Source: Gemmatimonadota bacterium
GTDB lineage: Bacteria > Gemmatimonadota > Gemmatimonadetes > Longimicrobiales > Gaopeijiaceae
DNA length: 36,587 nucleotides
Assembly: GCA_007121455.1 (NCBI GenBank)
Contig: SKKN01000056.1
Coordinates: forward strand, 1-36,587
Reading direction: 5' to 3'
Part shown: positions 1 to 36,587 of the stretch, in pieces
How positions within the stretch are numbered: the first letter of the stretch is position 1
Layout: each line of letters begins with the position of its first letter
Notes under the pieces: generated by a model
Databases searched by the model: none
Seen by the model: only the letters and a program-made list of their open reading frames with translations
What the model was told of the DNA's origin: nothing
Made by a program: the position numbers and the translations under genes

Positions 1-51
1 CACGTCCGGACGACCTTCGGTCACTTCCTTCTCCCCAGCCTTGGATGCCAT
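1..51 (-). CDS. Start of a gene running off the left edge
   Basis: An ATG on the minus strand opens a frame that stays open to the window edge and reads MASKAGEKEVTEGRPDV. An AAGGG ribosome-binding-like sequence lies five bases upstream. Seventeen residues are too few to name a product. The charged, lysine/glutamate-rich start would suit a cytoplasmic protein. The PAS gene to the right runs the same way and ends 90 bp upstream, so the two could share a transcript. The start rests only on the ribosome-binding match and the open frame. Confidence 0.35.
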   Translation of the reverse strand, partial: MASKAGEKEVTEGRPDV

Positions 52-140
52 TTCATCCCTTTTCTCTGGACCCCGCTGTGGTTGCCAATCTACTGTCCAG
101 AGAAATCGGGGGCACTAAAGGAGCTCCATTATTCCTTTAC

Positions 141-1043
141 TCAAGGGCACCGAGAAGGCCCCGGATCGACCGAGCGCAGTCGGAGCGGGATTCGGTCTCC
201 CCAGAAGAGTCGCGGCCGGTAGAAATGCGTGCTACCAGCTCCGGACCGCTGAGCGGCGTATTTCCGGAATGGAGTACTGTAGTGTCGGTCTGCGAGAATC
301 GCTGGAGGAGGCCAATCCGGCCAGTCCCGGGGGTGGATCACCACCTGGACGGCCTCTTCCTTTCCGTGGAGAACGGGGATCGAGGCCACCTCGGCGGAAA
401 GGGGTTGGCCGTCCAGACGGATCACCTCCATGGTCCGGAAGGGACCCTCCAGCACGGCTCTCGTCAACTCTCCCATGACAAAGTCGTGACCGTCGGATGG
501 GAATAGGGGCCAGATCACGGCGTCCCGGAGCCCCTCAGGTTCATCGACTCCAAAGATCACCGCGGCGGCGCGGTTGGCGAAGCGGATCACCCCTTCCCGG
601 TGGACCAAGATCCCGTGGGGGCACCGGGCCACGATCCAGCTCAACTTCGTCGCCCGTTCCTCCACCTCCTCTTCCCGGGCCACCGCGTCGGTCACATCGG
701 CAGCCACGGCGTAGATCCGGCTCCCCACTCCCCGGCAACTGCAGGAGAGCCACCGGGTGGTGCCGTCGGCGCAGATGAACCGGCTCCGGAAGCCCGCCAC
801 CAGCTTCCCGGTAAGGGCCGTCTTCTGAACCCGCTCCGCCTCTTCCCGGTCATCCTCGTGGAGGAAGCTCGCGACGGGGCGGGCCATGAGCTCCGCCAGG
901 TCCCAGTCCAGGGTTTTGCTCCACCCATCGTTGAGGCGAACGAAATGACCGTCAGCCAGGACGGCGAAGAGCTGGGGAGAGAGCTCGAAGAAGAGGCGGA
1001 GCTCCGTTTCGGCGCCTGAGGGCGCGGGACGGACCCGGTCCAC
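141..1043 (-). CDS. Tandem PAS-domain protein, probably truncated
   Basis: The frame encodes two PAS-like sensory modules. The first (about residues 15-130) contains FFELSPQLFAVLADG and ends in the AVAADVTDA segment typical of PAS/PAC ends. The second (about 135-240) contains ARCPHGILVHREG and FANRAAAVIFGV. No histidine-kinase, GGDEF or receiver domain follows; the last 60 or so residues (HYSTPFRKY onward) resemble nothing I know. The open frame continues upstream through a palindromic repeat to 1376, but that part is clearly repeat DNA. I therefore chose the GTG at 1043 (VDRVRPAPSG); the start is uncertain. The gene may be the remnant of a larger sensor that lost its 5' end beside the repeat and its output domain at the 3' end. 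Just past the stop lies a weak hairpin with 7-bp arms (116-139) and no T-run. Confidence 0.55.
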   Translation of the reverse strand: MDRVRPAPSGAETELRLFFELSPQLFAVLADGHFVRLNDGWSKTLDWDLAELMARPVASFLHEDDREEAERVQKTALTGKLVAGFRSRFICADGTTRWLSCSCRGVGSRIYAVAADVTDAVAREEEVEERATKLSWIVARCPHGILVHREGVIRFANRAAAVIFGVDEPEGLRDAVIWPLFPSDGHDFVMGELTRAVLEGPFRTMEVIRLDGQPLSAEVASIPVLHGKEEAVQVVIHPRDWPDWPPPAILADRHYSTPFRKYAAQRSGAGSTHFYRPRLFWGDRIPLRLRSVDPGPSRCP

Positions 1044-1120
1044 CCAGCTGTCCGCCTGGAACTCGAGCTCTCCTGTCGCGGCTGAGCGGAGGGGGAACCG
1101 TGATCCAACCGGGCTCAGTC

Positions 1121-1137
1121 GCCGAGACCGTCTCGGC
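1121..1137. repeat. Perfect palindrome beside repeat copy 1
   Basis: Eight-base arms GCCGAGAC and GTCTCGGC flank one central base. The same GAGA/TCTC vocabulary fills the repeat copy that starts about 75 bp to the right, so this is probably an outlying part of that element. It lies upstream of the chosen start of the PAS gene. Confidence 0.6.
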
Positions 1138-1212
1138 CTGGTCGAGACCGAGTTCTGTGGAAGAGATCGTGTCCCGTGGCCGACCATTTCCAGTGGCCGA
1201 GAACCATGTCCC

Positions 1213-1401
1213 GTGACCGAGATAGATCTCGAAACCGAAGGGCCGCGTGGGATCGCCGCCGAGATCCGTCTCGGATGGCGGGCCAAATCTCGATCGCGAT
1301 CGTCCGCTGGGGTGACGACTTCGAGATCCGTCTCGATTTCCGAGCGAAATCTCGATTCCGTGCCGCGGGTGACCATCGCATCCGAGATTCATCCTGCTCG
1401 G
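1213..1401 (+). repeat. Palindrome-rich interspersed repeat, copy 1
   Basis: This segment aligns almost without gaps to 2435-2624 and 12310-12499, at roughly 80% identity judged by eye. It contains a dense series of short inverted repeats: GAGAT/ATCTC near its left end, CGAGAtccgTCTCG twice, the 12-bp palindrome CGATCGCGATCG, and GATTT/AAATC around CCGAGCG. The most conserved part is the right half. The IS91-type transposase fragment lies just to its right. Reading frames through it are open on the minus strand, but in several frames at once, which argues for DNA-level rather than protein-level conservation. Confidence 0.85.
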
Positions 1402-1463
1402 ACTGCCGCTGCCCCTTTTCGCGTTGCGCATGCGGCCGTGCTCTCCCATGACTGGCTTTGGCC

Positions 1464-1538
1464 ATCCTCGGAGAACACCCCATCGAGGACCAGGACGTGG
1501 AGGTGGGTATGAGAGTCGAGGCTCGATCCGAACCGGTG
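1464..1538 (-). pseudogene. Fragment of IS91-type (Y2/HUH) transposase
   Basis: On the minus strand a run of about 25 codons reads HRFGSSLD then SHTHLHVLVLDGVFSEDG. This closely matches the signature of IS91-family transposases (Y2_Tnp), in which a histidine-hydrophobic-histidine motif precedes VLVLDGVF; here it is HLH. Residues on either side in the same frame (YPPSYTG before, GQSQSWESTAAC after) do not continue a recognisable transposase, and the catalytic tyrosine region is absent. It is therefore a decayed scrap, not a gene. It lies between repeat copy 1 and the next gene, in an otherwise gene-free stretch of about 690 bp (1044-1731). Confidence 0.6.
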
Positions 1539-1648
1539 CGAACCCGTGTAGGAAGGAGGATACGACAGGAGCACGCTCGCCGAAGCGCCCGAAGCGATCA
1601 TGACGGAGTAGCCGCGGCAGGCGAGTCGCTTCCTGCACCTCCACGACA

Positions 1649-1678
1649 GTGACCGGCCGCGGACGCGTCCGGTATAAA
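1649..1678 (+). promoter_or_regulatory. Possible promoter of the secreted helical protein
   Basis: GTGACC (1649-1654) and TATAAA (1673-1678) are separated by 18 bp. The -10 is a good sigma-70 match and the -35 is weak. Transcription would begin near 1685, about 45 bases before the chosen start codon. An imperfect inverted repeat, ACCGG/CCGGT (about 1652-1672), occupies the spacer and could bind a regulator. Confidence 0.35.
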
Positions 1679-1731
1679 TCTTGCAGTGTAGAGCGGGCAC
1701 GTTCATGATCGCCACCGAAGGAGGGATGAGT

Positions 1732-2364
1732 ATGTACGCCATTGCTCCGAAAGCGCTTGCCCTCAGCCTGGCGATGATGTTGGTGGGGGCCATAGGGAAC
1801 CCGCTCCAGGCCCAGGATCCGCCGCTGCCCCCTGAACCTGAGCGGGAGCAGGACCGCGAGCGGGAGGAAATGCAGGAGTTCCAGCAACGGATGGAGCTCA
1901 TGATCCAACGGATGAAGGCCATCCGCGATCAGGCCCAACGTGTCGACCTCGAGATGGGGGAGAGGCTTGTAGAGAGGCGCCTCATGGAGGGGGATGTGGA
2001 TGCGCCCGAGCGCCCTGTTGACCCAGAGGCCCGGCCCGAAGAGCGGCCGATGGCGGACGAAGCCGCCGTGATGCTCGATCACGAGCGAATTCGACGCCTG
2101 GCGCGAACGATGGGGAGGACAGCGGAGAACGTCCTCGACGCCATGGAACAGGCGCGAGAGATGCAGCGGGATCGCGCAGTCCGCAGGGCAATGGAAGCCC
2201 GCGATGGACACCAGAGCCTCGCGCACCTTTGGGCACAGCTCGAGGAGTTGGGAAGGGCCGTGGACCAAAACATGGGCGCCGGGTTGAGGATCCTGGAAGG
2301 GATGGGGGAGACGCTCCAGGACCCTGAGGCGACGCGGGATCCGGCCGATGACGAGGGCAACTGA
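1732..2364 (+). CDS. Secreted charged helical protein, unknown function
   Basis: The 210-residue product begins MYAIAPKALALSLAMM and has a clear signal peptide ending near NPLQAQ, so it should be exported to the periplasm. The mature part is almost entirely charged, with Glu/Arg/Gln/Met-rich helix (for example EREEMQEFQQRMELMIQRM) and no cysteines, so an elongated helical or coiled-coil protein is likely. I chose the ATG at 1732 because AGGAGG (1719-1724) sits seven bases upstream; an ATG at 1726 directly abuts that site. No family is recognised; a role in metal or stress binding would be guesswork. It stands alone between the IS91 fragment and repeat copy 2. Confidence 0.7.
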   Translation: MYAIAPKALALSLAMMLVGAIGNPLQAQDPPLPPEPEREQDREREEMQEFQQRMELMIQRMKAIRDQAQRVDLEMGERLVERRLMEGDVDAPERPVDPEARPEERPMADEAAVMLDHERIRRLARTMGRTAENVLDAMEQAREMQRDRAVRRAMEARDGHQSLAHLWAQLEELGRAVDQNMGAGLRILEGMGETLQDPEATRDPADDEGN

Positions 2365-2370
2365 AGCGGG

Positions 2371-2386
2371 GCTGCCGGTCGGCAGC
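2371..2386 (+). terminator. Weak hairpin after the helical-protein gene
   Basis: GCTGCC and GGCAGC flank a four-base loop starting six bases after the stop codon at 2364. There is no T-run, so a termination role is only suggested by position. Confidence 0.25.
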
Positions 2387-2434
2387 GCCGTGGCGGACTG
2401 CGAGGATCGGGGAGATAGATCCGGCGGAACGTCA

Positions 2435-2624
2435 GTGGCCGAGATGGATCTCAATACTGAAGGGCGATGCGGAATCAGGGTCGAGATCCGTCTCGGCTAA
2501 CGGGCCAGATCTCGATCGCGATTGTCCCCCGGGGTGACGACCTTGAGATCCGTCTCGATTTCCGAGCGAGATCTCGATCCCGTCCCGCGGGTAGTCGTCG
2601 CCTACGAGATTCATCCCGGTCCGG
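2435..2624 (+). repeat. Palindrome-rich interspersed repeat, copy 2
   Basis: Second copy of the roughly 190-bp repeat, in the same orientation as copy 1 and co-linear with it. It retains GAGATCCGTCTCG twice, the ATCTCGATCGCGAT block and the GATTTCCGAGCGA core. It sits 70 bp after the secreted helical gene, in the gap before the convergent PAS/zinc-motif gene. Confidence 0.85.
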
Positions 2625-2850
2625 GGTACAGGAGGCGCGCTCGAGGCCGACGAAGGCCAGCGTCAGCGGGAAATGCGGAGCTGCGGCGCACCGCCGCAGC
2701 ACTTCTCATCGAGCCACGTTTGCTCGATCTTCGTCCGCGTGAACCAGAGGGGGCACATCGCGCCGCGAGAGAGAAGCTCCAACTGGGCCCCCCCTGTGGG
2801 GGGGGGTCGGGCTCGCTGGCGTTACCGTAGGCCAAAAGCTTGCGACCCCT
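2625..2850. other. Gap with two strong hairpins between convergent genes
   Basis: No gene is seen. It holds a perfect 9-bp-stem hairpin, GCTGCGGCG-cac-CGCCGCAGC (2680-2700), and a C7-TGT-G9 inverted run (2788-2806). Neither is followed by a T-run in either direction. They may act as transcription barriers between the rightward helical gene and the leftward PAS gene, but that is inference from position. Confidence 0.5.
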
Positions 2851-3432
2851 TCAAGCCGCGCTTCCGTTCGAACCGTCCTCCTCGTCCAGACCCTTCAGTT
2901 GCCGCTCGTAACAGTCCGGGCATAACCCATGCGAGACCCGGGTGTCCCGCTCCTCGGCGAGGTAGCGCTCGATCGTATCCCACTCTCCCTCTTCGTTCTG
3001 GATCTTGTCGCACCACGAGCAGATGGGGAGGAGCCGGCGGAGTCGCGCGACCTCCGACTGCGCCTCCCTGAGCTCCGTGATGTTCGTGGCGATCAGCAGC
3101 ACCGAGGTCCCCCCTTCATCCTCGCCGAAGGGGAGCATCCGACTCCGGTACCATGCGTGGAAGCCGTCCGCCAGCGTGAATTCGGCGTCGTATTCCTGCG
3201 GTTCACCGGTCTCCTTCAGCGCTTCGAGCGCACTGTAGAAGACCTTCCGGGACTCCGGGGGCAGCGCCTCGTCGACCTGCAAGCCGACGAGCTCCTCGGG
3301 CTCGTACCCGGGCTCGGCCCGGTTCAGGTACCGGATGCGGCGGTCTGGACCGACCACGACCACGAACTCCGGAATGCTTCGGAGGATGGCCGCGAGGCGC
3401 TCGGCGTCGGGGGGAACGGGGGAAGATGCCAT
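2851..3432 (-). CDS. PAS sensor with C-terminal Cys4 motif
   Basis: The 193-residue protein has one PAS domain (about 8-120: IPEFVVVVGPDRRIRYLNRAE, then ATNITE at the PAC end) and a short C-terminal module LLPICSWCDKI plus GLCPDCYE. Cysteines 138, 141, 171 and 174, with His168 nearby, make a CxxC...CxxC arrangement that could hold zinc. This module follows PAS, GAF or receiver domains in many bacterial signalling proteins; its output is unknown. No transmembrane segment is present, so it should be cytoplasmic. It starts three bases after the stop of a small upstream ORF, which suggests translational coupling; its own ribosome-binding site is weak. Confidence 0.8.
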   Translation of the reverse strand: MASSPVPPDAERLAAILRSIPEFVVVVGPDRRIRYLNRAEPGYEPEELVGLQVDEALPPESRKVFYSALEALKETGEPQEYDAEFTLADGFHAWYRSRMLPFGEDEGGTSVLLIATNITELREAQSEVARLRRLLPICSWCDKIQNEEGEWDTIERYLAEERDTRVSHGLCPDCYERQLKGLDEEDGSNGSAA

Positions 3433-3435
3433 CGC

Positions 3436-3678
3436 TCAGCGGGGCCGGGCGGGCACGCGTTCGAACCGGATCCACGGGACGATGGGGCCGCCGAATGGAT
3501 ACGATTTGCTGGAGAGGCGGCGCTCCACGAAAAAGCACCCCGTCGGCCGCTCCACCCTTCCCCGCGGACCCGGCAGATCGTCTGCCTGGAACGGGGACCG
3601 AAGCTCCCCGGGAGCTCTGCCGGCCGTGAGGACCGAGGCGGAGCTCACGAGGCGGCACACACGACTGCTGCTCCTCAT
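3436..3678 (-). CDS. Small hypothetical ORF coupled to the PAS/Cys gene
   Basis: An 80-codon frame starts MRSSSRVCRLVSSASV with AGGAG placed six bases upstream of its ATG, and stops three bases before the ATG of the PAS/Cys gene. The protein is Arg/Pro-rich and basic, with no recognised domain. Support comes only from the good ribosome-binding site and the tight junction. The alternative is that the stretch is untranslated leader. No other gene was seen in 3433-3816. Confidence 0.4.
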   Translation of the reverse strand: MRSSSRVCRLVSSASVLTAGRAPGELRSPFQADDLPGPRGRVERPTGCFFVERRLSSKSYPFGGPIVPWIRFERVPARPR

Positions 3679-3816
3679 GATTGACTCCTGAGGGCTGAAC
3701 CCCGACCTCGAGACGGACACCCCGGCCACCACTGGAACCTCAGCGATGACCTAAGCCCACGCAAGCGCGCCCGAGGCACGGTTCCTGCTTCCGGTTCGCA
3801 GGCTGAGGCGCGACAA

Positions 3817-5304
3817 ATGAGCATTCCCAGGGAGGAAGGCGTGCGGAAGAAGATCCATACAGGCTGCAATGGGCTCGACTGGCTTACCCGTGGGGGCGTG
3901 CCGGCGGGATCCCTGCTGCTGGTGGCCGGAGACCCGGGGTCGGGGAAGACGATCCTCGCACACCAGATCGCCTCGACGCTCGGTCCCGAGGAGCGAACGG
4001 TCTACCTGACGGCGCTCGTCGAGGCCCACGGCACGATTCAGGCCCAGATCGCCGCCTTCGACTTCTTCGGCCCGTCCACGGTAGGCCGCCAGCTCTACTA
4101 CGCCTCGGTGCATGCGGCCTTCAAGGAGCGTGGACTCGAGGCCGTTCGGGTTCACATTACCGAGTTCGCCCGGAACCAGAACGCGTCCCTCGTCGTCCTC
4201 GACGGGCTCCATGCGCTGAAGGCGTCCGCCGAGGATCCCTCGGAATACCACCGCTTCGTGAGCGCCCTGCAGGCCCACGCAGACGCGACCGGACTGACCC
4301 TCATCGTCATCTCGAACCGCGCCGATGGCGACGCCGCAGACCCGATGTATACGATCGCGGACGGGATCCTGCTCCTCCAGACGGAGAAGCGGGGGGAGAT
4401 GAGGGTGCGGCGCCTCGAGGTCCGAAAGCTCCGCACGGTGGGGCAGGTGATGGGGCAACACGCGTTCGAGATCACTCCGCGCGGGATCACGGTCTACCCA
4501 CGGCTGGAGGCGCGGGCCGCTCGGATCGAGGACCCGCAGCCGGGGCCCGGCCCGGAGGCGCTCCAGTCCTTTGGGGTCGAGGGGCTGGACCGCATGCTGG
4601 GCGGGGGCATCGAGCCGGGCTCCGCCACCCTCGTGATCGGTCCGGCGGGGGCGGGAAAGACGTCCCTGGGGCTCGCCTACCTCACCGCGGGTCTCGAGGA
4701 GGGGCAGCGCGGTGTCTTCATGGGCTTTCACGAACCCCCTGCCGGCATCGTGCGAAAAGGGGAATCGATCGGGCTCCCCTTGAGGAAGCACGTCGCCGGG
4801 GGCAGCGCGCGGCTCTTTTGGCATACGGCGGCGGAGATTCCCGCCGACCGCTGTGCGCACCGGCTCCTCGAGGCGGTCGAGGAGCTCGACGCGACGCGCG
4901 TCGTGATCGACGGCATGGACGACTTCCTCGGGAGCCCGGAACGTGCAGAACGGAGGCTGAGCTTCGTGGCCGCGCTCATCGACCTCCTCCGCGCCCGCGG
5001 GACGAGCATCCTCCTCACGATGCAACTCCCGGAGGTCTTCAGCCTCGATCTCACGGTGCCGGTGGACGAGATCCCCTCCTCGATCGACAACATCATCCTC
5101 CTCCGGTACCAGGAAGTGCGCTCGGAGACCCGTGGGCTCGTCTCCATCGTGAAGGTCCGGTCACAGGGCACGGATCCGGCGACCCGGGAGTTCTTCATCC
5201 GGGGGGAGAAGGGTCCGGTCGTGGACGAGCCGTTCACGGTGGTAAGACGGATGGTCGGCCGTGGAGCATCCGAGCCGGGGTGGAACGAGCCAGGAGAGGA
5301 GTGA
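3817..5304 (+). CDS. KaiC-like double RecA-fold ATPase
   Basis: The 495-residue protein has two RecA-like KaiC domains. Domain 1 (about 12-235) has Walker A GDPGSGKT at 38-45 and Walker B SLVVLDG near 124-130. Domain 2 (about 250-480) has Walker A GPAGAGKT at 275-282 and Walker B RVVIDG. KaiC proteins carry a paired-glutamate FEE motif after the first strand. Here domain 1 reads LTALVEAHG and domain 2 MGFHEPP, so each keeps at most one of the pair. No KaiA or KaiB is nearby, so a circadian role should not be assumed; such proteins usually act as signalling ATPases or kinases. The stop overlaps the ATG of a receiver protein (TGATG), so the two are made together. GAGG lies about eight bases before the ATG. 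Confidence 0.85.
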   Translation: MSIPREEGVRKKIHTGCNGLDWLTRGGVPAGSLLLVAGDPGSGKTILAHQIASTLGPEERTVYLTALVEAHGTIQAQIAAFDFFGPSTVGRQLYYASVHAAFKERGLEAVRVHITEFARNQNASLVVLDGLHALKASAEDPSEYHRFVSALQAHADATGLTLIVISNRADGDAADPMYTIADGILLLQTEKRGEMRVRRLEVRKLRTVGQVMGQHAFEITPRGITVYPRLEARAARIEDPQPGPGPEALQSFGVEGLDRMLGGGIEPGSATLVIGPAGAGKTSLGLAYLTAGLEEGQRGVFMGFHEPPAGIVRKGESIGLPLRKHVAGGSARLFWHTAAEIPADRCAHRLLEAVEELDATRVVIDGMDDFLGSPERAERRLSFVAALIDLLRARGTSILLTMQLPEVFSLDLTVPVDEIPSSIDNIILLRYQEVRSETRGLVSIVKVRSQGTDPATREFFIRGEKGPVVDEPFTVVRRMVGRGASEPGWNEPGEE

Positions 5305-5684
5305 TGCGACTGCGCATCCTGGTCGCGGAAGACGAGCCCTTCCTTCTCGAGATCACCACCCTCGTGCTCGAGGATGCCGGCCACGAGGTGCTCGGGGCCG
5401 CCGACGGAACGCGGGCCCTCCGGGTCGCGCGCGAGGAGAAACCGGACGTCGTGCTCCTCGACATCATGATGCCGGGCCTCGACGGCAGGGACGTCGCCCG
5501 TCAGCTCCGGTCCGACCCCTCGCTCGAGGGCGTCCGGATCGTCCTCTACAGCTCCCTCTCCGAGTCCCAGGTGGACTGGAGAGAGGCGGGTGCGGACGCC
5601 TTCCGGTCTAAGGGGGAAAGCGTGCGACACCTTCCGAAGTTCGTGGAAGATCTGGTCCGCATGTCTCCGGACGGAGACGGTTGA
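5304..5684 (+). CDS. Single-domain response regulator
   Basis: The 126-residue protein is only a receiver domain. It shows the acidic pair E9/D10, the phospho-acceptor D53 in VVLLDIMMPG, the Ser of VLYSS and the conserved Lys in FRSKG near 103. It has no DNA-binding or enzymatic output, so it probably works by protein-protein contact. Its ATG overlaps the stop of the KaiC-like gene, a strong sign of co-translation and a likely functional pair. The large hybrid kinase downstream has its own candidate promoter and could phosphorylate it; that link is inference. Confidence 0.88.
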   Translation: MRLRILVAEDEPFLLEITTLVLEDAGHEVLGAADGTRALRVAREEKPDVVLLDIMMPGLDGRDVARQLRSDPSLEGVRIVLYSSLSESQVDWREAGADAFRSKGESVRHLPKFVEDLVRMSPDGDG

Positions 5685-5703
5685 CGAGGCGGGTCGCGGC
5701 CTC

Positions 5704-5757
5704 TTACAGGGGGATCCGTACGATGAACGCGCTCCCCCGTCCCACTTCGCTCTCGCG
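5704..5757 (-). pseudogene. C-terminal scrap of a histidine kinase
   Basis: On the minus strand the codons read RESEVGRGSAFIVRIPL followed by TAA. This is the standard last strand of a kinase ATPase domain (commonly SEVGxGSxFxVxLPL then stop). Nothing kinase-like precedes it in the frame, and the surrounding 175 bp are intergenic, so this is the tail of a deleted kinase that ran opposite to the present genes. Confidence 0.55.
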
Positions 5758-5776
5758 CGTTTCGGCTCACCCCGCC

Positions 5777-5805
5777 TTGCTGTGACAAATAGTCTGCCGC
5801 ATAAT
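5777..5805 (+). promoter_or_regulatory. Possible promoter of the hybrid kinase
   Basis: TTGCTG (5777-5782) and CATAAT (5800-5805) are separated by 17 bp. The -10 matches five of six consensus bases and the -35 keeps TTG. Transcription would start near 5812, about 48 bases before the kinase ATG. Confidence 0.45.
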
Positions 5806-5859
5806 GTGCACTGATGCTGGAGGATCCCGCGTACGGCATCCCCCCGAACGAGGCAGACC

Positions 5860-8046
5860 ATGTCGCGTACCCCCGGCTCGCGGCCTTCCTCGAGGCCAGC
5901 CTTCATGATCGCGCTCGCTTACGCCGTGCTCGCGTTCGGGTGGATCGCGTTGAGCGACCTCTTCCTCGAGCAGCTTACGCAGGATCCGGGGAGCATGCGG
6001 CTCCTCGGGACGGTGAAGGGAGGCCTCTTCGTCCTCGTGACGGCGGTCGGGCTCTATTGGATCGTCGGCCGCCAGCTCGGGCGCTCCGAGCGGGACGCTC
6101 ACATGCTCCGGTTCATGGTCGAGTGTGTCCCGGAGGTCCTCTACCGGCACCGGCTCGCGCCCGCGCGCGGCTTCGAGTTCGTGAGCCCCGCGATCGAGGA
6201 AGTGTCGGGATATCCCCCGTCGGCGTTCTACAAGAACCCGAATCTCGCCCTCGAGCTCGTGCATCCGGATGACCGCGGAGGAATGGAGGAGGCGGCGCGC
6301 GAAGCTGCGGAATCCGGGAGCCCGCTCGAGCTCCGCTGGGTGCGGGCGGATGGGGAAGTGCGCTGGGTGGAGCATCGGGTCACGCTCGTACGGGACGGGG
6401 AGGGCCGGGCGACGGGGATCGTCGGGATCGCCCGCGACGTGTCCGCACGAAAGGAGGGGGAAGAGAAGCGAAAGCTCCTCGAGGCGGCCGTCGAGGCTGC
6501 GGGGGAGTCGGTGCTCGTCACGGACGAACAGGGGAGGATCGAGTATGTGAATCCGGCGTTCGAGCGGATCACCGGCTACACGCTCGGGGAGATCCGGGGC
6601 GAGAACCCTCGGATCCTTCAGAGCGGTGAGCAGCCGGCCGTCTTCTACAACCGCATGTGGAGCAAGCTCCTCGCGGGAGAGGCCTTCCATGGCGAGTTCC
6701 TGAACCGGAGGAAGGACGGCTCCCTCTACCGGCAGGAAGCCACGATCACGCCGATCCTGAATGGGAACGGCCGGCCCACGCGGTTCGTGGGAGTGGCCCG
6801 GGACGTGACGGAGAGGCGCCTCCTCCAGGGGGAGCTTCGGGAAGCGCAGAAGGCGGAGCTGCTGGGCCAGCTCTCCGGGGGGATCGCCCACGACTGCCGG
6901 AACGTGCTCGGTGTGATCCAGGCCCATGCCGACCTTGGCCTCTCGGCCCTCGACGACGGCCGCTCACCACGGGAGGAGCTCGAGGAGATCGCGGCCACCG
7001 TCCAGCGAGGCTCCCGCCTGCTCAAGGGGCTCCTGAGCCTTGGCCGGAAGGGCGACTTCGAGTTCGAGCACACCTCGCTCAGCGACCTGATCCGGGAGAT
7101 GCGTCGCACGCTCCAGGCCGTCTTCCCTGAGAGCGTCGAGGTGGAGCTCGACCCGGGCGTGGACTTCTCCGCGGCCGTGGATCAGGGATCCGTCTACCAG
7201 ATGGTGCTGAACCTCGCCACGAATGCAAGGGACGCGATGCCTGCGGGTGGGCGCTTCACGCTCCGAATCACACGGCTTCCGGGAAAGGAGGCCGGGCCTT
7301 CGCTGAACGGGACCCGCGAATCCGAACCCGAATCCTGGATCCAGTTGGAGGTGACGGACACCGGCACGGGAATGGACGAGGAGACGCGCCGGCGCATCTT
7401 CGAGCCTCTCTTCACGACGAAGCCCCCGGGCAAGGGCACCGGGCTCGGCATGAGCATGGTCGTCCGCCTGATGGAGGCGCACGGAGGCCGCATCACGATC
7501 GAGTCCGCGCTCGGAGAGGGGACGACGGCCCGCCTCCTCTTTCCGCCATCGCAAAGCCCATCGTCAGAGGCACCGACGCCCTCCGCGCCCACCACCTCGA
7601 ACAGAAACGGGATCGAGCTCGAGACGGGGACGGAACGGATCCTCGTGGTAGAGGACGAGGAGCCCCTTCGCAGGGCGATGGTGCGAACGCTCGAGCGCCT
7701 CGGATACGGGGTCGTACAGGGCGCGGACGGCAAGGAGGCCCTGCGGCTCCTCGCGGAGGAGGAGGTCGACCTCGTGATCACGGACCTCGTCATGCCGAAT
7801 CTGGGGGGACGGGAGCTTCACGATGAGATGCAGCTCATCGGGCTTGCCGATCTGCCGGTCCTCTTCATGTCCGGCTATCGTGCCGAGGATATAGAAACCG
7901 GCTCCCTTCCGGCAGCGTCCCGCACGCTCCTCGAGAAGCCGTGGACCCTCCCGGAGTTGGCAGCCAGGGTGCGAGAGGCGCTGGGCACCGCCGGAGCGCG
8001 CGCCGGCTCACAACCGACCCGAAGCGCCACCGGCATGTCCTCGTGA
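5860..8046 (+). CDS. Membrane hybrid histidine kinase (PAS-PAS-HK-receiver)
   Basis: The 728-residue protein has two transmembrane segments (about 15-35 and 50-70) joined by a short outer loop, so it senses inside the cell or in the membrane. Then come PAS 1 (about 82-195), PAS 2 (about 205-320), the phospho-acceptor helix with H344 in GGIAHDCRN, the ATPase domain ([30 protein letters not shown]) and a receiver (593-715) with D642 in VITDLVMPN and K693. It is a self-contained hybrid sensor that needs a downstream phosphotransfer partner, not seen here. It follows the KaiC-like/receiver pair on the same strand after 175 bp containing its own promoter candidate. Relics of another kinase begin at its 3' end. 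Confidence 0.9.
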
Positions 8047-8078
8047 ACCTCCTGGAGAACGCGGTCACGTCTACTCGG
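8016..8078 (+). pseudogene. Kinase N-box relic overlapping the hybrid-kinase 3' end
   Basis: In a frame different from the hybrid kinase, the sequence reads [20 protein letters not shown], the N-box of a histidine-kinase ATPase domain (typically DxxRLxQVLxNLLxNAVKYT). The frame meets a stop at 8109-8111 with no other kinase motif. The last 31 bases of the hybrid-kinase gene (8016-8046) overlap it out of frame. The simplest reading is that a deletion joined the end of the hybrid kinase to the middle of another kinase gene. Confidence 0.6.
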
Positions 8079-8104
8079 GGGAGAGGTCGAGGTCCGCCGG
8101 TTCG

Positions 8105-8278
8105 ATCCTGATCCCGATGTCCGAAAACGATCTTGCTCTCGTCCTCCTCGATGATGTAGAAGTCCCCCTGGATCCTGCGCTTGAGGTCGACGAGCACGAG
8201 GGCGACCTGGGACCGCTCGAGTGGAACCTTGAGCCCGGAGATGGTTCGAGGCGTCTCCGCCTTCCGACGGTCACTGCT
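8105..8278 (-). pseudogene. Relic resembling a MetOD1-type signalling module
   Basis: On the minus strand about 58 codons look protein-like: [19 protein letters not shown], then [14 protein letters not shown] and KIVFGHRDQ. From memory this resembles the methanogen output domain 1 found in some sensor kinases (RLGGDFxVEEEDxxIVxxNRRCPFG). The expected CPFG continuation is missing and the frame degenerates into GC-rich noise, so the module is broken. With the N-box relic beside it, it fills most of the 379-bp gap before the serpin. The domain assignment is tentative. Confidence 0.4.
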
Positions 8279-8425
8279 CACGCATCGTTCCACCATCCCG
8301 GAGCAGGGCCCATTCCTGCATCGCATGGGGTATCAAGGACCCGCGGTCGGTTACCCGCCGTCACAGAACGCTTCGGCCGCTCGTTATCTTCGGTAGAAGG
8401 CACCATCCAGCGACGGAGCACTCCC

Positions 8426-9679
8426 ATGACCCGCAGCGCCGCCCCCCTCAGCGCCGCCCTCTTTGCCGCCCTCACCCTACTCTCGGGGTGCGAATCCGTA
8501 TCGGGTCCGGGCGACAGCGAGCCCATCTCCATCACGGACGTGGACGCCCGGGTGGTGAAGGGATACACGGACTTCGGGTTCGACGTCTTCCGGCACCTTT
8601 CCGAGGAAGAGCCCGACGAGAACATCTTCTTCTCCGGCACGAGCCTCGCCTTCGCGCTGGCGATGACGTACCACGGCGCGGACGGAGAGACGCGCCGAGA
8701 GATGGGCCACGCGCTCGGAGTCGAGGACGTTCCGGTCGAGGAGTTCAACGCGTCCAACGCGGAGTGGCTCGGAACGCTTCTCGATCAGCCGGGGGACACG
8801 GAGCTCGCGATTGCAAACTCCGTGTGGGCTCGCCTCGGCTTCCCCTTCGAGAGCAACTTCCTGGAGCGGAACGAGACGTTCTACCGGGCCGCGGTCGAAG
8901 AGGTGGACTTCGGGGACCCGGCAACCGTGGAACTGATCAACGCCTGGGTCTCGGAGCAGACCCACGGAAGGATCGACGGGATCGTCGAGGAGATCGACCC
9001 GCTCGACATCATGTTCCTGATCAACGCCGTCTACTTCCTGGGAGAGTGGACCCACCGCTTCCCGGAGGACGGCACCAGTCCCGAAGCCTTCACCTTCGGG
9101 GACGGAACCCACGGACAGGTTCCGATGATGACGATGCGTGACACCCTCGAATATCACGAAGCCGAGGGCTACCAGGCCGTGCGCCTCCCGTACGGGGAGG
9201 ACGGGCGCTTTGCGATGTACGTCTTCCTTCCGGCTCCCGGCTCGAGCCTTGGGGCCTTTTACCAGGACCTCGACGGGGCCGAGTGGGAGCGGCGGATCGA
9301 GGGGCTCGAACCGTCGGACCTGGAGCTCCGCCTCCCGAGGTTCACGCTCGAGTACGAACAATCGCTCATCCCGGCACTTGCTGCACTCGGAATCGAAGGG
9401 GCCTTCGACCCCTCCCGCTCCGATTTCTCCCTCATGACGCAGGCCCGGGACGACCTGTACATCAGCGATGTGCTCCAGAAGACCTTCGTGCAGGTGAACG
9501 AGACGGGTACAGAGGCGGCGGCGGTGACTTCGGTGACCATCTCGGTGACGAGCATGCCCTCCCATCCGATGATGGTGGTGAATCGTCCCTTCTTCTTCGG
9601 CATCCGGGACGACCACACCGGGACGATCCTCTTCCAGGGGCAGATCACGACCCCGAAAGATCCCGAATGGGAGGGATAG
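8426..9679 (+). CDS. Lipoprotein serpin (serine-protease inhibitor family)
   Basis: The 417-residue protein starts MTRSAAPLSAALFAALTLL and has a lipobox LLSGC with C22 as the lipidation site, so it should be anchored outside the cytoplasm. The body is a full-length serpin fold: SGTSLAFALAMTYHGA early, LINAVYFLGEW in the middle, and a hinge ETGTEAAAVTS at 359-369 followed by NRPFFFGI. The alanine-rich hinge is that of inhibitory serpins. Counting 17 residues from E359 puts the cleavage bond near T375-S376, although the following segment is about two residues longer than in alpha-1-antitrypsin. The target protease is unknown; a Thr P1 would suit elastase-like enzymes. GGAG precedes the ATG. The 3' end overlaps the convergent kinase gene by 35 bp. 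Confidence 0.93.
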   Translation: MTRSAAPLSAALFAALTLLSGCESVSGPGDSEPISITDVDARVVKGYTDFGFDVFRHLSEEEPDENIFFSGTSLAFALAMTYHGADGETRREMGHALGVEDVPVEEFNASNAEWLGTLLDQPGDTELAIANSVWARLGFPFESNFLERNETFYRAAVEEVDFGDPATVELINAWVSEQTHGRIDGIVEEIDPLDIMFLINAVYFLGEWTHRFPEDGTSPEAFTFGDGTHGQVPMMTMRDTLEYHEAEGYQAVRLPYGEDGRFAMYVFLPAPGSSLGAFYQDLDGAEWERRIEGLEPSDLELRLPRFTLEYEQSLIPALAALGIEGAFDPSRSDFSLMTQARDDLYISDVLQKTFVQVNETGTEAAAVTSVTISVTSMPSHPMMVVNRPFFFGIRDDHTGTILFQGQITTPKDPEWEG

Positions 9680-10814
9680 GGATCGGCTCGAGCGCGGGCG
9701 CCTCCCGGAGGGGCAGCGTGAACACGAAGCTCGTCCCTTCCCCTACCACGCTCTCCACCGCGATGTCGCCGCCGAGGAGCTTCGCGAGCCGGTGGCTCAC
9801 CGCGAGGCCGAGCCCCGTTCCGCCCTTTCGGCGGGAGGGGGGCTGGTCGAGCTGGGTGAAGGGCTCGAAGACGCGGAGGAGGTCCGGCGGCGCGATTCCA
9901 GGCCCCTCGTCCCTCACCTGGATCACGACCTGCCCTCGGGCCTCCTCCAATGAGATGAGAACGCGTCCCTCGTCCGTGAACTTGATGGCGTTGCCGACGA
10001 GGTTCAGGAAGATCTGGCGGAGCTTTTGCTCGTCCGTGTGGGTGACCAGTGGCCCGGCCGGCACGGCCACTTCGAGCACGAGGCCCTTGGAGGTGGCCTG
10101 CGGCTCGAGGAGCTCCGCGACCTCCCGGGCGAGCGCCGCCGGATCCACGCGATCCTCGTGGAGCTCGCCCCCGCCCACCTCGGCGGTGGTGAAGGTGAGG
10201 ATCTCTTCGATCACCCCGACGAGGTGCCAGGCAGCGGCCCGCATGCGGGCCAGATGCGCGCGTTGTGCGTCGTTCACCGGTCCGGGGACGCCGTCCTCCA
10301 TCAACCGTGCGTACCCGATGATCGCGTTGAGAGGGGTCCTCAACTCATGGCTCATTACGGCGAGGAACCGGCTCTTGGCGAGGCTGGCCGCTTCCGCCTC
10401 CTGATAGAGCCGTGCCCGGTCGAGGGCGAGGGCGGCGCGGACGGAGAGTTCCCGAACGAGGTCGACGTCCGCGTCACCCAGGGGTGTGCGCCCCCCCTCC
10501 ACCGTGAAGACGGAGAAGACGCCGAGGACCTGCCCTCCGACGGTGAGCGGCGCGATGATCGCGGAGCTGAGCCGCAGCCCCCGCATCGCGGCGAGGTGTT
10601 CGCGATTGAAGGCGTGCTCGACCATGAGTTCATCCTTGATGTTCGGGAGGGTCGTCGGCATTGCCGTGCGGACGACCTCCGCGATCACGCCCGAGCCCTC
10701 CAGGTCGACTGGGCTCGAACGCTCGAGCTTCCGGATCCACTCCTCCTGGCTCGGGTCCACATGGGCCGCCGCGACCCGTCGGATCGATCCATCCACGTCG
10801 ATCCTGTACGTCAC
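9645..10814 (-). CDS. Sensor kinase, C-terminal part (GAF-HisKA-ATPase) after in-frame stop
   Basis: This is the downstream part of a sensor kinase whose upstream part is 10920-11663. Both lie in the same frame with one TAA between them. From the first usable start (GTG at 10814, 389 residues) the frame holds most of a GAF domain (to about 135), the phospho-acceptor helix with H156 in MSHELRTPLN, and a complete ATPase domain (LNLVGNAIKF; DEGPGIAPP; GGTGLGLAVS; GEGTSFVFTLPL). The 35 codons between the TAA and this GTG are also GAF-like (RLLADAGHALASTLDP, then ALDELARVTVG), so a start at 10814 would cut the GAF domain. The catalytic core is intact. It could be a restart product, a product of stop readthrough, or a broken gene. 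Confidence 0.75.
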   Translation of the reverse strand: MTYRIDVDGSIRRVAAAHVDPSQEEWIRKLERSSPVDLEGSGVIAEVVRTAMPTTLPNIKDELMVEHAFNREHLAAMRGLRLSSAIIAPLTVGGQVLGVFSVFTVEGGRTPLGDADVDLVRELSVRAALALDRARLYQEAEAASLAKSRFLAVMSHELRTPLNAIIGYARLMEDGVPGPVNDAQRAHLARMRAAAWHLVGVIEEILTFTTAEVGGGELHEDRVDPAALAREVAELLEPQATSKGLVLEVAVPAGPLVTHTDEQKLRQIFLNLVGNAIKFTDEGRVLISLEEARGQVVIQVRDEGPGIAPPDLLRVFEPFTQLDQPPSRRKGGTGLGLAVSHRLAKLLGGDIAVESVVGEGTSFVFTLPLREAPALEPIPIPPIRDLSGS

Positions 10815-10919
10815 GCAGCAGTCCGCAACCGTGCCGACCGTGACACGGGCCAGCTCGTCCAGGGCCTCCCGGGGGTCCAGGGTCGAGGCGAGCGCATGCC
10901 CCGCATCCGCGAGAAGACG

Positions 10920-11663
10920 TTACGCGCGCTCCGTGCGGATGCGCTCCGTGATGTCTTCGTTCACGATGACGGCACCCAGGAGCCGTCCGTCCGGGGCGAG
11001 GACGGGGACCGCCGAGTTCCGGATGATCTTCTGAGTGCCATCGAAGGCCTGGATCCGGATCTCTTCGTCGAGAGAGGTCTCCCGATGCCGGATCGCGCGG
11101 GTGAGGGCCCACTCCTCCGGAGCGATTAGCTTGCCGCTATCGAGCCACCACGCCTTGATGTCCCCGGACGGTTCGAGCCCGCGGTGCTGCCCTCTCTCGA
11201 GCCCCCAGATGCGGCGGCCCGCTTCGTTCACGAAGTCGATCCGACCCTGCTCATCCGCGAACCAGACGCCCATGGGAAGCGCCCCGAGGGCCGTGCGAAG
11301 CCTACCCTCACTCTCTTCGAGCGCCCGCGCGTGCTCCCGCGCCTGCTCCCTCGCTGCCCGCAGGTTCGCCGTCACTCCGGAGAGGAGGGCTCCCACCCCG
11401 ACGAAGAGGGCGATACGAACCACGTTCGATCCACCCTCGGGGGGCAGGAGGCTCACTCCGACGAGCGCCCCCGTTGCGAGGAAGAGGGCGGAGAGGAACG
11501 TTGCGAGCAGGCCCGTGCCGGCCCCTCCGATCCAGGCACTGAGGAGGATCGCGGGGAAGAGCAGGAGGAAGGCGTTGACCTCGAAGAAGCCGCGGAAGAA
11601 CACGGTGACGAGGAGCGCGACCCCGATGATCGCGACGACGGCAGCGTATCTCCACGCGGTCAT
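10920..11663 (-). CDS. Sensor kinase, N-terminal part (membrane + PAS) ending at an in-frame TAA
   Basis: The 247-residue product has four hydrophobic helices in the first 105 residues (AAVVAIIGVALLVTVFF; FLLLFPAILLSAWIGG; and two more), arranged like a DUF4118/KdpD-type membrane module. A linker and one PAS domain follow (about 128-240: ALGALPMGVWFADEQG through VNEDITERI). It stops at TAA (10920-10922). The next codons in the same frame read RLLADAGHALASTLDP, the usual beginning of a GAF domain in PAS-GAF kinases. Alone it has no output domain. The ATG has GGGAG about nine bases upstream and lies 12 bases after the stop of the CheB/kinase chimera. Confidence 0.8.
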   Translation of the reverse strand: MTAWRYAAVVAIIGVALLVTVFFRGFFEVNAFLLLFPAILLSAWIGGAGTGLLATFLSALFLATGALVGVSLLPPEGGSNVVRIALFVGVGALLSGVTANLRAAREQAREHARALEESEGRLRTALGALPMGVWFADEQGRIDFVNEAGRRIWGLERGQHRGLEPSGDIKAWWLDSGKLIAPEEWALTRAIRHRETSLDEEIRIQAFDGTQKIIRNSAVPVLAPDGRLLGAVIVNEDITERIRTERA

Positions 11664-11675
11664 CGCCGACGCTCC

Positions 11676-12125
11676 CTATTCCGGATCCGGGCCCGCGCCG
11701 TCCCGGCTCGGATCGACTTCGAGCACCGGAGGGACCCGCACGCGAAAGCGGGCTCCTCCTCCCTCCCGGCCCTTCAACTCCACCTCTGCCCCGAGGTGGA
11801 CCGCGGGGTCGCGCACCACCGACAGGCCAAGGACGGTGCCCTGGATCCCGATGGGACGACGCCCCTCCCGTCCCTGCCAGAAGTGCTCGAAGATGCGCTC
11901 CTTGTTCTCCGCCGGGATCCCCGCCCTTCGATCAAGGATCTCGGGGAGGCGGCTCTCGTGATCCGGGGCGAGGTGGAGCACGACCACATATGCGATGCCG
12001 GAATCGGGAGGGACCGCATCGAAGAACCGGCCGAGCGCCTCCAGGTCCCCGGCGGAGCCGCCGATCGCGATCACGGGAACCGAAAATTCCGGCGAAGAAT
12101 CGTACGATTCGTACGATTCGGGCAT
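11676..12125 (-). pseudogene. CheB/histidine-kinase chimera, internally deleted
   Basis: Residues 14-64 are the beginning of a CheB methylesterase domain: VPVIAIGGSAGDLEAL with nucleophile S24, then VVVLHLAPDHES with H51 and LPEIL. At residue 66 the sequence switches directly to the end of a kinase ATPase domain: AGIPAENKERIFEHFWQG, a degraded glycine box (IQGTVLGLSVVRD) and GGARFRVRVP. Many large CheB-CheR-PAS-kinase fusions have exactly these two ends, so roughly a thousand residues between them appear to have been lost by an in-frame deletion. The CheB catalytic Asp, all of CheR and the kinase His are missing. The frame is open and leads into the split kinase after 12 bp, so a 149-aa protein may still be made. 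Confidence 0.65.
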
Positions 12126-12200
12126 GCGGAGGAGGGGTTCGGAAAATCGAGCGCTCGGTGCCGGGGAGTCGGTCGAGGTGCGAAAGAATCCGATCCGTCA

Positions 12201-12229
12201 ATATTAGGTGATCCGACTCCCGCGGCGAA
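12201..12229 (-). promoter_or_regulatory. Possible promoter of the chimera and split-kinase genes
   Basis: On the minus strand TTCGCC (12229-12224) and TAATAT (12206-12201) are separated by 17 bp. The -10 is a good match and the -35 is weak. It would drive the chimera and, through it, the split kinase. Confidence 0.35.
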
Positions 12230-12309
12230 AGGCCGGTGTTAGGGCTTGCCTCTGCCGATACTGCCTGAAATTGTGAGAGGAGAACATCTGCAAAGCGTCG
12301 GAGACCGCA

Positions 12310-12499
12310 GTGGGCGAGACCGATCTCGATACCGAAGGGCGATCCCGGATCGGGGTCGAAATCCGGCTCGGATAGCGGGACACATCTTGATCGCGATCGC
12401 CCGCCGGGGTGACGACTTCGAGATCCATCCCGATTTCCGAGCGAAATCTCGATTCCGTGCTGCGGGTAGTCGTCGCCTGCGAGATCCATCTCGGCTCCG
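12310..12499 (+). repeat. Palindrome-rich interspersed repeat, copy 3
   Basis: Third copy of the roughly 190-bp repeat, 9.7 kb from copy 2 and in the same orientation. It is closest to copy 1 in the right half: both contain an identical GGGGTGACGACTTCG block and the GATTTCCGAGCGAAATCTCG core. It sits between the chimera's promoter region and the end of the DksA-like gene, which starts 28 bp further on. About 60 bp to its left (12240-12309) carry nothing recognisable. Confidence 0.85.
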
Positions 12500-12527
12500 C
12501 AGCAGCACGGAATGCGCGCGGCCGCGC

Positions 12528-12869
12528 CTACCCCGCGCAGGCCGGGCAGTGCTCGACCTCGGGCATCACGATCAGCCGGCCCACCTCGATCCCGTCTCCG
12601 CAGCGGGTACAGGTCCCGTACACGTCCTCCCGGATCCGCTCCAGGGCGGCCTGGAGCGCGGCGTACCGCGCCTGCTCCCGCTCCTGGAGGTTTCGGCTCA
12701 TTTGCTGGTTCTGGAGCGAGTCCATACGGGAGAGCCGGCCGACCGCCTGCTGGTCGAGCTGCACCGGTCGCACGGCCTCTTCCGTCACGGACATGCTCCG
12801 CTCGAGGCGCTCGAGCTGCCGCTCCAGATCGACGCGCAGCTCTTCGAGCATGTCGGGGGGGAGGGGCAT
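12528..12869 (-). CDS. DksA/TraR-type zinc-finger protein
   Basis: The 113-residue protein is a long helical region (about 5-82, LEELRVDLERQLERLERSM) followed by a C4 zinc finger (YGTCTRCGDGI and HCPACAG; C87, C90, C108, C111). That is the layout of the DksA/TraR family, which binds RNA polymerase through its secondary channel, or of smaller relatives with unknown partners. It is shorter than DksA (about 150), and the acidic coiled-coil tip (DxxDxA) typical of DksA is not seen. I chose the ATG at 12869 because GGAG lies seven bases upstream; the frame is open to 12965. A 17-bp sequence from inside the gene is repeated 57 bp upstream of the start. Confidence 0.82.
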   Translation of the reverse strand: MPLPPDMLEELRVDLERQLERLERSMSVTEEAVRPVQLDQQAVGRLSRMDSLQNQQMSRNLQEREQARYAALQAALERIREDVYGTCTRCGDGIEVGRLIVMPEVEHCPACAG

Positions 12870-12942
12870 GTGATCTCCGGGTCTCGTGCGGTGAAAAGGC
12901 AGAAGTTGAAAGATAACGACACTCTTCATTTGCTGGTTCTGG
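12698..12942. repeat. 17-bp direct repeat inside and upstream of the zinc-finger gene
   Basis: TCATTTGCTGGTTCTGG occurs at 12698-12714, inside the zinc-finger gene, and again at 12926-12942, in its upstream region. Both copies would encode NQQM on the minus strand. A 17-base perfect match only 228 bp apart is unlikely by chance. It may be a duplication scar or a binding site. Confidence 0.7.
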
Positions 12943-12977
12943 CGTGGGCGCGTCCGTGACCCCACCTGCCGGACCGG

Positions 12978-13017
12978 AAAGCCCCGGCCCGGGCAAACTC
13001 GCCCGGGCCGGGGCTTT
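12978..13017 (-). terminator. Strong terminator hairpin after the LVIVD gene
   Basis: Seventeen-base perfect arms (12978-12994 and 13001-13017, AAAGCCCCGG...CCGGGGCTTT) enclose a six-base loop. It starts 26 bases past the stop of the LVIVD gene and upstream of the zinc-finger gene. The T-run is only three bases on either side, but the stem is the strongest in the window. It probably ends the DUF305-LVIVD transcript and insulates the next gene. Confidence 0.75.
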
Positions 13018-13042
13018 CGTGTGACCTGGAGCTCCGCAACCG

Positions 13043-14869
13043 TCAGTTCATCGATGAGGCCACGTCGAGGATGGCACCCGCCACCGAACGGAGGCGGTCC
13101 GCGTTTTCCTGGTCGCCGTCGGCCTCCGCACTCCGCGCGTCGTCCCAGAGCTGGGTCGCTAGCTCGGCGAGCGCGGCCCGCTTTTCAGGCCCGTCGTCCT
13201 GTCCCTCGGCCCAGTCCAGGTCCTCCTCCACCGCTTCTGCTCGCGACGCGTCGATTCCGTCGTGCCGTACGAGCTGGTCGAGGTAGGCCCGCGCCACGAC
13301 GAGGTCGGCCGGCCAGACGATCTTCGGCTGGTGCTGCGGATTGAACTCGTCGAAACGCACCAACTTCGCCGCGTCGATCTCGTTCTGCGTCAGGTCCTCG
13401 CTCGGCGTGACGGCGAGAACATCCAGGCCCCGCGCAATCTCCGAGCCGTAGATGTAGCCGTTGTGCCAGTACGTCGACCAATGACCTGCGAGCATGAGCT
13501 CGTCGTCGCTCATTGGGCCGCGGTCGAAGAAGGCGATCTCGAACGGGTTCTCGGGATCGGTGAAGTCGAAGACCGAAACGCCGCCCTGATACCACGCCTG
13601 GACCTTGATGTCACGGCCGGGCACCGGGATGAGGGAGCCGTTGTGGGCGACGCAGTTCTCGGTCTCCGTCTGGGGAGCCGGAAGCTTGTAGTAGCTCGCG
13701 AGGCGCATCCGCCCGTCGACGAGCGTGAAGATCGCGTTCGCTCCCCACTCCGGCTCGTCCGTCTCGAGGCACCGGGCGGCGCTGCCTCCACCCCACTCGT
13801 CGGTGAAGATCACCGTCGTGCCGTCGTTGTTGAACGTCGCCGAGTGCCAGTAGGCGAAGTTCGGATCGATGACCTCGTCGACGCGCACCGGCACCGCGGG
13901 ATTCGTGATGTCGAAGAGGATGCCGTTCCCGGAGCACGCGCCGGCAGCAAGCCCGATTTCCGGGTACGCCGTGATGTCGTGGCACTGGTTCGTGTCCCGC
14001 GTGCTCTGGGTGCCTTCACCGTGGTCGCCGCCCTCGAAGAGGCCGTCGATCCGTCCCGACTCCTCATCCGCGAAGACTCGGGGCGAATCGATGATCCTCG
14101 CATCCTCCGGCCGGTCGAGGGGCACCTCGATGACATCGATGCTCCAGTACGCCGTCGTCGGGTCGTTCGGATCGCGCACGTCTGTGCACCCCTCGAGCTC
14201 CTCGGCCGGACGCGACACGCTCGTACCGGAGTTGTAGACGTAGAGGGTCTCGGCATCGTTCGGGTCGGTGACCAGCGTATGCGTATGGGAGCCCCGGCAC
14301 GTCTGCACCGTGGCCACCTGGACGGGGTTGTCGAGGTCGCTGATGTCGAAGATCCGCACGCCCCGGAAACGCTCGGGGTCCACCGGCAAATCGGGCGTCC
14401 CGTCCGTGCCGCAGTCGATCCGGCCCCGGGTCTCCTGGGCCGACATGAAAAGGAGGTCGCCGTAGACGGAGAGGTCGCCCTGGCCGCCCGGGCAGACCAC
14501 GGACACCCGTAGCGACGGGTTCGTCGCGTCGGAGACATCGTAGATGTTGAACCCGTTGTAGTTCCCCACGAAGACCAGGTCGTCCTGGAACGCGAGGTCC
14601 GAGTTCACGAACCGGCTGTCGGCGGGGTCGTCCTCGTTGTAGAAGCCGTCCGGCTTCGGCAGGTTCGCGACGAGGTCCATGTTCCAGGAAGCTTCTTCGG
14701 CATCGAGCCAGCCCGCTCCGAGCCCCACCCGCGGGTCGGAATCCCCACCCGGCGTGAAGCTCTGCGCGCTCGCCTCGGCGGCGGCGAAGAGCGCGGCCGT
14801 GAGGAGGAGAAGCCCGGTGCCCCGGGCGCCCCAGCGTCCACATCGGTCGAACGTCGTTTCGAATCTCAT
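13043..14869 (-). CDS. Secreted LVIVD-repeat (beta-propeller-like) protein
   Basis: The 608-residue protein has a signal peptide ending near AEASAQS and a long body of LVIVD-type repeats: VFVGNYNGFNIYDVSD, VRIFDISDLDNPVQVA, ILFDITNPAVPVRVDE and VSVFDFTDPENPFEIA. Each is the strand-plus-turn found in propeller blades of choice-of-anchor/LVIVD proteins. Conserved His and Cys residues (GSHTHTLV, NQCHDITAY, YWHSATF, NCVAHNGS) could form a metal site. The last 120 residues are helical and charged. It should be periplasmic or surface-exposed. It lies 60 bp after the DUF305 lipoprotein gene on the same strand and ends at a strong hairpin, so the two form one operon. AAGGGA precedes the ATG. Its enzymatic role, if any, is unknown. 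Confidence 0.85.
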   Translation of the reverse strand: MRFETTFDRCGRWGARGTGLLLLTAALFAAAEASAQSFTPGGDSDPRVGLGAGWLDAEEASWNMDLVANLPKPDGFYNEDDPADSRFVNSDLAFQDDLVFVGNYNGFNIYDVSDATNPSLRVSVVCPGGQGDLSVYGDLLFMSAQETRGRIDCGTDGTPDLPVDPERFRGVRIFDISDLDNPVQVATVQTCRGSHTHTLVTDPNDAETLYVYNSGTSVSRPAEELEGCTDVRDPNDPTTAYWSIDVIEVPLDRPEDARIIDSPRVFADEESGRIDGLFEGGDHGEGTQSTRDTNQCHDITAYPEIGLAAGACSGNGILFDITNPAVPVRVDEVIDPNFAYWHSATFNNDGTTVIFTDEWGGGSAARCLETDEPEWGANAIFTLVDGRMRLASYYKLPAPQTETENCVAHNGSLIPVPGRDIKVQAWYQGGVSVFDFTDPENPFEIAFFDRGPMSDDELMLAGHWSTYWHNGYIYGSEIARGLDVLAVTPSEDLTQNEIDAAKLVRFDEFNPQHQPKIVWPADLVVARAYLDQLVRHDGIDASRAEAVEEDLDWAEGQDDGPEKRAALAELATQLWDDARSAEADGDQENADRLRSVAGAILDVASSMN

Positions 14870-14929
14870 TTTCTGTCCCTTCTCCGTGTAGGCCGGGAAT
14901 GAACCCGGTGGTCGCGGTCACGCCGACGG

Positions 14930-15601
14930 TCAGCCGTCAGCGTTCAGCATCCGGCTCATGCGGCCGATCTCGATGCGCTGGTCGCTGTCGACGTGGGAGG
15001 CGAACCGGAAGATCTCCGTCTCCTGTCCAGCTCCCGGAATGGAAAACAACTCCTCCACCATCTGCAACGCACCTTCGTGGTGGTACATCATGAACTGCAG
15101 GAAGAGCCGGTCGAACTCGGGTCCGGTCGCGCTCGCGAGCTCCTCGAGCTGCTCGGGCGTGAGCATCCCGGCCATGAGCTCGGCGTGGCCATGGTGTGCA
15201 TGGGCGCCGTGGGGAGCGTCCAGATCGGGCACCTCCTCTCCCCGGCGTTCGAGCCACCGCTTCATGAGCGAGATTTCCGCGGCCTGCGACACCTCGATCC
15301 GGTGCGCCATCCGGCGGATGTCGTCGCGGTGCGCACGCTCCGGGGCGAGGCTGCTCATCTCGAGGGCCTGTGCATGGTGCGCGATCATGTTCTGCATGAA
15401 CCGCACGTCCGCCTCGGTATGCCGGTCGCGGGCGATGACCGAGCCCGGCTGGGGTGCGACGACCTGCCCCTGGGTTCCGGGGGCGCCCGGCTGCACCGTG
15501 CGGGGGGCCGGAGGAGCCTCCTCCGGGATGCTCCTGCACGAGGCGACGACCGCGACCAGAAGAAGTGCGGCCGCCAACCTCGAATACGTCGAGGTTCGCA
15601 T
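14930..15601 (-). CDS. DUF305 lipoprotein, His-rich
   Basis: The 223-residue protein starts MRTSTYSRLAAALLLVAVV and has a lipobox VASC with C22 as lipid site. The mature part is a DUF305 four-helix domain with two characteristic HH motifs: MIAHHAQALEM (H75, H76) and MMYHHEGALQM further on, with a His-rich loop HGAHAHHGHAE between. DUF305 belongs to the ferritin-like superfamily; metal binding, often copper, is usual but unproved here. I chose the ATG at 15601 because GGAGG lies eight bases upstream; the frame is open to 15724. It is the first gene of a two-gene operon with the LVIVD protein. Confidence 0.88.
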   Translation of the reverse strand: MRTSTYSRLAAALLLVAVVASCRSIPEEAPPAPRTVQPGAPGTQGQVVAPQPGSVIARDRHTEADVRFMQNMIAHHAQALEMSSLAPERAHRDDIRRMAHRIEVSQAAEISLMKRWLERRGEEVPDLDAPHGAHAHHGHAELMAGMLTPEQLEELASATGPEFDRLFLQFMMYHHEGALQMVEELFSIPGAGQETEIFRFASHVDSDQRIEIGRMSRMLNADG

Positions 15602-15981
15602 ACGGTCGACCTCCGTCTCTCGAGCGTGAGCGGATCCGGTCGTGCCGGGAGTTCCGGCCCTGCGGGCTCCAGACCTACGCGCGCGGCCCGCCGAGCGGGT
15701 ACGACTCCGTAGTTGCGTCACCATTCAATGTGGTACCGATCGGGCCCTCGCGCCAAGCCCCCTTCCGGCCTCTTCGGAAAATTTGCGACGGAGCCGGTAT
15801 TCCATTCCGCATCCGCGCCCCCTTTCAACCCCGAACTCGCAGAAATTTCCCACTGGCACGAATCCGGCAACACGGAAGGAGTGGCCCGGGCTGGCGCGGC
15901 AGCGCCGAGCACGAGGCACCTGGCCGACTCGCCGGCGGATTGGACGCTCGGCTCTCAAACAGAAAAGAGGGGGGACGCACG
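15602..15981. other. Divergent intergenic region, no gene seen
   Basis: This 380-bp stretch separates the leftward DUF305 operon from the rightward dehydrogenase and must carry both promoters. No convincing -35/-10 pair could be picked out. GC content drops slightly around 15720-15850. No strong hairpin is seen. Confidence 0.5.
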
Positions 15982-16956
15982 ATGCCAAGAAGAAAGAAGG
16001 TTTCGGACTCGGTGGTCGTGATCACAGGCGCTTCGAGTGGAATCGGGAAGGCCACGGCGTACGAGCTCGCCCATCACGGGGCGGCCCTGGTCCTCGCATC
16101 CCGGAGAGAGGAGGCGCTGGACGAGGTGAGAAAGAGGTGTGAGGAACGGGGCGCCCATGCGCTCGCCGTCCCCACCGACGTCACGAACGAGGACCAGGTG
16201 AAGGAGCTCGCCAAGCGGGCGGCGGAGACGTTCGGGCGGATCGATGTCTGGATGAACAACGCGGCGGTCACCCTCTTTGGGAAGGTGGAAGAGACTCCGA
16301 CCCGGCCGTACTTCCGGGTCATCGAGACGAACCTCTTCGGCTACATCCTGGGCGCCCGTGCGGTGCTCCCCTACTTCCGGGAGCAGGGCCACGGCACGCT
16401 GATCAACATGGACTCCGTAGTCGGATCGACCCCGCAGCCGTATACGAGCGCATATGTGATCAGCAAGGCCGGGATCCGCGCGCTCTCCGCCTCGATCCGC
16501 ATGGAGCTCAGCCTCGACGGAGCCAAGAACATCCACGTCTCCACCATCATGCCGGCGACGATCGACACGCCCTTCTTCCAGCATGCCGCGAACTACACGG
16601 GCCGTGAGGTGAAGGCGATGGAGCCGGTGTACCCGCCGGAGAAGGTGGCGCGCGCCGTGGTGCAGATGATCGAGAGCCCGAAGAGGGAGGTGTACGTGGG
16701 CGCCGCGGGCCGGCTCATGGCTGCGGAGCATGCGGTGGCTCCGGGCTTCTGGGAGTGGATGGGGGCCCGGCAGGTGGACGCGAACCATCTGAAGGAGACC
16801 CCCGCCGAGCAGAGCGAGGGCAACCTGTGGGAGCCCTCCTCGCGCTACACCGGGGTCCATGGTGGATGGCAGCACGACGGAGGCTTCCCGATCGGCAAGC
16901 TCGCCCTCGCGGGGACCGCGCTCGCGGTGGCCGCCGTGACGCTGCGCCGCCGATGA
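15982..16956 (+). CDS. Short-chain dehydrogenase with C-terminal membrane helix
   Basis: The 324-residue protein is a classical SDR: nucleotide-binding TGASSGIG at 15-22, NNAA near 92-95 and the catalytic set S145, Y158, K162 in YVISKAG. The substrate pocket gives no clear clue. After the SDR domain come about 60 extra residues ending in IGKLALAGTALAVAAVTLRRR, a likely membrane anchor capped by arginines, which most SDRs lack. A GAGGGGGG ribosome-binding-like run precedes the ATG. The unrecognised 472-aa gene follows after 70 bp on the same strand; a shared lipid or quinone-type substrate at the membrane is possible but unsupported. Confidence 0.88.
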   Translation: MPRRKKVSDSVVVITGASSGIGKATAYELAHHGAALVLASRREEALDEVRKRCEERGAHALAVPTDVTNEDQVKELAKRAAETFGRIDVWMNNAAVTLFGKVEETPTRPYFRVIETNLFGYILGARAVLPYFREQGHGTLINMDSVVGSTPQPYTSAYVISKAGIRALSASIRMELSLDGAKNIHVSTIMPATIDTPFFQHAANYTGREVKAMEPVYPPEKVARAVVQMIESPKREVYVGAAGRLMAAEHAVAPGFWEWMGARQVDANHLKETPAEQSEGNLWEPSSRYTGVHGGWQHDGGFPIGKLALAGTALAVAAVTLRRR

Positions 16957-17026
16957 CGGCCCCGAAGCCGGGATTCACGGGATCACCCACCCACTCGCAA
17001 CCCGACGACTTCCGCTCGAGGATACA

Positions 17027-18445
17027 ATGATGAGAAAGCTTCCCCCAAAGTACATTGCGAACTTCGACTCCAGTGTGGCCATGGTCCGTTCCACGGCGCG
17101 CTTCCTTCAGGGGAAGGACTTCCCTACGCTGGGGTTGGCCCCGTTTCTGAAGGGAATCCTCCCCCTCGCGAATCAGCTTCCGAAGAAGGCTCGCGAGATG
17201 GACTTCGCGCTCGGAAGCTGGGCGGAGTCGGTGAGGCCCGAGTCCCTCGATTCCGTGCGAGCCGAAGACGCCGCACGGTGGATCACGGGCCTCTACCCGG
17301 AGGATCGGCAGTACCCCGCGGTCATGGTCGGCGCGACCAACGGTGCGATGGTCCACCTCGCCGCCGCCCTCGGGGTGCCGTGGCTCCCGCAGAGCCTCCT
17401 CATCCCTGTTTCCCAGCTCGGCGTGCATCCGGACGACGTGAAGGAGGGAATGGAGGCGGGAATCGAGCCCGGCCGTCGGCTCCTCCGGGCGAACCCCGAT
17501 TTCCAGCTCCACCACGTGCACGACCCGAACCAGCACCGGCTCATGCTCCACCTCATGACCGCCTTCCGGGTGAAGTGGATTCGACTCGCCCGTGCATACC
17601 GCCAGTTCATTTCCCGGACCCTCGCGCCCGGAGGCACCATCATCGTTCTGGACTGCACGCTCACCTGGCCCACGACCCAGGTGGGGGATCGGCACTTCTT
17701 CCAGTTCGGCGTTCCGGGTGGAGCGGAGCCCGAGGAGTTGATGCACGGGAGCGACCGGGTGCGCGACTTCCTCCAGCGCTACGGTTCGCACCGGGAGGGC
17801 TGGGACGCCCCGGAGCCGGACGCGGACCGGCCGGAGGCGGAGTGGGGGTTCGAAGGACGACTCCTCGACGACATCGAAGACTTCGCCGATGAACGAGGCT
17901 ACCGGATCATTCGCCTGGGCTTCGAACGTCCCGAAGACCCCAGTCCCTTCGTCGCGGACCTCTTCCGCGCCGGCTACCGGGAGCGGAACCTCTTCGCGAA
18001 CCGCCTCCTCGTGAGCTCGGCGATCCTCCACGACCCGTGGTGGACACTCCAGACCGGATCCGCGCCCTTCTGGCTTTCGTCGCCTGTCGAGCCGGCAGCC
18101 GGGAAGCTGGAGCGGTACCTCGACGAGAGCGAGCCCTTCGACTACATCCATGCGATGCTCTTTTCGCACGGGGTGGAATCCGTGGGCCTGGCCGGCATCG
18201 ACCGGTGGCGCCGGATCCTCTCACGCGCTCGGAAGCAGGGAAGCTTCGTCGGAGTCGACGAGGAGGAGTTTCCACGGGACGTGGCATCCCTTTCCCGCTA
18301 CCACGATGAGCTGAAGCAAATCCCCTCCCGCTACGGCATCCCGGGTTCCATGCGCCTGAGTCGCGTGAAGGAGTTTCTGGATTCCGCTCACGATCTCTAC
18401 CCGGTGCAGTGGATCGAGGAGGAGGAGCCTGCGACCGTGGGGTGA
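17027..18445 (+). CDS. Unrecognised 472-aa protein
   Basis: I do not recognise this protein. It looks like a soluble alpha/beta protein: no signal peptide, an N-terminal basic helical segment (MMRKLPPKYIANFDSS), then VMVGATNGAMVHLAAALGVP, which resembles a Rossmann-type or hydrolase-type strand-turn-helix. A His-rich segment follows (FQLHHVHDPNQHRLMLHL), then a core strand TIIVLDCTLTW. The C-terminal part has many aromatic residues (HDPWWTLQTG, PFDYIHAMLF), with a conserved-looking SHGVES. GAGG lies upstream of the ATG pair; the first ATG was chosen. It sits 70 bp after the SDR and probably shares its transcript. It could be an enzyme or a ligand-binding protein. Confidence 0.75.
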   Translation: MMRKLPPKYIANFDSSVAMVRSTARFLQGKDFPTLGLAPFLKGILPLANQLPKKAREMDFALGSWAESVRPESLDSVRAEDAARWITGLYPEDRQYPAVMVGATNGAMVHLAAALGVPWLPQSLLIPVSQLGVHPDDVKEGMEAGIEPGRRLLRANPDFQLHHVHDPNQHRLMLHLMTAFRVKWIRLARAYRQFISRTLAPGGTIIVLDCTLTWPTTQVGDRHFFQFGVPGGAEPEELMHGSDRVRDFLQRYGSHREGWDAPEPDADRPEAEWGFEGRLLDDIEDFADERGYRIIRLGFERPEDPSPFVADLFRAGYRERNLFANRLLVSSAILHDPWWTLQTGSAPFWLSSPVEPAAGKLERYLDESEPFDYIHAMLFSHGVESVGLAGIDRWRRILSRARKQGSFVGVDEEEFPRDVASLSRYHDELKQIPSRYGIPGSMRLSRVKEFLDSAHDLYPVQWIEEEEPATVG

Positions 18446-18500
18446 ATCAGCAACGGGGGCGCCGGAGGAGGTGTGGACCACCCGCCCGCGGAATGCGGGT

Positions 18501-18935
18501 CTACGCCTCCTCCGCGCGCTGGCCGCTCGAGACGGAGCCGGGGTTCGACCCGTCGATCACCTCGCGGATGTTCTGCGCCAGGTCCTGTGGAGTGAACGGC
18601 TTCTGGAGGAACGTCGACCCGGGCGAGAGCAGCCCCTGCCGTACGAGATCCTGGTCCGCGTAGCCCGACATGTAGAAGATTTTGAGATTGGGCTCCCGCA
18701 GAAGCATCGCGGCGCCGACCTCCACGCCGTTCATCCCCGGCATCATGATGTCCGTGAGGAGGAGGTCGATCCCACCGGCGTGCTTCTCCGCCAGCTCGAG
18801 CGCCTCCTCACCGCACGAGGCCGGGATCACGGTGTAGCCGTAGCGCGTGAGGCCTCTTCGCGCGACCGCGCGGACCGCTGGATCGTCCTCCACGAGAAGG
18901 ATCGTTTCCGAGCCGCGAGCTGAACCTTCGCTCAA
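18501..18935 (-). CDS. Single-domain response regulator
   Basis: The receiver domain shows ETILLVEDDPAVR with the acidic pair, the phospho-acceptor D62 in LLLTDIMMPGMNG, FYMSGYAD and the conserved Lys in LQKPFT. There is no output domain; the tail is a short Ser/Gly-rich segment. I chose TTG at 18935 (144 residues) because AAAGGTGA lies five bases upstream; an ATG at 19058 would add 41 proline-rich residues unlike a receiver. No kinase is adjacent; partners may be the hybrid kinase or another sensor. A small hairpin (18485-18499, CCCGC/GCGGG) abuts the stop and may end transcription toward the convergent 472-aa gene. Confidence 0.85.
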   Translation of the reverse strand: MSEGSARGSETILLVEDDPAVRAVARRGLTRYGYTVIPASCGEEALELAEKHAGGIDLLLTDIMMPGMNGVEVGAAMLLREPNLKIFYMSGYADQDLVRQGLLSPGSTFLQKPFTPQDLAQNIREVIDGSNPGSVSSGQRAEEA

Positions 18936-19122
18936 AGGGTCACCTTTCTGCTTGGTCCCCGCTGAGACGGTCGCCGGAGGCGGTGGACGGACGATGCCCG
19001 GCGGCTGGCGAGAATGCCGTAGCCTCTCAATACTGCACTTTTCCCCAGAGGGCCGCAAGCGTTCGGGCGGGCGCGGAATGGGGGTGGGTGAACCGCAGTG
19101 AACGCGTTGCTCAGGAGGAGTG

Positions 19123-19521
19123 GTGAACGAGTCTACGATCCGGGTGCGAAGCTACGAGTTGGACTCCTTCCACCACGTCAACCATGCCGTCTTTCTGAAC
19201 TACTTCGAAGCGGCCCGGTTCGAGACGCTCGAGAGTGTGGGGTTCGATCCCGCGGAGCTCGCCCGGAGGGAGTGGGGGGTCCACGTCGTACGGGTCGAAG
19301 TGGATTACCGCCGGGAGGTCCGCCTCGGCGACCGCCTCACGATTCGGACCCGCACGGAGGAACTACGCAACACGAGCATGATCCTCGAGCAGGAGGCCGT
19401 GAACGGGAGCCGGGAGAACGAGGTATCCGCCTCCGCGAGGGTCGTCATCGTCTGGGTCGGTCCGGACGGACGTCCGATGCGGATTCCCGAGGAGGTGAGA
19501 GATGCGTTCGCACCCTCCTGA
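19123..19521 (+). CDS. Hotdog-fold acyl-CoA thioesterase (4HBT/YbgC type)
   Basis: The 132-residue protein has the 4HBT/YbgC signature: VRSYELDSFHHVNHAVFLNYFEAARFE, where the Asp in ELDSFHHVNH takes the catalytic place seen in YbgC-type enzymes, followed by VDYRREVRLGD. The family hydrolyses acyl-CoA or acyl-carrier thioesters in the cytoplasm. AGGAGG at 19113-19118 favours the second GTG (19123) over the one at 19120. It overlaps the phosphopantetheinyl transferase gene by 20 bp. A thioesterase with a carrier-protein activator suggests service to a fatty-acid or polyketide-like pathway, but no carrier or synthase is in view. Confidence 0.88.
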   Translation: MNESTIRVRSYELDSFHHVNHAVFLNYFEAARFETLESVGFDPAELARREWGVHVVRVEVDYRREVRLGDRLTIRTRTEELRNTSMILEQEAVNGSRENEVSASARVVIVWVGPDGRPMRIPEEVRDAFAPS

Positions 19522-20341
19522 GGAGGACGCTCCTCGCCGCCCGACCTCGGCCGGACCCGAGTGCGATGGGGGAGCCGCCGAGCCCGTTCCCGCGTCGGCG
19601 ACGCTCGGCAACGACGTGGTCGACCTCGCTCATCCCCGAACGGAGGGCAAGGAGGCGGATCGCCGGTTCCTCGAGCGGGTGCTCGATCCAAACGAGCGGG
19701 AGCTCGTGGCGGAAGGGGGCCGACGCACTCTCTGGACCCTCTGGGCCGCAAAGGAGGCCGCATACAAAGCCGCGTACAAGGTCGCGTGCGTGTCGGGCGA
19801 CGCCCGGCCTACCTTTGGCCACCGGGCCTTTCAGGTGGCGCTCCGCGACCAGGGCGGCGGCGAGCCGTGGGGCGGGACGGTCCTCCACGGGGCTGTCCGC
19901 TATCCATTCGAAGTACGTGCGACCCGCGAATGGGTGCACGCACTTGCGCTTTCCCCGGGCGGGAGCTTCGACCGCGCGGTGACGGGACTCGAGCCCGTGG
20001 GCGAGCCGCCGACCGACTGGCGGGCCGCATTGCGCCGGGAGTTCACCGCCCGCGAATGGGATTCGGTCCATTCCTACCCGTCGGCCCTTGTCCGCCTCCG
20101 CTGCCGAAGAGCCCTCGCGGACGCCCTTGCGATCAGGCAGGAGCAGTTGGAGATCACGACCCGCCCGGGGCCGAGCGGGCGGACTCCGCCCGTCCTCCTC
20201 ATTCGCGGCGACCCGGCCGGGACCGACCTCTCCCTCTCCCACCACGGACGCTTCGTCGGCTGGGCCTTCGCGGCCCCTCTTGAAGCAGAAGGCGGTCCGG
20301 CTCCCTTCAGCGGTTCGGACGGTAGTTCAGGAGCAGGGTGA
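19502..20341 (+). CDS. 4'-phosphopantetheinyl transferase family protein
   Basis: The 279-residue protein carries the two signature motifs of the family: LGNDVVDLAHP at 35-45 (D38 and D41 for magnesium) and WAAKEAAYKA at 81-90. It would move the phosphopantetheine arm of coenzyme A onto an acyl or peptidyl carrier protein. The first 30 residues are polar and probably disordered. A second region (LRREFTAREWDSVHSYPSAL through LSLSHHGRFVGWAFA) looks like a further ACPS-type half, with SLSHHGRFVGWA matching the SISHxxGxxxA-like motif, so it may be a two-half Sfp-like arrangement. It overlaps the thioesterase at its 5' end and the convergent barrel gene by 35 bp at its 3' end. Confidence 0.82.
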   Translation: MRSHPPEEDAPRRPTSAGPECDGGAAEPVPASATLGNDVVDLAHPRTEGKEADRRFLERVLDPNERELVAEGGRRTLWTLWAAKEAAYKAAYKVACVSGDARPTFGHRAFQVALRDQGGGEPWGGTVLHGAVRYPFEVRATREWVHALALSPGGSFDRAVTGLEPVGEPPTDWRAALRREFTAREWDSVHSYPSALVRLRCRRALADALAIRQEQLEITTRPGPSGRTPPVLLIRGDPAGTDLSLSHHGRFVGWAFAAPLEAEGGPAPFSGSDGSSGAG

Positions 20342-21437
20342 GCCCCACGCGCTGGTAGTAGTGCTCCCCGAGGTCCGTCTCCGCACGGGTCCAGCCGAGC
20401 CTCATCGTGGCGTCCAGGTTCGCGGCCAGGGGCCGGGAGAGGGCGGCGTAGGCGATCGATGCGTTGTCCGCCTCCTCGCCGGGGATGAGACGCGCGAACT
20501 CGGTGGGCTGCACGTATCGCTTTGCGGTGAGGAGGCCAAAGAGGGTCAGGTCCACGTCTCGCCAGAGCGGGGCGGAGAGGACGGCGCGGATGCTCAGCGC
20601 GTCGTACTCGGGGCGGCGGGAGTTGGAGCGGTTCACCGCGCCCTCGATCCCCACCTGGCCGTAGACCTCCGCGGGCCTCGTCCAGAGCAGCCCGCCACGG
20701 TACGTCCGGTCCCGGCGGAACGGGTCTCGCTCGTCGAAGGTTCGCTGGCGGGGGTAGTGCACCCGGTCCAGGATCGTGTACCCGCGGAGGCTCGAATCGT
20801 CGTCCAGGCTCCGGGTGACCCCGAGCTCCAGCGAACGCAGATCCCGGTTCAGGAGAAGGAGCCTCTGCGCGAAGCTGGGCGCCCCGTATTTTGCCCACTC
20901 TCCCCCGGCCTCGAGGTCGAGGACCGTACCCCGGAGCGGTCGCGTCTCGACGCCGACCCCGGCCCGCCCACCCCAGTAGCCGGGCTGGAGGAAGAGGGGC
21001 ATGGGGGGCCGGTCGTGCACCTCCCGCCCCCGCACGTTCCCCCGGAGCGTGACGAACCCGAAATCCGAGACCCTTCGCTCGTAGTTCAGGTCCGCCGCAC
21101 CCACCCATTCCCGGGGAGCGTAGTCCTGGAGCTCGAAGCCACCTGCGGCGAATTGCCTGAGCCCGCCGTCGAAGGAGAACCGGAGCCGCTGCGACTCGTT
21201 CGCGAGGAAGCCGACCCGGCCCCGCACGCCGAACTCCCCGACCGCTGCGGCCGCAAACTCGGTGGAGTCGATGGCGGTGACCGCCGCAGCCGGAAGGTTG
21301 CCCTGGTATCCCTCCACGGACGCCCCGCCCGTGAAGACGAGATCTTCGAGGACCACCTGAGCCTCGGCAGGGGCCGCCGTCATAGGAAGGAAAAAGGCGC
21401 AAGCGAGTACGCCGGCGAGCGTGGTCCGCCACCTCAA
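20307..21437 (-). CDS. Predicted outer-membrane beta-barrel protein
   Basis: The 376-residue protein has a signal peptide (LAGVLACAFFLPMTAAPAEAQ) and a body of alternating amphipathic strands (GVRGRVGFLANESQRLRFSFD; DFGFVTLRGNVRG; LTLFGLLTAKRYV), ending GLTLLLNYRPNR. This is the pattern of an outer-membrane barrel with about 16-18 strands by eye, although the last residue is Arg rather than Phe. No substrate is suggested. The start is TTG at 21437, overlapping the TGA of the coiled-coil gene, so it is translationally coupled and is the last gene of the five-gene operon that begins at 26210. Its 3' end overlaps the convergent transferase gene by 35 bp. Confidence 0.7.
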   Translation of the reverse strand: MRWRTTLAGVLACAFFLPMTAAPAEAQVVLEDLVFTGGASVEGYQGNLPAAAVTAIDSTEFAAAAVGEFGVRGRVGFLANESQRLRFSFDGGLRQFAAGGFELQDYAPREWVGAADLNYERRVSDFGFVTLRGNVRGREVHDRPPMPLFLQPGYWGGRAGVGVETRPLRGTVLDLEAGGEWAKYGAPSFAQRLLLLNRDLRSLELGVTRSLDDDSSLRGYTILDRVHYPRQRTFDERDPFRRDRTYRGGLLWTRPAEVYGQVGIEGAVNRSNSRRPEYDALSIRAVLSAPLWRDVDLTLFGLLTAKRYVQPTEFARLIPGEEADNASIAYAALSRPLAANLDATMRLGWTRAETDLGEHYYQRVGLTLLLNYRPNR

Positions 21438-22366
21438 CGTCCGCCCCCGGGAATCCGCCTTCCGAACTCCTCGGCCTGCGCCTGGGTCTCCTCCCGGAGC
21501 ATCTCGGCCTGCTCCCGGAAGAGGACCAGGAGCGCCATCTGCTCCTCGATCGGGAGCCCCGCCAGACCCTCGTCCTGAAGGTCGGAACTCATCCCCTCCG
21601 TGCGAGGCTGTCCGGCGGTCGGCACCCGGGGCACGATCCGCAGATCGTCGAAGCGGGCGAGCCCCGCCTCCTGGTCCTGAATCGTACGATCCCGGCGAAG
21701 CCGCCGGTCCAGGGCGTCGAGGCGGTCGTCGATCTCCTCGAGGACGGCATCGAACTCCCGCACCCGTGAAACGAGGAGGTTCTGCTTCGCCCGCAGCTCG
21801 GTCGGCCCGTCCCGCGGGTCGGGTTGCACGTCCGGGACGGGCAGGACGGGCATCTCCTGGAGGCTCTCCACCTCGGCCTCCACCTGCCGGACGCGCTGAC
21901 GCACCTCGGCGAGGGACTCGAGCAGCTCCTGGCGCTCGTCGGAATCCGCGGTCGCCTCCAGCCGCGCGAGAAGCTCCTCCTCTCGCTCGTCGAGAGCCCG
22001 GGTGAGCTCCCGGCCGACGGTCACGAGCCGACGGTCGAGCTCCTCCAGCCGGCGGTCGTGGGCCTCGAGGGCTCGCGCCTGGGTGTAAAACGTCGCCATG
22101 GCGCCCGAGAGCTGCCCCTCGTCGTCCGACCTGCGCGCAGCCCGTACGACGTCGAGCAAGCGGTTGTACGACGTCTGGGCCGTGCTCCGCTCCGCGATCA
22201 CCTGCTCGTAGAGCGCACGGGCCGCCTCGTATTCCTCCTCGAGGGCACCGAGTTGAGCCGCCAGGCCCGGGGCGGCGACGAAGAAGAGCACGGCGGCGGC
22301 CAACCCCCGGAGGAGGGGCCGCTTCCCGGGAGGTCCCGGGCGCCGGGCGGAGGTGCAGTGACGCAT
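21434..22366 (-). CDS. Secreted coiled-coil protein
   Basis: The 310-residue protein begins MRHCTSARRPGPPGKR and has a signal peptide (LLRGLAAAVLFFVAAPGLAAQ) followed by a nearly continuous coiled coil from about 38 to 235 (LEEEYEAARALYEQVIAE; RRLEELDRRLVTVGRELT; LLESLAEVRQRVRQVEAEV). A short Pro-rich break at VLPVPDVQPDP and a last helical segment near EEQMALLVLFREQAEMLREE complete it. It resembles periplasmic scaffolding or tethering proteins in shape only; no family was recognised. Its ATG overlaps the stop of the sigma-54 activator gene (TGATG), so its dose is tied to that regulator. It may connect the sensor to the barrel protein made next. Confidence 0.75.
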   Translation of the reverse strand: MRHCTSARRPGPPGKRPLLRGLAAAVLFFVAAPGLAAQLGALEEEYEAARALYEQVIAERSTAQTSYNRLLDVVRAARRSDDEGQLSGAMATFYTQARALEAHDRRLEELDRRLVTVGRELTRALDEREEELLARLEATADSDERQELLESLAEVRQRVRQVEAEVESLQEMPVLPVPDVQPDPRDGPTELRAKQNLLVSRVREFDAVLEEIDDRLDALDRRLRRDRTIQDQEAGLARFDDLRIVPRVPTAGQPRTEGMSSDLQDEGLAGLPIEEQMALLVLFREQAEMLREETQAQAEEFGRRIPGGGR

Positions 22367-23766
22367 CACGCTTCGATCCCGTACTTCTCCAACTTGTAGT
22401 AGAGTGCGCTCGGCTTGATTCCGAGGAGGCGAGCGGCTTCCGCCTTGACCCCTCGGGCTTGCTCGAGGGCCTGCCGAAGCAGCTTCTCCTCCATCCCGTC
22501 GACGATTCGGTTCAGGTCCATGCCCCCGTTCGGGAGCTCGGCCGCGATCGGCGAGGGCATCGCACCACCCTCCCTCTCGGCGAGGCGGGGTAGATGGCTC
22601 GCCTCCAGCATCTCTCCGTCGGCGAGCACGAGCGCCCGCTCCACCACGTTTTCGAGCTCCCGGACGTTGCCGGGCCAGTGATACCCCTGAAGTACCTCGA
22701 CGGCCTCGTTCGACACCGCCTCGACCGGGGAACAGGTCCGCTCGCGAAGCTTCTCGATGAAGTGGTTCACGAGCAGCGGCACGTCGGAGAGACGGGCCCG
22801 GAGCGGGGGTAGGTGGATGGGCACGACGTGCAGCCGGTAGAAGAGGTCCTCCCGGAATCCATTGCCCGACAGGAGCATCTCGGCGTCCTGGTTCGTGGCG
22901 GCGATGATCCTCACGTCCACGGGAATCGTCTCCTCGCCTCCCACCCGCTCGAGCTCCCGCTCCTGGAGCACCCGGAGGAGCCTGACCTGGGTCGTCGGTG
23001 AGATGGTGGCGATCTCGTCGAGGAAGAGGGTGCCTCCATCGGCGAGCTCGAAGCGCCCGCGCCGCTGCCGTTCCGCGCCGGTGAATGCGCCCTTCTCGTG
23101 ACCGAAGAGCTCGGAGTCGAGAAGGCTCTCCGTGAGGGCTCCGCAATTGACCCGGATGAATGGCCCGTCCGTGCGAGCCGAGCCGGCGTGGATCGCACGC
23201 GCCACGAGCTCCTTTCCCGTCCCCGACTCCCCGTAGATCATGACCGTGGAGTCGCTGCGAGCCACCCGCTCCACCCACTGGAAGAGCTCGCCCATCGGTT
23301 CGGACTCCCCGACGAGCTCGCCGTACCTCGGCTCTGCGTCCTCCCTCAGGTAGGTGTTCTCGACCCGGAGGTCCCGGTTCTCCTTCCGGAGCGTCTCCCG
23401 GTCCGCCCGGATCCGGAGGAGGTGGTCGACCTTCACGCCGAACTCTTCCGAAGAAAAGGGTTTCGTCAGAAAGTCCACTGCGCCCAACTTCATCGCCTCC
23501 ACGGCCTTCTCGATCGTGCCGTAGGCCGTGATCACGAGAACGTCGACCTGAGGGTGCTCCTTCTGAACCCGCTTCAGGACCTCGATCCCGTCCATGCGCG
23601 CCATCTTCAGGTCCGTGATCACCAGATCGGCGCCACTCTCGCCCAGGAGTTCGAGCCCGCGCACACCGCTCTCCGCCGAGTGGGTCTTGTGCCCCCTGCG
23701 GCGGAGGAGGAGCTCGAGGCCCTCCCGCACGCTGTCATGGTCGTCGATGATCAGGATCCGTGCCAT
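22366..23766 (-). CDS. Sigma-54-dependent response regulator (NtrC family)
   Basis: The 466-residue protein has a receiver (1-120; D8, D9, phospho-acceptor D52, K102), an AAA+ domain (about 150-380) with Walker A GESGTGKE at 179-186, the sigma-54 contact loop GAFTGA at 226-231 and Walker B GTLFLDE, and a Fis-type helix-turn-helix at the C-terminus (AEAARLLGIKPSALYYKLEK). It activates RpoN-dependent promoters after phosphorylation. The residue after the phospho-site region is TDLKMARM, where most relatives have a Pro (KMPxM); this is a small oddity near the active site. It overlaps the upstream kinase gene by 16 bp and the coiled-coil gene by one base, so it is certainly co-translated. No clear -24/-12 promoter was found within the operon. 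Confidence 0.93.
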   Translation of the reverse strand: MARILIIDDHDSVREGLELLLRRRGHKTHSAESGVRGLELLGESGADLVITDLKMARMDGIEVLKRVQKEHPQVDVLVITAYGTIEKAVEAMKLGAVDFLTKPFSSEEFGVKVDHLLRIRADRETLRKENRDLRVENTYLREDAEPRYGELVGESEPMGELFQWVERVARSDSTVMIYGESGTGKELVARAIHAGSARTDGPFIRVNCGALTESLLDSELFGHEKGAFTGAERQRRGRFELADGGTLFLDEIATISPTTQVRLLRVLQERELERVGGEETIPVDVRIIAATNQDAEMLLSGNGFREDLFYRLHVVPIHLPPLRARLSDVPLLVNHFIEKLRERTCSPVEAVSNEAVEVLQGYHWPGNVRELENVVERALVLADGEMLEASHLPRLAEREGGAMPSPIAAELPNGGMDLNRIVDGMEEKLLRQALEQARGVKAEAARLLGIKPSALYYKLEKYGIEA

Positions 23767-25223
23767 CGGTCGTCGCCGGGGGATGCGGGGATCCGAGGGA
23801 GGTCTTCCGAGCCCCGGAAATATACGCGGAACTCCGCTCCCGCCCCAAGGCCGTCGTCCGAGTCCGCGCCCGGCGGGCCATTTCGTGGTGCGAGCTCGAC
23901 CCGGGCTCCATTCGTCTCGAGGACGCGCTTTACGATCGCGAGTCCGAGACCGGCCCCCTTCTCCTTGTCGGTGACAAAGGGCTCGAAGACCCGCTCCCGA
24001 AGCTCCTCCGCGACGCCGGGGCCGTCATCCCTGACCGTCACCATGACCTCGCCCCGCCGGCTGCGCGCATCGAGGTGCACCCGCGACCCCGCCTGGGCGG
24101 CGTTCTGCATCAAGTTCAGGAAGACGCGCTTCGCGTGAGCGGGATCGGCACGCGCGAGAAGGGGCTCGGCGGGAAGCTCGAGCTCGAGCTTCCCGCCGGT
24201 GCTGGCCAACTCGGCCTCGAGGAGCTCGGCGGCCTCCCGGATCGGGACGCGGATGTCGTGGAGCCGGATCTCCGGCTGGAGCGGACGTGCGAAGGCGAGA
24301 AACTCGTCGATGATCTCGTTCAGGACCTCGACCTCTTTCCGCACCCTGCGAAGGAGTCGCTCCCGCTCCGCGGCGTCCTCGGTTTCGGCCGCCGCCGAGG
24401 CGAAGAGCTCGAGGCCGCCGAGCGGGTTCCTGATCTCGTGGGCCACCTGCGCCAGCATGAGGCGAAGCTGCTCGTCGCGCTGAAGGATTCCGACGCGCAT
24501 CCTCTCCATCGCGCGGGAGAGCCGCCCGAGCTCATCGCCCCGCTCGATTTCGACCTCCCCGTCCATGCGCCCCCGTTGGATCCGGAGGGCCGCCCGACTC
24601 AGACGCTCGAGGGGATGCACGATGTTCGTCGCGAGGAGTGCGGCGAGGAAGGCGGCGACGAGCGCCCCCCCGAACGACCCCAGAAGCACGCTCCTCCTCA
24701 GCCGGTCGAGCGGGGCGAAGTAGTCCGCCGGCATGAGGACCGCGAGCATTGCCTCGGAGTCGTCGAGCTGCTTGAATCCGAACTTGTAGTGCCGTCCGTC
24801 CTCTCCTTCGAAGACGGGTGTCGTGGCCTGACCTGTCTCCCATGCTCGCGCGAGCTCCGCGTCATAGGCATCGAGCCAGTGGAGGCGGGTTCCGATCGGG
24901 AGGGAGTCGGCCGGAGCTGCGGAGACGAGAAGCGTCCCATCCTCGCGGAAAATCTGGGCCTCGTCCACATAGTCGAGGAGCCCCCGCAGCCGCGTGTGAT
25001 AGACGTCCCAGGTCGGATTGTTCTCGTCTCCGGGTCGAAGCTCCAGCACCCACTGTCCCTGAAGTCCGACCTCGGCGGCGGCGCCGGCCACCCAGACGAG
25101 CTTCTCGTCGAGCTCGGTCTCGAGGGCGCCGCTCGCCGCACGCCAGGTCATCGCGCCCCCTACGGCCGTCAGCCCCACCGAAAAGGCGACGAAGACGAAG
25201 ATGAACTTCCGGCGGAGGGACAC
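23751..25223 (-). CDS. Membrane sensor histidine kinase
   Basis: The 490-residue kinase has a transmembrane helix (about 7-27), a periplasmic sensor of about 150 residues, a second helix (about 178-200), a HAMP domain (about 200-250), the phospho-acceptor H262 in LAQVAHEIRNPLGG and an ATPase domain (NLMQNAAQAG; DDGPGVAEE; KGAGLGLAIVKRV). The outer domain (for example VDEAQIFREDGTLLVS) has a CHASE/dCache-like feel, but I cannot place it. The start is GTG at 25223 with AGGAG six bases before it, overlapping the stop region of the lipoprotein gene. It is the natural partner of the sigma-54 regulator, whose gene overlaps its end. Confidence 0.92.
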   Translation of the reverse strand: MSLRRKFIFVFVAFSVGLTAVGGAMTWRAASGALETELDEKLVWVAGAAAEVGLQGQWVLELRPGDENNPTWDVYHTRLRGLLDYVDEAQIFREDGTLLVSAAPADSLPIGTRLHWLDAYDAELARAWETGQATTPVFEGEDGRHYKFGFKQLDDSEAMLAVLMPADYFAPLDRLRRSVLLGSFGGALVAAFLAALLATNIVHPLERLSRAALRIQRGRMDGEVEIERGDELGRLSRAMERMRVGILQRDEQLRLMLAQVAHEIRNPLGGLELFASAAAETEDAAERERLLRRVRKEVEVLNEIIDEFLAFARPLQPEIRLHDIRVPIREAAELLEAELASTGGKLELELPAEPLLARADPAHAKRVFLNLMQNAAQAGSRVHLDARSRRGEVMVTVRDDGPGVAEELRERVFEPFVTDKEKGAGLGLAIVKRVLETNGARVELAPRNGPPGADSDDGLGAGAEFRVYFRGSEDLPRIPASPGDDRWHGS

Positions 25224-25232
25224 GGGCGGCTC

Positions 25233-26210
25233 CTACGGCTCGCACGGAACCCGCTCGACACGGACCTCGCCGAAGCGGATCGCGAGGCGGGTCCGGGGCG
25301 CGACGACGATGTGGAACGGGTACTGGTTTCGCGGAGCGGGAGAGCAGAAGTCACCGGGAGCCCGCTCCACCACTTCTACGTTCGTGCCATCCGCCACCTG
25401 CAGAATCCGTCGCACCCCCACGGAATCGCCGGCCTCGAAGCGCTCTCCGACGCCGATCACGAGGACCATCTCCCGGGACCAGTCGACACTGGGCGGAGCG
25501 CGGTCGCCCTCCGTATGCGTTTCCCAGAACTCGAACCATCCGGAGGGCGCTGTGGCGAGTTCCCCGTCGGGGGCCACGAATGCCCGCGGTGAGGTGAGCC
25601 GTGTCGGGGTGTCCTCTCCCCGGTCGAAGCTCCCGAAGGGAACGCTTCCCCGGTACTCGGACTGCGCGTCTTCCCCGAGGGTGAGGAGACGGGTGAGCTG
25701 GGCGGCGAGCACCACACGACTCGCCGAGGGATCCGGTCCCGCTCCCTCGGGCCGGGCCGAGAAGAGCCCTCCGTCGGCGCAACGCACCCACTCCACTTCC
25801 TCATCTCGGCCGTGATCCCGGATCACGAAGATGAAGCGCGACTCGTTTCCACCGCAGGATGGGTTCAGGTCCGGGTCCAGCTCGGAGGTGAAGAGCTGAA
25901 GGCCCCGGGTCTCGTGGAGCTGGTGGATGAAGGAGGCGTAGTCCTGCGCCAATGCGCTCGGGTTCCCGCGGCTCTGGTGCACCTTCTCGTCCCCCACGAA
26001 ACCCCGGTACGTGATCCGCTCCCTCAGCCCCCACGCTCCGGTCGAGCTCCAGACGAGGCTTTCCTCCACCGTCCCCTCGCCCAGCGCGAGCGGAGTCGAC
26101 GCGCGCACCTCCACCTCTCCGACCCGGCCGAAGGGAAGGCTGGGGTCGGTGCCGCTCGGATCCGAGTCACATGCGATCGGGATGAGAAGGAGTCCGATTC
26201 CGGCGAGCAT
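25233..26210 (-). CDS. Lipoprotein with PrcB-like C-terminal domain
   Basis: The protein (about 325 residues from ATG 26210) has a hydrophobic start MLAGIGLLLIPIAC, with the Cys as probable lipid site. The N-terminal part (VGEVEVRASTPLALGEG...VWSSTG) is a beta-rich domain of unknown type. The C-terminal part (about 245-320: EMVLVIGVGERFEAGDSVGV, then RNQYPFHIVVAP) resembles the PrcB C-terminal domain found in secreted protease-associated lipoproteins. ATG 26210 lacks an n-region charge and a ribosome-binding site; RLPKRPFLRLAG just upstream in frame would be a better signal n-region, so the true start may be a non-ATG codon further up. It is the first gene of the five-gene operon and could be the outer sensor or signal carrier for the kinase. 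Confidence 0.7.
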   Translation of the reverse strand: MLAGIGLLLIPIACDSDPSGTDPSLPFGRVGEVEVRASTPLALGEGTVEESLVWSSTGAWGLRERITYRGFVGDEKVHQSRGNPSALAQDYASFIHQLHETRGLQLFTSELDPDLNPSCGGNESRFIFVIRDHGRDEEVEWVRCADGGLFSARPEGAGPDPSASRVVLAAQLTRLLTLGEDAQSEYRGSVPFGSFDRGEDTPTRLTSPRAFVAPDGELATAPSGWFEFWETHTEGDRAPPSVDWSREMVLVIGVGERFEAGDSVGVRRILQVADGTNVEVVERAPGDFCSPAPRNQYPFHIVVAPRTRLAIRFGEVRVERVPCEP

Positions 26211-26342
26211 GCCCGCGAGACGAAGGAACGGCCGCTTCGGGAGTCGAATCGAGGTGCTGGAGCTCCGACCGGGACCTCGGGCCCGGGATCCCCACAGGGG
26301 TGTTCCCTTGACCGGATGATCGGAACGTCCGCACTCTTCCGT

Positions 26343-26912
26343 ATGAATCATCGCGACCGCCTCAAGACCCTTCTCGTGGAGCGTTCCCTCGAACTCGGGG
26401 ATTTCATCCTCGCCGGAGGGCAGCGCTCTTCCTACTACGTGGATGCCCGACGGACCACCATGTCCGCCGAAGGCCAGTTTCTCCTGGGCCATGTGGGCTT
26501 GCACGAAATCCGGAGCGGAGGCCTGGATCCGAACCGGCTCGGTGGCCTCACGATGGGTGCCGACCCCATCGCGTATGCTATCGCCCATCGGAGCTGGATC
26601 GAAGGGGAACCGATCGACGCGTTCTCCGTGCGGAAGGCTCCGAAAGAGCATGGGTCCCGCAATCGGGTCGAAGGGGGGCTGGTCTCCGGAGCCCGGGTCC
26701 TCGTCGTCGAGGACACCCTTACGACCGGCGGAAGCACCCTCTCCGCGATCGACGCCCTGGAAGAATCGGGCTGCGAGATCGCCGGTGTGCTCACCCTGGT
26801 GGACCGGGAAGCCGGCGGCCGTGCCCGGATCGAGGAGCGCGGTTACACGCTCCATCCCCTCTTTACCGCAAGCGAGCTCCTGGAAGCGGCGCGCCTCCGC
26901 GAAGCGCGCTGA
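26343..26912 (+). CDS. pyrE: Orotate phosphoribosyltransferase
   Basis: The 189-residue protein matches PyrE: SLELGDFILAGGQRSSYYVDAR near the start, GGLTMGADPIA in the middle and the PRPP-binding loop VVEDTLTTGGS. It joins orotate and PRPP to make OMP in pyrimidine synthesis. The ATG at 26343 gives the usual family length and N-terminus (MNHRDRLKTLL); an in-frame ATG at 26316 would add nine residues. No strong ribosome-binding site precedes either. It is divergent from the lipoprotein operon and convergent with dnaN, 66 bp apart. Confidence 0.92.
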   Translation: MNHRDRLKTLLVERSLELGDFILAGGQRSSYYVDARRTTMSAEGQFLLGHVGLHEIRSGGLDPNRLGGLTMGADPIAYAIAHRSWIEGEPIDAFSVRKAPKEHGSRNRVEGGLVSGARVLVVEDTLTTGGSTLSAIDALEESGCEIAGVLTLVDREAGGRARIEERGYTLHPLFTASELLEAARLREAR

Positions 26913-26978
26913 ACCCCGGCCCTCTTCCTTTCCCGATCGACATCTCCGACTCCTCGTGAGCCGGCCCATTCAGTCCAT

Positions 26979-28097
26979 TCAGTCCAGCAACCGGAGCGGC
27001 ATCACGAGACAGAGGTATTCGATTCCGCTCTCCTCTCCTTCTCCGGACACGGGCTCGATCGTCGCCGCCCGCTCCGGAGCCTTGAACCCGAGGCGAACCT
27101 CCTCCGTATCCATATAGCGGAGGATTTCGAGAAGATACGCGGCATTGAAGCCGATCTCCAGGTCGTCGCCTTCGAACTGCACCTCGATCTCGTCGTGTCC
27201 CTCTCCCAGGTCGGGCGTGAGGACGTTGAGTTGCATCTGCTCCTTCGCGAGGGACATCCGGATGCGATGCGTCTGGTCGCTCGCCACGACGGCCATCCGC
27301 CGAACGGCCGACTCGAGCGTCTTCCGATCGACCACGGCCCACTTGTCGTTGTCCCGCGGGATGACCTGATCGTAGTTCGGATACGAGCCCTCGATGAGAC
27401 GCGTGTACACCTCGGTTCCCCCGGAGCGAAAGCCGAGGTGGTTGCCCTCCTGGCCCACCACGACCTCCTCTTCCTTCCCGAACAATCGCTGCACCTGCTG
27501 AAGCGCCGCCGGGGGCACGATGAACTGGACGGTCGTGTGCGACGACGACGCGGCCGGCACCGTCATCTTCGCGAGACGGTGTCCGTTCGTGGCGACCATT
27601 CGCATCTGCCCGTCCGAGAGCTCCCAGAGCACCCCATTCAGGATCGGACGACTCTCCTCCGTCGAGACCGCGAACGAGGTATGGTGGATCAGCGAGAGGA
27701 GGGTCTCCCCCGTCGCCTGCCATCCGCTCTCGAAGCTCACCGCGGGCAGCGTGGGAAAGTCCTCGCTCGGAAGTCCATTCAGCTTGAAGTGGCTCCGCCC
27801 GCAGCGAAGCTCGATCTGGTCTCCCTGTGTCGTGATTCGCACCGGCTCGTCCGGGAGCTCACGTGCGATCTCCTGGAGCTTCTTTCCGGGCGCGGTGAGG
27901 CTTCCTTCCAGACTCACGTCTGCCGGGACCTGGATCCGCACTCCGACATCGAGGTCCGTACCGCTCATTCGGACCCCCTCACTCGTGGCTTCGAAGAGGA
28001 TGTTCGAAAGTACGGGAAGCGTCGTCTTCGTGGGAATGCTGGCCGATACCGCAGCAAGTCCCTTGTGCAGGTTCTGCCGCGTGATGGTGAAGTTCAT
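26979..28097 (-). CDS. dnaN: DNA polymerase III sliding clamp (beta subunit)
   Basis: The 372-residue protein is a full-length beta clamp: MNFTITRQNLHKGLAAVSAS at the start, TLPVLSNILFEA, VATNGHRLAKM and a C-terminal VMPLRLLD, the end normally close to the protein-binding pocket. It encircles DNA and holds polymerase III and other partners. GGAG lies six bases before the ATG. It follows dnaA on the same strand, separated by the predicted origin. Confidence 0.97.
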   Translation of the reverse strand: MNFTITRQNLHKGLAAVSASIPTKTTLPVLSNILFEATSEGVRMSGTDLDVGVRIQVPADVSLEGSLTAPGKKLQEIARELPDEPVRITTQGDQIELRCGRSHFKLNGLPSEDFPTLPAVSFESGWQATGETLLSLIHHTSFAVSTEESRPILNGVLWELSDGQMRMVATNGHRLAKMTVPAASSSHTTVQFIVPPAALQQVQRLFGKEEEVVVGQEGNHLGFRSGGTEVYTRLIEGSYPNYDQVIPRDNDKWAVVDRKTLESAVRRMAVVASDQTHRIRMSLAKEQMQLNVLTPDLGEGHDEIEVQFEGDDLEIGFNAAYLLEILRYMDTEEVRLGFKAPERAATIEPVSGEGEESGIEYLCLVMPLRLLD

Positions 28098-28146
28098 CTA
28101 GACTCCACGAGCTTCGGGTTTGGGATGTCTTCCAGGTTCTCCACGA

Positions 28147-28186
28147 ACGATTCTGTTGCTGTAACAGCATGTAACTGAAGAATCGT
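28147..28186. repeat. Nested inverted repeat in the origin unwinding region
   Basis: Outer arms ACGATTCT (28147-28154) and AGAATCGT (28179-28186) are perfectly complementary. Inside lies the 13-bp palindrome TGCTGTAACAGCA (28157-28169). The right outer arm ends at the first TAG of the trinucleotide run. The structure could form a hairpin on either strand in the AT-richer part of the origin, or in the dnaN leader RNA. Confidence 0.65.
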
Positions 28187-28197
28187 AGTAGTAGTAG
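28186..28197 (+). other. DnaA-trio-like run in oriC
   Basis: Four tandem TAG triplets lie four bases from the DnaA-box pair at 28202-28218. Read 3' to 5' from the boxes, the same strand gives GAT GAT GAT GAT, the pattern and polarity described for DnaA-trios that guide DnaA onto single strands in bacterial origins. A short AGGG block lies between the boxes and the run. Confidence 0.6.
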
Positions 28198-28401
28198 AGG
28201 GTGTGGATGTGTGGAAGAACCGGGAGAAGGATACGGAAAAGGGGCGTGGGGCACCACCTCTCGTGAAGTGTGAAGAGCGTGGACGGAGGGTGGAAAGCGC
28301 GGGGATGAAGTCGGGGATCTCCACAGCCGGCGGAACCCCGACTCGATTCTCCACGGAATCCACAGCGATCTGCACAGCCCCTTCCACGTGCTCCGAAGGG
28401 C

Positions 28402-29808
28402 TCATTCGGGGGGAAGACCCAGTTCTTCCCGGAGCTCACGGACGGAACGTTGCAGCTTCTCGTCCGCCTTCAGCGCCTCTTCCACTTTCCGGATGGAGTG
28501 GATGACGGTCGAGTGGTCACGGCCGCCGAAGAATTCCCCGATGCGGACCAGGGAAAGCTCGAGGATGTCCTTGATCAGGTACATCGCCACCTGTCGTGGG
28601 ATCGTGATGTCCTTCGTCCGTCGCTTCGAGGAAAGCGCCTTCGTCGAGACGTTCCAGCGTCCGGCGACGACCTCGCGGATCCGCTCGGCCGTCAGCGCCG
28701 CCTCGCCGTTCCCCCGGCCGGCCTGCGTCATGCTCTGCAAGGCGGTCCTCGCCAGATGGAGGTTGATGTCCTCCTTCCGGAGCGAGGAGTAGGCCAGAAG
28801 CTTGATCACGGCCCCCTCGAGCTCCCGGACGGAGGAGGTGCAGGAGCGCGCGATGTAGTCGATCACCTCGTCGTCGAGCACGAGGTGATCGTCCGCGGCC
28901 TTTTTCCTGAGGATCGCGACTCGCGTCTCGTAGTCGGGACGCTTGATATCGGCGACGAGGCCCCATTCGAACCGGGAGACGAGACGATCCTCGAGGCCGG
29001 GGATCTCCTTCGGCGGTCGGTCGCTCGTGAGGACGATCTGCTTTCGTGCGTCATGGAGGGCGTTGAAGGTGTGGAAAAACTCCTCCTGGGTGGCCTCCTT
29101 CTTCGCCAGGAAGTGGATGTCGTCGACGAGGAGGAGGTCCATGTCCCGGTATCGGCGGCGGAAGGTGCCCGTCGTACCCTCCTGGATCGCGGTGACCAGC
29201 TCGTTCGTGAACTGCTCCGTGGGCACGTAGGCGACCCGCTTCGACGGATGCGATGCGAGGATGTGATTTCCGATCGCGTGCATGAGGTGCGTCTTGCCGA
29301 GACCCACGCCCCCGTAGAAGAAAAGGGGGTTGTAGATTCTCGCCGGCTGTTCTGCCACCGCATGGCTCGCCGCGGAGGCGAGTTGGTTGTTGTTCCCCAC
29401 GACGAAGCGATCGAAGGTGTAGCGCTCATTCAGGTCCGTGGCGCGCCCACCTCCGGTGTGGGAGGAGGAGGCGTCCGTCTGCGGTCCCGTCGGCACCGGG
29501 GTCGAGGTCTTCGGCGAAGAGACCTCGATGAATGGCACCGGGTCATCCTGCGCGGGGGCGGAGGAGCACTGGAAGCCGATCGAGAGAGGGCGACCGAGGA
29601 TCGTTCGGACGATCTCCTCGAGGTGGTCCCCGTACTTGTCCTTCAGCCACTGCGCGTGAAACTCGCTCGGGGTCTCGATGATGAGCTCGGTCCCGGTGAG
29701 CCCCACGGCGGTCGTGGCGGAGAGCCAGGTGCGGTAACTCTGTTCCGGGAGTGCGTTCCTCGCCGCTTGTAGCGTTCGGGACCAGAGTTCGGACGCGCTG
29801 AGCTCCAT
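28402..29808 (-). CDS. dnaA: Chromosomal replication initiator DnaA
   Basis: The 468-residue protein has the full DnaA layout: domain I (1-80, SELWSRTLQAARNAL), a Pro/Ser/Thr-rich linker (about 85-125), AAA+ domain III with Walker A GGVGLGKT at 166-173 and Walker B LLLVDDIHFLA, and the DNA-binding domain with RIGEFFGGRDHSTVIHS near the C-terminus. It binds DnaA boxes and opens oriC. I chose the ATG at 29808 (MELSASELW); the frame is open to 29865 but the extra residues are unlike DnaA. The ribosome-binding site is weak. The gene is divergent from rpmH, with a good promoter at 29865-29893. Confidence 0.97.
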   Translation of the reverse strand: MELSASELWSRTLQAARNALPEQSYRTWLSATTAVGLTGTELIIETPSEFHAQWLKDKYGDHLEEIVRTILGRPLSIGFQCSSAPAQDDPVPFIEVSSPKTSTPVPTGPQTDASSSHTGGGRATDLNERYTFDRFVVGNNNQLASAASHAVAEQPARIYNPLFFYGGVGLGKTHLMHAIGNHILASHPSKRVAYVPTEQFTNELVTAIQEGTTGTFRRRYRDMDLLLVDDIHFLAKKEATQEEFFHTFNALHDARKQIVLTSDRPPKEIPGLEDRLVSRFEWGLVADIKRPDYETRVAILRKKAADDHLVLDDEVIDYIARSCTSSVRELEGAVIKLLAYSSLRKEDINLHLARTALQSMTQAGRGNGEAALTAERIREVVAGRWNVSTKALSSKRRTKDITIPRQVAMYLIKDILELSLVRIGEFFGGRDHSTVIHSIRKVEEALKADEKLQRSVRELREELGLPPE

Positions 29809-29820
29809 GCCGTACCGAGG

Positions 29821-29829
29821 TGTGGATTG
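29821..29829 (-). promoter_or_regulatory. DnaA-box-like site in the dnaA leader
   Basis: TGTGGATTG (reverse complement CAATCCACA) matches seven of nine positions of the DnaA-box consensus. It falls within the predicted 5' leader of dnaA, 13 bases before the start codon, where DnaA binding could repress its own gene. Confidence 0.4.
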
Positions 29830-29864
29830 TGGCCGCAGAGAGGCGAGTACGCCACGGGGGGACA

Positions 29865-29893
29865 AGCCTAGGAGGGGGCTCCTGAAATGTCAA
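29865..29893 (-). promoter_or_regulatory. dnaA promoter
   Basis: On the minus strand TTGACA (29893-29888) is a perfect -35, followed after 17 bp by TAGGCT (29870-29865) as -10. Transcription would start near 29858, giving a leader of about 50 bases. Confidence 0.65.
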
Positions 29894-29963
29894 TCGTGCC
29901 GTGTGAAGACCCGGAAGAGAGAGAAAAAACGCATTGCCGCAGCAGTCACGAGACGGGCATGGC

Positions 29964-29993
29964 TTGACTGGATTCCGCGCGGGCCGGTACCTT
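29964..29993 (+). promoter_or_regulatory. rpmH operon promoter
   Basis: TTGACT (29964-29969) and TACCTT (29988-29993) are separated by 18 bp, about 50 bases before rpmH. It should drive the rpmH-rnpA-yidD-yidC-mnmE-acyP-mnmG series. Confidence 0.6.
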
Positions 29994-30045
29994 TCCATGC
30001 TCGCTTCCATCCTGTACAGGAACCGAAAAGAACGAGCGTGGAATC

Positions 30046-30195
30046 ATGAAGCCGACATACAAGCCTCGGAACCGGAAGCGGCTGAACAAGCACGGCTTCC
30101 GTGCCCGGATGAAGACGAAGGGGGGTCGGAAGGCCCTGAACCGCCGGAGGCAGAGGGGTCGCCGAAGCCTCACGGTCAAGATCGGGTCGAAGTAG
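30046..30195 (+). CDS. rpmH: Ribosomal protein bL34
   Basis: A 49-codon frame reads [18 protein letters not shown], then [19 protein letters not shown], with a C-terminal LTVKIGSK. This is the standard short, very basic bL34 of the large ribosomal subunit, with the invariant KRxxxHGFxxRMxTxxGRxxLxxRRxxGRxxL pattern. A GTGGA sequence lies upstream of the ATG. It is the first gene of the operon divergent from dnaA and is followed by rnpA after six bases, the normal arrangement. Confidence 0.96.
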
Positions 30196-30201
30196 GACCC
30201 G

Positions 30202-30609
30202 ATGGAGTCGGCGCTTCGGAGCTCCGGGGCGCCCGGGGGGAGCAGGAAGTATCCTCGCGCCGATCGGATCCGGCAGACGAAGGACATCCGGCGGGTCCTC
30301 CGCAGAGGCAGGAGGACGCGGACCCGGCATCTCGAGTTCTTCGTCCTTCCGTCCGAGACCGGGCATCCCCGATTCGGGGTCATCGTCCCCCGTCACAGGA
30401 ACACGATCGTGAAGCGGAACCGACTCCGGCGACGCCTCAGGGAGATCGGCCGCGTGGAGGTGTTGCCAAGGCTCCGGACTGCGGGATGCTCGACGGACAT
30501 ACTCGTCCGCACCCGCCCCGAGGCGTATCGGGCACCCTTCCAGGACCTCCGCCTGCAGCTCGTAGAGTTCACGGAACGCCTTTGTTCAAGCATCTCCTCG
30601 TCGGACTGA
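30202..30609 (+). CDS. rnpA: Ribonuclease P protein component
   Basis: The 135-residue protein has the RnpA core: a Phe-containing FFVLPSE strand, [24 protein letters not shown] with the RNR-type RNA-binding motif, and ILVRTRPEA. It binds the catalytic RNA of RNase P, which trims tRNA 5' ends. The first 20 residues are an extra polar extension, and a later start is possible. It overlaps yidD by 28 bases, a common rnpA-yidD junction. Confidence 0.93.
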
Positions 30610-30857
30610 TCCGCTTCTACCGGGTGGCGATCTCCCCATTCACGCCCCCGTCCTGTCGGTTTACGCCGACCTGCTCCACGTACGCCCTCGAGGCGGTGGA
30701 GCGGCACGGGAGCCTGAGGGGAGGGTGGCTCTCCGTGCGCCGACTCGCCCGCTGCGGTCCCTTCGGTGGAAAAGGCTACGACCCGGTGCCACCGCTGGGC
30801 GGTGAATCCCCGGGAAATGGACACGCGGCGCCCAATGGGCCCGCGGGAGGAAAGTGA
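30582..30857 (+). CDS. yidD: Membrane protein insertion efficiency factor YidD
   Basis: The 91-residue protein has the YidD signature: [34 protein letters not shown] and [18 protein letters not shown], with conserved Cys residues. YidD assists YidC at the inner membrane. The start is TTG at 30582 ([13 protein letters not shown]), inside the end of rnpA; no ATG or GTG fits. The gene ends eight bases before the chosen yidC start. Confidence 0.92.
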
Positions 30858-30864
30858 ACCAGCC

Positions 30865-32598
30865 GTGAACACCGAAACCCGTTTCCTGCTCGCCGTCCTC
30901 CTCATGATGGGCGTCCTGATCGGGACGAACGTCCTCTTTCCGCCTCCCGCCCCCGAGGACGTGCCGGTCGAGGAGGAGGTGGAGGCGCCGGTCGAAGAGC
31001 GTGAGCCGACGCCCGAGGAGGTCGCGCCGGAAGCGGCGCCCGAGGTGCCGCAAGTGCCCCCGGGGATCGTCGAAGCCCCACCGGAAGAGGAGGAGGTACC
31101 GGCCGTAGAGCCCGAAGAGGTGGCGGCGGAGAAGATCGTGGAGGTGGAGGGGCCCCTCTACCGGATGCGCTTCTCGAACCAAGGTGCGGCGCTCGTGGGA
31201 GCGGAGCTCCTCCAGTTCCAGACGTTCGTGGAGCCGAATGGCCCGGTTCGCCTCGTCCACGAAGGAGACCGGACGTTGCTCTCTCACCGGATCCTGGTCG
31301 GAGCGGATACGATCGATTTGCGGGGGGCTCCATTCGAGGTGGAGCCCTCGGACGGCCTGCGACTCGAGGCGGGGGGAGATTCCGGCACGCTGACCTTCCG
31401 GTACCGGCACCCCGACGTCGCCTTCGGACTCGAGGTCGAGTATCTCTTCGATCCCGACTCGTACCTCGTGGAGGCACGGGGTCGTGTGTTGGGAATCGAC
31501 CGCGGGCTCCTCATCACCGGCCTCGGCAGCGGGCTTCAGTTCAACGAGGTGGATCCGGACGAAGAGGCGAGCGCGATGCAGTACGTCGTGAACCACCGCC
31601 AGGAAGGCATCCGCTCCCGAGCCCTCGAGGACATCGAAGCGCGACGTGTGGAGGATGGACCCTTCTTCTGGGCCGCGATGAAGAGCCGCTATTTCCTGTT
31701 GGCGCTCCTTCCCCACGCGGAGGTGGGGGGCGCCGATCACGTCGGCGGCCTCCTCGTGGACGAGATGGAAGGAGAGTACCGGGCCGAAGTGGCCGCGACC
31801 TTCCCCGTGGGCCGGGATGGGATCTTCGCGTATCGCGTGTTTGCAGGGCCGCAGGACTTCGGTCAACTCCAGGCACTGGGCCACGACCTGGAACAGGTGA
31901 GCCCGGTAGGGTGGGGGTTCTTCCGACCCATTCTCAGGCCCTTCGTCGGCCTCGTCACGAGGATCCTGGTTTTTTTCCACCAGAGCCTCGACATCGGATA
32001 CGGCTGGGTTCTCGTCCTCTTCGGAGTGCTGATGCGGGTAATCCTCTTCCCGCTCAACCACAAGGCCATGAAGGCTCAGCTCCGGAACATGGCCGTCCAA
32101 CCCCTGCTGAAGGACATCCAGACGAAGTACAAGGATCAGCCGGAGAAGATGCAGAAGGAGCTGATGAGGCTCTACAAGGAGCATGGCTTCAACCCCATCG
32201 GCGGGTGTTGGCCGATGTTGATCCCGCTCCCGATCCTCATCGCCCTCTTCTTCGTGTTGCGGGAGACGATCGAGCTCCGGGGGGTGCCCTTCCTCTGGCT
32301 GCCCGACCTCTCGCTGAGGGACCCGTATTTCATCCTGCCGGTCCTGCTCGGCCTCTCGATGTTCCTCCTCCAATGGATGAACATTCGGGTGATGGACGAG
32401 GTGCCCCCGCAGATGAAGATGATGATGTGGATCCTTCCCTTCTTCATGGTGGTGATCTTCTCCGCGCTCCCGTCGGGGCTGAACCTCTACTACTTCACCG
32501 CGAACATGGCGACGCTGCCGCAGTCGTACTGGATCGCCCAGGAGCGGCGAAAGGCCCAGGCGGAGCAGAAGGCCCTGGCGCCCACGCCAGGAGACTGA
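30865..32598 (+). CDS. yidC: Membrane protein insertase YidC
   Basis: The 577-residue protein starts with a membrane helix (RFLLAVLLMMGVLIGTNVLF), then a long Pro/Glu-rich linker (about 28-90, mainly EEV/APE repeats) and a periplasmic beta domain (about 95-340). The conserved insertase core follows (about 365-560): VLFGVLMRVILFPLNHKAMK, FNPIGGCWPMLIPLPILIAL and SGLNLYYFTANM. It inserts membrane proteins with or without the Sec channel. GTG at 30865 gives the usual N-terminus; GGGAGG is about 14 bases away, and an in-frame ATG at 30835 is the alternative. Confidence 0.95.
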   Translation: MNTETRFLLAVLLMMGVLIGTNVLFPPPAPEDVPVEEEVEAPVEEREPTPEEVAPEAAPEVPQVPPGIVEAPPEEEEVPAVEPEEVAAEKIVEVEGPLYRMRFSNQGAALVGAELLQFQTFVEPNGPVRLVHEGDRTLLSHRILVGADTIDLRGAPFEVEPSDGLRLEAGGDSGTLTFRYRHPDVAFGLEVEYLFDPDSYLVEARGRVLGIDRGLLITGLGSGLQFNEVDPDEEASAMQYVVNHRQEGIRSRALEDIEARRVEDGPFFWAAMKSRYFLLALLPHAEVGGADHVGGLLVDEMEGEYRAEVAATFPVGRDGIFAYRVFAGPQDFGQLQALGHDLEQVSPVGWGFFRPILRPFVGLVTRILVFFHQSLDIGYGWVLVLFGVLMRVILFPLNHKAMKAQLRNMAVQPLLKDIQTKYKDQPEKMQKELMRLYKEHGFNPIGGCWPMLIPLPILIALFFVLRETIELRGVPFLWLPDLSLRDPYFILPVLLGLSMFLLQWMNIRVMDEVPPQMKMMMWILPFFMVVIFSALPSGLNLYYFTANMATLPQSYWIAQERRKAQAEQKALAPTPGD

Positions 32599-32613
32599 CG
32601 AGGAGGGACAGAG

Positions 32614-34002
32614 GTGGCTCGGGGTCCGATTCCCAGCGACACCATCGCCGCCCTCAGCACCGCGGTCGGCCGAGGCGCGACCGCCGTGGTGCGTCTCTCC
32701 GGCCCGGAGGCGGTCGAGGTCCTTCTCCTCGTGGCGCCCGAGCTCCCGGAGGTGCCCGCTCCCCGGCGTGCTCGCTTCGCTCGCATCATCCACCCCGAGG
32801 ACAGCACGGTCGTGGACCAGGCCGTGGTGACGGTCTTCCGCGCTCCAGAGAGCTATACGGGTGAGGACGTGGTGGAGATCTCCGGGCACGGCGGGTGGCT
32901 TGCGCCCAGCCTCGTCCTCGACGCATGCCTCGCGGCTGGCGCGCGGGAGGCGGAGCCGGGAGAGTTCACGCGCCGGGCGTTCCTGAACGGGAAGCTGGAC
33001 CTGGTGCAGGCGGAAGCCGTCCTGGACCTGGTGGAGGGGAGGAGCCGTGCCCTCCACTCGGCCGCGGTGCATCAGTTGGACCGGGGTCTCTCCATGCGGA
33101 TCGGCCGGCTGCGCGAGGCCCTGATCGGGCTCGAGGCCCTCCTCGTGCATCATATCGACTTCCCGGAGGAGGACGACGCCCCGGTCTCGGTCGATGCGAT
33201 CGGCGGGGAAGCGGGCACGCTCCTGGAGGCCCTGGACGACCTCCTCGCCACGGCGCCGGAAGGGGAGCTGCTCCGGGAGGGGGCGCTGACCGTGCTCGCG
33301 GGTCGGCCGAATTCAGGGAAGTCGAGCCTGTTCAATGCGTTGCTGGGGGAAGAACGGGCGATTGTCACCGAGGTGCCGGGGACGACGCGCGATGCGCTCG
33401 AAGCGGTGGTGACGCTCGGAGGCTTCCCTTTCCGGATCGTCGACACGGCGGGCGTACGGAAGGGGGGGGAGCGTGTGGAGCGGGTGGGGATCGAGGTGGC
33501 GCGGCGATACGTCGCGCGTGCGGATCTGGTGCTTCTCTGCGTTCCGGCCGCGGAGGCGTGGAGTGCGGCAGATGCCGAATTCGTGGCTGGAGGTTTGGAG
33601 TGCCCGGTGGTGGTCCTCCGGACGAAGGCGGATCTGGCCGTGGAGATGGCGCCGCCCGCGGGTGGAGTAGCTCGGCCCGCGGGGCGCCTGTCGGTGTCGG
33701 CGCTGACGGGCGAGGGCCTGGACGGCATGCGGGAGCTGCTTCCGAAGCTCGTCTACGAGGGGCTGGTCCGGGCGGAGGGGGGCGCGCCGGTGCTCACGCG
33801 GCGCCGGCAGAGCCGCGCGGTGCGGCGTGCGCGGGATGAGGTGGCGGAGTTTCGGAGGGCGCTGACGGAGATCGGGCTCCCACCGGAGGTGGCATCGGCA
33901 CATCTGAAGGAGGCGGCTTCGGCGCTCGAGGAGGTCGTGGGCGGGGTGTCGACCGAAGACGTGCTGGATCAAGTATTTCGCCAGTTCTGTATCGGAAAGT
34001 AG
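32614..34002 (+). CDS. mnmE: tRNA modification GTPase MnmE
   Basis: The 462-residue protein has the N-terminal folate-binding domain (DTIAALSTAVGRGATAVVRL; GEFTRRAFLNGKLDLVQAEA), a G domain with GRPNSGKSSLFNAL, TTRD, DTAG and a TKAD motif in place of NKxD, and the invariant C-terminus FCIGK. With MnmG it makes the cmnm5/nm5 group on uridine 34 of tRNAs. Start GTG at 32614 follows a GAGGAGGG run. Confidence 0.96.
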   Translation: MARGPIPSDTIAALSTAVGRGATAVVRLSGPEAVEVLLLVAPELPEVPAPRRARFARIIHPEDSTVVDQAVVTVFRAPESYTGEDVVEISGHGGWLAPSLVLDACLAAGAREAEPGEFTRRAFLNGKLDLVQAEAVLDLVEGRSRALHSAAVHQLDRGLSMRIGRLREALIGLEALLVHHIDFPEEDDAPVSVDAIGGEAGTLLEALDDLLATAPEGELLREGALTVLAGRPNSGKSSLFNALLGEERAIVTEVPGTTRDALEAVVTLGGFPFRIVDTAGVRKGGERVERVGIEVARRYVARADLVLLCVPAAEAWSAADAEFVAGGLECPVVVLRTKADLAVEMAPPAGGVARPAGRLSVSALTGEGLDGMRELLPKLVYEGLVRAEGGAPVLTRRRQSRAVRRARDEVAEFRRALTEIGLPPEVASAHLKEAASALEEVVGGVSTEDVLDQVFRQFCIGK

Positions 34003-34050
34003 AGGGGTGGAGTACGGAGGGGGCGTAGGGGCAAGAGAGGAGGTGCGGGC

Positions 34051-34338
34051 ATGAGCGGAAACGACGCAGCAGCCAGACGATTCGTGGTCCGGGGACGGGT
34101 GCAGGGTGTGGGCTTTCGTTGGTGGACGCAGAAGACGGCCGGGCAACTTGGGGTGTCCGGGTGGGTGCGGAACCGGGAGGATGGGGCGGTGGAGGTCTTC
34201 GCCGAGGGTCCGGAGGACGCGGTGGGGGACCTCGGTGCCCATCTGCGCGAAGGACCGCCTTCGGCGACGGTCGAGGAGGTCTTGGAGGAGGAAGCACCGG
34301 CGTCCGGGGAGAGCGGGGGGTTCGGGATCCGGCATTGA
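34051..34338 (+). CDS. acyP: Acylphosphatase
   Basis: The 95-residue protein has the acylphosphatase signatures [13 protein letters not shown] (catalytic R23) and [13 protein letters not shown] (catalytic N41). It hydrolyses acyl phosphates such as 1,3-bisphosphoglycerate. It lies between mnmE and mnmG, which are adjacent or separated by jag in many genomes; its presence here is a local insertion with no evident functional link. Confidence 0.94.
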
Positions 34339-34415
34339 GCAACGGGCGAGGAAGTGGGCGGAAGGAGAGAGATGAGCGGTCGACGTGGAGGCCGGAGGCG
34401 AGGAGAAGCGAACGG

Positions 34416-36332
34416 ATGAGGGAGAGCTACGACGTCATCGTCATCGGCGGTGGCCACGCGGGCGCCGAGGCGGCCGCAGCGGCGGCCCGACTCGGTTCGC
34501 GGACGCTGCTGGTGACACCGGATCTGGGGCGCATCGGGCAGATGAGCTGCAATCCCGCAATCGGGGGGGTGGCAAAGGGGGTCGTGGCGCGGGAGGTGGA
34601 TGCGCTCGGCGGCGTGATGGGACGCGCCACGGACGCGTCGCGGATCCAGTTCCGGATGCTCAACCGTTCCAAGGGACCCGCGGTACGGGGGCCGAGGGCG
34701 CAGTGCGATCGCGGATTGTACGTGCGGGCGGTGCGCCGCATTCTGGACGAGTTGCCGAACCTGGAGCTCTTCCAGGAGGTGGTGACGGAGCTTTTGGTCG
34801 ACGTGGACGGTGTTCGAGGAGTGAGGACGCGGGGCGGGCTCCAGTTCGATGCGAAGGCGGTAGTGGTGACGGCGGGTACCTTCCTCCGAGGAAAGATCCA
34901 TGTGGGGGGCGGCGTCGGCGTCGGTGGGGGGCGTGCCGGCGAGGCGGCGTCCCTCGAGCTCGCGGAGGCGCTCGAGGCCCGGGGGCTCCGGGTCGAGCGG
35001 TTCAAGACGGGCACCCCTCCTCGGATCGATGGGCGGACGGTGGACTTCTCCCGGCTCGAGCTTCAAGAGGGGGATCCGGAGGATTTCCGATTCAGTGCAT
35101 ACCACCGGGAGGAGATCCCCGAACAACGACCGTGTTGGATCGGGTGGGCGGGTGAGGGGCTCAAGGCGGTGGTGACGCGAAGCCTCGATCAGAGCGCCCT
35201 CTACGGCGGAGAGATCTCCGGGCGCGGCCCTCGGTACTGCCCGTCGATCGAGGACAAGGTCGTGCGGTTCCCGAATGCGCCGCGTCATCAGGTGTTTTTG
35301 GAGCCGGAGGGCCTGGAAACCACCGAGATCTACGTGAATGGGCTGTCGACCTCCCTCCCTGCCGAAGTCCAGCTCGAGTTCCTCCGCACTATTCCGGGGT
35401 TGGAAGAGGTGCGGATGACTCGGGTCGGATACGCCATCGAGTACGACTACTTTCCGCCGCACCAGCTCACGCATGCACTCGAGGTCCGCGAAGTGGAGGG
35501 GTTGTACTTTGCCGGCCAGATCAATGGCACCACCGGATACGAGGAGGCGGCGGGCCAGGGTGTGATCGCCGGTGCAAACGCGGCGCTGCGGGTACAGGCC
35601 CGGGATCCGGTCGTGCTGGACCGGGATGAGGCGTACATCGGAGTCCTCATCGACGATCTGGTGACGAAGGGGGTGGATGAGCCGTACCGACTGTTCACCT
35701 CGAGGGCCGAGTTCAGGCTGCTACTGAGGCAGGACAATGCCCCTGCGCGGCTGGGGCCGCGCGCCCGGGAGGTCGGTCTCCTGATGGCGAGCCAGGCGGA
35801 GGCACTGGAGCGGCGCCTCGGGGAGGAACGACGGATCCGGGCCTGGTTCGATGAGACTCTGCTTCCCCCGCTGAGCGTGCATGAGGTCCTCGAGGAAGTC
35901 GGAAGCTCGCCGATACAGAGCCCCACGCTCGCGGTGGACCTGCTCCGCCGCCCGGAGGTCCCAGCGAAGGGTCTGCTGTGGGCGGGGGGTCAGGCACTGG
36001 AGGGGGACGGAACGGAGGATGCATTGGCGGCCGTGGAAGTCGAGGTCAAGTACGAGGGGTACGTGCGGAAGGAAGCCAAGCGGGCAGAGCGGCTCAGGGC
36101 GCGTGCAGAGTTCCGCATCCCGGCAGATGCTCCGTTTGCGGAGATGGAAACCCTGTCGAAGGAGGCGAGGGAGAAGCTCGCGCAAGTGCGTCCAGAAAGC
36201 CTGGCGCAGGCCGGACGGGTGTCCGGAGTGTCGCCGGCGGATCTTCAGAACCTCGTGCTCGAGGTGCGTCGGATGGGGGGAGGTGGGGCGCGGGAGGCCC
36301 GAAGAAGTGCGGAGGCGGATGCGAAGACATAG
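34416..36332 (+). CDS. mnmG: tRNA uridine-5-carboxymethylaminomethyl modification enzyme MnmG
   Basis: The 638-residue protein has the FAD-binding [12 protein letters not shown] at its start, [13 protein letters not shown] and [11 protein letters not shown], followed by [12 protein letters not shown], the RYCPSIEDK motif and [16 protein letters not shown]. It is a full-length MnmG/GidA, partner of MnmE for tRNA wobble-uridine modification. AGGAGA lies ten bases before the ATG. It is the last gene of the operon in view. Confidence 0.97.
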
Positions 36333-36587
36333 TGTAGTGTCGCAGAACTCACGTGAGCACCGAGAGTGTCGAAGCGCCGCTCCAGGTGGGCGCGACGACG
36401 GGGCATAGCACCGCTACGACGAGGAGGAGCAACGACCTTGGAGCGGATGCAGCGGCGCTCGATCCGTCATCCCGGGTTATTCACCACGCCGATTTGAGTG
36501 ACTATCGGTAACTATCACGGCTCTATGGCCTGCTTGCGGAGGGATCCAGGGTGGTGGGAGCCGAGACGGCCCCCTTTCCCCCATCCC
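36333..36587. other. Downstream of mnmG, no gene seen
   Basis: No convincing ORF starts here on either strand. It contains a 10-bp palindrome CTCACGTGAG (36348-36357) and a slightly AT-richer patch with ACTATC twice, ten bases apart (36502-36517). An rsmG or parA gene, which often follows mnmG, would lie beyond the window. Confidence 0.4.

What the first reader, a model, noticed from the sequence alone, without database searches (positions are those of the whole stretch)
1213..12499. Three co-oriented copies of a palindrome-packed ~190-bp repeat
Seen: 1213-1401, 2435-2624 and 12310-12499 align with almost no gaps at roughly 80% identity, each carrying several GAGAT/ATCTC-type inverted repeats and the 12-bp CGATCGCGATCG or a variant. 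All point the same way and all sit in intergenic DNA of the accessory half; none is near the origin genes. Inferred: a mobile or structured element (REP/BIME-like, a non-autonomous transposon or a multi-hairpin RNA) that has spread in this lineage.
Basis: seen in the sequence. Interest (0 to 1): 0.75.

Follow-up and report, generated by a model that had tools for sequence, protein, structure and literature searches.

The report
Scattered six-site DNA arrays, rigid spacing
A bacterium of the phylum Gemmatimonadetes and scattered relatives carry, between their genes, copies of a 181-base DNA block made of exactly six alternating 16-base sites at fixed distances, which looks like a docking platform for an unknown DNA-binding protein rather than an RNA or an ordinary repeat.

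Summary
The three window copies belong to a family with 13 full arrays and one truncated array in the 3.53-Mb draft genome. More occur in at least seven other genomes of the same order (Gemmatimonadetes MAGs where named), patchily: 8 of 154 genomes. The element is not a bag of palindromes. It is six 16-bp sites (consensus TCGASATTTNGCYCGG) on alternating strands, with start-to-start spacing 42-19-43-19-42 bp. This spacing is exact in 29 of 32 arrays, although site sequences differ between genomes and spacers are unconserved. All arrays examined are extragenic. In the own-genome family the sites evolve at 0.45 times the spacer rate even on terminal branches, and no indel occurs inside the array, so individual copies appear to be under selection where they sit. 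RNA or REP/BIME readings fail their key tests: no pairing partner is preferred, no compensatory change occurs within copies, and no RAYT transposase is found in any of the eight carriers. Best explanation: a dispersed binding platform for an unidentified trans-acting protein, spread by unknown copying. One relative shows a single hypervariable base in each site, unexplained.

The parts
1217..1397 (+). Array 1 (six sites, divergent intergenic region): sites 1217-1232(-), 1259-1274(+), 1278-1293(-), 1321-1336(+), 1340-1355(-), 1382-1397(+)
   Evidence: site calls and spacing 42-19-43-19-42; CM R2 161.8 bits
2439..2619 (+). Array 2 (convergent intergenic region, 74 bp after the stop of ORF 1705-2364): sites 2439-2454(-), 2481-2496(+), 2500-2515(-), 2543-2558(+), 2562-2577(-), 2604-2619(+)
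   Evidence: CM R2 159.9 bits
12314..12494 (+). Array 3 (33 bp past the stop of the minus-strand zinc-finger ORF 12528-12869): sites 12314-12329(-), 12356-12371(+), 12375-12390(-), 12418-12433(+), 12437-12452(-), 12479-12494(+)
   Evidence: CM R2 141.2 bits
1259..1293 (.).
   Evidence: palindrome axes every ~31 bp at columns 33.5, 64, 95, 126, 156.5

Best explanation
Each copy is a nucleoprotein platform: six 16-bp recognition sites for one DNA-binding protein encoded elsewhere. The sites sit in three inverted pairs with rigid spacing, at roughly whole helical turns (a repeat unit of 61-62 bp is about six turns), so that six protomers or three dimers can dock side by side into one compact complex. 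Shown: the six-site anatomy, fixed spacing, extragenic placement, lineage-specific site sequence shared by the six sites, constraint on sites in individual copies, and lack of pairing-partner covariation. Inferred: the bound protein, its cooperative assembly, and a role in the non-coding DNA where it sits, such as a transcription or fork barrier, boundary or chromosome-organising mark. How the arrays are copied to new places is unknown.
For: Spacing 42-19-43-19-42 exact in 29 of 32 arrays from eight genomes, and no seventh or zeroth site. Zero indels inside eight own copies that are 74-82% identical, and none in the arrays of near-identical G106 copies whose flanks do carry indels. Own-family sites 86.5% against spacers 72% identical; terminal-branch rate ratio 0.45, p 2e-5. 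The two alternative pairings give equal pairing and covariation (77.5% / 0.216 against 78.1% / 0.222) and within-copy pair excess is about zero, as expected when all sites answer to one recogniser. 0 of 31 arrays overlap a predicted gene by more than 20 bp (chance per array about 0.11).
Against: No binding protein was identified. Recent multiplication in G106 (about 20 copies, contigs breaking on them) and the 430-bp duplicate C18/C4 also suit a mobile element. Folding of single strands is strong (z -10.6 in G106), though six inverted near-identical sites force that. Site/spacer contrast is absent in the recent G106 copies, as expected for their youth but not confirming. Helical phasing is approximate.
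Confidence: 0.52

Rival explanations
1. A non-autonomous transposable element (MITE-like): the array is two ~90-bp complex ends, each with three transposase-binding sites, mobilised by an unidentified transposase; the sites are conserved because only transposase-competent copies spread.
For: Dispersed multi-copy, patchy among genomes, recent burst in G106, mirror-symmetric ends.
Against: No target-site duplication was seen by eye in the flanks (no formal test). No array or half-array was found beside rve-type transposase genes in G000, G106, G022, G111. The middle distance (sites 3-4, 43 bp) is as rigid as the rest, which independent ends would not need. Site constraint is just as strong on terminal branches as on internal ones (0.45 against 0.51).
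Confidence: 0.27
2. A structured RNA or single-stranded DNA fold (three-way junction of sites 1:6, 2:3 and 4:5) acting at the RNA level, for example as a 3' mRNA stabiliser or terminator.
For: Stable predicted folds (z -2 to -10.6); many arrays lie within 100 bp of a stop codon.
Against: No preferred partner; RNAalifold covariation term unfavourable, +1.35; within-copy pair identity not above expectation in the own family or G106, and 2:3 even below it; hypervariable bases break the stems; unconserved 26-27-bp spacers hardly ever change length; no Rfam match; some arrays lie between divergent genes.
Confidence: 0.13
3. A REP/BIME element copied by a RAYT (Y1) transposase.
For: Alternating inverted units in extragenic DNA, regularly spaced, several to many copies per genome.
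Against: No PF01797 match in any of the eight carrier genomes, while controls ring; unit number fixed at six; most sites outside the own family are not palindromic by themselves.
Confidence: 0.04
4. A local triplication without function.
For: Three copies within 11.3 kb; five array pairs lie within 12 kb of each other in the genome, P about 0.0008 for random placement.
Against: Copies elsewhere in the genome and in other genera; neighbours are no more alike than distant copies; sites constrained.
Confidence: 0.01

Closest known systems
BIME / REP (bacterial interspersed mosaic elements; PMC2817692)
   Same: Extragenic, dispersed, regularly spaced units in alternating orientation; BIMEs bind IHF, gyrase and Pol I, so a nucleoprotein role has a precedent.
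   Different: BIME unit number varies and units are REP stem-loops tied to a RAYT; here always six, exact spacing, sites mostly not palindromic, no RAYT.
MITEs and other small bacterial mobile repeats such as RUP, Correia/NEMIS, ERIC
   Same: Short, non-coding, multi-copy, inverted-repeat symmetry.
   Different: No target duplication seen, no related transposon found, and the whole body rather than the ends is length-locked and site-structured.
Multi-site transposon ends (Tn7-, Mu- and IS21-type; from general knowledge)
   Same: Several ~20-bp binding sites for one protein at set distances.
   Different: No transposase gene attached; sites alternate strand and are symmetric about the centre.
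Chromosomal binding-site systems (parS, matS, datA/DnaA boxes; from general knowledge)
   Same: Dispersed extragenic protein-binding sites that act where they sit.
   Different: Those use single palindromes or irregular clusters; a fixed six-site alternating array is not known to me.

Membership tests
REP/BIME | Y1-family RAYT transposase in the genome | tested here: not met
   No PF01797 match in G000 or in seven other carriers; caveat: draft genomes, 87-98% complete
REP/BIME | Each unit is a palindromic stem-loop | tested here: not met
   Site is TCGASATTTNGCYCGG, asymmetric; in G106 TCGACATTTTCCCCGG. Only own-family sites happen to be near-palindromic
REP/BIME | Alternating orientation in extragenic DNA | tested here: met
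MITE | Terminal inverted repeats | tested here: met
   Whole element is an ungapped near-palindrome about column 95
MITE | Target-site duplication | tested here: inconclusive
   None seen by eye in the flanks of about 30 copies, no formal test
MITE | Related autonomous transposon | tested here: inconclusive
   None near rve transposases and none by DNA search of the own genome; draft assemblies, one transposase family tested
Structured RNA | Covariation with specific partners | tested here: not met
Structured RNA | Match to a known RNA family | tested here: not met
   Rfam 15, window, none
Structured RNA | Discrete transcript | not testable with these tools
   no RNA-seq
Protein-binding array | Sequence-specific protein binding | not testable with these tools
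   no protein known
Protein-binding array | Sites more constrained than spacers, spacing fixed | tested here: met

The most novel reading that the evidence does not exclude
A new class of bacterial chromosomal element: a dispersed, length-locked six-site nucleoprotein array with its own dedicated binding enzyme, whose site sequence is re-specified in concert in each lineage and whose sites carry one enzyme-marked (nicked or modified) base, seen as a mutation hot spot in G106.
Probability: 0.22. Interest if true: 0.85.

Novelty: new variant of a known kind. Interest (0 to 1): 0.62.

Why it matters
Bacterial intergenic repeats are usually explained as hairpin RNAs or as transposon leftovers. Here is a family in which geometry, not sequence, is what is kept across genera, with signs that each copy works where it sits. 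Finding the bound protein would reveal either an unknown chromosome-organising or transcription-boundary system in a little-studied phylum, or an unusual mobile element. The invariant-column pattern and the covariance model make the family directly searchable.

Tried and rejected
Protein coding: no reading frame is open in all copies and there is no codon periodicity. First alignment misled: BLAST paired two copies in the wrong orientation because the element is near-palindromic; corrected. Strict own-family pattern in 257 Gb: no hit. Plain DNA search of 57 relatives: one weak partial hit only; the relatives appear only with a family model. R1 hits around 20-28 bits in many genomes are mostly noise, several of them apparently inside genes. 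Provencibacterium pattern hit L133: not supported by the covariance model, so chance. IS21/rve transposase as parent: no arrays beside those genes. Plasmids and phages: none; viral contigs: none. Neighbouring genes: no shared neighbour family across arrays. Literature: no paper found in the held library that describes such a repeat in Gemmatimonadetes.

Full report
What was checked. They do not code for protein. A search of the whole draft genome G000 (3.53 Mb, 80 contigs; the window is contig 13) with one copy gave eight full copies at once, two of them in the opposite orientation, as a corrected alignment showed. A ninth runs off a contig end (C34:10037-10096) and a diverged tenth lies on C6. 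Models built from these added C18, C4, C21 and C29: 13 full arrays and one truncated array.

Anatomy. Complementarity analysis gives palindrome axes every ~31 bp (columns 33.5, 64, 95, 126, 156.5). The element is therefore six modules in alternating orientation, not a set of unrelated hairpins. Each module holds a 16-bp site, consensus TCGASATTTNGCYCGG, about 17 bits. Start-to-start distances are 42-19-43-19-42 bp, exact in 29 of the 32 arrays examined. Two differ by 1 bp, and one (G097) does not fit the site model although the covariance model reaches it. There is no site at the position where a zeroth or seventh would fall, apart from one modest score in G111. In two G050 arrays the last site is poor. 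Caveat: arrays were found with models of fixed architecture, though the covariance model tolerates indels.

Distribution. The paired model R2 finds full-length arrays in 8 of 154 genomes of the order (7 of 61 genera, two families) and in no further genome among 395 sampled from the phylum (only the top candidates per genome were scored, so weak members may be missed). A pattern of invariant columns scanned over 257 Gb of named genomes gave 14 hits: 13 in Gemmatimonadetes MAGs and one that the covariance model does not support. Contig lengths identify G106 as isolate CSSed10_216R1, G022 as CSSed162cmB_50, G050 as CSSed162cmB_488R1 and G052 as 0813_bin10. That the CSSed names mean soda-lake sediment is my recollection, not tested.

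Site sequence is specific to genome and subfamily, and the six sites of an element resemble each other: TCGAGATCCGTCTCGG in the window family, TCGACATTTTCCCCGG in G106, TCTRCYTTTCKCTCGG in G111. G106 carries about 20 copies, many at contig ends, indicating recent multiplication. Its main group lies inside a 391-bp repeat with 65-70-bp repeats in the flanks. In G000 the C18 and C4 arrays are part of a 430-bp, 90%-identical duplicate.

RNA or DNA-protein? If the sites served specific hairpins, paired sites should covary with their partner. Two incompatible pairings (2:3, 4:5, 1:6 against 1:2, 3:4, 5:6) do equally well: 77.5% against 78.1% of cells paired, covariation 0.216 against 0.222. Within copies of one genome, paired sites are no more alike than expected from different copies (G106 phase could be scrambled by assembly, but the own copies are on separate diverged loci). 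Strong predicted folds follow from having six inverted similar sites. This fits one recogniser reading all sites, not one fold.

Function in place. In the own family, site columns are 86.5% and spacer columns 72% identical. On a tree of the copies the site/spacer rate ratio is 0.45 on terminal branches (p 2e-5) and 0.51 on internal ones (tree support is low, 8 copies plus outgroup). Copies therefore seem to be under selection after insertion, which inert transposon copies would not be. None of 31 arrays overlaps a predicted gene by more than 20 bp; with both neighbours known, 7 lie between convergent, 14 between tandem and 5 between divergent genes. Five array pairs lie within 12 kb of each other in G000, more than random placement gives (P about 0.0008). 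The gene caller is home-made.

Known kinds. BIMEs are the nearest in looks: alternating regularly spaced REPs in extragenic DNA, with known protein partners (PMC2817692). No RAYT was found in any of the eight carriers, the unit number is fixed, and the units are not stem-loops. MITE remains possible: no target duplication was noticed in flanks (by eye) and no array lies beside rve transposases. Plasmids, phages and viral contigs hold none. Rfam has no match in the window.

Unexplained. Among 12 near-identical G106 copies, the third base of the site (TC[N]ACATTT) deviates in 21 of 59 cases, against 16/861 in spacers, 10/910 at other site positions and about 4% in the outer flanks of the same repeat (Fisher p 1e-17 and 7e-14). 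The letters, read on the site strand, are G, C and T, never A. A cleavage or modification point of the binding enzyme would do this; so might something not thought of here. The own family does not show it.

Verdict. Best reading: a dispersed, extragenic six-site protein-binding platform, geometry conserved and protein unknown (0.52). A mobile element with complex ends is the main rival (0.27).

Noticed in passing
G106 arrays (L073-L089), site position 3: One base per site is hypervariable among near-identical copies (35.6% against 1-4% elsewhere), G/C/T but never A.
   Followed up: partly
G106 L086:2948-3338, L088:2912-3430: The array sits inside a 391-bp repeat flanked by ~65-70-bp tandem/direct repeats; several other arrays (L060, L075, L091, L055, L056) also have short tandem repeats right at their ends.
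   Followed up: partly
window 1120-1212: Upstream of array 1 the left-end motif CCGTGGCCGA recurs in degenerate copies, like small tandem duplications of the array edge.
   Followed up: no
L018:4337-5728, L019:8566-9963, L020:17868-18578: Three of the few contigs with arrays carry a BBE-domain FAD oxidase gene next to or near the array; possibly chance.
   Followed up: no
G000 C13, C34, C58: Arrays cluster (five pairs within 12 kb) although clustered copies are no more similar to each other than to distant ones.
   Followed up: partly
window 11676-12125: Small minus-strand ORF scoring both CheB methylesterase and HATPase_c fragments, likely a truncated or fused signalling gene.
   Followed up: no
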